DNA of 64,000 bases from NCBI GenBank assembly GCA_003599865.1, contig QZKS01000087.1, positions 1 to 64,000 on the forward strand, given 5' to 3'. The first letter of the stretch is position 1, and every line of letters starts with the position of its first letter. The position numbers and the translations under genes are program-made. Shown here in pieces: positions 1 to 64,000 of the stretch. Source of the DNA: Desulfobacteraceae bacterium. GTDB lineage: Bacteria; Desulfobacterota; Desulfobacteria; Desulfobacterales; SURF-7. The notes under the pieces are model-generated. The model did no database searches and was not told where the DNA came from. It saw nothing but the letters and a program-made list of their open reading frames with translations.

Positions 1-1457
1 TCAGAACGGTAAAGCCCTATACCTTCTGCTTTTAATTGATTAGCGATCGAAACCTCTGTCAGAAGATTGATGTTCGCAAAAAGCTCAACCCTCGTACCAT
101 CTATGGTTCGTGTAACCGGGTCCATCATTATCGCATTGCTTATCGTATCTTCCTTAAGCCGATTCTTTCGCTCAAACTTTTCCAAAATTTCTTTCGAAGG
201 ACGGATATAGATATTTCCCAGATCGGCATCCAGCAAAACCGGTGTATCGTCTTGAATCAGAAGCAGTAGCGGCTCCTCAACAATAACCAGCGGTATTTTC
301 AAGGACCGGGACAAGATGGAAATATGTGAGGTTATCCCACCACCAACCAGAATAATACCTTTCACATCATTGGTTACCAGATTCAAAATGTCAGAGGGAA
401 ACAGCTTCTCTGCGATAACAATCTTTTTTTCCCCCAATTCATTCTCAATCGGATTTTCCTTCTGAAAATTTTTCAATATCCGTAATGCCAAATCCTCTAC
501 ATCATTTGCCTTTTCGGCAATGTAGGGGTGAGGGTTGGATGTAAAAAGTGATATATATTGAACCGCTATTCTGCAAACCGCTTCTATCGGATCCGTGCCC
601 ATCTGAATAATATCTTCAATTTTTTGAATAAAACCAGGATCCTTTAAAATCATGAAATGAGCAGTAAAAATTAAAGAAGCGCCTTCTGGAAGCCGAGCGC
701 TGAAATCCTTTTGGAGTTTTTGAAGCTGGGCCCCTGTTTTATTGACCGATCTTCGGAAATCAGCCAAACCATAGCCTGACCCTGCCGCTGATAGTGGATT
801 CAGCAATAAAGATCTTCCTTTTTTCTTTATTACCATGGCTGGTGCGTAGGAAAATCCATCCGAGGCAACTTCACCTTTAATGAATTTCAGCTGTTCTGAA
901 GTTGTTTTTTCCCTTGCAACCAAATCATGAAAACTTAATAAAAGACGGGCATTTTCTACTGACGATGCCAATTGCGAAGCAACGGCACGGAGGGCAGTAA
1001 CATCAATTTCGTTAAAATAATTTTTCTTCTCGTGCTGAAGGCTGATGACCCCGATGCTTTCAACTCCTCGCTGCAGTGGAACAGAAAGAAAAGAAGTAAA
1101 ACCATCTTCCTTTGCTTCCTCAAAATATTTAAACTCCTGACTTTCTTCTACATCCCCAACACATATTGGCAAAACCCGTTTATGTGTTGCCCCCACAATT
1201 CCCTCACCAGGTTTCAGTTTAATTTTACCAACAGAATCCGGATTCAACCCCTGGGTTGCTGTTAAAACCAGTTCATTGTTTTTCTCATCATAAAGATAAA
1301 TTGAACAGACGTCTGCCTTGAGCCTCTCTGCAACCATTTCAACAACTTGTTGAAGAAAGCCTTTCATATCCACACTTCCGGTCAGCAAATTCGCAAGGTT
1401 ACTGACATCGCATAACAGGTTTATGTGGGTCTCATTTTCGGTTGCTGCTTTTTTCAT
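1..1457 (-). CDS. ptsP: GAF-domain PEP-protein phosphotransferase (PtsP-type), C-terminus cut by window edge
   Basis: Minus-strand reading opens MKKAATENETHINLLCDVSNLANLL (GAF domain), then GIILVGGGITSHISILSRSLKIPLVIVEEP (PEP-utiliser phospho-His region) and continues off the edge as ...LLTEVSIANQLKAEGIGLYRSE. Absent from the supplied ORF track because it has no stop in the window. Confidence 0.85.
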   Translation of the reverse strand, partial: MKKAATENETHINLLCDVSNLANLLTGSVDMKGFLQQVVEMVAERLKADVCSIYLYDEKNNELVLTATQGLNPDSVGKIKLKPGEGIVGATHKRVLPICVGDVEESQEFKYFEEAKEDGFTSFLSVPLQRGVESIGVISLQHEKKNYFNEIDVTALRAVASQLASSVENARLLLSFHDLVAREKTTSEQLKFIKGEVASDGFSYAPAMVIKKKGRSLLLNPLSAAGSGYGLADFRRSVNKTGAQLQKLQKDFSARLPEGASLIFTAHFMILKDPGFIQKIEDIIQMGTDPIEAVCRIAVQYISLFTSNPHPYIAEKANDVEDLALRILKNFQKENPIENELGEKKIVIAEKLFPSDILNLVTNDVKGIILVGGGITSHISILSRSLKIPLVIVEEPLLLLIQDDTPVLLDADLGNIYIRPSKEILEKFERKNRLKEDTISNAIMMDPVTRTIDGTRVELFANINLLTEVSIANQLKAEGIGLYRS

Positions 1458-1638
1458 ATAAACAATGAACCGTTCGTGCTTTTTATTTTTAAACAATGTA
1501 TCAAAAAACCGACTCTCTAAATTGCGATATTTTAAACGATCTCCCCCAAACCAATATCGGAATATGCCCTATCATCATGTCCTCGTATTTTTGATCTCAG
1601 CCTTAAAAATTTTGTTTTATTTTTATTTCTTTCCATTC

Positions 1639-2499
1639 TTAACAATTTAATCCCATATTTATAAATACTTGGCACGCCCAGCCCTTTTCTACCAACTGCC
1701 ATAAACACAGAAAGCCATTTCGTATATAATTATCTTCCAGAACCGATAACTCCTCCGTTTTCACACCCGATAATACCACCCCACCCAAAGGCGTGGATAA
1801 ACTTCTTATAATTGGCGCTATTTGAATCAAGGTAGGAAGCCTCAAATTTGCCAGAATAAGGCTAAAATCCCCTGTGATTTCATCGAGCCCCTCGCCTGTA
1901 ATTCGAATTTTTGCAGAAAGGTCATTGTGCTCAACGTTTTCTACCGCTTCTTTTCGTGAAATAGCCTCAATATCCAAACCGATGGCACTACACATTCCTA
2001 GCTTTACCGCTGTAATTGCAAGAACACCAGAGCCGGTGCCAATATCCAAAGCCATCCCTTTTGATGCAGAATCACAAAACGATTTTTGGCTCAGTAAAAA
2101 ATCTATTGCCTTGATTGAAAGCCGTGTTGTTGGATGCCGTCCAGTACCAAACGATGCGCCATACCCCAATTTTACGCAAATTTTCTCTTTCGCCTCCTCC
2201 ACATGGACATCTACAGGAGCAAGGGATACTCTTTCAGATATCCGATTCACTTTGTGAATGGATTTTTCTAAAAAAGAACACCCATAATTATATGTATATG
2301 ACAACTCCCCGTTGTCAAGTAGCTCTCGAATAACACTCTTTACTGTCTTTCGATCACCCCATCCAGTCTTTATAAGCTCCTTCGCTAATCGATTTTGCGT
2401 GTATTTCTCTGCCGCTGTGGATATAAGATCCAACACCCTCCCTTTCATATCCTGCTGTAACCCAATTTTCATATTATTCCTATCTATGAAAGACAACAC
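1639..2499 (-). CDS. PrmA-like 50S ribosomal protein L11 methyltransferase family protein
   Basis: ASFGTGRHPTTRLSIKAI and ALDIGTGSGVLAITAVKLG motifs; N-terminal helical extension. True start may be the Met at 2472. Confidence 0.75.
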   Translation of the reverse strand: MLSFIDRNNMKIGLQQDMKGRVLDLISTAAEKYTQNRLAKELIKTGWGDRKTVKSVIRELLDNGELSYTYNYGCSFLEKSIHKVNRISERVSLAPVDVHVEEAKEKICVKLGYGASFGTGRHPTTRLSIKAIDFLLSQKSFCDSASKGMALDIGTGSGVLAITAVKLGMCSAIGLDIEAISRKEAVENVEHNDLSAKIRITGEGLDEITGDFSLILANLRLPTLIQIAPIIRSLSTPLGGVVLSGVKTEELSVLEDNYIRNGFLCLWQLVEKGWACQVFINMGLNC

Positions 2500-2531
2500 A
2501 GCTATTCTTATATTGCGGCCACCACTATTCT

Positions 2532-2879
2532 CTACTCAAATCCTTCTTTTTTAGACAAATTCGCATGCCATACGGCAAACGCATACATCCCCATATACCG
2601 ATCCTCCTTATTAACAATTCCAAGGCAAAGGTCAAAAGCACCCCTACCAAAATCATTACTATAACCATCCAGCGGCAGGCTTTGTAAAAACTCTCGAATC
2701 AGAACCTGACTGGTTCGTCTGGTTTTATCTTTTCGCATGTCAATAGGATCTTTTGGCTCTTCAAATGGATCCCAGGCATCATACCCTTTTTTTAAAATAT
2801 GATTTTGCCTCCGAATAGACATTTTATCAAAAACAGCCTTTTTTCGTTTTTCATTTTCCGGCGAACCGTTAGACATCAT
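2532..2879 (-). CDS. Conserved hypothetical protein
   Basis: ORF in operon-like position after the YkgJ-type gene; start at MMSNGSPENEK follows an AGGAGAG ribosome-binding site. Confidence 0.5.
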   Translation of the reverse strand: MMSNGSPENEKRKKAVFDKMSIRRQNHILKKGYDAWDPFEEPKDPIDMRKDKTRRTSQVLIREFLQSLPLDGYSNDFGRGAFDLCLGIVNKEDRYMGMYAFAVWHANLSKKEGFE

Positions 2880-3555
2880 TCTCTCCTTTTTCTTCCTTAC
2901 CATCAGAAATGCCGAGATATTTGGCATCATAATCTGTTATCAGCGCCATTGAGACCGGCACAAGGATATCTGCCATTTTCAAATGTTTTGACTGAATAAA
3001 CGCAACAAACTCCGTTGATATTTCATACAATTTCTTATAAATCGTATCCATGCTGACTGTCGGATATCTACCGCCTTCTGCAAACCCTGATTTTCCGCAA
3101 GCGTGGCTCATCCCTTGAATGACTGTCGGGATGCCATATATTCTGCATGTAATGGGTCGATGTTGGTATAATTCACACATCTCCTTTTCATCCAGCAGCG
3201 GACACCTGACCCTTTCCGCTCCGACATCCGCCAGTATTTTAACTTCATTCTCGCCATTCATCAATGCTTTGTGGGCCTGTCTTTTAATTTTATATATTTT
3301 TCGATCCGCACTATTGGCTCGCTCCAGTATCTGTTCCCTTTTTTTTCCGGCAACCGCTTCTATAAAGCGGTAATTAATATAGATGGCCTCAACAAGAGTT
3401 AAATCAAATAATGCATGACAACAATCCGAACACCCGGATTTACATTTTACCAAATCACCGTTTTCGCTCTTCACCCGTTCAAATGCACTGTCAGCCAAGC
3501 CCACAAGCGCCTCGTACTTTTTAAAAAATGGTTCAAAATCAATCTCGCTTGTCAT
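2869..3555 (-). CDS. YkgJ family cysteine cluster protein
   Basis: CKSGCSDCCHALFDL cysteine cluster and later CPLLDEKEMCELYQHRPITCRIYG. Start MTSEIDFEPF is preceded by AGGAGAGG, leaving the upstream parS intergenic. Confidence 0.75.
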   Translation of the reverse strand: MTSEIDFEPFFKKYEALVGLADSAFERVKSENGDLVKCKSGCSDCCHALFDLTLVEAIYINYRFIEAVAGKKREQILERANSADRKIYKIKRQAHKALMNGENEVKILADVGAERVRCPLLDEKEMCELYQHRPITCRIYGIPTVIQGMSHACGKSGFAEGGRYPTVSMDTIYKKLYEISTEFVAFIQSKHLKMADILVPVSMALITDYDAKYLGISDGKEEKGENDV

Positions 3556-3589
3556 TTCCTCTCCTTTTAACCTCGCCCTTTTTTCTATT

Positions 3590-3605
3590 TGTTTCACGTG
3601 AAACA
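3590..3605. promoter_or_regulatory. parS: parS centromere-like ParB binding site
   Basis: TGTTTCACGTGAAACA, a perfect 16-bp palindrome identical to the bacterial parS consensus, lying directly after the mnmE stop. Confidence 0.9.
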
Positions 3606-5006
3606 TCATTTGCCAATACAAAAATTATCAAAAATTTGATCAAGAATGTCATATTGAATAAGCTTGCCGGTGACTGTATTTAAATACCGAATTGCATCGA
3701 TAAGATCAATTACAAGAAGGTCTAATGGAATATTGATCGAAAGGCCGCCAACAAAATGGGATAATGAGTCGAGTGTGTCGAGCAGGAGGTGCTTTTGACG
3801 AAGGTTCGGTAAAAGAGGGTCCTGAAAAACAGAAATTTTTTTGGCTATGAATTCTTCGATGGTCTTCTCCAGGGTGTCAATTCCAATGTTTTTCAGTGCT
3901 GAAGTATAGACCGAAGGAAAGGCAGCGAATCCATATGGAAGTTCAACCGAAGAAATCTCTTGAGTCAAATCGATTTTATTGAAAATAAAGATCACTTGTT
4001 TGTCGATGAGCATCTTACAAATATGAAATTCATTTATAGTTAAAGGTCTGCCCGCTTGAAGGACGAATAGAATTAGATCAGCGGACTGAATTTGTTTCAG
4101 GGTGATCTCTATACCGATTGCTTCAACGGGGTCTTCGGATTCATGAAGGCCCGCCGTGTCTACAAGGACTGTTGGGGTGCCCTGGATTTGGACGTATTCT
4201 TCAATAAGATCGCGCGTGGTTCCGGGATAAGGAGTTACAATGGATTTTTCTTTTCGCGTAAGGCAATTCATGAGGCTTGATTTGCCAACATTGGGTGCGC
4301 CGATAATAATTGCTCGAAAACTCTCAGTCAAAAAAAATGATTGATCATGATTATGGATAAGTTTTTCTATAGGGGCAATTACATGATCTTGAATCTTTTG
4401 AGATAATGTTACAGTTTCAATCATTTCGGTAACATTTTCAGAAAATTCGATTTCGGCCTGGCATTGAACAAGAATTGCTGTAAGAAATTCCTGAAATCCG
4501 GAAATGGCGTTTTTAAGATTGCCCGATATTTGAGAGAGTGCAATTTTCCTGGAAATTTCGGATCGAGCATTGATCAGGTCGATGACAGCCTCTGCTTGTG
4601 TGAGGTCGATTCGTCCATTCAAATAGGCGCGTTTGGTAAATTCACCTGGCTCGGCAGGTATGGCACCGGCATCAAATACGGCACTAAGGATAGATTTCAG
4701 GACCTGAAGTCCGGCATGACATTGAATCTCAACGACATCCTCACGGGTATAGGATTTGGGAGCTTTCATGAAAATGATTAAAACCTCATCAAGAAAAGCT
4801 GTTTCTTTAAAATTTAGTAGCTGTCCAAAATAAACACGATGAGACTGGAAGGGAAAGTGGCTGTCAGAAGGCTTTTGGACGGATTGGTTATAGGGTCGAA
4901 AAAGCTGAGACCCTATGGAAAAGGATTGGGGACCGGAGATTCGAACGATCCCTATTCCTCCGCGACCGGCAGGGGTTGCGATAGCGGCAATTGTGGAGGA
5001 GGTCAT
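3606..5006 (-). CDS. mnmE: tRNA uridine-5-carboxymethylaminomethyl modification GTPase MnmE
   Basis: MTSSTIAAIATPAGRGGIGIVRISG start, GAPNVGKSSLMNCL P-loop, PGTTRD, VDTAGLHESEDPVE, C-terminal FCIGK. Confidence 0.97.
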   Translation of the reverse strand: MTSSTIAAIATPAGRGGIGIVRISGPQSFSIGSQLFRPYNQSVQKPSDSHFPFQSHRVYFGQLLNFKETAFLDEVLIIFMKAPKSYTREDVVEIQCHAGLQVLKSILSAVFDAGAIPAEPGEFTKRAYLNGRIDLTQAEAVIDLINARSEISRKIALSQISGNLKNAISGFQEFLTAILVQCQAEIEFSENVTEMIETVTLSQKIQDHVIAPIEKLIHNHDQSFFLTESFRAIIIGAPNVGKSSLMNCLTRKEKSIVTPYPGTTRDLIEEYVQIQGTPTVLVDTAGLHESEDPVEAIGIEITLKQIQSADLILFVLQAGRPLTINEFHICKMLIDKQVIFIFNKIDLTQEISSVELPYGFAAFPSVYTSALKNIGIDTLEKTIEEFIAKKISVFQDPLLPNLRQKHLLLDTLDSLSHFVGGLSINIPLDLLVIDLIDAIRYLNTVTGKLIQYDILDQIFDNFCIGK

Positions 5007-5129
5007 GATTAGCCATTCCTGTTGTAAAGCTGTTCAATATGGTTTCAAGAATAAAAACATGTAAGGAAAAATTTTAGACCAATAGGTCAGAAAACTGTTT
5101 GTATTGTTTCCTGCAGAAGAAAAATATCA

Positions 5130-5186
5130 GGTAATAAAAATGGAACCGGCAAGGTGTAAGATGAAAAAATATACCTGGCCGGTTCC
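5130..5186 (-). terminator. Rho-independent terminator after jag
   Basis: Minus-strand hairpin GGAACCGGCCAGGTATA...TACACCTTGCCGGTTCC followed by ATTTTTATT, between jag and mnmE. Confidence 0.65.
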
Positions 5187-5199
5187 TCAGATAGCACCA

Positions 5200-6057
5200 T
5201 TATTTGACGGCGATAACGTTATCCTTATGTTTTTTTTTCCTGTAATTGCTCTTTTTGGGAAAAATGACGAGCTTTCGATAATAACCATCGCCTATACTCT
5301 GGGTACGAACTTCTTTATCCGCTTTTAACGTTAAATGAACGGTTCGACGATCTTGCGCACTGATCTGGCCTATTGTCGATGGCCTTCCTGTTCTTTTGGT
5401 TTTTTCGGCTAATCTTCCTGCAAGTTTAACAAGATTTTCCTTGCGTGTTTTCAGATACCCTTCAACATCGACTTGAATGCGGACCCGTTTATCACTGTTT
5501 TTGTTTACGATCTTATCTATAAGATATTGAATGGCTTCCAAATTTTGGCCTTTTTTGCCAATAAGCACGCCGGAATTTCCACCAATTACATTGAATAATA
5601 CGAGTCCAGGACCAGCTTCGACGGAAACAGATGTTTCCTCAGTAATAAAGTCGATGATTTTTTGAAGTGCTTTTTTCCCGGCTTGTATGCTTTCAGATGC
5701 AATATCAACAGGAGCATCCAAAACGGTTTCAAGCAACTCATCATGTTTGGGAGGTACAATTGTCGGACGATCCGGCGCTTGTCTGAATGCTTCATCGACA
5801 AGGGTTTTTACATTATTTTCCTCAAACGACCGAACCCGATCCATCTTTGATATATGGTTTCGAACGTTGTTATTGTTTGAATCGGAAAGATGAACCCTGA
5901 TTTTTGCTTTTTTGGCCCCGACAAGACCAAAAATACCACTGGAACCATTTGATATAATGTCATATTTAATTTCAGATGGGGGTATGTTTAATTCTTCACT
6001 AGCGGCATTGATTGCTATTTTTACATTTTTACCCTCAAACTCTAAGTTAGACTTCAT
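5200..6057 (-). CDS. jag: Jag/KhpB family RNA-binding protein (Jag-N, KH, R3H)
   Basis: MKSNLEFEGKNVKIAINAASEELNIP, IGKKGQNLEAIQYLIDKIVNK (KH), AQDRRTVHLTLK (R3H); sits between yidC and mnmE. Confidence 0.9.
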   Translation of the reverse strand: MKSNLEFEGKNVKIAINAASEELNIPPSEIKYDIISNGSSGIFGLVGAKKAKIRVHLSDSNNNNVRNHISKMDRVRSFEENNVKTLVDEAFRQAPDRPTIVPPKHDELLETVLDAPVDIASESIQAGKKALQKIIDFITEETSVSVEAGPGLVLFNVIGGNSGVLIGKKGQNLEAIQYLIDKIVNKNSDKRVRIQVDVEGYLKTRKENLVKLAGRLAEKTKRTGRPSTIGQISAQDRRTVHLTLKADKEVRTQSIGDGYYRKLVIFPKKSNYRKKKHKDNVIAVK

Positions 6058-6074
6058 GAACTTCCCTCCATAAA

Positions 6075-7730
6075 TCATACTTTAGTTTTGGAAACAAAAT
6101 ATTGCTGGGCAATTGAAAGAATGTTGTTGATTAGCCAATACAAAACAAGACCAGATGAAAAGTTGATAAAAATTACGGTAAAAACGATAGGCATCATCAT
6201 CATCATTTTCGCTTGTGTAGGATCGCCAGCTGGTGGTTGTAATTTTTGTTGAATCAACATAGTAGCCCCCATTATGATAGTCAGAACAGGGATTCCATAA
6301 GGGGGTTCCATAAAAGGAACACTGAATCCAAAGTCAAAAAGACGATCAGGGGAAGAAAGATCGTTGATCCAACCAATAAAAGGTGCATGCCTGAGTTCAA
6401 TCGCTCCATATAGCATTTGATATAAAGCGAAAAAAACAGGAATCTGTGCAATCATGGGGAGACATCCACCCAATGGATTGATTTTATAGGTTTTATAAAG
6501 GCCCATTACCTCTTCATTCATGCGTTTTTTATCGTCTTTATATTTTTCTCTGATTTCGGCCATCAGCGGTTGGAGCTTTTTCATTTCATTCATGGATTTA
6601 TAACTTTTCGTTCCCAATGGCCAAAATAAAATTTTAATGAGGACGGTAAGAATTATAATTGCCACTCCATAGTTGGGTATGTACCGGAACAAAAAGTTCA
6701 TGAGCCAGAGACATGGTTTTGCAATAAAGTCAAAAAAACCGAAGTGAACAGCCATGTCCAAATCGACGTTTAAGCCTTGTAAAATAGAGACACTTTTGGG
6801 TCCCATATAAATCTGATAATTGTTTATCTGCTCTTGACCAGGACCAAGAGATAAAATGGGTTCATGATAACTGGTTGTCAAAAAATTATTTTTATCGATC
6901 GCCATTTCCATTTTGGATTCTTTTTCAAGCCTGGGTATTAAGCTGGAAATAAAGTACCTATCCTGTATGGAAATCCATTTTATTTTGCCGTTTATGCCCG
7001 GTGTTTCTTCTATATCGTCGATATCAATGGTTTCAAGTTTATTATTGATAAGTGCGCCAGGTCCCTCAAAACCATAGCTTTGTTTTTTCTCCGAAGTTAT
7101 ACTGCTCAAAGAAAGGACAAGGGTGTCGTTAAGAACGGCTTCACCTCGATTGGAGATGGAAACTTCCAAATCAATTACATATTGATCCGGGTAAAAACGG
7201 TATTTTTTGGAAACGACGATTCCACCGGCCGACTCCCAAGAAAAAGAAAGGGTCTTTGGTGAGTCGTTTACAATAATTTTCTGACCAGGCTCCGAAGCCG
7301 TGTAAATGGCTGTTTGTATTCCTGTGACGCTGTTGTTTAAAAAATGAGTGAAAATGGTTCCGAAATGATTCTCTCTCTGGATCAATTCTTTAAGTGGAGA
7401 ATCTGCCTCTACACTCTCTCGATAGTGCTTTAAAACGAAGCTGCTAAAACATGCCTGCTCTTCGGAAAGCGATACCTTATATATTGGCGTATCTACCACA
7501 ATCATGCGCGGTTCATCTTCCAATTTTTTCGGCAGCTCTTGTAAAGGTTGTTGGGTTATACCTTGAGGTTGATTATGAATTGCTTTAGAATCTGTCTTGG
7601 GTTGAATTTGATTTGTTTGTAACTCTGTTTGGACAGTTGTTTCTACGGGTTTTTCAACAAAAAAATAATTCCAAACAAAAAACACGAGAAAAGATAGTGC
7701 AATGGCCAGAAGCATTCGAGCCTGTTCCAT
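6075..7730 (-). CDS. yidC: Membrane protein insertase YidC
   Basis: N-terminal TM then periplasmic domain; NYGVAIIILTVLIKILFWPLGTKSYKSMNEMKKLQP and GGCLPMIAQIPVFFALYQML. Confidence 0.97.
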   Translation of the reverse strand: MEQARMLLAIALSFLVFFVWNYFFVEKPVETTVQTELQTNQIQPKTDSKAIHNQPQGITQQPLQELPKKLEDEPRMIVVDTPIYKVSLSEEQACFSSFVLKHYRESVEADSPLKELIQRENHFGTIFTHFLNNSVTGIQTAIYTASEPGQKIIVNDSPKTLSFSWESAGGIVVSKKYRFYPDQYVIDLEVSISNRGEAVLNDTLVLSLSSITSEKKQSYGFEGPGALINNKLETIDIDDIEETPGINGKIKWISIQDRYFISSLIPRLEKESKMEMAIDKNNFLTTSYHEPILSLGPGQEQINNYQIYMGPKSVSILQGLNVDLDMAVHFGFFDFIAKPCLWLMNFLFRYIPNYGVAIIILTVLIKILFWPLGTKSYKSMNEMKKLQPLMAEIREKYKDDKKRMNEEVMGLYKTYKINPLGGCLPMIAQIPVFFALYQMLYGAIELRHAPFIGWINDLSSPDRLFDFGFSVPFMEPPYGIPVLTIIMGATMLIQQKLQPPAGDPTQAKMMMMMPIVFTVIFINFSSGLVLYWLINNILSIAQQYFVSKTKV

Positions 7731-7891
7731 AGGTAGTCTCCTAAAGTATAAGTTACTTACAAATCAGCAATGCTGCTGGATGATCTGTAAGAGAATAGTC
7801 TGCATTTGCATAACAAGATAAATACAACCAATAAATTCAGGGGGATTGTAAGAACAGGCAAAAGACTGATGCAGGAAGCTGTCCGGCATTG

Positions 7892-8125
7892 CTATGGCAC
7901 AGGATCAAAACCGCCAGGGTTGAACGGATGACAGCGTAAGATCCTTTTACACGAAAGAGACAAGCCCTTCCATATTCCATATCTCAAAACGGCTTGTCGT
8001 GCATATTCGGAACACGTAGGATAAAAGCGACACGAGGGTCCAAGGATGGGAGACACAAAAAGCTGATATATTTTAATAAAAATCAATAATATATTCTTTA
8101 TAATTTGACTCCTTGGCCAAGTCAT
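7892..8125 (-). CDS. yidD: Membrane protein insertion efficiency factor YidD
   Basis: [35 protein letters not shown]...[17 protein letters not shown]. Internal Met chosen as start; ORF track start is 8155. Overlaps rnpA out of frame. Confidence 0.92.
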
Positions 8126-8453
8126 CAAAAAGCTTTTCCAACGATGAAAATGCAATTTTTGAAGATATGGCAGAAGCTTTTTGTCTTGCTATGATGTTGA
8201 TATCCCAATTGCCTTGAATACGATGTCGATTCAGCCGAAAGTACTCTCTTGTAAAACGCTTAATCCTGTTTCGGGTGGCGGCGCATCCAATTTTTTTTGT
8301 AACCGTTATTCCGAGTCTTGTTATATTGGACCGTCCTGGTCCGACCGCTGCAATAAAATGCTCATTTTTGAGCTTTTGGCCCTTGTTTGATAGGTAAACA
8401 AACTCGTTCCTTTTAATAATTCTAGCCGATCTATTGAAATGGAATGACTTCAA
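8073..8453 (-). CDS. rnpA: Ribonuclease P protein component
   Basis: [24 protein letters not shown]-type RNR motif; position between rpmH and yidD. Confidence 0.93.
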
Positions 8454-8513
8454 TGAAATTCCTAGAGATATTTTTTCGGCCTTCTTTACTTGGCCCTTCG
8501 GCTTGCCACACCC

Positions 8514-8530
8514 GGCCGATTTAATCGGCC
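8514..8530. repeat. Intercistronic palindrome between rpmH and rnpA
   Basis: GGCCGAT-TTA-ATCGGCC perfect 7-bp arms. Confidence 0.6.
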
Positions 8531-8581
8531 TTTTGCTGTTAACACGATAATCTTTGAATTTAGAAATTTGTTACACTTTAC

Positions 8582-8716
8582 TTATGCAGATAATTTTATT
8601 CTCCCTTTGGCTCTTCGCCGGTTGATAACTCTTCTTCCTTGTTTTGTTGACATTCTTTTTCTAAAACCATGGGTTCTAGCACGTTTAATCCGACTTGGTT
8701 GATATGTCCTCTTCAT
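8582..8716 (-). CDS. rpmH: 50S ribosomal protein L34
   Basis: Hand translation: [44 protein letters not shown]. Missed in the ORF track because of its length (44 aa). Confidence 0.98.
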
Positions 8717-8817
8717 AATATAAGCCCTTTAGTATAAATGAATTCAATTAGAATCTGAGTGTTATTTTTTGTGTTTAACCAAATTAAATAAACATAATAA
8801 CCTAAAGATGTCAAGAT

Positions 8818-10356
8818 TCATTTGATTATTTCAAAAACATCAAATTCCTCCACATGAAATCTTGAATTGGGATAAATAATGATCTGCTTGTTTAGCCGCT
8901 CCTCCAGCGAGGCAATAAGGTTATTTTCTTCTCCATGAAGAAGTTCCGCTATTTCCGGGTTGACCCTTAGTGTAAAACGGCTCCCAACCATATCTTGCGC
9001 TTCCCGTAATATCTCCCGGAAGATGTTATAGCAGATTGACTGTCTGGAAATCAAATATCCATCCCCATCACAATAAAAGCATGGCTCACATAATATCCTG
9101 GATAAAGATTTTCGTATCCGTTTTCGTGTCATTTGAATCAGCCCCATATCAGACATGGGAAGAACATTGGTTTTGCTTTTGTCTTTCTTCAGAGCGTCTT
9201 TCAAGGCACTAAAAACCTTTTCACGATCGGATGATTTTTCCATATCAATAAAATCAATGATGATAATACCGCCAAGGTTTCGCAATCGAACCTGGTATGC
9301 AATCTCCTTCACAGCTTCCAGATTGGTTTTTAATATCGTTTCTTCAAAATTGTGCTTGCCGACATACCTTCCTGTATTAACATCAATAGCTACCAGCGCT
9401 TCCGTTAGTTCAATAACAATGTAGCCGCCGGATTTAAGCCAAACCTTTTTTTTCAGTGCCCGGGAGATATCGACCTCTAGATTATAAGCATCAAAAATGG
9501 GTTCTTTCCCGGTATACAGCTCTACAGAATCTTTCAGTCCCGGCATAAATTCTTCAAGAAAAGAAAGCACCGATCGATAGGTATTGGGTGAATCCACAAT
9601 GAGCTTATCCGCCTCATCTGTCAATAGGTCACGAACAGCTCGAAGCGTTATGGTAAGATCCTTATGAAGCAGTATTGGGGCGGATACAGCCTGATGTTTT
9701 TTCTGAATCTTATTCCATAGATTGGTTAAAAAATGCATTTCTTTCTCAAGTTTATCCAGACCCACACCCTCACCTGCGGTTCTAATAATATATCCATACT
9801 CTTTGTCACGAAGAGACAGCATCATTTCTTTTAATCTCGATCGTTCCTCTTCATCCTCAATTCTTCTTGATATACCGATATGATTCACGGTAGGCATGAG
9901 TACAAGAAAACGACCAGGCAGTGATATATGCGATGTAATTCGCGCTCCCTTGCTTCCGATCGGTGATTTTGCAACCTGAACCAGGATTTCCTGGCCTTCG
10001 GAAATCAACTCCTCAATTGGGATAACCGGTTTTTCAATCGTAGATGGAATACCGAATTCTTCCTGTTCATTGTCCTCAACACCGGCATTTGCGGTATTTA
10101 AAAAAAATTTTTCAAAGTCTTGGTTAACATCTCCAATCACATCATCGACATAAATAAAGGCCGCCTGATGAAGTCCGATATCAACAAAAGCCGCCTGCAT
10201 TCCAGGAAGAACCCGCTGCACTCTTCCTTTGTAAATATTTCCGGCAATATTGGAATCATCTCCCCTGTCAATAAAAAGTTCTACAATTGTACCGTCTTCT
10301 AATAAGGCAACCCGCGTTTCATGCTCTGTTGAATTTATAATGAGTTCTTTATACAT
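8818..10356 (-). CDS. rng: Ribonuclease E/G family protein (RNase G)
   Basis: MYKELIINSTEHETRVALLEDGTIVELFIDRG, S1-like GNIYKGRVQRVLPGMQAAFVDIGLHQAAFI, VAIDVNTGRYVG, LRNLGGIIIIDFIDM, CxxC near the C-terminus. Confidence 0.95.
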   Translation of the reverse strand: MYKELIINSTEHETRVALLEDGTIVELFIDRGDDSNIAGNIYKGRVQRVLPGMQAAFVDIGLHQAAFIYVDDVIGDVNQDFEKFFLNTANAGVEDNEQEEFGIPSTIEKPVIPIEELISEGQEILVQVAKSPIGSKGARITSHISLPGRFLVLMPTVNHIGISRRIEDEEERSRLKEMMLSLRDKEYGYIIRTAGEGVGLDKLEKEMHFLTNLWNKIQKKHQAVSAPILLHKDLTITLRAVRDLLTDEADKLIVDSPNTYRSVLSFLEEFMPGLKDSVELYTGKEPIFDAYNLEVDISRALKKKVWLKSGGYIVIELTEALVAIDVNTGRYVGKHNFEETILKTNLEAVKEIAYQVRLRNLGGIIIIDFIDMEKSSDREKVFSALKDALKKDKSKTNVLPMSDMGLIQMTRKRIRKSLSRILCEPCFYCDGDGYLISRQSICYNIFREILREAQDMVGSRFTLRVNPEIAELLHGEENNLIASLEERLNKQIIIYPNSRFHVEEFDVFEIIK

Positions 10357-12899
10357 TTTAGAGGATCATCCTGTCCTTTGGTCAAATCAGCATTAATTAC
10401 CTTTATGATTTTTGCCTGCCTGGCCTCTTGTTCGGATAGCATAAACATATGTGTAAGAATATCAAAAGGGCGTATGGTTTTTTCCGAATCATTTCGAATC
10501 ACAATATTCATCCGGTTCGCATCCAATATATCAATATTTTTAACTATATCTGTTAGATTTATTTTTTTCAACGCTCCTTTTTTATCCATATATTCCATCA
10601 TAATCTGATCTGAAGGATTCAACATGTCCATTTTAATTTGATCAATGCGGTTATTGGGCAGAGTTACCTCATAATGGGTTTCTGATTTTTTCTCCGAATG
10701 AATTTTGCTGGCCGAAACAGTACAGTCCAAAATACGAATTCCATCAGGCAATTGCTGGTTGAGTTTTGTGATGATATCAGATGGCTTAAGATGTTCGGTC
10801 AGCCGAATTGTAAATACCTCCGAGTAACTTTCAATCCCCAATGGAATGGGGTCGTCAAAAGACACCCTGGGCTTTGGATGAAAACCTTCTGAATAAAGAA
10901 CGGGTATGCCGGCACGTCGAATGGCTCTAAATATCAAACTTACCATCTCAAGGTGGCCAAAATATTTCGCCTGATCTTTTTTGGAATACCTTATCCGATA
11001 CATCAAATGGTAGGAATTATTTGTCGGAACCCCACCCAAAACGATAGAGGCCTGTTTCCTTGAATCATTAAAAACACGAGGCTCGATGTTTTGAAAATCG
11101 CAGACACCACAATCATTACAGACACCCTTCCGGCAGTCTTCTGTGATTTTTCTCTGGAAAGCATTCTTCCATTCATTGATAAGATATTCTTTAGTAACAC
11201 CGGAATGAATATGATTCCATGGAAGAATTTCGTTAACATCTCTTTGTCTGGTCGTGAAAAAATCAATATCAATTTCATTCTCATCAATTGCTTCCATCCA
11301 TTTGGAGTACTGAAATTGATCTGTCCAACTATCAAAACGACATCCCTTTTGATAAGCGGCAACAATCAATCTGCTCAAACGCCGGTCCCCTCGCGCAAAA
11401 AGGCCCTCAAGTTGACTAATCTCCGGGATTTGCCATTTAAAATCAATGCCGGGCATTTTTAAATCCCGCTTTAATCTTTGGATGTTTTCTTTTGCTTGAA
11501 CAAGAGAAATCTGGTTGGCCCACTGAAAAGGAACATGCGGTTTCGGTATAAATGTGGTAACACTTACGTTGATCTTCCGGAAACGCTGCCCTTTTGCTTT
11601 TCCCTTGCGCAGAACATTGATAAGGTCAATTATTCCTCTGAGATCTTCTTCTGTTTCCGTGGGAAGCCCTGTCATAAAATATAACTTAATAATCTGCCAC
11701 CCCATTTCAAATGCCTGGGATACTGTTGCTGTAATTTCTTCCTCGGTTATATCCTTATTAATGACATCTCTCAATCGCTGTGTGCCGGCTTCCGGCGCAA
11801 TGGTAAACCCAGTTTTTCTAACCTTCTTAATGAGGTGCATTAATTCAGGAGTCAGGGTTCCGGCACGAACCGAAGGTAACGATATGGCAATGTGTTCCCT
11901 TGCATATTTTTCCATCAATGTCTGCATCAGACAAGATAAACATCCATAATCACCAGTACTTAAAGAAAGCAGTGAAATGTCTTCATAGCCGGTTTGAGGA
12001 ATGGATGTTGACGCAATAGATAAAAGCTTTTCTACAGACCTTTCCCGTACCGGGCGGTAAATCATTCCGGCCTGACAGAATCGACACCCCCTTGTACAAC
12101 CCCTGGCCACCTCTAAACGAAGGCGGTCGTGAATGGGACGACCATAAGGGACGATAGGTTTATCGGGAAATGGCAATATCTCCAGATCTCTCTCAATGAT
12201 TCTTTTTATGGAGCATTCCTTTCCTATAAAAAGAGATGAAATCGTCTGAAAACCGTTTGCATCATAACCGATTTCATAAAACGAAGGTATGTAAACACCT
12301 TCCAGGTCAGACCATGTTTTTAACAGTTCATCCTTATCTTTTTTGCCCGACTGCTTCCATGAAATCCATGCCTCCGACATTTTAATGATAATACTTTCCC
12401 CATCACCAATGACAATGGCATCAAAAAAATCGGCTATTGGTTCAGGATTGCATGTGCATGGGCCTCCTGCGATAATCAATGGATAGGTTTCATCTCTTTC
12501 CGATGCAAAAAATGGAATGCCGGAAAGGTCCAACATGTTAAGAATATTGGTATAGCTTAGCTCATACAGCAAACTGAATCCAATTATATCCATGTTTTTC
12601 AATGGTGTTTTTGATTCAAGAGAAAAAAAAGGAATTCCCGTTCTTCTTAAATGATATTCCATATCTGTTGCAGGCGCATATGCCCTTTCAGCATAAATCA
12701 TGGGATGCTCATTTAATATATGATACAAAATCTGCATTCCAAAGTGAGATGTGCCGATCTCATAAAGGTCCGGAAAGGCAAGGCACATGTGTAATGGAAC
12801 CTGTTGAAGATCTTTTGTTTTGGTGTTAATCTCCGTTCCAAGGTATCGGCTAGGCTTTTCAACCAGATTCAAGATGTCTTGAACCAATTTAATTGTCAT
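10335..12899 (-). CDS. TIGR03960 family radical SAM protein fused to a TIGR03936/DUF2344 domain
   Basis: Radical SAM cluster ARGCTRGCRFCQAG; C-terminal RYSKKDQAKYFGHLEMVSLIFRAIRRAGIPVLYSEGFHPKPRVSF; directly upstream of and overlapping rng. Confidence 0.9.
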   Translation of the reverse strand: MTIKLVQDILNLVEKPSRYLGTEINTKTKDLQQVPLHMCLAFPDLYEIGTSHFGMQILYHILNEHPMIYAERAYAPATDMEYHLRRTGIPFFSLESKTPLKNMDIIGFSLLYELSYTNILNMLDLSGIPFFASERDETYPLIIAGGPCTCNPEPIADFFDAIVIGDGESIIIKMSEAWISWKQSGKKDKDELLKTWSDLEGVYIPSFYEIGYDANGFQTISSLFIGKECSIKRIIERDLEILPFPDKPIVPYGRPIHDRLRLEVARGCTRGCRFCQAGMIYRPVRERSVEKLLSIASTSIPQTGYEDISLLSLSTGDYGCLSCLMQTLMEKYAREHIAISLPSVRAGTLTPELMHLIKKVRKTGFTIAPEAGTQRLRDVINKDITEEEITATVSQAFEMGWQIIKLYFMTGLPTETEEDLRGIIDLINVLRKGKAKGQRFRKINVSVTTFIPKPHVPFQWANQISLVQAKENIQRLKRDLKMPGIDFKWQIPEISQLEGLFARGDRRLSRLIVAAYQKGCRFDSWTDQFQYSKWMEAIDENEIDIDFFTTRQRDVNEILPWNHIHSGVTKEYLINEWKNAFQRKITEDCRKGVCNDCGVCDFQNIEPRVFNDSRKQASIVLGGVPTNNSYHLMYRIRYSKKDQAKYFGHLEMVSLIFRAIRRAGIPVLYSEGFHPKPRVSFDDPIPLGIESYSEVFTIRLTEHLKPSDIITKLNQQLPDGIRILDCTVSASKIHSEKKSETHYEVTLPNNRIDQIKMDMLNPSDQIMMEYMDKKGALKKINLTDIVKNIDILDANRMNIVIRNDSEKTIRPFDILTHMFMLSEQEARQAKIIKVINADLTKGQDDPLKCIKNSL

Positions 12900-12994
12900 G
12901 GTATTCTGTTCCGAATTATTATTTTGATATCCACAAAAAGAATGTGATATTATTCAAATCTTAAATTCCAGAAAAAATAAAAAAGTTTTCTATT

Positions 12995-14401
12995 ATGCCA
13001 GAAATTATCCGGTTTCACAACACAAGAATCATCCTGTTATTTTGGGTTCGACGATTATTGCCATTGTTTGGTATTTTTCTGTTTTCCATTCCGGCAACCG
13101 CTGAATATCCAAGGCGTAATGCCATTGTTGAAGCGGTCCAAAACGTCAGCCCGGCAGTTGTCAATATCAGCTCGGAATATCAGATTAGACGCCAAGCCAA
13201 TCCTTTTTCCGGTTTTGGTATGACACCTGGATTTGATTCCTTTTTTCGAGACTTTTTTGATTTTCATTATAATCAAAATATTAAACGAAGCAATCTGGGA
13301 TCTGGAATTATTATCGATGGAAACCGAAAGCTGGTTCTGACCAACGCGCATGTTATCGCTAAGTCCGCTGATATAACAGTTACTTTAATGGATGAGCGGG
13401 AATTCAAAGCCATCGTGGTAGGCGCTGATCCAGACTCTGACCTTGCGGTATTAAAAATAGAGTCCGATACATCTCTTCCTGATATTAAAATGGGAAACTC
13501 CGATGACCTGATGATCGGGGAGACGGTGATTGCAATCGGGAATCCTTTTGGGTTTCAACATACCGTTACTACAGGTGTTATCAGTTCAATAAACCGCAGC
13601 ATTAAAACCGAAGATCGGATATTTCACAATTTTATCCAGACCGACGCTTCCATCAATCCAGGTAACAGCGGTGGCCCCCTGTTAAACATCAATGGACAGC
13701 TTATCGGAATTAATACGGCTATTTATGAAAAGGCCCAAGGAATCGGTTTTGCCATTCCCATCAATAAGGCCAAAAGGATCATATCGGATCTGATAAGGTA
13801 TGGAGAAGTCATTCCTGCCTGGACCGGGATTGTTATACAAGATATCAATGATCAGCTTGCCCACTATCTGAATATTCCGGGTAAGAAAGGCGTGGTTGTC
13901 AAGAAGATTGAGGCGGGAAGTCCTGCACAAAAAAGCGGTATTCAAGAAGGGGATATTGTCATGTCTCTTAATCAAAACAAAATTGAATCTTCTGAAGATT
14001 TTTTACTGGTCATGAAAGATATTGCCGCGGAACAAACCATAAACATTACAATCCATAGAAATGAAAAATCGATCTCATTACCTATTAGAACCCAAATTTA
14101 TCCCATTGAAAAAGCCCTTCCTCTGGCATATGAGCTTCTTGGTATCAAGGTTCAAAATATAAAAAGCCTTTTTCATCGGAATCGATCCATCAAAGGAGTT
14201 GAAATTACCGATCTTCATCCAGGTTCCTATTTGTATAAAATTGGTGCTGCTCCAGGTGATATTATCAATCAAATCAATGAACAGATAATTAATGATTTGA
14301 ATGACTTTCAAAAAGCGATCATTAAATACCGGACAAAAGAATCCATGGTCATTCTTTTAATCAGGGGTGGTCAGGGTTATTACATTACAATAGCACTATG
14401 A
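12995..14401 (+). CDS. HtrA/DegQ-type periplasmic serine protease with PDZ domains
   Basis: Signal-like N-terminus; TNAHVIAKSADITVTL, DSDLAVLKIE, NPGNSGGPLLNINGQLIGINTAI catalytic triad region; PDZ GVVVKKIEAGSPAQKSGIQEGDIV. Confidence 0.93.
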   Translation: MPEIIRFHNTRIILLFWVRRLLPLFGIFLFSIPATAEYPRRNAIVEAVQNVSPAVVNISSEYQIRRQANPFSGFGMTPGFDSFFRDFFDFHYNQNIKRSNLGSGIIIDGNRKLVLTNAHVIAKSADITVTLMDEREFKAIVVGADPDSDLAVLKIESDTSLPDIKMGNSDDLMIGETVIAIGNPFGFQHTVTTGVISSINRSIKTEDRIFHNFIQTDASINPGNSGGPLLNINGQLIGINTAIYEKAQGIGFAIPINKAKRIISDLIRYGEVIPAWTGIVIQDINDQLAHYLNIPGKKGVVVKKIEAGSPAQKSGIQEGDIVMSLNQNKIESSEDFLLVMKDIAAEQTINITIHRNEKSISLPIRTQIYPIEKALPLAYELLGIKVQNIKSLFHRNRSIKGVEITDLHPGSYLYKIGAAPGDIINQINEQIINDLNDFQKAIIKYRTKESMVILLIRGGQGYYITIAL

Positions 14402-14420
14402 TAATCATAGTGCTGATTAA

Positions 14421-15821
14421 ATGGATCGAAATCGAATGATAAAAAGAATAAAAGTAAAAAAATTGCTCCAGGCCGAAAACGATAAGAATCAGGTATTGGT
14501 CAAAGGTTGGGTCAGAACCAAAAGAGCATCCAAGGGCTTTTCTTTTTTAGAGGTAAATGATGGTTCTTGTTTAAAAAACGTTCAGATCGTTGTTGATTCA
14601 ACCGTATCAAACTATTCGGAAGTTGAAAAACTGACAACCGGCTCCGCTGTTTCTGTTTCAGGCTTGCTTGTTGAATCCATTGGCGGAGGTCAAAAATGGG
14701 AAATTAAAGCCGAATCTGTTGAAATATTACATTTGGCTCCAGATACCTTTCCTCTCCAGAAAAAACGCCATACAGACGAATTTTTAAGAACCATAGCCCA
14801 TCTGCGACCGAGAACCAATAAATATGGAGCAACTTTTCGTATACGCTCTGAATTGTCCCACGCTGTACATCAGTTTTTCCGGGAACATAATTTTTATTAT
14901 ATCCATACCCCCATATTAACCGGATCCGATTGTGAGGGTGCAGGAGAGCTTTTCAGGGTTACGACATTTGACCTCAATAACATACCAAAATCAAATAATA
15001 AAATTGATTATCAGAACGATTTTTTTGGAAAGGAGGCAAATCTGACGGTATCCGGCCAGTTGTCTGCGGAAATGTTTGCTCTGGCCCTTGGGGATGTCTA
15101 TACATTTGGGCCCACTTTCCGAGCGGAAAATTCAAATACAGCAAGACATGCCGCTGAATTCTGGATGATCGAGCCGGAAATGGCTTTTTGTGATCTTACC
15201 CAAAACATTGCCCTTGCAGAATCCTTATTGAAATATCTGATCCATCATATTTTGGATCACTGTGATGAAGATATCGAACTGTTTTCAAGTTTTGTCGACA
15301 AGCAGCTGAGATCAACTCTGACAGCCATTATGGAATCAGAATTTATAAAAATAACATATGCCGAAGCCATTGAAATCCTATCAAAGACAAAAAACAGATT
15401 TGAATTTCCGGTAGAATTCGGCAAAGACCTTCAATCTGAACACGAACGATATCTTACGGAAACTCTTTTTCAAAAACCAGTTGTTATTTACAATTATCCG
15501 AAACAGATAAAGCCATTCTATATGAGGTTGAATGACGATAATCAAACCGTCGCCGCCATGGATGTCCTTGTTCCCAGAATTGGTGAAATTATTGGCGGAA
15601 GCCAACGCGAAGAAAGATTACATGTTCTTGAAACAAGAATGATCGAAAACTATCTCTCATTAGAGGATTACTGGTGGTATCTTGATTCCAGAAGGTTCGG
15701 ATCTGTTCCCCATAGTGGATTTGGATTGGGGTTTGAGCGATTGATGATGCTGATCACCGGTATCTCCAATATTCGGGATGTTATTCCCTTCCCTCGAACC
15801 CCGAAAAATATAGAGTTTTAG
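14421..15821 (+). CDS. asnS: Asparaginyl-tRNA synthetase
   Basis: OB-fold N-terminus [23 protein letters not shown]; class II motifs [29 protein letters not shown]-terminal [32 protein letters not shown]. Confidence 0.96.
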
Positions 15822-15866
15822 GTTTGTTTTTATGATATGATTCGTTTTGCTATTTGTCTTTTTGCA

Positions 15867-16373
15867 TCATTTATTTGACGCCGGTTTCTGTAAGGCTTCA
15901 TCAAAAACATCGATAACGGTTATCAATAAAAAAAATAAATAACCGGTTTCTTTCTCAGAAAACAGATACTCATTGTTGCTTTCTTCCAAAAGTGATTGCG
16001 TTATATATTTCAACAAGAAGGGTTGATTCAGCAGACGAACCATTGTGATTCTTTCAAAAAATCGTTCGTGGATCCCCTTCATGTTAACTATCAGTGTTTC
16101 ATTTTTTTCAAATATTGTTTCGATTTCGTCAAAGGAAATTGGGGATATTCTCTTTTCAGTGCTGTTTTCAAACGCCCTGCAAATAACAAAAAAAATAAAC
16201 AGACACCGTTCAATTGCTTCCTGATTTTGATCCTGAGTAAATTCAATGATGAAATCCGTCAGATTGGGTTGTCGTTGACAAAACCTTGAAAATTCAACAT
16301 CAATTTTATCTTTTTTATAGCTTAAAATTTCCTGCCGGGTTTGCTCAATAATCTGTTCTGTAATTATTTTCAT
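15867..16373 (-). CDS. Hypothetical protein
   Basis: Long ORF, start MKIITEQIIEQTRQEILSY; no family recognised. Confidence 0.5.
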   Translation of the reverse strand: MKIITEQIIEQTRQEILSYKKDKIDVEFSRFCQRQPNLTDFIIEFTQDQNQEAIERCLFIFFVICRAFENSTEKRISPISFDEIETIFEKNETLIVNMKGIHERFFERITMVRLLNQPFLLKYITQSLLEESNNEYLFSEKETGYLFFLLITVIDVFDEALQKPASNK

Positions 16374-16674
16374 GCAGCCAACGTTGTTTTTGTTGTAAAT
16401 CAATGAAATCAATTGTTTACATTTATATGGTTCTATAGTATGATGCATGATCTTAAAATCATGCCTTTAAACAAATTCAACATATGCCCCTGTGCCATCT
16501 GCTATGCAAAATTGGACACGAAGGTGTCGTCAATTCATACTACAATATTGCAAAGAAAAATTTTTTTGAATGAAAAATATATTACTCTTAGCGACAACAC
16601 AATTTTTTATTTCGTTAGGGAAATATTTACTGATCTCGGATTTCCATTAAGATAAAAAAACAGATAGGTAACCC

Positions 16675-18570
16675 ATGAAAATAGCAGACCCTAAACAGCA
16701 TTTATTCAATATTGTTGAAAATTTCCCGGATATTATTCTAACGATTAATGATCGTCTAACGATTCTGTTTTTGAATAAGCCGTTTTTTGGAACGCCTGTT
16801 TCCGAAGCTACCGGAAAAAACATTCTTGATCTAATAATAACGAATCAAAAGGAGCTGCTCATCGAAAGCATCAAAAAAAGTATCAAAAGCGGTGGTATGG
16901 AATCAATTGAAGTCGAGGATCATTTTGGTGAATGGTGGGCGGTTCGGATCCTTTACATGAAGGTGAACACAAAACAAAAATTTCCTTTGTTGTTGATTGT
17001 TTTTAGGAATATTACAAAACAAAAGAAAACAGAAGTCGCCCTGCGGGAAAGTGAAGAGAGACACCGCTCACTTTTTATGAACAACCCCATTAAAACGATC
17101 ATTGTAGATCATAATGGAATTGTAACTGGTTATAATAAAAAATGGGCTGATAATAAAAATGAGTCTGTACCAGACCGGGTTCCCAACGTTGGTGACAGAA
17201 TGTATTCAGATGATTTTGCGGGCAAACATGAAATCGATATGCGTGCCCAATTAATGGATTGTATCCGGAAAGGTGAATCAAAAACATTTCCGGAACTGAA
17301 ATATAAAAACAAATATCTTTCCGTAAACATTACACCATATCCTTTCGGGGCAATTATTACCTCCAAAGATATTACGGATTGGCGTATCGAAGAGGAAGAA
17401 CGGAAAAAATTTGAACTCTGGCATCTGCAGACCCAAAAAATAGAAGCTGTCGGCACCCTCGCATCCGGAATTGCACATGAGTTTAATAATATTTTATGGA
17501 TCATTAATGGTAATATTGAATTGGCCGCAAATACTATTCCCATGGGCAATCAAGCAAGATATCATCTGGAACAAGTAGAAGAGGCCTGTGCAAGGGCCAA
17601 AGAACTGGTGATGCAGATCATCAGCTTTACCAAACAATCAGATCAGAATATTGAACCGCTTAAAATCGGTCTGGTTGTAAAAGAATTTTTCCGGTTAATC
17701 AGACCTTCCCTGCCCTCCACAATTGAAATACATCAGATGATTTCAGCGGAAAACGATACGGTAATGGCGGATCTGACACAAATAAACCAATTACTGATGA
17801 ACCTGTGTACCAATGCCTATTACGCGATGAAAGACCGCGGAGGAAAACTTGAAATTAATGTGTTGAATATTGATATCGAAGATGAAGATACTGATTTATA
17901 TAAAGATTTGACTCCGGGAAAATACGTATTGATCACCATTTCCGATACCGGCCATGGCATCAAACCGGAAATAATGAAAAATATTTTTGATCCGTTTTTT
18001 ACTACAAGGTCAGAAAGTGAATTAACCGGTATGGGATTATCCGTGGTTCATGGTATTGTAAAAAATCATGGCGGTGCAATTACGGTGCAGAGTAATGATG
18101 GAAAAGGAACGGTATTTAATATTTTTTTACCGTGTTATATTAATCAGGATATCGATATTTTACCGACCAGACCGGCTATCTCCCTCAATCATGAAAAAAT
18201 TCTCTTTGTGGATGATGATAAAGCAATTGTCGATGCGGCTAAAAGAATGTTGGAACGACTTGGGTATCATGTAAGTACCGCATTGAATGGAAATCAGGCA
18301 TTAAAATTTTTTCAAACAGAGTCACACCCCTTTGATATTATCATTACGGATATGACAATGCCTGGTCTTACCGGTGCAGATTTGGCAAAAAAAATTTTTG
18401 AAATTGATCCGGATAGCGCTATCATTCTGTGCACGGGATTCAGCACTTCCATCACGCCTCAAAAAGCGATGGATATTGGTTTTAAAGATTTTCTTCTGAA
18501 ACCGGTTACCAAAAACAAAATTGCGGAAACTATTCGCAGGGTAATTGATCAAAAACAGGAAATGTCATGA
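16675..18570 (+). CDS. PAS-domain hybrid histidine kinase with C-terminal receiver domain
   Basis: Two PAS-like regions, GIAHEFNNILWIINGNIELA H-box, DTGHGIKPEIMKNIFDPFFTT and GMGLSVVHGIVKNHGG, then receiver domain ILFVDDDKAIVDAA...IIITDMTMPGLTG...LLKPV. Confidence 0.93.
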   Translation: MKIADPKQHLFNIVENFPDIILTINDRLTILFLNKPFFGTPVSEATGKNILDLIITNQKELLIESIKKSIKSGGMESIEVEDHFGEWWAVRILYMKVNTKQKFPLLLIVFRNITKQKKTEVALRESEERHRSLFMNNPIKTIIVDHNGIVTGYNKKWADNKNESVPDRVPNVGDRMYSDDFAGKHEIDMRAQLMDCIRKGESKTFPELKYKNKYLSVNITPYPFGAIITSKDITDWRIEEEERKKFELWHLQTQKIEAVGTLASGIAHEFNNILWIINGNIELAANTIPMGNQARYHLEQVEEACARAKELVMQIISFTKQSDQNIEPLKIGLVVKEFFRLIRPSLPSTIEIHQMISAENDTVMADLTQINQLLMNLCTNAYYAMKDRGGKLEINVLNIDIEDEDTDLYKDLTPGKYVLITISDTGHGIKPEIMKNIFDPFFTTRSESELTGMGLSVVHGIVKNHGGAITVQSNDGKGTVFNIFLPCYINQDIDILPTRPAISLNHEKILFVDDDKAIVDAAKRMLERLGYHVSTALNGNQALKFFQTESHPFDIIITDMTMPGLTGADLAKKIFEIDPDSAIILCTGFSTSITPQKAMDIGFKDFLLKPVTKNKIAETIRRVIDQKQEMS

Positions 18571-19599
18571 TTGATTAACCTGGCTATAGGCATTCATCAG
18601 TACGGCAGTGGTATCCAGCATACGATTTGCATATCCCCATTCATTGTCAAACCAGGCCAAAATTTTTACCAAACGAGATCCGCTCACACGGGTTTGATTT
18701 CCATCTACAATGGAAGATCGATAATCATGATTAAAATCACACGAAGCAAGAGGTTCTTCCGTATATCCGAGAACATCCGACAATTTTCCCCTGATTGCAT
18801 TTTTAAAAATTTCATTAACTTGATCTGAATCTGTATCCTTATTTACGACCATCGTAATATCCATGGCTGAAACATTGATTGTGGGCACCCGCATGGAAAC
18901 CGCTTTAAATCGTCCGGATAATTCCGGAAATATTCGATCAATTCCCTTGGCAAGCTCTGTATTGACAGGAATGATGGATCGTCCTGCACATCTTGTTTGT
19001 CGTAAATCACGATGATGATAGGCATCAATAATTGGTTGATCATTCATCATTGAATGGATGGTTGTAATGGTTCCAAACGCAATCCCCAAATTTTCATTGA
19101 TTATTTTTATAATGGGAATAATACAATTGGTTGTACAAGAAGCATTGGAAATAATGGTATGATCAACTGTTAATATTTGGTCATTAATTCCATAAACAAT
19201 CGTCGCATCTACATTTTTTTGAGCTGGATTGGAGAATATGACTTTTTTGGCGCCTTGTTGAATATGTTTTTCTGCATCTGCCCTTTTTGTATAAAACCCG
19301 GTACATTCAAGAACGACATCAATATTCAGCTCCGCCCAGGGTAATTTTTCAATATCTTTCTGACGATATACTTTAATATAATCATTATTAATATATAGAT
19401 TATCGTTCTGTATTTCTACAGAACCCGTAAAACGGCCATGGGTGGTATCATATTTTGTTAGGTGTGAAATGGTTTTAATATCGGATAGTTCATTGATCGC
19501 AACAATTTTTAGATTCTGATAATGTCTGGATTCATATAATGCGCGAAGAATCGATCTTCCGATTCGTCCATACCCGTTAATAGCGATTCGATAACTCAT
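18565..19599 (-). CDS. Glyceraldehyde-3-phosphate / erythrose-4-phosphate dehydrogenase family protein (Epd-like)
   Basis: MSYRIAINGYGRIGRSILRALYES, VAINELSD, SNASCTTNCIIPIIK, TTIHSMMNDQPIIDAYHHRDLRQTR, SIVDGNQTRVSGSRLVKILAWFDNEWGYANRMLDTT; several segments recall E. coli Epd. Confidence 0.85.
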   Translation of the reverse strand: MSYRIAINGYGRIGRSILRALYESRHYQNLKIVAINELSDIKTISHLTKYDTTHGRFTGSVEIQNDNLYINNDYIKVYRQKDIEKLPWAELNIDVVLECTGFYTKRADAEKHIQQGAKKVIFSNPAQKNVDATIVYGINDQILTVDHTIISNASCTTNCIIPIIKIINENLGIAFGTITTIHSMMNDQPIIDAYHHRDLRQTRCAGRSIIPVNTELAKGIDRIFPELSGRFKAVSMRVPTINVSAMDITMVVNKDTDSDQVNEIFKNAIRGKLSDVLGYTEEPLASCDFNHDYRSSIVDGNQTRVSGSRLVKILAWFDNEWGYANRMLDTTAVLMNAYSQVNQS

Positions 19600-19618
19600 A
19601 AATACATGTAAAAAGCGA

Positions 19619-19648
19619 AAAGGTCAAAAAATTTGGTTTTTGACCTTT
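19619..19648 (-). terminator. Terminator downstream of gyrB
   Basis: Minus strand AAAGGTCAAAAA-CCAAAT-TTTTTGACCTTTT followed by CGCTTTTT. Confidence 0.6.
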
Positions 19649-19677
19649 ATTGAAGAAATATAAAATTTATAAAAAAA

Positions 19678-23216
<3,539 letters not shown>

Positions 23217-23524
23217 GTTTTATCCTGTAAGATTTGATTTATGTTAATCTATCTCAGTGTAAGTCGCCTTCTTATAGAAATGACGCTGATATGAAGGTTA
23301 ATGAATAGTCATATATTCATAAAAGATCAATATAAAAATAGTTTGATGGAGATACTGGTTTTATATTTTTATTTTATAAAATATTTTCATATTCATAAGG
23401 GGTGTCAATAATGGTAACAACTTTTTAACTATTTTAATTTTTTAAAAAATTTATTAAAAAAGCAATGACATTACTATGATCGTAAAATGCAAGAAACATA
23501 TGGTTTATCAACCGTGAAATGAAT

Positions 23525-23556
23525 GGATGTTCATAAACCTTGTATTATGAACATCC
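23525..23556. repeat. Perfect 12-bp inverted repeat downstream of the OmpA-like gene
   Basis: GGATGTTCATAA-accttgta-TTATGAACATCC in the AT-rich dnaN upstream region. Confidence 0.7.
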
Positions 23557-23573
23557 TTCCAATATGGTTTTCT

Positions 23574-25076
23574 TCATTGTGAAATGGGTTGAATCACGAC
23601 ATCGATTCGACGGTTTTTGGCTTGTCCTTCCGGTGTTTCATTGGATGCAACCGGATGGGTTTCCCCATATCCTTTTGCTTGAATTCGATCCCATGAAATA
23701 TTTGAATTCGCAATAATATATTGCCTGACAGCTTCAGCTCTGTCTTCTGACAACTGTTGATTTACAGAATCACCGCCAATGGCGTCTGTATGACCTTCAA
23801 TGGTAATAAAACAGCCTGGGAACTCGGAAAATGCATTTTTTAATTTAGACAGAAGTCCAAAAAATTGAGGTTTTATATCCGATTTTCCAGAAGGAAAATT
23901 AAGTCCATATAGACGGATTAATACATTTTTACCATCCAATAATGCTTTTCCTTCATCGGAAGAAAAAGAAGCGCTGATCCGATGTATTTTTTCTTTCCGT
24001 ATTTTTTCCTGTTCAATTTCAAATTTAAGCTTTTCTTCAGAACTGGCCAATTTATTCAATCGATTTTCCAGATATCCTATTTTGTCATTTAACTCTTTGA
24101 TCTCATTATTTTTCATTTTAATAATATTGGAAAGCTCGGATTTATCATTCTGCAATATTTTTGAAAGTTCAATATTTTCTTTTTGTAATAAATGTATGGA
24201 ATTAATAATATTTTGTGTCGGAATATCAAATCCTTCATCAAATTTTACAGATAAGGATAATGAATTGGCAATGTTTTTGATAGGGATCTCGGCATCTAAA
24301 AAAATGGATTCAAAAGTTCGGTCATTATCTTCCAGTGGTTTGATGATACCTGCCATGTAAATAGCGTGTTTGACTTCATATTCAGCCTGGTTGGAAAGTT
24401 GTTCTGCATCTTTTTGATCATATCGATGCAGATGAAGAAGTGATTCTGCTTTTTTTGCAAAATTTTTCGCTTTTTCCAATGTGATGGGAGCATATTTTCG
24501 AATATCCATATTCTCCGCTTTATTTAAAAGAGACCATACCTCCTTCAAATATTTTGATTGAATCGCTTTTAATTCAGCCTTTCGATATAGTATTTCAGCC
24601 TCTTTACCGATTGATTTTGCATTATCCGAATCACCGTCTTCAAGTTCTTCCGCAGCATCTCGAAATAAAAATTCCGCTTCGTTCCAATTTACTGGATCCA
24701 GTTGATCGCCATTTATTTTCAGGGTGTCTTCTCGGGCTACCATGGTTTCTGTAAACAACACACCGGCTATTTGGGAATCTTTGATTGCTTTTTCAAATAA
24801 ATCTTTTGACCTATCTATAAATTGTTTCATTTCATCCATATCTTCTTTGTTTTGATACATTTCTTCTGCTTCACGATAATATTTCATTCCTTTCTTGAAT
24901 GTATCCGGTACCAATAGGTCGGCTTTCACCTCTTTTGCCATTTCTAATTTTTCGTCTGTAGATCGGAAAATGACACTTTTTGGTTGTAAATAATTGGCCG
25001 AAAAAACGGTACTGATCGGTGAAAAACAAAATAAAATAATGGCAAACCCTATAAAAATCCAGTATTTTGGTTTCAT
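23574..25076 (-). CDS. OmpA family protein with coiled-coil N-terminal region
   Basis: Signal peptide; long helical segment; C-terminal OmpA signature FITIEGHTDAIGGDSVNQQLSEDRAEAVRQYIIAN...GYGETHPVASNETPEGQAKNRRIDVVI. Confidence 0.9.
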   Translation of the reverse strand: MKPKYWIFIGFAIILFCFSPISTVFSANYLQPKSVIFRSTDEKLEMAKEVKADLLVPDTFKKGMKYYREAEEMYQNKEDMDEMKQFIDRSKDLFEKAIKDSQIAGVLFTETMVAREDTLKINGDQLDPVNWNEAEFLFRDAAEELEDGDSDNAKSIGKEAEILYRKAELKAIQSKYLKEVWSLLNKAENMDIRKYAPITLEKAKNFAKKAESLLHLHRYDQKDAEQLSNQAEYEVKHAIYMAGIIKPLEDNDRTFESIFLDAEIPIKNIANSLSLSVKFDEGFDIPTQNIINSIHLLQKENIELSKILQNDKSELSNIIKMKNNEIKELNDKIGYLENRLNKLASSEEKLKFEIEQEKIRKEKIHRISASFSSDEGKALLDGKNVLIRLYGLNFPSGKSDIKPQFFGLLSKLKNAFSEFPGCFITIEGHTDAIGGDSVNQQLSEDRAEAVRQYIIANSNISWDRIQAKGYGETHPVASNETPEGQAKNRRIDVVIQPISQ

Positions 25077-25203
25077 AAATTATCCTCGCGATGATCAAAT
25101 TAAGATGATCAATTTTAAAAGGCTGTCGAAACAATGAAAAGTATATTTGTTTTACAATAATTGAGGGGAGAGTAAAGATAAAAAAACGGTCAGGATAAAA
25201 TAA

Positions 25204-25728
25204 TCAGGATTGAATCCAGTTTTTTATCAAAGGAACAGTCTTTTCTTTCCAAGTATTTTTAATTCTGAGGGCGATAAATTGGGTATATAGCTTTTCAAGA
25301 AGTGTTACCACTTTTTCATAAAGATACACTTTTTCAAGAACAACACCTTCAATATCTTCCTTTTTTTCAATATTTCCGGTTTCAGGTGATTTTAATGAAG
25401 AAATGTTCAGACTTTCACCCTTGATGTTGAATTTCCATTCCAGATCACCCATTTTTAGAGAAAAATTACATTCTGTGACAACACCACCTTTTTGAAGAGA
25501 AAGCTTTGCCTCTTCAAGCCCCGCATCGTCACCTTTAATCGTAATGTTTTCCGTCAGATTATCGAAGCTGTTTTCAAGAACGATACGGTTATGAATCTCA
25601 AAAGAAATCAAATCTTCCTGTAAAGATTTGATATAATTTTGATCGGTATCGATCATGAACCATAACCAGGTTAAAAATTCATGACCGAGAAACTTGTAAC
25701 GATTGTATGAAACAGAAACATCCAACAT
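25204..25728 (-). CDS. RdgC-like protein, C-terminal part
   Basis: YNRYKFLGHEFLTWLWF resembles the C-terminal half of RdgC-like proteins; same reading frame as the upstream ORF, separated only by TAA-ATC. Confidence 0.65.
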   Translation of the reverse strand: MLDVSVSYNRYKFLGHEFLTWLWFMIDTDQNYIKSLQEDLISFEIHNRIVLENSFDNLTENITIKGDDAGLEEAKLSLQKGGVVTECNFSLKMGDLEWKFNIKGESLNISSLKSPETGNIEKKEDIEGVVLEKVYLYEKVVTLLEKLYTQFIALRIKNTWKEKTVPLIKNWIQS

Positions 25729-25731
25729 GAT

Positions 25732-26346
25732 TTAATCCACAAATTTTATAGGTGAAATCGTATTAAAAAGATCACGATCCTTATCGGTTAGTGTTTTTGA
25801 AAGATCAGCCATCGTATATGGAAATAATCGAACCAGTTTCAGTCTGAATGTTTTTGAAAAAAGGGTTTCCAATTCTTCATTTGCCGCTTTTTGATTGGAA
25901 AAAAACCATAAAAAAGATTCTTCATAATTCCAGAGAATGTCATAAATATTTGGTGATGCCGGAATGCGAAGAGATAAAAAATTAACGACATTATCTTTTA
26001 TTGTTTTTTTTTCATTTCTGGATAGATGTTCCCTTTCACTCTCAGCCAGCTTTTTGGCTATTTCCGCCATATAATATTTTTTGATAATTTTGGAGGGGAT
26101 GCTTTTTTTATCAATTCGCAGGGAAAAAATAAAATAGGTTCCAATAATACAGGATGTTTTGTCAAAATCGGGGATATACGGGTTTTCAAAGCAGGTCCAT
26201 CCAGCAGTTTTTTGAACCGGTTCATGATCAATATCGGTTATGGAAAATTTTTTTAAGCCCTCGGTAATGGTAGCTGTGAGATTACCATTGACTTCACCGA
26301 TTACTTTATATTGGGTGATGGATACGGATGATGATAATAATCCCAT
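25732..26346 (-). CDS. RdgC-like protein, N-terminal part
   Basis: FIFSLRIDKKSIPSKIIKKYYMAEIAKKLAESEREHLSRNEKKTIKDNVVNFL parallels the RdgC segment [42 protein letters not shown]. Confidence 0.75.
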   Translation of the reverse strand: MGLLSSSVSITQYKVIGEVNGNLTATITEGLKKFSITDIDHEPVQKTAGWTCFENPYIPDFDKTSCIIGTYFIFSLRIDKKSIPSKIIKKYYMAEIAKKLAESEREHLSRNEKKTIKDNVVNFLSLRIPASPNIYDILWNYEESFLWFFSNQKAANEELETLFSKTFRLKLVRLFPYTMADLSKTLTDKDRDLFNTISPIKFVD

Positions 26347-26453
26347 ATAAGAAAATCCTGAATACCTTTATGCTATATACAGTTGACGGAAATGAGATAT
26401 GCATATAGCTTGATTGTTAATCAGTTACAAGGTTTTTATCAAAAAAAGATGCA

Positions 26454-29400
26454 TTGGTGAAAAAAATGAAATTTATAGCGGATCTTCATATTCATTCCAA
26501 ATATTCCAGAGCGACAGCGAAAAATCTTGATCTGGAAAACCTGTATATTTCAGCCCGGCGAAAAGGCATAACGGTTGTAGGAACAGGGGATTTTACCCAT
26601 CCACATTGGTTTTCCGAATTAAAAGAAAAACTGATACCAGCTGAACCAGGATTGTTTCAATTAAAGAAGGAAATAGCCGGAGTCTGTGACCGTGAAGTGC
26701 CGGAATCCTGTAAATCACAGGTTCGGTTTATACTGGAATCCGAGATCAGCAATATTTATAAAAAAAACGGTAAAACAAGAAAAAACCATAATCTTGTTTT
26801 TTTTCCCGATTTTGAAAAAGCGGAAATATTTAATTCCAAACTGGATCGTATCGGCAATATCAAATCGGACGGAAGGCCGATACTGGGATTGGATTCCAGA
26901 AATCTGCTTGAAATTATACTTGAAACATCAGAAAATGCCTATCTGGTTCCAGCACACATCTGGACACCATGGTTTTCGCTGTTGGGATCCAAATCCGGAT
27001 TTGATTCCATTGAAGAGTGTTTTGAAGATTTAAGCCCGTATATATTTGCAGCGGAAACAGGCCTTTCTTCAGACCCTCCAATGAACTGGAGGATTTCCAG
27101 TCTTGACCGGATAACACTGATATCCAATTCCGATGCGCACTCACCCGGCAAACTGGGAAGAGAATCCAATCTGTTTAATACGGATCTGGATTATTTTGCC
27201 ATAAGAAAAGCCATGGAAACCGGAAATCCGGATCAATTTTTAGGGACATTTGAATTTTATCCGGAAGAAGGAAAGTATCACCTGGATGGTCATAGAAAAT
27301 GTAATATATGCTTCACACCTGAGGAGTCCAGAAAACATAAAGGAATATGTCCGATATGCGGAAAATCCATGACGCTTGGCGTATTATACAGGGTTGAAGA
27401 ACTGGCGGACCGGAAAGAGGGATATATCCCGAGCAATCATCATCCCTATTACAGCATTGTTCCATTACAGGAAATTCTTTCGGAATTGTTAAAGGTCGGC
27501 CCTCAATCCCAAAAAGTAAAAAATTACTATGAGGTGCTCATTCAAACCTTTGGCTCGGAATTAGACATATTACATACTATGGATCCGGTACGGATTGAAG
27601 CTGCCGGGATTCCTTATCTCGGGGAGGCCATACAACGAATAAGAGACCGGAAAATAGTATTGTTTCCGGGGTATGATGGAGAGTATGGAAAAATTCAGAT
27701 CTTTGACGAAAGGGAAAGACAAAAACAGCAGGCTCAAAAAAATTTGTTTGAATTACCGGAAACCCTGGAAAAAGAAATGGGGATAGTAAATAAAAAAAGA
27801 ATATCATCCGGTCCGTCTGAAAAACTGGAACGAAAAACCCGAACTTCCTTTCAACAAATCAGCAGGATAAATGATCTGAATGAGCAGCAGCGCAGCGCTG
27901 TTTCCCATATGGGAACCCCTCTGTTAATTGTCGCCGGCCCCGGTACCGGGAAAACCCTTACCCTTACCCATAAAATTGCATATTTAATCCATAAAAAGGA
28001 AATTTCTCCTGATCATATTCTTGCCGTGACCTTTACCAATAAGGCGGCGCAGGAGATGAAAGAACGACTGAAAAGACTGTTGGGAGATGATGCACCATTG
28101 CCATTTGTGGCCACATTTCATTCCCTCTGTTTTCATATTTTAAATGAAGTGAATTATGGTCAGCAATATACCATTGCCGATGAGGACGATCGTATCTTTT
28201 TTATAAAAGAGGCCTGCGCCCGGGTCCGGGAAACAGGAATCAAACTTCCTCATTCAGAAAAAACTTTTTTACACATGATCATTGCCGCAAAACAAATTAT
28301 TAGGGAACCATTCGATGATATTACATCGATAGCGAATGATTATGGTTGCCGTGTTGATCTGTTACGGAAAGTATATGGTGAATATCAGAATGTTTTATCC
28401 GGTCAGGGGGTGTATGATTTTGAGGATTTGATCTTCAAGGTGGTTAAACTGCTGGAAACAGATGATAAAATTTGTAAAAAATACAAAAACTTATACACAC
28501 ACATCTTGATTGATGAATATCAGGATTTAAATCAGGGTCAGTATCGGATTGTCAAAGCCCTTGCATCGGAAAATCCGAATTTGTTTGCCATTGGAGACCC
28601 GGATCAGTCGATTTATGGATTCAGGGGTTCAGATGTTCAATTTTTTAAAATGTTTATAAATGATTATCCCCAGGCCAAAACCATCCACCTTACCCGTAAT
28701 TATCGTTCCACCGAAACCATTTTGCAGGCATCTTTTCAGATTATACGAAGCCAGCATGACCAGCCTTCTGAATCAAGAGTGTATTCAGAAATTGATGGTA
28801 CGAAAACCATATCGGTGATGAAGTTTTCCAGTGAAAAAGCAGAAGCGGTCGCCATTGGAAAAATAATTGAGCAGATGGTTGGAGGGCTTGGATTCTACTC
28901 TATTGATTTTCAGAAGGCAGGTGATGGTTTTGAAATCATGGACAGGAGTTTTTCCGATTTTGCCATTCTGTATCGTACCAATACCCAGGGCAATCTTTTG
29001 GGAGAAGTTTTGGGTCGAGCGGGCATACCCTTTCAACAGGCAAGTCGTGACCAGGCGTTTTCACAAAAGGGCATCCGGGAAGTATTGTCTTTACTCAAAA
29101 TCGTATCCGGGGTAGGCACTCATGCTGATTTTCAGCAAGTGATGGAAACCATAGGAAAGGGATTCAATCAAAAGGACGGCAAAATTTTTAAAAAATGGTG
29201 TTTCCGTAATAATTTTCGTCTGGAAGAAAGCTTGAATCGCGTGCTTCGATTTCCCGTACCCGGAATGGGCACAACCAACCAGTTACAATTAAACCATTGG
29301 ATCAACAAACTATTTGAATACAGACAAGCCTTCAAAAATAGGCAGATAGATGAAAATCTTTTCGATCTGCGGGAACAATTTCTAAAAACGAGCGGTAACA

Positions 29401-29879
29401 TTCAGCAGGAAAAAGAAACAGACGAAGCCTTTTCACTGCTGTTGAAAACAGCACGTTTGTATCAGAACAATGTGGATGGTTTTTTTGAAATGGTATCCTT
29501 GTGCGTGGATGTGGATGCCTGCGATTTTCAGAGTGAAAAAGTAACGCTCATGACCATGCATGCAGCCAAGGGGTTGGAATTTCCCGTTGTATTTATTGCC
29601 GGGTGTGAAGAGGGATTTATTCCGTATCAAAAAAAAGAAGAGAAAATCAATATAGATGAAGAGAAGAGATTGTTTTATGTGGCGATGACACGGGCAAAGG
29701 AACATCTATTTCTTACACATGCTGTAAAAAGGAAAATCTTTGGAAAAAGCATTGAGAGAAAACCATCCCCTTTTGTATATGAAATTGAAGATCGTTTGAG
29801 ATATCATGAAAACACTGAACCCAAAAAGAGCAAAACAGGGAAGCATTCAAACCAGATTCAACTGGAACTTTTTCGATAA
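26454..29879 (+). CDS. PHP-domain (EndoQ/TIGR00375-like) protein fused to a UvrD/Rep-family helicase
   Basis: N-terminus FIADLHIHSKYSRATAKNLDLENLYISARRKGITVVGTGDFTHPHW, zinc-binding CNICFTPEE...CPICGKSMTLGVLYRVEELADR; then INDLNEQQRSAVSHMGTPLLIVAGPGTGKTLTLTHKIAYLI, LIDEYQDLNQGQYRIV, TMHAAKGLEFPVVFIAGCEEG. Likely start ATG at 26466. Confidence 0.93.
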   Translation: MVKKMKFIADLHIHSKYSRATAKNLDLENLYISARRKGITVVGTGDFTHPHWFSELKEKLIPAEPGLFQLKKEIAGVCDREVPESCKSQVRFILESEISNIYKKNGKTRKNHNLVFFPDFEKAEIFNSKLDRIGNIKSDGRPILGLDSRNLLEIILETSENAYLVPAHIWTPWFSLLGSKSGFDSIEECFEDLSPYIFAAETGLSSDPPMNWRISSLDRITLISNSDAHSPGKLGRESNLFNTDLDYFAIRKAMETGNPDQFLGTFEFYPEEGKYHLDGHRKCNICFTPEESRKHKGICPICGKSMTLGVLYRVEELADRKEGYIPSNHHPYYSIVPLQEILSELLKVGPQSQKVKNYYEVLIQTFGSELDILHTMDPVRIEAAGIPYLGEAIQRIRDRKIVLFPGYDGEYGKIQIFDERERQKQQAQKNLFELPETLEKEMGIVNKKRISSGPSEKLERKTRTSFQQISRINDLNEQQRSAVSHMGTPLLIVAGPGTGKTLTLTHKIAYLIHKKEISPDHILAVTFTNKAAQEMKERLKRLLGDDAPLPFVATFHSLCFHILNEVNYGQQYTIADEDDRIFFIKEACARVRETGIKLPHSEKTFLHMIIAAKQIIREPFDDITSIANDYGCRVDLLRKVYGEYQNVLSGQGVYDFEDLIFKVVKLLETDDKICKKYKNLYTHILIDEYQDLNQGQYRIVKALASENPNLFAIGDPDQSIYGFRGSDVQFFKMFINDYPQAKTIHLTRNYRSTETILQASFQIIRSQHDQPSESRVYSEIDGTKTISVMKFSSEKAEAVAIGKIIEQMVGGLGFYSIDFQKAGDGFEIMDRSFSDFAILYRTNTQGNLLGEVLGRAGIPFQQASRDQAFSQKGIREVLSLLKIVSGVGTHADFQQVMETIGKGFNQKDGKIFKKWCFRNNFRLEESLNRVLRFPVPGMGTTNQLQLNHWINKLFEYRQAFKNRQIDENLFDLREQFLKTSGNIQQEKETDEAFSLLLKTARLYQNNVDGFFEMVSLCVDVDACDFQSEKVTLMTMHAAKGLEFPVVFIAGCEEGFIPYQKKEEKINIDEEKRLFYVAMTRAKEHLFLTHAVKRKIFGKSIERKPSPFVYEIEDRLRYHENTEPKKSKTGKHSNQIQLELFR

Positions 29880-29931
29880 ATGAATAATAGATTGAAAAAA
29901 TATAATCAATGAAAGAAATAGGGATGAACAA

Positions 29932-30324
29932 ATGGATGACGGAATCGTAAAAGAACTGGATCTTGAAAATAATTTACATGTCCGAATATATGATCGTTCA
30001 AAAAAATTGATCGGGGACAGATATCAGGTTATAATGCAGGCTGAAATGGATATTCCCATTACCCAAGCCATTCTGGAAAAAGATGTCCGGAAGTTGAAAA
30101 ATATTCTCGGGGACAGGGTTACATTTAAACAAACAAGGGAAAAAACTTTTATTGATGAGGGGGAAAAGGAAAAAGTATTAAATAACATGATTGATTCATT
30201 CATAAATGATATGATTCCCTATTTGTCTCGTCCGGATTTTCCAGTTCGATTTATCAACAAACAATATCAAGATCAAGAAAAGCGGATCAGGCTGAAACAA
30301 TTGCAATCAGAGCAAACAGATTGA
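29932..30324 (+). CDS. Hypothetical protein
   Basis: 130-aa ORF tightly packed between the helicase and SLT genes. Confidence 0.55.
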   Translation: MDDGIVKELDLENNLHVRIYDRSKKLIGDRYQVIMQAEMDIPITQAILEKDVRKLKNILGDRVTFKQTREKTFIDEGEKEKVLNNMIDSFINDMIPYLSRPDFPVRFINKQYQDQEKRIRLKQLQSEQTD

Positions 30325-30334
30325 GGATGTTTTC

Positions 30335-30913
30335 ATGCGGGTGAAAATGAAAGTTGCCGTTTATACGTTGGCCATAGTTGTAACATCAGTTTTGATTTCA
30401 CATGCTGATATTTATAGATATATTGATAGCAACGGTGTAATGCATTTTACAAATACCCCCATGTCAACAGGATATGAATTATATATCAAGGAAAGACCGG
30501 AAAAGAAGCCGGAATTTTTTGTACCCACAGAATATGATGATTTTATCATGCAGGCGTGCAAAAGACACGGTATAGATTTTCCTTTGGTAAAAGCGATGAT
30601 TAAAGTGGAATCCAATTTTGATAATTGGGCGGTGTCCAAAAAGGGAGCCAAGGGGTTAATGCAGATTATGCCGGATAATTATCAAAAATTAAAAATTCAA
30701 GATCCGTTCAACCCCTGGGAAAATATTATGGGTGGTACGGAATATATTAAACTGATGATGGATCGGTTCAGCGGAAAGCTGCCTCTGGCTCTGGCTGCAT
30801 ATAATGCAGGTCCGGCAGCTGTTGAAAGATTTGATGAAATTCCGCCATATAGTGAAACGGAACATTACGTGAAAAAAGTTATGAAATATTACAATTTGTT
30901 AAAAAATTACTAG
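30335..30913 (+). CDS. Lytic transglycosylase, SLT domain with N-terminal DUF4124-like segment
   Basis: IYRYIDSNGVMHFTNTPM (DUF4124-like) and VKAMIKVESNFDNWAVSKKGAKGLMQIMPDN...LALAAYNAGPAAVERF (SLT). Confidence 0.9.
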   Translation: MRVKMKVAVYTLAIVVTSVLISHADIYRYIDSNGVMHFTNTPMSTGYELYIKERPEKKPEFFVPTEYDDFIMQACKRHGIDFPLVKAMIKVESNFDNWAVSKKGAKGLMQIMPDNYQKLKIQDPFNPWENIMGGTEYIKLMMDRFSGKLPLALAAYNAGPAAVERFDEIPPYSETEHYVKKVMKYYNLLKNY

Positions 30914-30942
30914 ACCGGCATATTAATTTGTGGATAATATAA

Positions 30943-31854
30943 ATGAAAAAATTGAGAATTGTTACTCGTCCTGATTTCGACGGTATTGTCTGTGCGGTAA
31001 TTTTATCAGAGGCTCTGGATATTACGGAGCCGATACTGTGGATAGAGCCGAATGAGTTGCAGAAAAACAAAGTGGATATACAACAATATGATATTATAGC
31101 CAATCTTCCTTTTCATCCCAATTGTTACCAGTGGTTTGATCATCACGTTTCAAATCGAATCACAGAACCCTTTGAAGGAGCGTTTGATATCGCGCCATCT
31201 GCAGCAGGCGTTGTCTATTACTATTACCAGGATAAGCTGAAAAATGAATTCAAGGATTTGATCCGGGAAACAGATCGAATCGACTCGGCAAATCTAAGCC
31301 TGGATGAGGTAGAACATCCGGAAAAATATCCATATGTGCTTCTATCCATGACCATTACCAACCAGAAAAGCACGGATGAATCATATTGGAACCTTCTGGT
31401 GGAATTGCTTCGACACAATCATATTGATCGTGTATTGGAAAATCCGGATGTCAAAAAACGCTGCCGGTTTGTTGTGGATCAGAATCGGGAATTCAAACAG
31501 CATCTTTTGAAACATACGGTTGTTCAAAAGCATGTTTCCATCACAGACTTCCGTTCCTTTGATCAGGCTCCTACCGGGAATCGTTTTCTGGTGTATTCCT
31601 TGTTTCCGGAGGCTGTAGTGAGCATGAAAATTCGATTGGACAATCAGGACAAAGAAAAGGTGATTGTCAGTGTCGGGCATAGCATTTTTAATCGAAACTG
31701 TAATGTGAATGCCGGATTGATGCTTTCCAATTTTGAAGGTGGGGGGCATCGGGGAGCAGGCGCCTGCCGGTTTCATATCAGCAAGGCAGATCTTTATATA
31801 CCGAAGATTATCGATATTCTATTGAAGAATGAAGATAACGAGCAATCTTCATGA
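30943..31854 (+). CDS. DHH-family phosphoesterase / exopolyphosphatase-like
   Basis: VTRPDFDGIVCAVILSEAL, YQWFDHHVSN, GGGHRGAGACRF. Confidence 0.8.
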   Translation: MKKLRIVTRPDFDGIVCAVILSEALDITEPILWIEPNELQKNKVDIQQYDIIANLPFHPNCYQWFDHHVSNRITEPFEGAFDIAPSAAGVVYYYYQDKLKNEFKDLIRETDRIDSANLSLDEVEHPEKYPYVLLSMTITNQKSTDESYWNLLVELLRHNHIDRVLENPDVKKRCRFVVDQNREFKQHLLKHTVVQKHVSITDFRSFDQAPTGNRFLVYSLFPEAVVSMKIRLDNQDKEKVIVSVGHSIFNRNCNVNAGLMLSNFEGGGHRGAGACRFHISKADLYIPKIIDILLKNEDNEQSS

Positions 31855-31874
31855 AAAACGCCGGGCAGAAATAA

Positions 31875-31911
31875 GTTCCCGGGGTATTCACAAGGTAAAC
31901 ACCCCGGGAAC
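31875..31911. terminator. Bidirectional terminator between convergent genes
   Basis: GTTCCCGGGGT...ACCCCGGGAAC, perfect 11-bp stem, then AATCGATTTT; between the DHH gene and ilvE. Confidence 0.75.
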
Positions 31912-31919
31912 AATCGATT

Positions 31920-32993
31920 TTAAACCGTTATTTTTTCAATCCATCCTTTCGGTGCATCCACTTTTCCGTACTGGATATCGGTCAGATCTTTAAAAAAGCG
32001 GTTGGCAATCGGACCGACTTTTCCGTCACCGATTTCAATTACCTTTTTATCATACTTGATCAGGCCTACCGGAGAAATAACAGCCGCTGTTCCGGAGCCG
32101 AAAGCCTCCTGCAGGGTACCGGCGGCATGGGCGTCAAACAGCTCCTCGATGCTGATTCTGCGTTCATTAACCGGCATGTTCTGTTTTTTGGCCATGGCGA
32201 TGACCGAGTCGCGTGTAATTCCGGATAAAATACTTCCATTGAGTGCCGGTGTAACGAGTTCGTTGCCGATGACAAAAAAGATGTTCATGGAACCGACTTC
32301 TTCAATATATTTCAATTCGACACCGTCCAGCCAAAGTACCTGTGTATATCCGTTTTTATGAGCTTCTTCTCCGGCAAAAAGGCTTGCGGCATAGTTGCCG
32401 GCGGTTTTTACAAACCCGACACCACCTCTTACAGCCCGAACATGATCTTTTGTCACCCAGATTTTAACCGGATTAAAACCTTCTGCATAATAGGCGCCTA
32501 CCGGAGATAAAATAATGAAAAAGCGATAGGTGTGAGAGGCTCTTACTCCCAGAAAGGGATCCGTGGCGATGATGGTCGGACGGATATAAAGAGATGTTCC
32601 CAGTGCTTTCGGAACCCAGTCTTTTTCAAGTCGGATCAATTGTTTCAAGCCTTCGAGAGCGAGTTCCTCGTCAAACTCGGGAATACACATGGTTCTGGCG
32701 GAAAGATTGAGACGTTTAAAATTATCCCGAGGTCGGAACAGCTGAATCTGGTTTTCAGGTGTTCGAAACGCCTTGAGGCCTTCAAAAATGGCCTGTCCAT
32801 AATGGAGAACCATGGTCGATGGTTCCATATGGATCGGCTGGTAGGGCTCAATGCGGGGATTGTGCCATCCTTTATCCGGATTGTAGTCCATGTTGAACAT
32901 GTGGTCTGTAAATACGGTTCCAAATCCAAGCTCCGTGTCTTTCGGGCGCGCTTTCAGGCGATCTGTTTTTGTTATTGAAAGGTTCACAATCAT
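31920..32993 (-). CDS. ilvE: Branched-chain amino acid aminotransferase
   Basis: FGTVFTDHMFNMDYNPDKGWHNPRIEPYQPI, HYGQAIFEGLKAFR, GGVGFVKTAGNYAASL, EEVGSMNIFFV, LSGITRDSVI, EAFGSGTAAVISPVG. Confidence 0.95.
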   Translation of the reverse strand: MIVNLSITKTDRLKARPKDTELGFGTVFTDHMFNMDYNPDKGWHNPRIEPYQPIHMEPSTMVLHYGQAIFEGLKAFRTPENQIQLFRPRDNFKRLNLSARTMCIPEFDEELALEGLKQLIRLEKDWVPKALGTSLYIRPTIIATDPFLGVRASHTYRFFIILSPVGAYYAEGFNPVKIWVTKDHVRAVRGGVGFVKTAGNYAASLFAGEEAHKNGYTQVLWLDGVELKYIEEVGSMNIFFVIGNELVTPALNGSILSGITRDSVIAMAKKQNMPVNERRISIEELFDAHAAGTLQEAFGSGTAAVISPVGLIKYDKKVIEIGDGKVGPIANRFFKDLTDIQYGKVDAPKGWIEKITV

Positions 32994-33049
32994 TCTCCCT
33001 GTTTATAGTAGCATCTATTGTCTGTATGTAAATCAAATCATAGGATCCG

Positions 33050-33487
33050 TCAAGGATGGAACATTCTCCAGAGCATCAGCCCGGTCTGGTGATCATGTTC
33101 ACGATCAAGCGGTTTTCCGGAAAACGTCTGAATATGAATTTCACCTGCAAAAATAATAGTTTCAGAAAAAACATGACCGCCAACAGCATTTCCTTTTTCA
33201 TCTGTGAGTACGGCATGTGCATGAACAAAGGGTTTGCCGTCTTTTCGGGAGATATTGCCGGAACAGGAGGCAATTTCAAGCCGGCAATCAGCTTTAGAGG
33301 TCACATATACCATCTGCTTTTGATCATAATACCCGAGTGTGACGGATGAAACAGCACCTATCAGGGAAAACCAGCCCATCTCAATATGGGTTTTCAGACA
33401 AAAATCTTCAATGGACGCGATCATATCTCTGTTGTGAGGAAGGCGTCCGATGTAATGCTTTTCCGGTCTGACTTCAGTGCAGATCAT
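33050..33487 (-). CDS. PPC/DUF296 domain protein
   Basis: IGRLPHNRDMIASIEDFCLKTHIEMGWFSLIGAVSSVTLGYYD...HAHAVLTDEKGNAVGGHVFSETIIFAGEIHI; start at internal Met MICTEVRP. Confidence 0.8.
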   Translation of the reverse strand: MICTEVRPEKHYIGRLPHNRDMIASIEDFCLKTHIEMGWFSLIGAVSSVTLGYYDQKQMVYVTSKADCRLEIASCSGNISRKDGKPFVHAHAVLTDEKGNAVGGHVFSETIIFAGEIHIQTFSGKPLDREHDHQTGLMLWRMFHP

Positions 33488-33768
33488 CTGTAATGAAATC
33501 CTCTTGACGATGGTTATGATATCTCTTACCTTTGCCGATAGGTGAAAATATAAATATTTGTATGTGAAATCAAGAAATTTATTGCGCCGTTGCATTGGCT
33601 TTTGAATTGTGTTTCAGCAAAGATCCGACCAAGATGTTTGACATTCGGATGATCCACGTATATGAATGACGATTTCTTCCGGTTCGGAAGCAATCATTTT
33701 CGAAAAAAGCTTTTACGTTGAAAAAACGGTCCCTATTTCAATAATTTTCCATTCAATGTAAAAACAGT

Positions 33769-34653
33769 GTGATGGATGAGAACGCACTTGAAATTCCGGG
33801 TGAGATATCGGAGGTTCATGTATGCTTGGAAAAAAAGGAGAGATTACATATGGAATTTCCAGAAAACAAGGCCGGCATTCAGCCTGTAAGATTCGGACCA
33901 GAGAGCGGATTCAAATTTAAATGTCATAAAGAGGTACGTTGTTTCACCAAATGTTGTCGGGGAATCAACATTATTTTAACACCATATGATATTGTTCAAC
34001 TTAAAAATCGTCTGGGGATATCTTCCGGCGAGTTTTTGGCAATATATACCGTACCGCAGTTGCTGGAGAAAACCGATCTTCCGGTTGTCACATTGAAGCT
34101 TCTGGATGATGAACAGCAGTCATGTCCGTTTGTAAGGGATGATGGATGCCTGGTTTATGAAAATCGACCCACAACCTGCCGCTATTATCCTTTGGGGGTG
34201 GCATCTTTAAGCCATAAGGAAGACGCAGATGGGGAGGGTTTTTATTTTTTTGTGGATGAACCGCACTGTCTGGGATTTGAAGAAGATAAGGAATGGACGG
34301 TAAAAGAGTGGAGAAAGGATCAGGGGGTTGATATCCAGGATGAGATCAATGCCGGATGGACGGACCTGATCGTAAGAAAGCGATCCTTTCCTGCCAATGT
34401 TCAATTAACGGAAAAAACCAAAAAAATGTTTTTCACTACCTGCTATGATATTGACCAGTTCAAGGAGTTTGTATTTGAAAGCTCGTTCCTGAAACTGTAT
34501 CAGGTTGATGACAAAACCATTCAGGCGATCCGGAATGATGAAGTCGCTCTTCTTGATTTCGGGTTTCGCTGGATGAAGTGGGTTTTGTACAAGATTGGTG
34601 ATTTTACAATCAATTCAGAGGTTGCACAGAAACGACAGGAAAGAAAAAAATGA
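33769..34653 (+). CDS. YkgJ family cysteine cluster protein
   Basis: FKCHKEVRCFTKCCRGINIILTPYDIVQLKNRLG...CPFVRDDGCLVYENRPTTCRYYPLG. Confidence 0.8.
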   Translation: MMDENALEIPGEISEVHVCLEKKERLHMEFPENKAGIQPVRFGPESGFKFKCHKEVRCFTKCCRGINIILTPYDIVQLKNRLGISSGEFLAIYTVPQLLEKTDLPVVTLKLLDDEQQSCPFVRDDGCLVYENRPTTCRYYPLGVASLSHKEDADGEGFYFFVDEPHCLGFEEDKEWTVKEWRKDQGVDIQDEINAGWTDLIVRKRSFPANVQLTEKTKKMFFTTCYDIDQFKEFVFESSFLKLYQVDDKTIQAIRNDEVALLDFGFRWMKWVLYKIGDFTINSEVAQKRQERKK

Positions 34654-34665
34654 AAATATGGCCCT

Positions 34666-34730
34666 GCCTGTCGGTCGGTTTTCCCGGATTGAAAAAAAGA
34701 AAGTATATTCGGGTTAACCGACGCACAGGC
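34666..34730. terminator. Inverted repeat between convergent genes
   Basis: GCCTGTCGGTCGGTT...AACCGACGCACAGGC, 15-bp arms with one mismatch. Confidence 0.5.
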
Positions 34731-34764
34731 CGGATTGATATGGGTTTTTGCTAAAAAGCAGCGA

Positions 34765-35802
34765 TCAATATTCGGTATAATATAGCCCTTTCAGATACCG
34801 GTCTGAATTCAGTCTTTCATGAATATCAATATGGAAAGCTTCTGCAGCCGGTTCAAAAATTTCAGGATTTTCCGCCTGCACTTTCCGGGCAGCCCGGACA
34901 ACCGTCTCAATTCCATTTTTTGTCATTCTTCCTAATGGTTGTCGGCACCTTCCGGAAGGCATGCCAAGAATCGACATCAGGGTTTTTGTGGCAAGGGGGT
35001 TTCTGGCCCGGCATTCCACATTTCCCCTGATGGTGGATTCCATCGTTTTCACGGTTACCAGTTCAAAAAGAGGTTTAAGGGCTTTCTGTAATTTTGTTGC
35101 CGGCCCAATTTCCCCTGCGGACAGATAACGAACCATTTCTGAGATCGCTTTGGGAGCGATATTGGAAATAACGGAAATGACACCGGTGCATTGAATCTCC
35201 GGATCGGTCATCATGGTAAACGTCAGCCCGTCATCACCGGAAATAATGGTAAAATCAGGTCCGCAGTATTTCCTGGTTTGTTTCATATTTTCCAGATTGC
35301 CGGTCGCCTCTTTTACAGCACGAACATTTTTACAGGTTTCCGTTAAGATTGCCAGATCTTCCGGGAGCAGTTGTGTTCCGGTTCGGCCGGGAATGATATA
35401 GGGAATAATATCCAGTGATGGAAAGGCTCCGGCAACCGGCTCAATGTATTCTTTTCGGATCTCAAGGGAGCTTGGACCATTATAATATGGATCTACCAGC
35501 AGGACGGCATCTACACCTGCATGGAGTGCATGCTTTGTAGCGGTAAGTGCCTCGGCTGTATTATTGCTTCCGGTTCCGGCAATGCATATACAATTATTTT
35601 TTGTTTTTTCAGCAACTTTTTCAATAACCTTGTTGTGTTCATCCCAAACGAGTGTCGGGCTTTCACCGGTCGTTCCCACAGCCAGAATTCCTGAAATTCC
35701 ATTCATAATCTGGAAGCTCACAAGTTGTTCCAGGCCGTGATAGTCGACTTCGTTGTTTTCCGTAAATGGCGTTATCAGCGCCGTAAATGAACCTGCTATC
35801 AT
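34765..35802 (-). CDS. DapA/dihydrodipicolinate synthase family protein
   Basis: MIAGSFTALITPFTENNEVDYHGLEQLVSFQIMNGISGILAVGTTGESPTL, YIIPGRTGTQL, VRAVKEATGNLENM; longer C-terminus than typical DapA. Confidence 0.85.
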   Translation of the reverse strand: MIAGSFTALITPFTENNEVDYHGLEQLVSFQIMNGISGILAVGTTGESPTLVWDEHNKVIEKVAEKTKNNCICIAGTGSNNTAEALTATKHALHAGVDAVLLVDPYYNGPSSLEIRKEYIEPVAGAFPSLDIIPYIIPGRTGTQLLPEDLAILTETCKNVRAVKEATGNLENMKQTRKYCGPDFTIISGDDGLTFTMMTDPEIQCTGVISVISNIAPKAISEMVRYLSAGEIGPATKLQKALKPLFELVTVKTMESTIRGNVECRARNPLATKTLMSILGMPSGRCRQPLGRMTKNGIETVVRAARKVQAENPEIFEPAAEAFHIDIHERLNSDRYLKGLYYTEY

Positions 35803-36169
35803 TCCGTCCTCCTAAATGATTCGAAGAAAAACCGAATAAATGGTTATAAAACACAAACCGCTTGAGATTTTATAAAAAATTCTACATGATCGTTCTATCT
35901 TATTCCGGCAGTTGTGAGATCTGTTTTTGCTTGACAATAAGACTTGCTCATATTAACCAGCATCGGTTATTGATTAACCCAGATAAATAGTATCAAATGA
36001 ATGGAATGTAAACACAAATATCTAAATTTAATGAAACCGTAAAGAGTTATTGCCCGGTCAGCTTGCACCTCGCTCCATTCCCTGTCTTTTCAGGAATGAT
36101 ATCAGATCGAATGATCAACTTTTTACATATACATCAAGATCGCCTATTGATTTTGTTGAGGAAATAACG

Positions 36170-36790
36170 ATGGAAAAATCGAGAAATGCCGAAGAATTCA
36201 TTGCCAGGCAGCGAGCTGCGATTGCCGCCAATCCGGAATGTGGAACATCCCACTACAATCTGGCTGTAGCTCTTCTGGGTCAGCAAAAGTATGATGAAGC
36301 GGAAAACGAGTTGATTGAGGCAATCAATTGCAGCCCGACCCTTGCCGAAGCCTATGTGCAACTGGGGGGCATATGCCTGCATCGCGGAGATCTGGAAGGG
36401 TGCCTGAATTATAATAAACAGGCTGTCAAGTCAAGGGCGGTATTTGCCGAAGGGTGGGGGAATATCGGTTTTGTCGAACTCCAGAAGGGGAACCTTGAGG
36501 AGGCGATTCGGGCCCTGAAAAAGGCGATTATCTATAATAGCCGATTTATTCAGGCTTATACCACTCTTGCCAATGCGTATCTGATGTCCGGTTTGATAGC
36601 GGAAAGTATTGAAACAAATCTGAAAGTAATTGAGATTGAACCGGATTTTCCGATTGCGCATAACAATCTGGCAATCTGTTATCTGGAACAGGGAAATCAT
36701 GAAAAGGCCATAGAGCACTGTGACCGGGCAATCGAGCTTGGATACCAGGTTAATCCGGAAATCCTGAAGGAAATTAACAGTCATCGGTAA
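36170..36790 (+). CDS. Tetratricopeptide repeat protein
   Basis: Start MEKSRNAEEFIARQRAAI; repeated TPR units such as HYNLAVALLGQQKYDEAENELIEAI, AYTTLANAYLMSGLIAESIETNLKVI, AHNNLAICYLEQGNHEKAIEHCDRAI. Confidence 0.9.
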   Translation: MEKSRNAEEFIARQRAAIAANPECGTSHYNLAVALLGQQKYDEAENELIEAINCSPTLAEAYVQLGGICLHRGDLEGCLNYNKQAVKSRAVFAEGWGNIGFVELQKGNLEEAIRALKKAIIYNSRFIQAYTTLANAYLMSGLIAESIETNLKVIEIEPDFPIAHNNLAICYLEQGNHEKAIEHCDRAIELGYQVNPEILKEINSHR

Positions 36791-36791
36791 T

Positions 36792-37955
36792 TTGCACGTC
36801 ACCACTCCCGGGTTTAATTTTTTTTTATATGATCGGAGCCAACCGGTTTCAGAGGACAGTCCGGTCTGGAACCGGAAGTTGCCGTCAGGCTGGAATTATC
36901 GGGTTGAAGACACCGATTTTTCCGTTTCTTATGGTGATTATTTTACAGCGGTACAATCATTTCTGGAAGAAAATAATCACCAAATTCTTAGAGAGGCGGT
37001 TTCCCTTCAATCCCGTAAAAACATCTCACCGGATCAGCCTCTATCAAAAAATGTTTACCTGGAAAAGCATGGTGCGCTTTATCATCCTTCACGAATCGAG
37101 CTGATTTTTCGGGAGGAGACAATCCAATTTGTCCTGAATGTTGCCGTATCTGCATCCGGACGAAAAATCATTGATCAGGAATATGCGGCCCTGACAAGAC
37201 TCTGCAAAGATTTGCATTGTCCTTACATACCGGCGGTATATGGAAAGGGATCGGGAAGAGCCGGCCAGGGGTCATATCCCATGTTTTTGGGCCAATGGCT
37301 TGAGGGTTTTCATGAGTTTCATCTTTCCGAAACATCCCCGGGAAAAAGAGAGATTGTCGTGTGGGATATGGTGAGTGGAAACCGGTATCTTTCCGACAAG
37401 CAGGCAAAACAACTGTATCGCAAGGCAGCATTTATCCTGACAAGCTGCTACCATCCCATAACATTTGAACACATTTTTCCCTGGCATCATGCCGCCGGGG
37501 ATTTTGTCGTAGGGTTGCAGGATAATTTGTTGGATCTTCGCTTGATAACGGTTCGTGGTTATTCATCTTTGCGTGCGGATAATGTGGATATAAATCTGCA
37601 ATCCATTCTGGAAACCATGCTGGTGTTTTTTCTGACTTTGTCTATCCGGATGCGGATAGACCGGCTGGATGGTGTTAAAGAGCTTGCATGGGCGGATGAT
37701 TTTTCGGTTCAGGAAACCTTGAATGGTTTTTTTGAAGCGCTGGAAACCATGCCGGAGGAAACGACAAGGGGGATTCCTCTTGCGGAATGTTTTGAATACT
37801 ATCTGTTTTCAATGGAGGAGAAAAATCTTTTATCGGTTGCGGAGGAAATCGTCGATCATTACCACACGCAGGTAATAGAGCGAAAGATTATTCAGGAAAA
37901 TATTGAAGCCCATATTGCCTGCATAAAACAGGGCCTGATCAACAGACATCTGTAA
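36792..37955 (+). CDS. Uncharacterised protein upstream of dsrA
   Basis: 387-aa ORF, TTG start one base after the TPR stop (translational coupling likely); contains EYAALTRLCKDLHCPYIPAVYGKG, LGQWLEGFHEFHL and PWHHAAGDFVV, loosely kinase-fold-like. Confidence 0.7.
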   Translation: MHVTTPGFNFFLYDRSQPVSEDSPVWNRKLPSGWNYRVEDTDFSVSYGDYFTAVQSFLEENNHQILREAVSLQSRKNISPDQPLSKNVYLEKHGALYHPSRIELIFREETIQFVLNVAVSASGRKIIDQEYAALTRLCKDLHCPYIPAVYGKGSGRAGQGSYPMFLGQWLEGFHEFHLSETSPGKREIVVWDMVSGNRYLSDKQAKQLYRKAAFILTSCYHPITFEHIFPWHHAAGDFVVGLQDNLLDLRLITVRGYSSLRADNVDINLQSILETMLVFFLTLSIRMRIDRLDGVKELAWADDFSVQETLNGFFEALETMPEETTRGIPLAECFEYYLFSMEEKNLLSVAEEIVDHYHTQVIERKIIQENIEAHIACIKQGLINRHL

Positions 37956-38080
37956 GAATTGAGATCAAAATAGCACAATATGCAATGGATTTACTTTTTA
38001 TAAATACAATATAAGGTATGTCATGTGTTTGTCATCAAGCGGAATGATCCGGATAATCCTATGAAAATAAACCTTTTTTA

Positions 38081-38109
38081 TTGACAAAAGCCGTGATTGA
38101 TTTTATATC
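38081..38109 (+). promoter_or_regulatory. Candidate sigma70-type promoter for dsrAB
   Basis: TTGACA - 17 nt - TATATC; implies a leader of roughly 150 nt before dsrA. Confidence 0.5.
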
Positions 38110-38271
38110 TCACAACTTAGTTTTATGATTTTTATTATAGAAAAGCATATATTTACTTTTTTTGGTAAATTTAGATAGTTAGTTGTTTGTGTTGCTTTGA
38201 CGATCTTGAAAAAGAGGATAGTGTATTTTTGAGTCAAGGTTGATTAAATTCTTATTTAATGGAGGTTAGAA

Positions 38272-39591
38272 ATGGCAAAGCATAAAACCCCTTTGTTGGA
38301 TCAGCTTGAATCAGGACCATGGCCGAGTTTTGTGTCCGACCTCAAGCAGGAAGCTGCAAAAAGGGCGAAAAATGAAAAGGGCCTGGAACTTCAGATTCCA
38401 AAGGATGTTGTCGAAGACCTTCTGGGTGTTCTGGAGCTTTCGTACAAGCACGGGAAAACACACTGGAAGCATGGCGGGATCGTCGGTGTATTTGGTTATG
38501 GCGGCGGTGTTATTGGAAGATATTGTGACCAGCCCACAATGTTCCCGGGTGTAGCACATTTTCATACCGTTCGCGTGGCTCAGCCGGCCGGTAAATTCTA
38601 CTCTACTGAGCACTTGAGAAAACTTTGCAACCTATGGGATTTCCGCGGAAGTGGAATCACCAATATGCATGGTTCCACCGGTGATATCATTCTGATCGGT
38701 ACCACAACCCCGCAGCTGGAAGAAATTTTCTTTGAAATGAGTCATAACATGAATCAGGATCTAGGCGGTTCCGGATCCAACCTGCGTACACCGGCTGACT
38801 GTATCGGCCAGGCCCGTTGCGAATACGCATGTTATGATACACAGGATCTTTGCCATACCCTTACCCTGGAATATCAGGATGAACTACATCGGCCGGCTTT
38901 CCCGTACAAATTTAAATTCAAGTTTGACGGATGTCCGAACTGCTGTGTAGCCTCTATCGCTCGTTCCGACATGTCCTTTATCGGAACATGGAAAGACGAT
39001 ATCCGGATTGATGCGGAAGCGGTAAAAGCATATGTCGGCGGCGAAATCAAACCCAATGGCGGCGCTCATGCCGGTCGTGACTGGGGTAAATTTGATATTC
39101 AGAAAGAAGTAGTTGCTCTTTGTCCCACCGGCTGCATGAAATACGAGAATAATAAACTCACCATCAACAACAGAGAATGCACCCGCTGCATGCATTGTAT
39201 CAATGCAATGCCACGTGCATTGAGAATTGGTAAAGAAACAGGATGCTCAATCCTGGTTGGTGCAAAAGCTCCGATTTTGGATGGTGCACAGATGGGCTCA
39301 CTCTTGGTTCCGTTTGTTGAAGTGAACAAGGATGATGGCTATCAGGCAATCAAAGATGTGGTTGAGGGAATTTGGGATTGGTGGATGGAAGAAGGCAAAA
39401 ACCGCGAGCGGCTGGGTGAATTGATCAAACGCCAGGGATTCCAGAAAATGCTTGAGGCTGTCGGAATTGATCCGGTACCACAGCATGTTAAGGAGCCTCG
39501 TTCCAATCCGTACATCTTCTGGAAAGAAGAAGAGGTTGAAGGCGGATGGACACGCGATATTGACGCATTCAGAAAAGATCATATGAGATAA
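38272..39591 (+). CDS. dsrA: Dissimilatory sulfite reductase alpha subunit
   Basis: MAKHKTPLLDQLESGPWPSFVSDLKQEA; DCIGQARCEYACYDTQDLC, FDGCPNCCVASIARSD siroheme/4Fe4S motifs; ferredoxin insert CTRCMHCINAMPRAL. Confidence 0.99.
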   Translation: MAKHKTPLLDQLESGPWPSFVSDLKQEAAKRAKNEKGLELQIPKDVVEDLLGVLELSYKHGKTHWKHGGIVGVFGYGGGVIGRYCDQPTMFPGVAHFHTVRVAQPAGKFYSTEHLRKLCNLWDFRGSGITNMHGSTGDIILIGTTTPQLEEIFFEMSHNMNQDLGGSGSNLRTPADCIGQARCEYACYDTQDLCHTLTLEYQDELHRPAFPYKFKFKFDGCPNCCVASIARSDMSFIGTWKDDIRIDAEAVKAYVGGEIKPNGGAHAGRDWGKFDIQKEVVALCPTGCMKYENNKLTINNRECTRCMHCINAMPRALRIGKETGCSILVGAKAPILDGAQMGSLLVPFVEVNKDDGYQAIKDVVEGIWDWWMEEGKNRERLGELIKRQGFQKMLEAVGIDPVPQHVKEPRSNPYIFWKEEEVEGGWTRDIDAFRKDHMR

Positions 39592-39603
39592 GGGGGTAAT
39601 AAA

Positions 39604-40749
39604 ATGGCTTTTGTATCTTCAGGTTATAATCCTGACAAACCGATGGAAAACAGGATTTCCGATATCGGACCACGGCACTTTGAAGAATTTTACCCCGAAG
39701 TTATCAAGAAAAATAAGGGTAAATGGCTGTATCATGAAATTCTGGAACCCGGTATTCTGGTTCATGTTGCCGAATCCGGCGACAAAGTTTATACGGTAAG
39801 ATGTGGTGGTGCTCGCCTCATGAGTACCAGCCTGATCGAAGAAATTTGTGATATCGCTGACAAACATTGTAACGGAAAATTGCGTTTTACCACCCGTAAC
39901 AATATCGAGTTTATGGTGGACAGGGAAGACAAAGTCGCTCCGCTGAAACAGGATCTTCAGAGCCGTAAGTTTGCAGGCGGCAGCTTCAAGTTCCCCATTG
40001 GCGGAACCGGCGCGGGTATCACCAATATCGTTCATACCCAGGGATGGATTCACTGCCATACACCGGCTACCGATGCATCCGGCCCGGTAAAGGCGACCAT
40101 GGACGTTTTGTTTGATGACTTCCAGAACATGCGTCTTCCGGCACACCTTCGTGTTTCTTTGGCCTGCTGTCTGAACATGTGCGGTGCCGTGCATTGCTCC
40201 GACATAGCGATTCTGGGATACCACAGAAAACCGCCGCTTCTGGATCATGAGTATCTTGACAAGATGTGTGAAATTCCTTTGGCGATTGCCGCTTGTCCGA
40301 CTGCAGCCATCAAACCGGCGAAAGTTGATTTCAAGGGCACGGAAGTAAAGAGTGTCGCGGTCAATAACGAACGATGTATGTTCTGTGGTAACTGCTACAC
40401 CATGTGTCCTTCCATGCCGCTTGCGGACAGAGATGGAGACGGTATCGTAATCATGGCCGGTGGAAAGGTTTCCAACAGAATCAGCACACCCAAGTTTTCC
40501 AAGGTTGTTGTTGCATTCATTCCCAACGAGCCCCCGAGATGGCCGAAGACCACAGAAGTAATCAAGAAGATGGTTGAAGCGTATGCAAAGGGTGCTAACA
40601 AGTATGAACGCCTTGGCGAATGGGCCGAGAGAATCGGATGGGAAAGATTCTTTGACGTGTGTGAAATTGACTTTACCCACCATCTGATAGATGATTTCCG
40701 TGATCCAGCTTACTATACATGGCGCCAGACAACACAGTTCAAATTTTAA
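39604..40749 (+). CDS. dsrB: Dissimilatory sulfite reductase beta subunit
   Basis: [72 protein letters not shown]. Confidence 0.99.
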
Positions 40750-40764
40750 TTTGAATTTTTTTAT

Positions 40765-40793
40765 GCAGGGAGGGGAATTTCTCCTCTCCCTGC
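40765..40793 (+). terminator. Intercistronic hairpin between dsrB and dsrD (terminator/attenuator candidate)
   Basis: GCAGGGAGGGGA-attt-c-TCCTCTCCCTGC, 12-bp stem with one mismatch, followed by T-rich ATTCTTCCCTTT. Confidence 0.6.
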
Positions 40794-40822
40794 ATTCTTC
40801 CCTTTAAAGCGAGGAACGAATT

Positions 40823-41065
40823 ATGGATCAAGCAGAAGCCCAGGAAAAAATTGTTACAGCTTTGAAAGCAAAATTAAAATCCAAATCCAAATTCTATTTC
40901 AATGATCTTTCCGGTATCTTGGATATGAAACCACGAGAGGCCAAAAAATTTATCAATAAAATGGTAGAAGATGGTATTCTGGAGTACTGGTCAAGCGGCA
41001 GTACCTCCATGTACGGTCTTCCCGGCACCGGCAAACAGGCCGGCGCGGAGCACGAAGAAAAATAG
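40823..41065 (+). CDS. dsrD: Dissimilatory sulfite reductase-associated winged-helix protein DsrD
   Basis: MDQAEAQEKIVTALKAKLKSKSKFYFNDLSGILDMKPREAKKFINKMVEDGILEYWSSGSTSMYGLPG; position after dsrB. Confidence 0.96.
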   Translation: MDQAEAQEKIVTALKAKLKSKSKFYFNDLSGILDMKPREAKKFINKMVEDGILEYWSSGSTSMYGLPGTGKQAGAEHEEK

Positions 41066-41127
41066 AAGGACCGATTACCCCTGAATCATTTTTATTTTGA
41101 AAAAGATCTTTTCAGCGGCAGAAGGAC

Positions 41128-42534
41128 ATGACTGTTCCGGGAATCGTAATTTCCGCACTGAAAGGCGGAGCTGGGAAGTCCATCCTTTCCATTGGCATTG
41201 TTGCTTCGTTACGCGACAAGGGCAAAACTGTCGCGCCTTTTAAAAAAGGACCGGATTATATTGATGCGGGCTGGCTGGCGCTTGCTGCCGGCCGGCCTTG
41301 CTATAATCTGGACCTTTTTCTCATTGATAGAAACACCATTCAAAAATCCTATATCCAACATACGCGCTCATTTGATTATTCCATTATTGAAGGAAATCGA
41401 GGCCTTTTTGACGGAATTGATGTAGAAGGCCATACCAGCACGGCTGAAATTGCCAAACTTCTGGATCTGCCGGTTGTGATGTGTGTGGACTGTACAAAAA
41501 CCACAAGAACCATGTCTGCGGTTTTGCGTGGATGCATGCAGTTTGATCCGGAAGTGAAGCTCAAGGGGGTTGTATTAAACCATGTGGCCGGACCCCGGCA
41601 TGAGAATATCCTGCGGCAAAGTATAGAGCATCATTGTGGCATACCGGTAATCGGCGCCATCCCTAAACTGAAAACCGGTGATTTTCCGGAACGTCATATG
41701 GGGCTTGTTCCGACGCCTGAACATGCCTGGGCGGAAAAATCCATTTCCGCAGCAATGAATATCGTAAAACAGAATGTCGATCTGGATGCTCTTGTCCGGA
41801 TAGCAGAATCAAACACCGGGATTCTCGATGATCCGCCGGATCAGGAAACAGAAAATAGTATAGAAATTCATTTTGACAGAAAGCCCAGGATCGGCGTTAT
41901 TCGCGATTCGGCATTTCAGTTTTATTATCAGGAAAACCTGGACGCGCTGGAAACTGCCGGTGCAGAGCTGGTGTTCACCAGCCCCCTGACGGATGTCGAG
42001 CTGCCGCCAATTGACGCCCTGTATATCGGCGGCGGGTTTCCGGAAACGCATGCGCAAAAGCTGTCCGACAATGAAACCTACCGGAATATGATAAAGGATA
42101 TGGCTGATGATGGAATGCCGATCTATGCAGAATGCGGCGGTCTGATGTATCTTGGTGAGCGGCTGGAGATGGGCGGGCAGACCTATGATATGGCAGGCCT
42201 ATTTCCCATTGTGTTTGGCCTTTCCAAAAGACCCCAGGGGCATGGATACACGATCATGGCGGTAGATCAGGAGAATCCGTTTTTCCCGGTCGGAACGGAA
42301 TTGAAAGGCCATGAATTTCGATATTCCACCATTCAGGAGTGGCGGGGCACAGACGAGGATATGGTATTTGCAACGATCCGGGGTACAGGCTTCTGCAATA
42401 ATCGGGACGGTCTGAACCGCAAGAATGTCCTTGCCACCTATACGCATATTCATGCTCTGGGCATTCCCTTCTGGTCGTATTCCCTTGTAAAATCAGCTGT
42501 TGAGTATTCTCGAAAAAAATCGGAACAGAAATAA
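41128..42534 (+). CDS. dsrN: DsrN / cobyrinate a,c-diamide synthase family (siroheme amidase)
   Basis: MTVPGIVISALKGGAGKSILSIGIVASLRDKGKTVAPFKKGPDYIDAGWLALAAGRPCYNLD; GATase AECGGLMYLGERLEM; follows dsrABD. Confidence 0.92.
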   Translation: MTVPGIVISALKGGAGKSILSIGIVASLRDKGKTVAPFKKGPDYIDAGWLALAAGRPCYNLDLFLIDRNTIQKSYIQHTRSFDYSIIEGNRGLFDGIDVEGHTSTAEIAKLLDLPVVMCVDCTKTTRTMSAVLRGCMQFDPEVKLKGVVLNHVAGPRHENILRQSIEHHCGIPVIGAIPKLKTGDFPERHMGLVPTPEHAWAEKSISAAMNIVKQNVDLDALVRIAESNTGILDDPPDQETENSIEIHFDRKPRIGVIRDSAFQFYYQENLDALETAGAELVFTSPLTDVELPPIDALYIGGGFPETHAQKLSDNETYRNMIKDMADDGMPIYAECGGLMYLGERLEMGGQTYDMAGLFPIVFGLSKRPQGHGYTIMAVDQENPFFPVGTELKGHEFRYSTIQEWRGTDEDMVFATIRGTGFCNNRDGLNRKNVLATYTHIHALGIPFWSYSLVKSAVEYSRKKSEQK

Positions 42535-42540
42535 AAAGAA

Positions 42541-44931
42541 TCAGTTTTTCTTGTTTCGTAACAGATCCGCATACATCTGCCCTTCTATATATTTGGCTGC
42601 AGCGGCAACGGCACGGTCTGCCGTTCGGAAAACAGGAATGTCTCCTTTTTCCAGAGCCTCAACCAGGGGATCATAGATGGTTCCACCATCGACAACGGTA
42701 ATAATCGGTTTTTGGGATTGTTTTACCAGTTCCGGCAGCAATACGGCAATGCTGTTTTCCGAAAAATGCCCATCCGTACCGGGTTCGGGAAGGGTCTGCA
42801 TGGCCGGGGACATGGGGACAATTCCGATCACGATGCAGTCGACGGAAGGGTCCTGTAAAAGAACTTCGGTAATCTGAATGTGGAGAAGATCATTGGCAGC
42901 CGGGTTGATATCCATGGGATTTTTGATATCCACCAGCGCATCAAGGTGATGTTCCCGGATCAGCTTTTCCAGTCTGGAAATGGTAGCGGAAGACAGAGAA
43001 GACATTTGAAGGGAAAAGGTTTCTCCTTGTATATTGTCGGCCATTCCCACCGCAACAAATCCGGCGCCGCTGAGAACCGCCAGTCGGTTGCCGGTTATTT
43101 TTTTGGTATGAAACCTTGTGGCAAGAACATACAGATCTTCAAACTGGGAAAAGTTATCCGCAACCATGGCGCCTGCCTGTCTGACGCAGGATTCACAAAC
43201 CGCATAGTCACCGGCAAGGGATGCTGTATGGCTGGAGGTCGCGGTTTTTCCTTCCGGAGTGCGGCCGGCCTTGTAAAATATTATCTGCTTGCCGTTTTCA
43301 ACAGCCTGCCGGACAGACCGGCAAAAGGACAGGCCATCCATCTCGTTGAATCCTTCCATATAAATGGCGAGTATATCGATATGATCCAGATCCTTCAGAA
43401 AGGTTACGATATCTCCGACAGTGAGGTCGATCTGATTCCCGATGGAGATCATATATCCGGGATCAATATTGGGAAGTTTTCCGGTCCGGGTAATCAGAAA
43501 AGCGCCGCTTTGGCTGATGAAAGCCGAGTTACGTTTGGCGGTCAGGCGTTTTTCGGAAAGTTTTTCTTTGGGCACAAATACCGTGTCATAATGGCCGGGA
43601 AAGGAAATGACTCCCATGCAATTGCTGCCCAGAAAGACAGGACCTCCTTCTTTCGTCAAATGAGCGGAACTGATTTTTTGATGAAGCTGTTCCGCTTTTT
43701 GTTCGCTGCCCTTTTTTTCTCCGATTCCTGCCGGTATGAGCATGACCGACTCTGCTGCATCCAGATCAATGACCTGTTGGACAAGTCCGGGGACATTCTC
43801 GGCAGATACGGCAACAACAAAGAGGTCTATTTTCCTTTTTAAGGCGGAAAGACTGCTCACACACGTCACCCCATTAATTTCGGAAGCATCGGGACGGATA
43901 ATCACAATATTGGACTTCCGGAAGCCTGCTGCCAGAATGTTTTTCAGTATGATTTTTCCAAAGTTGTTTTTGGTGATAGACACACCGATGATGGCAATGG
44001 TTTTTGGATGCAGCAGATGATGAATTTTTGGCAGCGGCCTTTTGACGGGCAGCGGTTTGGGAAAGGAAAAACTGCAAAGCCCATCCAGGGGAACCATCTG
44101 ATAATCGGTAAATGCAAAGGGGTTGATTTCAAGCTCTTCAATAATGACCGGTGCATCCGGATTGAAAGGCGAGTAGTAGTTTGCCATGGAAATAAAAGAG
44201 GAAAAGCATTCAATCAACTGCTGGTCGGAAACAATTCGTGTTTGTCCTCTTGAGATGCCGGCCAGCTTTTGATAGGCAATGGTTTGCCGGAAAAGATGGA
44301 AAAAGGATTCTCCGTCAATCATCTCCGTTGAAGCGGATACAATGGCCTGCCCTTTTCGAAAGCGCGTAGCATAAAGTTCCGTATCGGTACCGCCAAGACC
44401 GGCGGTGATGATCATGCCGAATTCTCTGGTTTTGCGAATACTGACAAGCAGTTCGTTTCCAAAGGCTTCCGAGTCGGGCGGCATGTATTGACACAGCAAT
44501 ACACCCTGTATGTCCTTTCGAATTGCCTGCAGTAGATCTTCACCGGAAAGGTTTGCATAACAAGGGGGGCGCAGACTTTTGTTCTTTTCCATCCAGGAGG
44601 CATAGTTGGCCGGTATCTCATCCATCATTCTTCGCCGGCTGGAGCGAATTTTCGCGGGTTGATTGTCCAGGATTTTAACGCCCTTTACTTCGGTTTTGTG
44701 AATAATCGTCGGGGAAACGATTTTCATAACAATCCTGTTTCCGGGAATGGAAGACAACTCGTCTTCTCGGGGATGCGCATCTTTTTTCAGGAAATGTACT
44801 TGGGGAGGGGTTTCGGAACCGGAGTTTTTCAGCAGTTCATATATTTCATATTCGAATAAAAAGGTGCGATTTTCCTGAATCGCTTTTTGAAAAGACTGTG
44901 TGATCTTATCGAAATGGATCTGGACTTCCAT
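42541..44931 (-). CDS. ADP-forming acetate/acyl-CoA synthetase family protein, ATP-grasp domain N-terminal
   Basis: N-terminal ATP-grasp-like KIVSPTIIHKTEVKGVKI; CoA-binding PKTIAIIGVSITKNNFGKIILKNIL; FISQSGAF, phospho-His region SSHTASLAGDYAVCE. Confidence 0.88.
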   Translation of the reverse strand: MEVQIHFDKITQSFQKAIQENRTFLFEYEIYELLKNSGSETPPQVHFLKKDAHPREDELSSIPGNRIVMKIVSPTIIHKTEVKGVKILDNQPAKIRSSRRRMMDEIPANYASWMEKNKSLRPPCYANLSGEDLLQAIRKDIQGVLLCQYMPPDSEAFGNELLVSIRKTREFGMIITAGLGGTDTELYATRFRKGQAIVSASTEMIDGESFFHLFRQTIAYQKLAGISRGQTRIVSDQQLIECFSSFISMANYYSPFNPDAPVIIEELEINPFAFTDYQMVPLDGLCSFSFPKPLPVKRPLPKIHHLLHPKTIAIIGVSITKNNFGKIILKNILAAGFRKSNIVIIRPDASEINGVTCVSSLSALKRKIDLFVVAVSAENVPGLVQQVIDLDAAESVMLIPAGIGEKKGSEQKAEQLHQKISSAHLTKEGGPVFLGSNCMGVISFPGHYDTVFVPKEKLSEKRLTAKRNSAFISQSGAFLITRTGKLPNIDPGYMISIGNQIDLTVGDIVTFLKDLDHIDILAIYMEGFNEMDGLSFCRSVRQAVENGKQIIFYKAGRTPEGKTATSSHTASLAGDYAVCESCVRQAGAMVADNFSQFEDLYVLATRFHTKKITGNRLAVLSGAGFVAVGMADNIQGETFSLQMSSLSSATISRLEKLIREHHLDALVDIKNPMDINPAANDLLHIQITEVLLQDPSVDCIVIGIVPMSPAMQTLPEPGTDGHFSENSIAVLLPELVKQSQKPIITVVDGGTIYDPLVEALEKGDIPVFRTADRAVAAAAKYIEGQMYADLLRNKKN

Positions 44932-45148
44932 CTAATTGCGTTAGCCTTTCCCAAACAAAGACCGGTAAGCCAAAAGCGGATCATTGGCTGAAAAATCTCA
45001 CTTCTTCAAAACCGGGCGTCTGGTAATAAAGGGCGCCGGAACAGCCATGGTTTTATTGTGTCAATACAGATGATCGTAATGGAAAAAGAGAAGAATAACT
45101 ATCTAATAGGATAAAAACAGATTCTTTTCAAGAAATGATTTCCGTATG

Positions 45149-45181
45149 GCAAAAGGCAGGGAAACCATCCCTGCCTTTTGC
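45149..45181 (-). terminator. Terminator after the diheme protein gene
   Basis: GCAAAAGGCAGGG-aaaccat-CCCTGCCTTTTGC perfect 13-bp stem. Confidence 0.7.
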
Positions 45182-45194
45182 AGAAAAGAATTGT

Positions 45195-46412
45195 TTAGTA
45201 TAAGGATCGGATAAAACAGGTGCTGTCATCATCATCATCGGCGGCAGCGGTTGTATCCGTGTTTGAGGCAGGAACATTCGATTCGCTGATGGCACCATAA
45301 ATGATGACTTTTTCCTCATCAACGTAATTCCATCCGGCTTCCAGAACATTGATATCGGTTGTCCCTTCGGGAAGAGGCTCCACCCGGATGATGGTGGCGC
45401 TGCGTGAGCAGGAGCCTGCGTTGTGATCCCAGTCATAGTTGTACGGCCAGGTCACACTCTGATTGGAGGATTTGCTGGACTGGTCCGGAGGGCCCGGATT
45501 TTTCTGGGGAACAACTACCCGGAAAGGCCCTTCGCCATCCAGCTTGTTTTCAGATGTCAGAATGCCTTTGTCCATGGCGACCCCTTCCCGTTTATACGCC
45601 AGGATCATTTTCAAACCATTGGTGTTAACAATAGGATCATTGTTGTTTCTTCCAACACAGGATGGAGCGCTGTAGTCGCACCATTCACCGGAATCGTCTG
45701 CCTTGTAAAACAGGGATTGGGGATAGGTGCCGTTGACATGATAGAATTCCGGATCTTCCGATTCCGTCAGCGGGTGATAGTTTGACCACCCGTCAGGGGC
45801 ATATACGGTAATCCCGGTGGCGGAGTCAAGAATACCGGCATTCGTGAGCAGGGTTTCCATGGGTACACCGGTGTATTCGGCATAAAAGTCACCGGAGCGG
45901 GCAGTATTCATCAGGAGAAACTGGGTATGGGGCGCCATGGCCTCAAGTTCGGACCGCGTATACACACGGTAGGGTGCCTGTGTTTTGCCGGGGTCGTCGT
46001 TGCCGTCACCGGGAAAGCGTTCCGCCTCGATTTCGGTTTTGTTGGTATAACCGTCTCCATCGGAATCAAGGGTGTCAATGGCGGAAATGGCCGCTGCATT
46101 TCTACCGTTGGCAAAATAGGCGATCCCGTATTGGTTCAGGGTATCGACGATATTGCCTGATCCGTCGTAGCCATAGGAGTAATGACACCACTGACAACTG
46201 CCGAGAGACTCATAAACGCCTGGTTTTTGTTCGTATTGTCCCCCGGTATGACACAGTGCACAATGGTCCAGTTTGGAGCCGGCCATTCCCGGATAAGCGG
46301 CTAAAAAGTTAGCGGCATCACTTTCGCCTTCATGATGATAGGCTGCAAAAGCGATTGCGCAAAGAAGAAAAATACATGCCGGCACGATAAAGATGATGGA
46401 CTTTTTTTTCAT
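45195..46412 (-). CDS. Exported diheme cytochrome c-like protein with molybdopterin-oxidoreductase-like fold (GEGP motif)
   Basis: Signal peptide; two CxxCH motifs (CALCH, CQWCH); EF-hand-like DSDGDGYTN; YTGVPMETLLTNAGI; GEGPFRVVVP; C-terminus DDDDDSTCFIRSLY. Confidence 0.75.
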   Translation of the reverse strand: MKKKSIIFIVPACIFLLCAIAFAAYHHEGESDAANFLAAYPGMAGSKLDHCALCHTGGQYEQKPGVYESLGSCQWCHYSYGYDGSGNIVDTLNQYGIAYFANGRNAAAISAIDTLDSDGDGYTNKTEIEAERFPGDGNDDPGKTQAPYRVYTRSELEAMAPHTQFLLMNTARSGDFYAEYTGVPMETLLTNAGILDSATGITVYAPDGWSNYHPLTESEDPEFYHVNGTYPQSLFYKADDSGEWCDYSAPSCVGRNNNDPIVNTNGLKMILAYKREGVAMDKGILTSENKLDGEGPFRVVVPQKNPGPPDQSSKSSNQSVTWPYNYDWDHNAGSCSRSATIIRVEPLPEGTTDINVLEAGWNYVDEEKVIIYGAISESNVPASNTDTTAAADDDDDSTCFIRSLY

Positions 46413-46450
46413 ACTTCTTTCCTCCTGTTAAATGTTGTATATCGGCATCG

Positions 46451-47770
46451 CTAAAAATCGATACTGAATCTGCATGTTACGACACTTTCTCGATGGATGT
46501 AATCGACACTTCCATCCGGATTCACACGCGATCGGATCGGATCGGAAAAATCCGTATAGGTATAATCCAGAACAAACCGCTGCATGGGAAACAAAATCCA
46601 GTTTGCCGCAATACTGAAACCGTCAGCTTCCCTGACGGAAACAAAGCCATCCGGCGTAATCCAGTCCTTGTCTCCTGAAAAGTGTTCGATCCGGGCAGCA
46701 AGACAAAGGGCGCCGTATGTTCCTTCTTCAGGATTAAAAAAATGTTTTGGATACAAGGGCTTCATGACGCCGTTGGACAGGACAAGGTCTTCACCGGTAA
46801 GGCAATACAGAATACTCGCATACCAGGAATGAAAATCAGCGTCTCTTCTCCGTTGACCGGACGGCACAAGGTCTTTGTAGCGCAAGGCCATAAATTCTCC
46901 CATCAAGGCAAAGGGGCCTTCGGCCCATGCGGTTTCAAAACCAAACCGTTGTCTGCTGTCCACATCCTGCAATACGCCGAATTTGGTGTTTTGCAGCAGA
47001 ACGTAAATATTCCGGTTGCTTGAGGCCATACCGGTGCTTTTTACTTCCAGGTCCACATTGTTCAGTTCGATTTTGGAATAGGTCATGGATGTACCGATCT
47101 GAAAAGATGATAAAAATGGAAGATGTCGATTTTTGAATGGAGCATATACCAGGCGGGTTGAAAATTCAGGATCATCGCCCTGGTTTCCTTCGCTGGAACC
47201 GTCGATTCCATTTCCATTGAAGATACCGGCGGAGTAAACAAAGGATTGATCAAAAAAGGATCCGGAGAGCATCGCTCCCACGTCACGACCCGGCGTGAGG
47301 TAATACCCCATGGAACGTTCGGCAAAGTAAAATCCTTTGTCTTTTGTCTGCCATTCCAGGCTGAACGGTTCCTTGAACTGGCCGAATCGCAGAAAATGGA
47401 CACCGTAGACGCATTCCCCGGATGCATCGATCAGATGTTTGGTATCGTTTCCCTGAAATTCATATTCCAGGTCGAATTTGAAATATCGCGTCAGTGTTCC
47501 CCGGAAAGCAAGGCGGGACCGGCGGATATCAAATCCGTCATCCGCCCTCTCCTGTTCTCCAAAGGTTTGGTAGTCAACCTGAAAAGCACCGCCAAGGTGC
47601 AGGGCCATTCCCCCTTCCTGTTCGGATTTTATATAAAATCCGTCATCATATCCGGCAAAAAAGATCCGTTCCGCACGGGATTCTCCGGCGATAGCCAGGA
47701 ATAACAGGAGGAAACCAAGTACAAGGGCCGGCCTGTCGACTTTCTGCAATACACCTTGAAGGTGGAACAT
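46451..47770 (-). CDS. OprO/OprP-type outer membrane porin
   Basis: FDIRRSRLAFRGTLTRYFKFDLEYEFQGN, HFLRFGQFKEPFSLE, RSMGYYLTPGRDVGAMLSG, C-terminal aromatic CRFSIDF. Confidence 0.85.
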   Translation of the reverse strand: MFHLQGVLQKVDRPALVLGFLLLFLAIAGESRAERIFFAGYDDGFYIKSEQEGGMALHLGGAFQVDYQTFGEQERADDGFDIRRSRLAFRGTLTRYFKFDLEYEFQGNDTKHLIDASGECVYGVHFLRFGQFKEPFSLEWQTKDKGFYFAERSMGYYLTPGRDVGAMLSGSFFDQSFVYSAGIFNGNGIDGSSEGNQGDDPEFSTRLVYAPFKNRHLPFLSSFQIGTSMTYSKIELNNVDLEVKSTGMASSNRNIYVLLQNTKFGVLQDVDSRQRFGFETAWAEGPFALMGEFMALRYKDLVPSGQRRRDADFHSWYASILYCLTGEDLVLSNGVMKPLYPKHFFNPEEGTYGALCLAARIEHFSGDKDWITPDGFVSVREADGFSIAANWILFPMQRFVLDYTYTDFSDPIRSRVNPDGSVDYIHRESVVTCRFSIDF

Positions 47771-48036
47771 AAATGCCTTCCATATTATCGTGATAAAAAG
47801 TAATTTTGATATCCATAAGAGGTATCCTTGTCAATGATGAAAAACAAATAGTGGATAAAAATCCATATAAATGACTATAAATAACCATAACTGACACAAC
47901 GAGGAAGTTGAATAGTTACATTGGATTAAAAAAAACTGAAGGTTTGCAGGCAATCAGCCGATATCACCAGGTAGTGCCTTGTTTTCAGGAACATGGTGAA
48001 TCGTGAGTTGCAGAAAGAAAAAACAGGAGGGTCCCC

Positions 48037-48846
48037 ATGATTCAAGGAATTTCACCGGCAATTTCAGCAGTTAAAAATCTGGGCAAACGCATTGGAAATG
48101 TGGCAAACAATGTAGCCAATGTGGCAACTGCCGGTTACAAGAAGAGCCGGTCAACGGCCACCCCGCTTCCGGGATATCATGTAAACACCGCTTCCGGAAC
48201 ATCTTCGGTGGGCATGGGGTCTGCTCTTGAAGATATTTCTAAAGTATTTCAGCAAGGTGCCTTTGAACCCAATGTCTCCCCGACCAGCATGGCCATTGGC
48301 GGAGAAGGTTTTTTCATTGTCCGGGACGGGGAAGGGAAATCGTACTATACGCGGGAAGGCAATTTCAGCTTTAATCAAAACGGCAGCCTGGTGAACTCCC
48401 AAGGCTTTATTGTGCAGGGCCGGCATATGGATCCGACCGGGTCACCCCAGGGATCACTGGGAGACATTTCCATAGACGGCTACAATGCCGGTGAACTCGA
48501 AGCCATCGCGGTCAGTCCGGATGGTGTCATAACCGGAAGCTATACAAACGGCAATCCGGTAGACCTGTTCCAGGTGGCAACGGCTGATTTTCAGAACCCC
48601 AATGGTCTGGAACAGTTGGGAAACAATCTTTTTGCCGCAACCGGAGATTCCGGCAGTGCCATTACCGGAAGCCCGGGCTCCGGAGGCCTGGGACAAATCG
48701 TTCCCCATGCTTTGGAAATGTCCAATGTGGATCTTGTGGAAGAGTTCACCATGCTCATCCTGTTTAAAAGAAGCTTTCAGGCCAATGTAAAGGTGATCGA
48801 GGTGGAGAACGAGCTGAAAGGGGATGTGCTTGATATCATATCCTGA
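48037..48846 (+). CDS. Flagellar hook/basal-body rod family protein (FlgE/F/G-like)
   Basis: NLGKRIGNVANNVANVATAGYKKSRS, GGEGFFIVRDGEGKSYYTREGNFSFNQNGSLVNSQGFIVQG, SNVDLVEEFTMLILFKRSFQANVKVI. Confidence 0.88.
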   Translation: MIQGISPAISAVKNLGKRIGNVANNVANVATAGYKKSRSTATPLPGYHVNTASGTSSVGMGSALEDISKVFQQGAFEPNVSPTSMAIGGEGFFIVRDGEGKSYYTREGNFSFNQNGSLVNSQGFIVQGRHMDPTGSPQGSLGDISIDGYNAGELEAIAVSPDGVITGSYTNGNPVDLFQVATADFQNPNGLEQLGNNLFAATGDSGSAITGSPGSGGLGQIVPHALEMSNVDLVEEFTMLILFKRSFQANVKVIEVENELKGDVLDIIS

Positions 48847-48885
48847 ATCCGGAAACCGGCCGATATTCGGAACATTGTATGAAGA

Positions 48886-49359
48886 TCATATGGCGTTCCG
48901 GGCATCCATCAACAGGCGGATATGATTTCTTTCCTCATCACAAATGGTCTGAATTACAGTTGAATCATCTCCATGAAACAGCTTCTTGATTTCATGAAAA
49001 TACAAGAGAGTGTCTTTCTCAAACCGGATGGCGGTCTGAATCAACTGGTCACGGGTAAGGGCATGTTCGATCTTCAATGATTCCGATATTTCCGAAACCA
49101 GCAATTGGATAAACATTCCATATTCTCCAAACAATGCATCCTGAACTGCCGGCGTTCCGGTGATTTTGGATGAGAGTTCCTTATACAGGGCTTCGTGCTT
49201 CTGCTCCTGATCAATCAGAAACAGCAGGATGGATTTCAGGTCATCATCCTGGAACGAGGTAACCGCCTTTTCGTAAAACTCCCTTCCTTTTTTTTCCAGC
49301 CATATTGCCACATCCAGAACCGATTCAATGGATTTGATGCTGTTGATGAGATCAAACAT
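48886..49359 (-). CDS. Ferritin-like (rubrerythrin-type) protein
   Basis: IWLEKKGREFYEKAVTSFQDDDLKSILLFLIDQEQKHEALYKEL...CDEERNHIRLL di-iron carboxylate pattern. Confidence 0.8.
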   Translation of the reverse strand: MFDLINSIKSIESVLDVAIWLEKKGREFYEKAVTSFQDDDLKSILLFLIDQEQKHEALYKELSSKITGTPAVQDALFGEYGMFIQLLVSEISESLKIEHALTRDQLIQTAIRFEKDTLLYFHEIKKLFHGDDSTVIQTICDEERNHIRLLMDARNAI

Positions 49360-49412
49360 GGTTTGTCCTCCGGTTATTGTGCTGTTTTATCAAAAACGGT
49401 TTCCGTTAAAAT

Positions 49413-49456
49413 GATAAAGGCAGCTACCCTAATATGAAAGGATACCTGCCTTTATC
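49413..49456 (-). terminator. Terminator candidate after cytochrome c3 gene
   Basis: GATAAAGGCAG...CTGCCTTTATC perfect 11-bp arms, then ATTTTAAC on the minus strand. Confidence 0.5.
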
Positions 49457-49479
49457 AAAAGGGCTGCCAAAAACCGCGA

Positions 49480-49926
49480 TTATTTCTTAGGATGGCATTC
49501 TTTGCATGTGGTGGGTGCGGCCTTGGTGTTGTTCTTTTTGTTATAGTCCTTATGACATCCCTGGCAATTGTCATGAATGGCTTCATGATGAAAGGCCAGT
49601 TTGTCTGCTTTGGAAAGCTTGCCTTTGGGTTTTTTTTCGGTTTTGCTGTGGCATTCAATACAGTTTTTTACATTGTCCCCTTCTTTCAGGCTGGTCAAGG
49701 GCTGGCCTTTTTCATCGTGATGGCATTCTCCGCAGCCGGCCTTGTACTCGACAACATGCTTTTTGTGGGAAAACTCAACGATACCCTTTTCATGTTTCGC
49801 ATACGCCTTGTTTTCCATCTTGATGACATCCTGAACCGCCGTACCGGCAGAGAGCACTCCAACACCGGCAATACAGACAGCAGCAACACCAGTCAGTGCG
49901 ATTTTTAACAGAGTTCTCATTTTCAT
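49480..49926 (-). CDS. Tetraheme cytochrome c3-type periplasmic protein
   Basis: Signal peptide; four CxxCH motifs CGECH, CIECH, CQGCH, CKECH; paired HH residues typical of class III. Confidence 0.9.
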   Translation of the reverse strand: MKMRTLLKIALTGVAAVCIAGVGVLSAGTAVQDVIKMENKAYAKHEKGIVEFSHKKHVVEYKAGCGECHHDEKGQPLTSLKEGDNVKNCIECHSKTEKKPKGKLSKADKLAFHHEAIHDNCQGCHKDYNKKNNTKAAPTTCKECHPKK

Positions 49927-50033
49927 GTTTCCGTAATCCTCCCTTGGACCTGGTTAGTATATGAAAGAAAAAACGTAATAACAAACGTAAGCAGATAAGA
50001 TGACCGCTAATTTATCAACTACACTGCTGTCTG

Positions 50034-52214
50034 TCAATCCCATATTAGTTTGCGGGCCAGCCCGGACAGACGCTCCCTTGGTTTGTCATTGTTGACGGCA
50101 ACCGATAATGCCTTGCGGGTTCCAATGAGAATCACCAGTTTTTTTCCCCGGGTCATGGCGGTATACAAGAGGTTTCGCTGCAGCATGACATAATGCTGGG
50201 TCAGCAGCGGGACGATGACCACCGGATATTCCGATCCCTGGGATTTGTGAACCGAGATCGCATAGGCCAGGGAAAGCTCGTGCATCTCCTCCGGTTCATA
50301 TTCGACCTTCCTTCCTTCATAATCCACGGTCACCAGCCGGGTCTGGTGGTCGATGGCTGCAATGGTTCCGATATCCCCGTTAAACACATCCTTTTCATAG
50401 TTGTTTTTCAAATGCATGACCTTGTCGTTTGGTTTATAGGTGATCCCCATAATTTCCATTCCGGTATGATCCGGATTCAGGGTTTTCTGGAGCGCCTGGT
50501 TCAGATTGATCGTTCCGATCAATCCCTTGTGCATGGGGGTCAGCACCTGAATGTCCCGGATGGGATCAAAGCCGAACCGATGGGGAATGGATTCGGCGCA
50601 CAGGGTTTTGATGGTTTCCACCACGGTATCGGGGCTGCTCTGCCGGATAAAATAAAATTCCGAGAGTTCATCTTCCGGGCCGGCGGTCTGAAAGTCCGGG
50701 ATCTCGCCCGGATGATTCCAGTCCCGGACCATATGGGCATTAACGATAATCGGGCTCTCCTGGGCCTGCCGGAAAATGGTTTTCAGATAATAGACGGGAA
50801 CGGCATGGGATTGAATGATGTCTTTCAGGACATTTCCCGGGCCTACGGAAGGAAGCTGAAAAACATCCCCCACCAGGATCAATACCGATGTCACCGGAAC
50901 AGCCCTGATCAGATGAAACAGCAGGAGGGTGTCCACCATGGATGCTTCGTCAATGATAATCACATCCGCGTCAATAGGGTTGTTCGGGTTGATCTCAAAC
51001 CGCTGCTCTTTTAAATTGTATTTCAGCAGACGATGGATGGTTTTGGCATCCCGCTGTACGACTTCGGAAAGGCGTTTGGCGGCGCGGCCGGTAGGGGCAG
51101 CCAGAACCACCAGCTTTCCCATTCGCTCAAAGATGGCGTTTACGGACCGGATCAGGGTGGTTTTTCCGGTTCCGGGCCCGCCGGTGATGACCGCCACACG
51201 ATGCTTCAGAATCTGTTCCAGAACTTCCAGTTGTCCGGCGGAGAGCTGGATGGCCAGTTTTTTCAGTATTTCACAGGTAAGCTCTTCCGGATTCATGTTC
51301 AGCATCGGCATGGGTACGGACAACAGGGCCTTGAACCGATTGGCGATCCCCTGTTCCGCGGCATGCAGCTCTTTGGAATATACGGCTTTTTGATCCTGTT
51401 TGTCCGGAATATCCTCCCGGACAAGAATGCCGCTGTCTGCCAGCTCGTCCAGGGCAAGGGCGGCAATTTCCGGATCGATCTGAAAGGTCTGCCCGCATTG
51501 ATCAATGATGACGGTATCCGGAAGAAAGGTATGGCCATCGTTTTCCCCCTGGCCGATGAGATACCGAATGCACCCCCGGACCCGTTTGGGGTCGTCCTTG
51601 GGCAGGCCGTTGTGCCGGGTGATGGTGTCGGCGATCAGAAAACCAATCCCCGGGATGTCTTCGGCAAGCCGGAAAGGGTCTTTTTTCAGGATATCCAGGG
51701 CTTCTTCTCCATATTCCTGCAGGATGCGGGCACTGTAGGCACCCTTGATCCCCCGGGCCTGCAGAAACTGCATCAGTTCCCGGACGATATGGTGTCCTTT
51801 CCACGAGCGTTCAATCAGCCCGGCCTTTGCCTTGCCGATCCCATTGACCTCGGTGAGTCTTTCCGGACATTGTTCAATGACCTCCAGTGTTTTTTTGCCA
51901 AAATGCCGGACAAGGCGCTTGGCGATCAAAGGGCCGATGTTTTTGATCACACCGGACTCCAGGTATTTCCGAATCCCCTCGATGGTTTCCGGAAGGCTGA
52001 CCGCAAAGGTTTCAATCTTGAACTGCTGTCCATAACGGGGATGGGTTTCCCAGTTTCCGCTGAGGCGAAGGGTCTGGCCGGGTGAAATGCCCGCCATGAA
52101 ACCGACAATGGTGATCATGCTGCCGGGCGTTCCGGTTGCCAGCCGGGCAATGGTATAGTGGTTTTCCTCGTTCTGAAAGGTAATCCGTTCCAGGTTTCCC
52201 TCAAGGATGATCAT
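50034..52214 (-). CDS. recD2: RecD2-type ATP-dependent DNA helicase
   Basis: Start MIILEGNLERITFQNEENHYTIARL; GIGKAKAGLI HhH, ITGGPGTGKTTLIRSVNAIF, IIDEASMVDTLLL, LAYAISVHKSQGSEYPVVIVPL. Confidence 0.94.
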   Translation of the reverse strand: MIILEGNLERITFQNEENHYTIARLATGTPGSMITIVGFMAGISPGQTLRLSGNWETHPRYGQQFKIETFAVSLPETIEGIRKYLESGVIKNIGPLIAKRLVRHFGKKTLEVIEQCPERLTEVNGIGKAKAGLIERSWKGHHIVRELMQFLQARGIKGAYSARILQEYGEEALDILKKDPFRLAEDIPGIGFLIADTITRHNGLPKDDPKRVRGCIRYLIGQGENDGHTFLPDTVIIDQCGQTFQIDPEIAALALDELADSGILVREDIPDKQDQKAVYSKELHAAEQGIANRFKALLSVPMPMLNMNPEELTCEILKKLAIQLSAGQLEVLEQILKHRVAVITGGPGTGKTTLIRSVNAIFERMGKLVVLAAPTGRAAKRLSEVVQRDAKTIHRLLKYNLKEQRFEINPNNPIDADVIIIDEASMVDTLLLFHLIRAVPVTSVLILVGDVFQLPSVGPGNVLKDIIQSHAVPVYYLKTIFRQAQESPIIVNAHMVRDWNHPGEIPDFQTAGPEDELSEFYFIRQSSPDTVVETIKTLCAESIPHRFGFDPIRDIQVLTPMHKGLIGTINLNQALQKTLNPDHTGMEIMGITYKPNDKVMHLKNNYEKDVFNGDIGTIAAIDHQTRLVTVDYEGRKVEYEPEEMHELSLAYAISVHKSQGSEYPVVIVPLLTQHYVMLQRNLLYTAMTRGKKLVILIGTRKALSVAVNNDKPRERLSGLARKLIWD

Positions 52215-52792
52215 GCGGGTTTCCGGCTCCCTGTCATCCATATTGCGGCATCCAGCAGGTTTTCGGCAATATGGTCGGGGACAATTTGTTTTTCGGCAAG
52301 CGCAGTCCTTGCTTGTGGACCATTGCCGGTCAGCACCAGGATCGTTTTTCCGCAGCCCGCATTTAGGCCGCACTCAATATCCCGGGCGCTGTCGCCCACC
52401 ATGAACGACATTTCCATGTCGATCGGATAGGCCTGTTGCGCCTGCCGGATCAGGCCCGGCAGGGGTTTGCGGCATCGGCAGCCATCTTCGGGCGTGTGCG
52501 GGCAGTAAAAGATATCGGTGAGCCGTCCGCCGGCGGCAAGGATCTCCTGTTTCATCATGGAAAACATATATTCAAGGTCGGAAAGCGGAACCATTCCCCG
52601 GTTGACCATGGACTGGTTGGTAATCAGGAAGACCTGAAAATCGTGTTGGGTCAGAAGCCGGATGGCTTCCAGGCTTCCGTCGATAAAGACAACCTCCTCC
52701 CAGCTTTTGATATAGTCGGGAGAATCCATATTGATGACACCGTCCTTGTCCAGAAATACGGTATATCGCTGTTTGCTTTTCATGAATACCAA
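52211..52792 (-). CDS. gmhB: D-glycero-beta-D-manno-heptose 1,7-bisphosphate 7-phosphatase (HAD-IIIA)
   Basis: YTVFLDKDGVINMDSPDYI, VFLITNQSMVNRGM, CPHTPEDGCRCRKPLPGLI, MVGDSARDIECGLNAGC. Confidence 0.88.
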   Translation of the reverse strand: MVFMKSKQRYTVFLDKDGVINMDSPDYIKSWEEVVFIDGSLEAIRLLTQHDFQVFLITNQSMVNRGMVPLSDLEYMFSMMKQEILAAGGRLTDIFYCPHTPEDGCRCRKPLPGLIRQAQQAYPIDMEMSFMVGDSARDIECGLNAGCGKTILVLTGNGPQARTALAEKQIVPDHIAENLLDAAIWMTGSRKPA

Positions 52793-52797
52793 GTCTG

Positions 52798-53589
52798 TTA
52801 TTCCGCGACAATAAAGGAATCGGTAAACCCGGCTTCCGCCAGCAGGCTTTCTTCCTTCATGATCTGCTGAAGAGACGTGTACTTCCCTACCCGAACCCGG
52901 TAAAAGGTTTCCTGCCCGGTGTCATGCCGGGAGATATGGGCGTTCTCATACTGCCGGCTCAAGGTCTGCACCAGCCGTTCCGCATTTTCCCTGTTCTTGA
53001 AGGCGCCTACCTGGAAGGTAAACGTGCCCGCGTCGTAGTTGACCGGTACAAATTCGGTCGGCGTATCGGTTGGCCGGGATTTGTCTTTGGAAGCGCCCAA
53101 TGCCACCACGATGACCGGTGCGGTTCCGGGCCCGACCATATCCAGTTTTTTGGCGGCGGTATATGAGAGGTCAATGATGCGGTTTCCCACAAAAGGGCCC
53201 CGGTCGTTGATCCGGACAACAACCTCTTTTTCATTTTTTTTGTTATACACGCGGACCCAGGTTCCCAGAGGCAGGGTTTTGTGCGCGGCGGTCATGGCAT
53301 GCATATCATAGATCTCGCCATTAGAGGTCTTTTTGCCATGAAACTGATCCCCATACCAGGAGGCGATTCCATCCTGCTGAAAGCCGCCGGCGTGAGATAT
53401 GGGCTGATACCACTGTCCCAGGACCTTGTATGGCTTGGGCTGGCCGGGTATGGCTTTGGGGGGCGGAGTATCCGGCCGCATCCGGGCACAGCCTGCCGTA
53501 AGGGCCATACACAGAAGTATGGGAAGGGCAAGTTTTATCAAACCGGAAAACCGGTTGTATGCAGGGTGTTTTTTCATCGGGCAGCTCAT
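52798..53589 (-). CDS. rlpA: RlpA-type septal ring lytic transglycosylase with SPOR domain
   Basis: Lipobox-like LTAGCARM; GIASWYGDQFHGKKTSNGEIYDMHAMTAAHKTLPLGTWVRVYN, VVRINDRGPFVGNRIIDLS; C-terminal SPOR FTFQVGAFKNRENAERLVQTL. Confidence 0.92.
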   Translation of the reverse strand: MSCPMKKHPAYNRFSGLIKLALPILLCMALTAGCARMRPDTPPPKAIPGQPKPYKVLGQWYQPISHAGGFQQDGIASWYGDQFHGKKTSNGEIYDMHAMTAAHKTLPLGTWVRVYNKKNEKEVVVRINDRGPFVGNRIIDLSYTAAKKLDMVGPGTAPVIVVALGASKDKSRPTDTPTEFVPVNYDAGTFTFQVGAFKNRENAERLVQTLSRQYENAHISRHDTGQETFYRVRVGKYTSLQQIMKEESLLAEAGFTDSFIVAE

Positions 53590-53860
53590 TTCCGTTTCAA
53601 GATTTATGATTCTTCATGCCATTAACACAGGTTTTGATAATGATTCAAATTGTTTTATGGAAAAGATGCGTATTTTTTACAAGACTGAAAAAATTCCATC
53701 ATATTGCCCGCACGGGAGAATGATCGGCTTGCAACCACCCCGGACACATGATAATAGGAAGGTGATCTTGTCTCAAGCCTTTTTATGAAAAAGGAAACTT
53801 CCAGGGCCGGTCAATTTCAGGTTTATATTTTTCCACGACCATAAAATCATAGGGGGAAAT

Positions 53861-54430
53861 ATGCTGATTCCACATTCATGGCGGCGTCGAATTTCTTTTA
53901 TCATGGCGGTTCTGTTTCTTGTTTTTACCGTCGGCACAACGGCATCGGCCGGTGGATTTTTAACCGCACCGGTTGATACACTGCACCCCTGTCTGTCATT
54001 GAGTGAAGCTGATTTTTCCCACCTGTTGGCCGGGGATCAACCAATATCGTTGCCCACACCGGAGTCGCCTTCAATGGATGTCGATTTCGGAAAGGTGCAT
54101 AAATATCTGGGATACAGTACAATCCTTCTGGCAGGTCTGGCGGCGGTCACCAGTTCAAGTAAGTCCCTTCATTACGGAGCGGCCTATTCGGCCACCGGTG
54201 CGGCGTTGGCCACGTGTTTTACCGGGTATTATGAATACCGGGACCGTTTTGATCTGGATAACGGGATTCTGGCCGAAGACAATGTGCATATCCTGTTGGG
54301 AACCCTGGGCGCCCTTGGTGTCGCCACCGCAATCGCCATTGCGGATTCCGGCGAAAATAATAGCCATGCGGGTGCAGGCATTATCGGCGGTGCGGCGATG
54401 ATGCTGTCCGTTATCGTGATCAAATGGTAG
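53861..54430 (+). CDS. Predicted multi-pass membrane protein (cytochrome b561-like arrangement)
   Basis: Signal-like N-terminus and hydrophobic segments with HKYLGYSTILLAGLAAV and NVHILLGTLGALGVATAI. Confidence 0.55.
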   Translation: MLIPHSWRRRISFIMAVLFLVFTVGTTASAGGFLTAPVDTLHPCLSLSEADFSHLLAGDQPISLPTPESPSMDVDFGKVHKYLGYSTILLAGLAAVTSSSKSLHYGAAYSATGAALATCFTGYYEYRDRFDLDNGILAEDNVHILLGTLGALGVATAIAIADSGENNSHAGAGIIGGAAMMLSVIVIKW

Positions 54431-54441
54431 TCTTGCCATAA

Positions 54442-55059
54442 ATGATTGGTATGATCACCACCGGAATATTGCTGGGCCTATCCGCAGGCTTATCGCCCGG
54501 CCCTCTTCTCACGATTGTGATCGCGGAAACGATTCGTCATGATATCAAAGCCGGCATCCGGGTGGCCCTGGCCCCTCTGATAACGGATGTTCCGATTATC
54601 GCTGTCACGGTCTATATTGTAAGTCGCTTGTCACAGTTTGATGTGATACTGGGATGCATTACCCTGGTCGGAGGCGGTCTGGTGCTGTTTCTGGGATATG
54701 AAAGCTTACGGACCAAACCGGTTGCGGCAGATACCTTCATGGCCAGGCCGCATTCCCTGCTGAAAGGGATCGCGGTGAATGCCATGAGCCCGCATCCGTA
54801 CCTGTTCTGGTTCAGTGTCGGCGGCCCGATTCTCCTGAAAGCGCTGGAAAACAACATGCTGTCCGGAATCCTGTTTCTGTCCGGCTTCTATCTTCTGCTG
54901 GTCGGATCAAAGGTGATGATCGCGCTGCTGGTCAACCGGTCCCGGGCGTTTTTGCAGGGAAAGGCCTATCCGGCGGTCATGAGAATGCTGGGGATTCTAC
55001 TAATCGGATTTTCCGTTTTTCTTTTTCAGGAAGGTCTGGTATTGCTGGGTTTTATCTGA
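54442..55059 (+). CDS. LysE family translocator
   Basis: GMITTGILLGLSAGLSPGPLLTIVIAETIRHDIKAGIRVALAPL; NAMSPHPYLFWFSVGGP. Confidence 0.88.
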   Translation: MIGMITTGILLGLSAGLSPGPLLTIVIAETIRHDIKAGIRVALAPLITDVPIIAVTVYIVSRLSQFDVILGCITLVGGGLVLFLGYESLRTKPVAADTFMARPHSLLKGIAVNAMSPHPYLFWFSVGGPILLKALENNMLSGILFLSGFYLLLVGSKVMIALLVNRSRAFLQGKAYPAVMRMLGILLIGFSVFLFQEGLVLLGFI

Positions 55060-55100
55060 GAAGCAAAGGATCCAGACAAGATGAACGACAGGAAGCGAAG

Positions 55101-55529
55101 ATGCCGGATGACAGGTTGAGAATATCCAGTCAGATTATGATTCCCCTGAAGGAGATCGAAGTAAACGCGATCCGTGCCCAGGGAGCGGGCGGCCAGAATG
55201 TGAACAAGGTTGCTTCGGCTGTGCATATCCGTTTTGATATCCGGAACTCGTCCCTTCCGGATTTTTGCAAGCACAGACTGCTGGCCTTAAACGACCACCA
55301 CATCACCGGACAGGGACTGATTATCATCAAGGCCCAGCAATTCCGCAGCCAGGAGAAAAACCGGGATGACGGCCTGAACCGGCTGAGACGGATTATCCTC
55401 AATGCCATGGTCATCCGGAAAAAACGGAAGAAAACCATGCCCACCCAGGGCTCCCGTATCCGGCGCCTGGACCGTAAAATCCGGCGGGGCCGGATCAAAA
55501 CCCTGCGCCGAAAACCGGACGATGAGTAA
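55101..55529 (+). CDS. arfB: Alternative ribosome-rescue factor ArfB / GGQ-domain peptidyl-tRNA hydrolase
   Basis: RAQGAGGQNVNKVASAVHIRFDI GGQ motif and Lys/Arg-rich C-terminal tail. Confidence 0.92.
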   Translation: MPDDRLRISSQIMIPLKEIEVNAIRAQGAGGQNVNKVASAVHIRFDIRNSSLPDFCKHRLLALNDHHITGQGLIIIKAQQFRSQEKNRDDGLNRLRRIILNAMVIRKKRKKTMPTQGSRIRRLDRKIRRGRIKTLRRKPDDE

Positions 55530-55540
55530 AGGAGGATGTC

Positions 55541-56317
55541 ATGATCGGTGCCATTGCCGGAGATATCATCGGCTCGGTGTTTGAATCCCGGCCGGTCAAA
55601 ACAACCGATTTTCTCCTGTTTTCGAAACATTCCCGGTTTACGGATGATACGGTGTTGACCCTTGCCGTGGCCCATGCGATTCTCCGTCAGACCGATTATT
55701 CCGCAGCCCTCAAAACCTTTGGCGCAAGATATCCGGATGCCGGATACGGCATGTCCTTTCTGAACTGGATTTTTGCCGAACAAAGCGAGCCCTACAACAG
55801 CTGGGGAAACGGATCCGCCATGCGGGTCAGCCCTGTCGGGTTTGCCTTTTCCACCATGGAAGAGGTGCTCGAGCAGGCGGAAAAAAGCGCTTCCGCAACC
55901 CACAACCATCCCGAAGGAATCAAGGGCGCCCAGGCAACCGCCCTTGCCGTTTACCTTGCCCGGAACGGACAAAACAAAGAGGCCATCAGGGAGGAGATCA
56001 CCCGAAGGTTCGGGTATGCCCTGGACCGGACCGTGGAGGATATCCGTCCCGCGTACCGGTTTGATGTTTCCTGCCAGGGGTCGGTCCCCCAGGCCATCAT
56101 CGCCTTTCTGGATTCCGAAAACTATGAAGATGCCGTCCGAAAGGCCGTTTCTCTGGGCGGCGACAGCGATACCCAGGCGTGCATTGCCGGCGGGATTGCC
56201 CAGGCCTATTACCGGTATATTCCGGAATCGATCATCCGGCAGGTGCATGGCATTTTGCCGGAACCCCTGTTATTGGTTCTCCAAGAGTTTACGGAGCGAT
56301 TCGGTCCATATTATTGA
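55541..56317 (+). CDS. ADP-ribosylglycohydrolase family protein
   Basis: MIGAIAGDIIGSVFESRPVKTTDF, RFTDDTVLTLAVAHAI, GNGSAMRVSPVGF, SLGGDSDTQACIAGGIAQAYY. Confidence 0.93.
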   Translation: MIGAIAGDIIGSVFESRPVKTTDFLLFSKHSRFTDDTVLTLAVAHAILRQTDYSAALKTFGARYPDAGYGMSFLNWIFAEQSEPYNSWGNGSAMRVSPVGFAFSTMEEVLEQAEKSASATHNHPEGIKGAQATALAVYLARNGQNKEAIREEITRRFGYALDRTVEDIRPAYRFDVSCQGSVPQAIIAFLDSENYEDAVRKAVSLGGDSDTQACIAGGIAQAYYRYIPESIIRQVHGILPEPLLLVLQEFTERFGPYY

Positions 56318-56679
56318 TCCCATTCCATGGAACTTGAAATTAACTGCATTTTGCGGAAAATCAGCGAAAATTCCAGATTTTCCAGAAAATGACCATTGTT
56401 CATAACTTGTCAATTTCTCCATAACAACCTGGAAACGGATAGAAAAATCAGCCTTCACCGGCGATGGTATTTTTTCTGAATCACCGATCAATGGATGATA
56501 AAAAAATCTGTTAAGTCAAACGGATATGTTCTGTCAATAACTATCCGGAACCGGCCGGGAAAGATCCGGAATATCCGGTTTGACAGAACCGCCTTGAATT
56601 TTTTATAGCAGGCATCATTGAGCGGTATCATATTCTTGCCCGCAATCCAAACCAACCGATACGCAAGGAGGAGTTCAGC

Positions 56680-56943
56680 ATGATTTCACCATCCTTTGAT
56701 ATCCATCAATTTATTGAAAATGTGAAAGAAAAAGACCCTTTAGACAGGGTATCCCTGGCAGAGCAGGAAGCGGTTCTGACCTGGAGGCAAAGTTATACAA
56801 GAAACGGCTCCCTGACCGAAGAGCAGAAAAACGGCATGCTGTATGAAAACAAACTTCTGAAAATTATCGACTATATCCGATATGGCATTATTCACAGGGA
56901 TATTGCTGAAATTGACCCGGAACTGCTGAGCGCCATTCGATAA
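56680..56943 (+). CDS. Hypothetical protein
   Basis: 87-aa ORF with upstream AAGGAGGAG ribosome-binding site and downstream strong terminator. Confidence 0.6.
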   Translation: MISPSFDIHQFIENVKEKDPLDRVSLAEQEAVLTWRQSYTRNGSLTEEQKNGMLYENKLLKIIDYIRYGIIHRDIAEIDPELLSAIR

Positions 56944-56950
56944 TATCCCA

Positions 56951-56994
56951 AACACCAGGCAGCAAGATCCTCCAACTGCCTGGTGTTTTTTTTT
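56951..56994 (+). terminator. Rho-independent terminator
   Basis: ACACCAGGCAG...CTGCCTGGTGT perfect 11-bp stem followed by a run of eight T. Confidence 0.9.
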
Positions 56995-57147
56995 CGCCCT
57001 CCCATGTTCTGCATTCACACCCCCCTTGCCAGACTCATCAAATAAGAGTAAATTTTCAACAAAGCACCTCAGTGGGCTCGGTGGAAGCCGGTGGCATTAT
57101 CTGCACCCACGGGGCCGGGTGTCCGCTGTATCAAAGGAGAATATGGC

Positions 57148-57879
57148 ATGGTGAAAATCAATGAAAATGAATTGTCGGCCATGTTGTTGGAGAATTTTAC
57201 GCTCAGGGAGGTTGAGCCGAATATCTTCTCCGTTCTCCCTGATAATGAATTTGGTAACGAGTATGACAGTCAGTTCGGTTTTGTTTACGACTTGGTAGCA
57301 TGCAATCCAATATACAACCGCCTTATTTGGGGCTATCCTGTCAAAATATTTCATCAAACAGCCAGTGAAGCACTGCATTCTTCACAAGAAGGGCACGTTT
57401 TGGATATTGGCTGTGGCTCTCTGGCATTCACAGCAAAAACATATAGTCAATATAGTGAACGGCCGGTTGTCTTGGTCGATCAATCGCTTAAAATGCTCCG
57501 CATGGCTAAATCAAGGTTAGTGAAACAAAACGGCCAAGTTCCAGATAATCTGGTTTTTCTTCATGCGGACGCTCTACAACTCCCATTTCAAGAAAACATT
57601 TTCACAACAATCCTTTCCGAGAATTTGCTTCACTGCCTCAGTGACACGGGTATTTTGCTGAAACAATTAAAAGCAGTCACATCAAAGAACAGCAAAATGT
57701 ATTTCACGACATTGGTGAAAAACAATCGTTTAGCTGACAAGTACCTTGAGGCGTTAGCTGACAGCGGCAAATTGGTATCGAGGGCCGTGGTTGACCACAA
57801 AAAAGTATTTGAGCAAATCGGCTTGTCTGCAAAATATGAAACAATCGGTAACATTTTGATAATCAAAGGAAATAAATAG
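57148..57879 (+). CDS. Class I SAM-dependent methyltransferase
   Basis: VLDIGCGSLAFTAKTYSQYSERPVVLVDQSLKMLRMAKSRL; start MVKINENEL. Confidence 0.85.
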   Translation: MVKINENELSAMLLENFTLREVEPNIFSVLPDNEFGNEYDSQFGFVYDLVACNPIYNRLIWGYPVKIFHQTASEALHSSQEGHVLDIGCGSLAFTAKTYSQYSERPVVLVDQSLKMLRMAKSRLVKQNGQVPDNLVFLHADALQLPFQENIFTTILSENLLHCLSDTGILLKQLKAVTSKNSKMYFTTLVKNNRLADKYLEALADSGKLVSRAVVDHKKVFEQIGLSAKYETIGNILIIKGNK

Positions 57880-57885
57880 ACAATC

Positions 57886-57977
57886 AGCGAACAATCGGAT
57901 CAACCTTACCGCGGGAAGCTCGCCGGCGCTACACGGGTAAGGTCATTGGCGCGGTCAGGTTACCCGTGGCGTTATGA
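57886..57977 (+). repeat. attC-like imperfect palindrome (candidate integron recombination site)
   Basis: AACCTTACCGCG (57902-57913) / CGCGGTCAGGTT (57950-57961), one mismatch, ending in GGCGTTATGA, in the spacer between same-strand genes. Confidence 0.4.
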
Positions 57978-57987
57978 AGGAGCAGAA

Positions 57988-58323
57988 ATGAACAATATTT
58001 TTCCCGATCCAATCAGAAACCTACCAGAAGCCGATATCCCTCTTGACGGCATCACCGCCTATTTATCACAGGCCAAAGATCATCAGGTGATCTTTATGCA
58101 ATTTGAAAATGATGTGGATCTTCCTGAACATTCTCATGCAGCACAAGTAGGGTTTGTCCTTAGCGGAAATATTGAATTGACGATCGATGGAATCAAGAAT
58201 AAATACAGCAAGGGAGATATTTATTTGATCCGGGAAAATGTAAAACACTCAGGAAAAATCTATGCCGGGTATGCGGACATTACCTTCTTTCAAGAGGCCA
58301 CCCGCTATAAAGAGAAAAAATAG
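57988..58323 (+). CDS. Cupin-domain protein
   Basis: VDLPEHSHAAQVGFVLSGNIELTIDGIKNKYSKGDIYLIRENVKHSGKIYAG. Confidence 0.85.
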   Translation: MNNIFPDPIRNLPEADIPLDGITAYLSQAKDHQVIFMQFENDVDLPEHSHAAQVGFVLSGNIELTIDGIKNKYSKGDIYLIRENVKHSGKIYAGYADITFFQEATRYKEKK

Positions 58324-58332
58324 CGGGAATTT

Positions 58333-58403
58333 CATAACGAGTCAGTAAACCGGACGCCGGAAAAGCAGCGGCGCTTCGCGGACAGTTCAGTGGCGGCGCT
58401 GAT
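58333..58403 (+). repeat. attC-like element (degenerate)
   Basis: CATAACG shortly after the cupin stop (complement of the CGTTATG at the 5' side of this gene) followed by CCGGACGCCGGAAAAGCAGCGGCGC. Confidence 0.3.
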
Positions 58404-58443
58404 TACTTCCAATATTGCCGAAACGAAATTGAACATACTGATC

Positions 58444-58884
58444 ATGACAAAAACAAACCGAAAAAAGATGACAATCCATGCAGATTTAATTGCACCATGT
58501 GGAATGAACTGCCGGCTCTGCTGGGGATACATTCGAGAAAAGAATACATGTCCAGGTTGTCTCAGGATCGATAGCCAAGAGAGTCGGAAATCAATATGCC
58601 GAACCATATGTAGAATCAGAAATTGTGAACAAATCACCAACGGCAAAACCAAGTACTGTTCTGATAGTTGTGATAGTTTCCCCTGCGCCAGGTTGAAACA
58701 ATTGGATAAGCGATACAGAACCAAGTATGGAATGAGCATGATCGATAACCTCAAATTGATAAATGAAGCCGGGATCAGACATTTCATTGGTAATGAAAAC
58801 CAAAAATGGATTTGTCCCGAATGTGGGGAAATAATTTGTGTTCATAAACCAACATGCCTTTCTTGCGGGTATAAATGGTATTAA
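58444..58884 (+). CDS. DUF3795-like cysteine-rich protein
   Basis: DLIAPCGMNCRLCWGYIREKNTCPGC and C-terminal zinc-ribbon-like CPECGEIICVHKPTCLSCGYKWY. Confidence 0.7.
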   Translation: MTKTNRKKMTIHADLIAPCGMNCRLCWGYIREKNTCPGCLRIDSQESRKSICRTICRIRNCEQITNGKTKYCSDSCDSFPCARLKQLDKRYRTKYGMSMIDNLKLINEAGIRHFIGNENQKWICPECGEIICVHKPTCLSCGYKWY

Positions 58885-58934
58885 GAAAAAAAACGGGGTC
58901 TTCATTCTTGACAGAATTGGAAACAACGGCTTTG

Positions 58935-58986
58935 CCGAACCTGCACGGGACGCCAAACAGCTGGCGCCTGTGAGTTTTCAGTTCGG
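58935..58986 (+). repeat. attC-like imperfect hairpin
   Basis: CCGAACCTGCACGGGACGCC-AAACAGCT-GGCGCCTGTGAGTTTTCAGTTCGG with bulged bases in the stem. Confidence 0.4.
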
Positions 58987-59015
58987 TCTCATAGAAGGGC
59001 ATTCATAAGTTTAAA

Positions 59016-59417
59016 ATGAAAAAATATGATACATCTTGGGATCTGATTAAAAGTGAGAAGGGAAACTTACCAGACGATCAAAATGCCTTCGATAAAAAAT
59101 ATCGAGAATGGCAAGAGCGTTCATGGGAGTTGTGGCTTAATGAAAACCTTAAATTTCCATTTCTTGTTAAAAGGATGGAAGATGAAGACGATGCATATTT
59201 TACAGACATTGCTGATCATGAACCCTTTAGACTTGGTCATGAAATGAAAGTTGTGGCACTTGATATGGAGGATGATCTGTACGGTGTGATAGTCAAGGTC
59301 AGAGAAGGGCGGAGAGTTGGATATGTCCCTCTTTGCGATTTTGAAGTACCTGATAAAGAAGACCCAAATTACTGGCCTGTTCGGGAATATGTGGTTTGGT
59401 TTGCTAACCTATGTTAA
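59016..59417 (+). CDS. Small acidic protein, possibly CcbP-like calcium-binding family
   Basis: SWELWLNENLKFPFLVKRMEDEDDAYFTD...GHEMKVVALDMEDDLYGVIVKVREGRRVGYVPLCDFEV; family recalled, not searched. Confidence 0.5.
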   Translation: MKKYDTSWDLIKSEKGNLPDDQNAFDKKYREWQERSWELWLNENLKFPFLVKRMEDEDDAYFTDIADHEPFRLGHEMKVVALDMEDDLYGVIVKVREGRRVGYVPLCDFEVPDKEDPNYWPVREYVVWFANLC

Positions 59418-59445
59418 TTTTGGCCGAACAAATGAGGGATTTGAA

Positions 59446-59682
59446 ATGCCTACTATATTCCGGATAGGACCTTACCGCTTTTTCTTTTACTCAAGTGACC
59501 GTGATGAACCGTTCCATGTCCATGTTGAGCGTGAAAAGAGCATTGCAAAAATATGGATGGATCCAATAAGGCTGCAAAATAGTGGTGGGTTTAACAGATC
59601 CGAAATAAACAGAATATTATCGCTCGTATCTGAGCACCAAACTGAAATAACGGAGGCTTGGCATGAATACTTTGGCGATTAA
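59446..59682 (+). CDS. DUF4160 domain protein
   Basis: MPTIFRIGPYRFFFYSSDRDEPFHVHVEREKSIAKIWMDPIRL...GGFNRSEINRI. Confidence 0.8.
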   Translation: MPTIFRIGPYRFFFYSSDRDEPFHVHVEREKSIAKIWMDPIRLQNSGGFNRSEINRILSLVSEHQTEITEAWHEYFGD

Positions 59683-59965
59683 CATTGAATTACCGAATAT
59701 ACACTGCGTCCAGACTACTGAAGATACATTAACAGTCGAGCTTGATGACGGCCGCACATTATCAGTTCCCATTGCATGGTATCCTAGATTACAGCACGCA
59801 ACACCGGAAGAAAGAGAAAATTGGCGATTAATTGGTGGGGGCCAAGGCATTCACTGGGAATCCTTAGATGAAGACATTAGCATCCAAGGGATTATTGCTG
59901 GAAAGTCATCCGGTGAGAGCCAATCATCATTTAAAAAATGGCTTGAATCCCGAAAGATCGAATAG
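59663..59965 (+). CDS. DUF2442 domain protein
   Basis: LTVELDDGRTLSVPIAWYPRLQHATPEERENWRLIGGGQGIHWESLDEDISIQGII; overlaps the DUF4160 gene. Confidence 0.8.
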   Translation: MNTLAINIELPNIHCVQTTEDTLTVELDDGRTLSVPIAWYPRLQHATPEERENWRLIGGGQGIHWESLDEDISIQGIIAGKSSGESQSSFKKWLESRKIE

Positions 59966-60007
59966 CCTTGCTGCCCATGACAGAGGCGTTATTTTCCAAT
60001 GGAGTAA

Positions 60008-60415
60008 GTGATGAGTAATTTTCAGGACCACATCAACTCGGCCAAACGAACTGGAAATATCGAGTTTTCCATTGAGGAGCGGAGGGCTGATTGCGTTATC
60101 AGTCGTATGCCGGTTACCGCTGGTGTCCTAAACCCTTATGGTACGGTGCAGGCCGGTGCGATGATCTGGTTGGCGGATGTTACCGCATCGGTCCTTGCGC
60201 TTGAGGGACAAACGATTGGAGAAAACGGAAAGGGATTCCCCCTTGCTATCGATATTCATACAAATCTTCTCGGTAACCAAAGGGCTGGAGAAATTAAGGC
60301 AGAGGCCAGATTTGTGAGCAAAGGGAAAACGGTTCAGGTGATCAGGACCCAGGTGATTGGCAATGAAGGCAAGCTACTGGCCGAAGTCACAACGACCCAT
60401 ATCCTGGCAAAATAG
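60008..60415 (+). CDS. PaaI-family hotdog thioesterase
   Basis: GVLNPYGTVQAGAMIWLADVTASVLALEGQ...IDIHTNLLGNQRAGEIKAEARFVSKGKTVQVIRTQV. Confidence 0.8.
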   Translation: MMSNFQDHINSAKRTGNIEFSIEERRADCVISRMPVTAGVLNPYGTVQAGAMIWLADVTASVLALEGQTIGENGKGFPLAIDIHTNLLGNQRAGEIKAEARFVSKGKTVQVIRTQVIGNEGKLLAEVTTTHILAK

Positions 60416-60434
60416 GTCGGAGGGAACAAAAACT

Positions 60435-61310
60435 ATGAAAAAACGCATTTTTTACATCCTGGATGTGTTTGCCGAGAAAAAGTATGCCGGTAATCAGCTG
60501 GCTGTTTTCCGGAATGCGGGGGAACTTTCCGGCGAAGAAATGCAGCATATCGCGCGTGAGATCAATTTTTCGGAAACCACATTTATCCTTTCCGATGAAC
60601 AGAACAATAACGGCTTTGACGTGCGGATATTCACCCCAAAGGAAGAAATCCCTTTTGCCGGTCATCCGACCATAGGAACCGCAAAAGTCATTCAAAGTTT
60701 CATTTTGCAAGGCAAAGCGGAAAAGGTGGTTCTGAATTTAAAGGCAGGCCGGATTCCGGTCACCTTTGATCCGGATGGCTATTCCTGGATGAACCAGATC
60801 CGGCCCGTATTTGGTCAACAGCACGGACCGGAACCTCTGGCAAAAATTATCGGTGTGGATGTTTCGGAAATGGATACGCGTTTTCCCATTCAGGAAGTTT
60901 CGACCGGATTGCCGTTTTTCATCGTGCCGCTGAAGGATATTGCCGCTTTGCAAAAGGCAAGGATTGATCAGGAAATGTATTTTGAATATATCAAAAACAC
61001 AGAGGCAAAGGGCATTCTCATTTTTTCCCCGGAACCGCATGAGCCGCAGAATCATATCAGCGTCCGTGTTTTTGTGGATTATTACGGTGTTCCGGAAGAT
61101 CCGGCAACCGGCAGCGGAAACGGATGCCTGGCCGGTTATCTGGTGAAGCATCGGTATTACGGGCAGGACAGTATTGATATCCGCAGTGAACAGGGCTATG
61201 AGATGGGCAGGCCGTCTCTGCTGCTGTTGAAAGCGAGGCAGCAGGACAACGGCATAGACATCTTTGTCGGCGGAAAATGCGTCATGGTGGCCCAGGGGGA
61301 ATTTGTTTGA
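60435..61310 (+). CDS. PhzF family isomerase
   Basis: [77 protein letters not shown]. Confidence 0.93.
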
Positions 61311-61356
61311 TTTTTTGGGCGTTCCATATCAAACAGGTAGGAAAATGACGATCATT

Positions 61357-61384
61357 GTAGAGACGCGATGTATCGCGTCTCTAC
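61357..61384. repeat. Palindromic repeat, copy 1
   Basis: GTAGAGACGCGAT-GT-ATCGCGTCTCTAC, 13-bp perfect arms. Confidence 0.9.
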
Positions 61385-61443
61385 GGGATAACGGATTATC
61401 AGGGCACTGGGTATCACAATCAATATCACAGGAGGATGGTAAT

Positions 61444-62133
61444 ATGAAAAAATATGTCGCGGAGTTTTTTGGAACATTCTGGCTGGTTCTTGGCGGTTGC
61501 GGCAGTGCGGTTCTGGCGGCGGCGTTTCCCAATGTGGGAATCGGGCTGCTTGGCGTTTCCCTGGCATTTGGTCTGACGGTTCTGACCATGGCCTTTGCCA
61601 TCGGGCACATATCCGGCTGCCACCTGAACCCGGCAGTATCGTTTGGTCTGTGGGCCGGTGGCCGTTTTCCGGCAAAAGACCTGCCGCCGTATATTGTTGC
61701 GCAGGTCCTGGGCGGGATTGTTGCCGGCGGTGTCCTGTATCTTATCGCCGGCGGCAAGGCGGGCTTTGATCTGTCCGGAGGATTTGCTTCCAATGGTTAC
61801 GGCGAACATTCGCCGGGCGGGTATAATCTGACGGCAGCCCTGATAACGGAAGTGGTCATGACCATGATGTTCCTGATCGTGATTCTCGGTTCCACGGACA
61901 AGCGGGCGCCGCAGGGATTGGCGCCGATTGCCATCGGCCTTTGCCTGACGCTCATCCATCTGATCAGCATTCCGGTTACCAACACCTCGGTAAATCCGGC
62001 GCGCAGTACGGGCGTTGCCGTGTTTGTGGGCGGCTGGGCGATTTCACAGCTCTGGCTTTTCTGGGTGGCTCCGATTATCGGCGGCATGCTTGGCGCTGTG
62101 GTCTATCGTTTTATCGGTGATGAAAAAAATTGA
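61444..62133 (+). CDS. aqpZ: Aquaporin Z-type MIP channel
   Basis: [56 protein letters not shown] (both NPA motifs). Confidence 0.96.
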
Positions 62134-62156
62134 TCGGGGGGTATTGTTTATAAAAC

Positions 62157-62204
62157 GGTAGAGACGCGATGCATCGCGTCTCCACCATGCATCGCGTCTC
62201 TACC
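62157..62204. repeat. Palindromic repeat, copy 2 with duplicated right arm
   Basis: GGTAGAGACGCGATGCATCGCGTCTCCACC-ATGCATCGCGTCTCTACC; same core as copy 1. Confidence 0.9.
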
Positions 62205-62262
62205 GCTGATAATTGACGAACATCCAATGGAAATAAAGAGGAAAACAGGAGCGCGTCACCGA

Positions 62263-62748
62263 ATGAAACGAAAAATGCCGATCATTTTGATGATGATTTT
62301 CTTGCTGCCCATGGTTTCCATTGCCGCGGAAACGGAGGATGCAGCATATTATTCCAAGGATGATCGCGTCCCCCGGTATATTATCAACGGACTGAGAGCC
62401 TATGCCGAGGAGGGATATGAGGCTGCGGTAAACACCTGGTTTCAGGACAGCCCCTGGGCCAATGCCGCCGTTCTGGTCGGGCGCATTGCCTTTTTCAAGA
62501 ATATCGAAATGATGTACGGCCAATATCAGGGATATGAAATCGTGATGACCAACGAAACCCGGACATCCCAGATCACCTATATCCGGTTTATCTTTTCCAA
62601 AATGCCGGGGTATGTGATGTTCCTCTCACAGATGCGCAACAACCGATGGGTTCTTTCCCAGCTGGATGTACACAGAATGCAGAAATATGCGGAGGTGAAA
62701 ACAAATCAAACGTCTACGGAAGGTGACAGGCGCGGCCCCATGAATTGA
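62263..62748 (+). CDS. Hypothetical exported protein
   Basis: MKRKMPIILMMIFLLPMVSIAAETED signal peptide; no family recognised. Confidence 0.6.
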   Translation: MKRKMPIILMMIFLLPMVSIAAETEDAAYYSKDDRVPRYIINGLRAYAEEGYEAAVNTWFQDSPWANAAVLVGRIAFFKNIEMMYGQYQGYEIVMTNETRTSQITYIRFIFSKMPGYVMFLSQMRNNRWVLSQLDVHRMQKYAEVKTNQTSTEGDRRGPMN

Positions 62749-62782
62749 ACGGCGCTTTTTTCTCAGCAGATGATGCTCCGGA

Positions 62783-63016
62783 TCAGGAAAAAGCCTGGGA
62801 CGGATTGGCTGAGGCCGTTGACTCCGTTGGGATACCTGCCTGTGATTTTCCGGCAATCGGCCGTTGAATGATCGGATTGAGGCTCACCTCGGCATATTCG
62901 TAAATCGCGTGCCTGGTCAGGCTGTCCGACCGGCTTGCCAGACATGCGGCAGCCATCAGAAAGATTCCGATTGAACCACCGATCAGGATTCCGATTGTCA
63001 TCCAGAATATTCCCAT
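62783..63016 (-). CDS. Small membrane protein (DUF3789-like)
   Basis: MGIFWMTIGILIGGSIGIFLMAAACLASRSD single TM; upstream AAGGAGGATACA. Confidence 0.55.
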   Translation of the reverse strand: MGIFWMTIGILIGGSIGIFLMAAACLASRSDSLTRHAIYEYAEVSLNPIIQRPIAGKSQAGIPTESTASANPSQAFS

Positions 63017-63184
63017 TGTATCCTCCTTGAAAGAAGCCTGTTCGCCGAAATCGGCTTTTCAGGTATGTTGTATTGGTTGTTTTCCCGGGAGATGTTATTC
63101 ACCAGAACAGGTGATATCTATATTATCGTCCGGAAACCTCCTATCCTTGAATAAAAAGTGTAAAAAAAACCATCATCTCCGTTT

Positions 63185-63928
63185 TCATGCCATTTTTGCG
63201 ATGACGGAGACGGGTAGAATCTTCAGCAGTCTTCCCATTATATTCCAGGGGAAAACCGGAACCGTGGAAGACTTTTTCTTTTTTTCAATCAGATCGGCGA
63301 TAATGGCCGCACCTTTTTCCACGGAAATCAGAAAGGGCCGGTTGTGAATCATATTGTTCAGCGGTGTGTCAATATATCCGGGATACAGAACCGTGACATG
63401 GATTCCCTTTTTGTATACTTCCGCCCGGAGGGCTTCGAGGTAGACCGCCAGTCCGGCCTTGGACGCGCAGTAAGATGCATTGCCCGGCATGCCCCGGAAA
63501 GCCGCCACGGACGAAACCCCTACAACATGCCCTTTTCCCTGACGCAAAAAATACGCAACAGCCGCATCCACGGTGGCCATGGCGCCGATCATGTTGGTCT
63601 CAATGGTCTTTCTGGCCTGATCGAATTTTCCATGACCGACCTTTTCCCCCAGTCCGATTCCGGCATTGACCATGACGATATCAATATGCTTCATCGCATG
63701 GGAAAAATAGGATAAAACCTCCGGTATGGTTCCGTAATCGGTCACATCCAGATGGCGGACCGCAATTTTTGCAGAGGGATGTCTTGCAAGGATCTGTTCC
63801 TGAATTTGTTTCAGTTCGTCTTCCCGCCTGGCGGCAAGTCCCAAGGCATAACCGCGCCCTGCCATTTCAAAAGCCAGTGCCTTTCCGATTCCGGAAGATG
63901 CGCCGGTGATCAGAATAGAATCCGTCAT
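63185..63928 (-). CDS. SDR family NAD(P)-dependent oxidoreductase
   Basis: ILITGASSGIGKALAFEMAGRG, VNAGIG, VSSVAAFRGMPGNASYCASKAGL. Confidence 0.93.
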   Translation of the reverse strand: MTDSILITGASSGIGKALAFEMAGRGYALGLAARREDELKQIQEQILARHPSAKIAVRHLDVTDYGTIPEVLSYFSHAMKHIDIVMVNAGIGLGEKVGHGKFDQARKTIETNMIGAMATVDAAVAYFLRQGKGHVVGVSSVAAFRGMPGNASYCASKAGLAVYLEALRAEVYKKGIHVTVLYPGYIDTPLNNMIHNRPFLISVEKGAAIIADLIEKKKKSSTVPVFPWNIMGRLLKILPVSVIAKMA

Positions 63929-64000
63929 GATTCCTGTCCTTCCAAAATCCGGGTTGGTTGTGAGGGTGCTTTTTGATCTGGAATGAAGATATGAGATCAA

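Follow-up and report, generated by a model that had tools for sequence, protein, structure and literature searches.

A single gene in the genome of a Desulfobacteraceae bacterium codes for a protein of 1137 amino acids in which a divergent endonuclease Q (EndoQ)-type domain is followed by a complete UvrD-type helicase and which carries two putative sliding clamp motifs. The gene lies in a stretch of 64,000 nucleotides (contig QZKS01000087.1, positions 1 to 64,000), analysed here at its full length and referred to as the window. We consider the protein to be, on balance, probably a clamp-tethered enzyme of an alternative excision-repair route, which would nick the DNA 5′ of a deaminated base and then strip off the damaged strand. 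The individual parts of such a system are known; what appears to be new is their combination, its apparently single origin and wide spread, the double putative clamp tags and the retention of EndoQ in genomes devoid of both uracil-DNA glycosylase (UDG) and endonuclease V (EndoV). No description of an EndoQ-helicase fusion was found in the open-access part of the literature, and a prior mention is possible, e.g. by Shiraishi 2017 on Bacillus EndoQ.

Gene structure and domain organization

The frame between 26454 and 29879 nt on the forward strand of the window is open throughout, with no internal stop codons. An earlier sequence-only reading of this DNA had proposed one uninterrupted ORF with an EndoQ half followed by a UvrD half, and the frame, the profile searches and the fold comparisons all agree with it. 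The start codon had been misread: TTG at 26454 was dropped in favour of ATG at 26466 (MKFIADLHIHSKYS), the likely start, at which the relatives begin and whose M1 is near-invariant in a family alignment of 24 relatives. The whole gene extends from 26466 to 29879 (+), including the stop codon at 29877-29879.

An AlphaFold2 model built with 24 natural relatives (mean pLDDT 81.8, pTM 0.56) predicts two well-folded blocks and two disordered stretches, residues 427-466 and 1118-1137. The EndoQ domain (aa 1-426; 26466-27743, +) comprises a PHP catalytic part, a zinc finger and a helical C-terminal part. It is joined by the linker (aa 427-466; 27744-27863, +; pLDDT < 50) to the SF1A UvrD-type helicase (aa 467-1117; 27864-29816, +), and the protein ends in a C-terminal tail (aa 1118-1137; 29817-29876, +).

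The EndoQ domain

The similarity to TIGR00375 noticed in the sequence-only reading was recovered in a profile search for residues 5-410 (E 1e-52), but the score of 179.7 bits falls below the curated cut-off of 326.6 bits, which was reached by none of the 297 genomes in a sample of the phylum. In a sequence search against proteins of known structure, residues 5-420 matched EndoQ of Pyrococcus furiosus (PfuEndoQ, 5zb8) with E 9e-54, and the only solved structures matching the N-terminal half at E 0.001 were those of EndoQ, with no other PHP family among them. When the first block of the model was compared with EndoQ by Foldseek, the whole target was aligned over 420 columns, with a target-normalised TM of 0.88 and rmsd of 2.7.

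In EndoQ crystal structures E76, H84 and H139 are zinc-ion ligands whose loss abolishes the activity, and H139, G169 and S171 form a steric obstacle that excludes T and A (PMC8307549). The inactive mutant D192A of the Methanosarcina enzyme was picked via an essential residue of P. furiosus (PMC6202378); its Pfu counterpart is D193 by alignment numbering, a position occupied by N in the chains of 7k30. Residues E76, H84, H139 and D193 of PfuEndoQ correspond to E93, H108, H164 and D223 of the window protein, and the gate H139/G169/S171 to H164/G199/S201; the predicted ligands of the domain are H8, H10, D42, E93, H108, H164, E197, D223 and H225. Among 104 complete fused proteins the positions of E76, H84, H139, G169 and S171 are invariant and that of D193 is kept in 103. 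The window protein shows no loss of PHP metal ligands. One fusion (L175, from the family designated f47) has Asn at the essential D193 position and an otherwise intact site.

The zinc element had been located correctly in the sequence-only reading, but its second cysteine, C282, is not conserved and the CxxC reading based on it was dropped: the site is HxxC…CxxC, formed by the quartet H276-x2-C279…C295-x2-C298 (HCCC). By its residues and predicted fold the PHP module is thus of the EndoQ type, as had been claimed, and by its sequence it is a divergent branch outside TIGR00375 as filed. From the retained residues we strongly infer that the fused EndoQ half nicks 5′ of a deaminated base.

The helicase domain

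The C-terminal half was expected to match UvrD profiles, and did so: it aligned with PF00580 (E 2e-75), PF13361 (E 2e-47) and PcrA (1pjr, E 2e-95), with residues 468-1124 matched by PcrA/UvrD/Rep models and structures, and the second block of the AlphaFold2 model resembled UvrD-DNA complexes in Foldseek (TM 0.87). Motifs Q, I, Ia, II, III, IV, V and VI are all present, among them motif I (Walker A) AGPGTGKT (aa 490-497; 27933-27956, +) and motif II (Walker B) DEYQD (aa 683-687; 28512-28526, +), which upholds the proposal of a complete UvrD-type SF1 helicase. The catalytic positions are conserved at approximately 100% in the fused set, and the motif I lysine, the motif II DE and the motif VI arginine at 100%. 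The equivalog cut-offs of the PcrA, UvrD and Rep models were missed (464.6 vs 911 bits); as judged from its sequence, the fused helicase is a separate SF1A subfamily, outside the PcrA/UvrD/Rep models and clade. UvrD-type SF1A motors move 3′ to 5′ along the tracked strand, and by analogy the fused helicase would be expected to translocate in the 3′-to-5′ direction.

Putative clamp-binding motifs

The PIP box at the C-terminus of archaeal EndoQ binds PCNA, and in homologues from bacteria a clamp-type motif occupies this place (PMC4858679). The window protein retains two putative β-clamp motifs: QKNLF (aa 424-428; 27735-27749, +), situated where a separate EndoQ gene terminates in GQxxLF, and QLELF at the C-terminus (aa 1132-1136; 29859-29873, +). 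Both lie in or border stretches predicted to be disordered, QLELF at pLDDT < 50. The strict C-terminal pattern, Q[LM]x[LF][FL], was found at the end of 84 of the 104 fused proteins, in comparison to 9 of 6907 (0.13%) internal 16-residue windows. A chance origin of the linker motif was considered and rejected: the strict pattern is rare there (5 of 105 rows, in a set that contains the window twice, as L165; counts out of 104 exclude the duplicate), but Q-x-x-L-F is present in 45/104 fused proteins against a background of 0.35% per 40 residues. Motif conservation and the analogy with known EndoQ proteins suggest that the fusion may bind DnaN via its tail and, in many members, also via the linker. 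In the f47 loci L173-L179 and L063 the C-terminal motif is often degraded (e.g. RQLSLM, EISLLDM) and the linker motif mostly lost.

Distribution and origin of the fusion

EndoQ was detected in 197 of the 297 genomes of the window's phylum, many of the frames being about 950-1250 aa long and many others encoding EndoQ alone at about 420 aa. The best 80 loci listed from a scan of GTDB genomes are mostly fused and place the fusion in at least about eleven named phyla of bacteria: Desulfobacterota (with the complete Desulfonema magnum chromosome among the matches), Chloroflexota, Gemmatimonadota, Planctomycetota, Pseudomonadota, Myxococcota, Binatota, Actinomycetota, Elusimicrobiota, Gastranaerophilales and Fibrobacterota. 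As many of the matches are metagenome bins, individual phylum labels may err, a doubt that does not concern isolates such as Saccharopolyspora hirsuta and Phytoactinopolyspora halophila (Actinomycetota). A viral origin was dropped, the scan of viral contigs having returned no relatives, and so was a plasmid-borne location, as no plasmid record covered 80% of the fusion protein.

All fused proteins form one clade in the EndoQ tree (SH-aLRT 97, confirmed with a site-mixture model), and the fused helicases form one clade in the helicase tree (SH-aLRT 99). Together with separate helicases from one family of the window's phylum, f60, from which all the separate sisters come, they form a group distinct from UvrD, Rep and PcrA and also from the PcrA-like protein of the window genome itself (SH-aLRT 99). 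In 12 of the 18 genomes with the f60 helicase an EndoQ gene is located directly upstream on the same strand, at a distance of a few to about 120 bases; the EndoQ of this pair terminates in GQxxLF or a similar motif, and its helicase partner in a QMKLF-like one. Separate genes for EndoQ and helicase that lie a few bases from each other, each with a terminal clamp-type motif, were observed in L188 (6304-9269) and L192-L208; such a pair is probably what the fusion arose from. The sister group of the fused EndoQ proteins contains the operon forms with a few stand-alone sequences mixed in, in a tree built without the stand-alone EndoQ of other phyla (e.g. Bacillus).

The simplest account of these relationships is a single fusion event from an adjoining gene pair. 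The location of the stand-alone branches outside the fused clade supports this direction, trees alone being no proof of it, and the sequences also support the view that the nuclease and the helicase are ancestral partners. A lone or recent fusion was dropped in view of the one clade and its wide spread; several independent fusions are unsupported, given the one clade in each domain tree. In L092 and L127 the fusion is split into two frames, with a clamp-type motif on the helicase part only; these may represent sequencing frameshifts or real splits.

Genomic neighbourhood

A divergent RdgC-like gene (25732-26346, −), already pointed out in the sequence-only reading, is real but short: its product of 204 aa matches PF04381 with 30.1 bits (cut-off 25) over about half of the profile. 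In 11 relatives, too, the fusion has this gene as a neighbour. The RdgC-like protein and an adjoining 174-aa protein are conserved together and may act together. The gene for the sliding β clamp, dnaN (22092-23216, −), is kept nearby in about 10 related loci, and the whole gyrB-dnaN-OmpA-like-174 aa-RdgC-like block (19678-26453 of the window) next to the fusion has been conserved across about ten loci from Desulfobacterales. The cumulative GC skew of the window has its minimum at 25740, so the replication origin is probably close and the fusion locus origin-proximal; no clear DnaA-box cluster was seen. Just 3′ of the fusion, on the same strand, a 130-aa protein without a family match is encoded (29932-30324), which is also found directly downstream of the fusion in L084, L090, L094 and L098. 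Farther on, the window encodes a 303-aa protein with DHH-like motifs (WFDHHVSN) and no Pfam or NCBIfam match (30943-31854), and a RecD2-type helicase with HHH_RecD2, OB_YrrC and SH3_13 domains (50034-52373).

EndoQ in genomes devoid of UDG and EndoV

In f47, one family of the window's phylum, all but one of the 79 genomes encode EndoQ, and 73 of the 78 best matches lie in frames longer than 1000 aa. The UDG superfamily is represented in 29 of these genomes and absent from 50, and EndoV occurs in two, both UDG-positive, and is absent from 77. EndoQ is kept in 50/50 of the genomes with neither UDG nor EndoV, the f47 genomes being related and not independent samples. The lone f47 genome without EndoQ is UDG-positive, and so is a genome with a stop inside EndoQ. 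Absence in these counts refers to the UDG superfamily and EndoV, AlkA and ExoIII-type dU nucleases lying outside them. The lack of both in 50/79 genomes seems unusual for bacteria. The family is possibly Desulfovibrio-like, as Desulfovibrio is an EndoQ genus named in PMC4357722.

The pattern of absence in f47 points to a role in the repair of deaminated bases, and in bacteria without the usual enzyme for the repair of uracil, the fusion may be the principal one. UDG is present in the window's own genome, so the fusion is not the sole uracil route there; no EndoV was found in this genome. UDG and EndoQ occur together in most genomes of the phylum.

Proposed mechanism and alternatives

EndoQ nicks DNA 5′ of U, Hx, X and AP sites (PMC4357722, PMC4858679), which results in 3′-OH and 5′-phosphate ends with the damaged nucleotide 3′ of the nick (PMC4357722). 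In the proposed mechanism the fusion would dock on the β clamp via its tail and, in many members, via the additional linker motif; its EndoQ domain would flip out a deaminated base (uracil, hypoxanthine, xanthine) or else an abasic site and nick 5′ of it, leaving a 3′-OH. The UvrD-type motor would then load at the nick and, travelling on the intact template 3′-to-5′ away from the 3′-OH, would peel off the strand starting with the damaged base; with this polarity on the intact strand it is the lesion-first strand, not the upstream one, that should be displaced. The displaced strand would become a 5′ flap, to be removed by a flap nuclease, a polymerase would extend the 3′-OH and ligase would seal the strand. 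We infer with moderate confidence that the nick is coupled to unwinding, in that order. Two routes following the nick have been proposed, strand displacement by polymerase with Fen1, or helicase-driven removal once EndoV has made a second cut (PMC4357722), the latter being unlikely in the UDG-less f47 genomes and the window genome since EndoV is missing from them. The occurrence of EndoQ without a helicase neighbour in many related genomes indicates that the motor is dispensable for EndoQ function generally.

The main rival reverses the order of events: a clamp-bound helicase would open the DNA, e.g. behind the fork, and feed single strands to a scanning EndoQ. We find it unlikely, even though PfuEndoQ acts more efficiently on U and Hx when the DNA is single-stranded (PMC11354406) and the clamp-type motifs hint at replication, because nicks in the exposed single strands would break the fork and because EndoQ is active on duplex DNA too, which makes a scanning motor unnecessary. 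Less likely again is a general nucleotide-incision or AP-endonuclease role, in which the fusion, with UDG present (as in the window genome), would deal mainly with abasic sites and small lesions exposed by the helicase. Such a role would suit both the co-occurrence of UDG and EndoQ in the phylum and the preference of EndoQ for abasic sites in duplex DNA, on which it is most active (PMC11354406), but would explain neither the invariance of the gate that separates U and Hx from T and A nor the retention of EndoQ where UDG has been lost.

That the fusion attacks uracil-rich foreign DNA or acts in a Gabija-like manner appears very unlikely. An antiviral role of EndoQ has been suggested in a review (PMC8307549) and the helicase half matches GajB models (1e-94), but PcrA/UvrD models are stronger (6e-139), no relatives were found in viral contigs, none of the plasmid records spans the greater part of the protein, and the near-universal presence in f47 and conserved synteny with gyrB and dnaN fit a housekeeping function. 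GajA is absent beside the helicase, and the immediate neighbours, the RdgC-like, 174-aa and 130-aa proteins, had no matches to defence models. The least probable of all is dual incision, with the 5′ cut made by EndoQ, the 3′ cut by EndoV and the short piece removed by the helicase. The right-hand model of figure 10 in PMC4357722 depicts this scheme and a fused helicase would fit it, but EndoV was found neither in the window genome nor in any of the 50 UDG-less f47 genomes, and in only 2/79 of the family. Partnership with EndoV is refuted for the window and f47 genomes unless another 3′ nicking enzyme is present.

Beyond the preferred reading of a nick followed by strand removal, we suggest tentatively, and with less confidence, that the fusion represents an undescribed, widespread excision-repair pathway in one polypeptide (nickase, motor and clamp tags), which, in at least one family, has taken over from UDG and EndoV as the chief means of repairing deaminated bases. 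The fusion names a helicase, along with the clamp tags, as the candidate next player after the EndoQ nick and predicts the polarity of the step that follows. Bacteria that lack UDG or EndoV but possess the fusion offer natural genetic backgrounds for the pathway, and the protein would be a compact lesion-directed strand-displacement tool.

Comparison with known systems

The window protein shares with EndoQ of Pyrococcus furiosus and Thermococcus (5zb8, 7k30; PMC4357722) the whole fold (TM 0.88), the metal ligands, the essential D193, the U/Hx gate, the zinc site and the clamp-type motif that closes the EndoQ part. It differs in its sequence (33% identity over the structural alignment), in His for Cys as one zinc ligand, in extra inserts such as 17 aa before E93, and in the addition of the helicase and a second clamp motif, PCNA being presumably replaced by the β clamp. 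Stand-alone bacterial EndoQ proteins (Bacillus; related Desulfobacterota and Nitrospirota) share this domain, and in many of the examined cases they terminate in Q-x-x-L-F, but their length is about 420 aa and the chain includes no helicase. UvrD, PcrA and Rep have the SF1A core fold and all motifs in common with the fused helicase, which in turn has GPGTGKT where they have GAGSGKT and GDPxQxIYGFRG where they have GDDDQSIYxWRG, forms a separate clade (SH-aLRT 99) and carries the terminal clamp motif; its alignment with PcrA stops before the PcrA C-terminal extension.

A nick followed by UvrD-type unwinding from that nick is the principle of both MutH/MutL-UvrD mismatch excision and RepD-PcrA plasmid unwinding. 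The nickase and the helicase of these systems are separate proteins, whereas the window protein joins them in one chain with a predicted lesion-specific nick. Ferroplasma AGT-EndoV (PMC4357722) is likewise a repair nuclease fused with another repair domain, but the nuclease is a different one and there is no motor. Gabija GajB resembles the fusion in being a UvrD-type helicase with a nuclease partner; this partner, GajA, is a separate OLD-type protein, and the match to GajB is weaker than that to PcrA.
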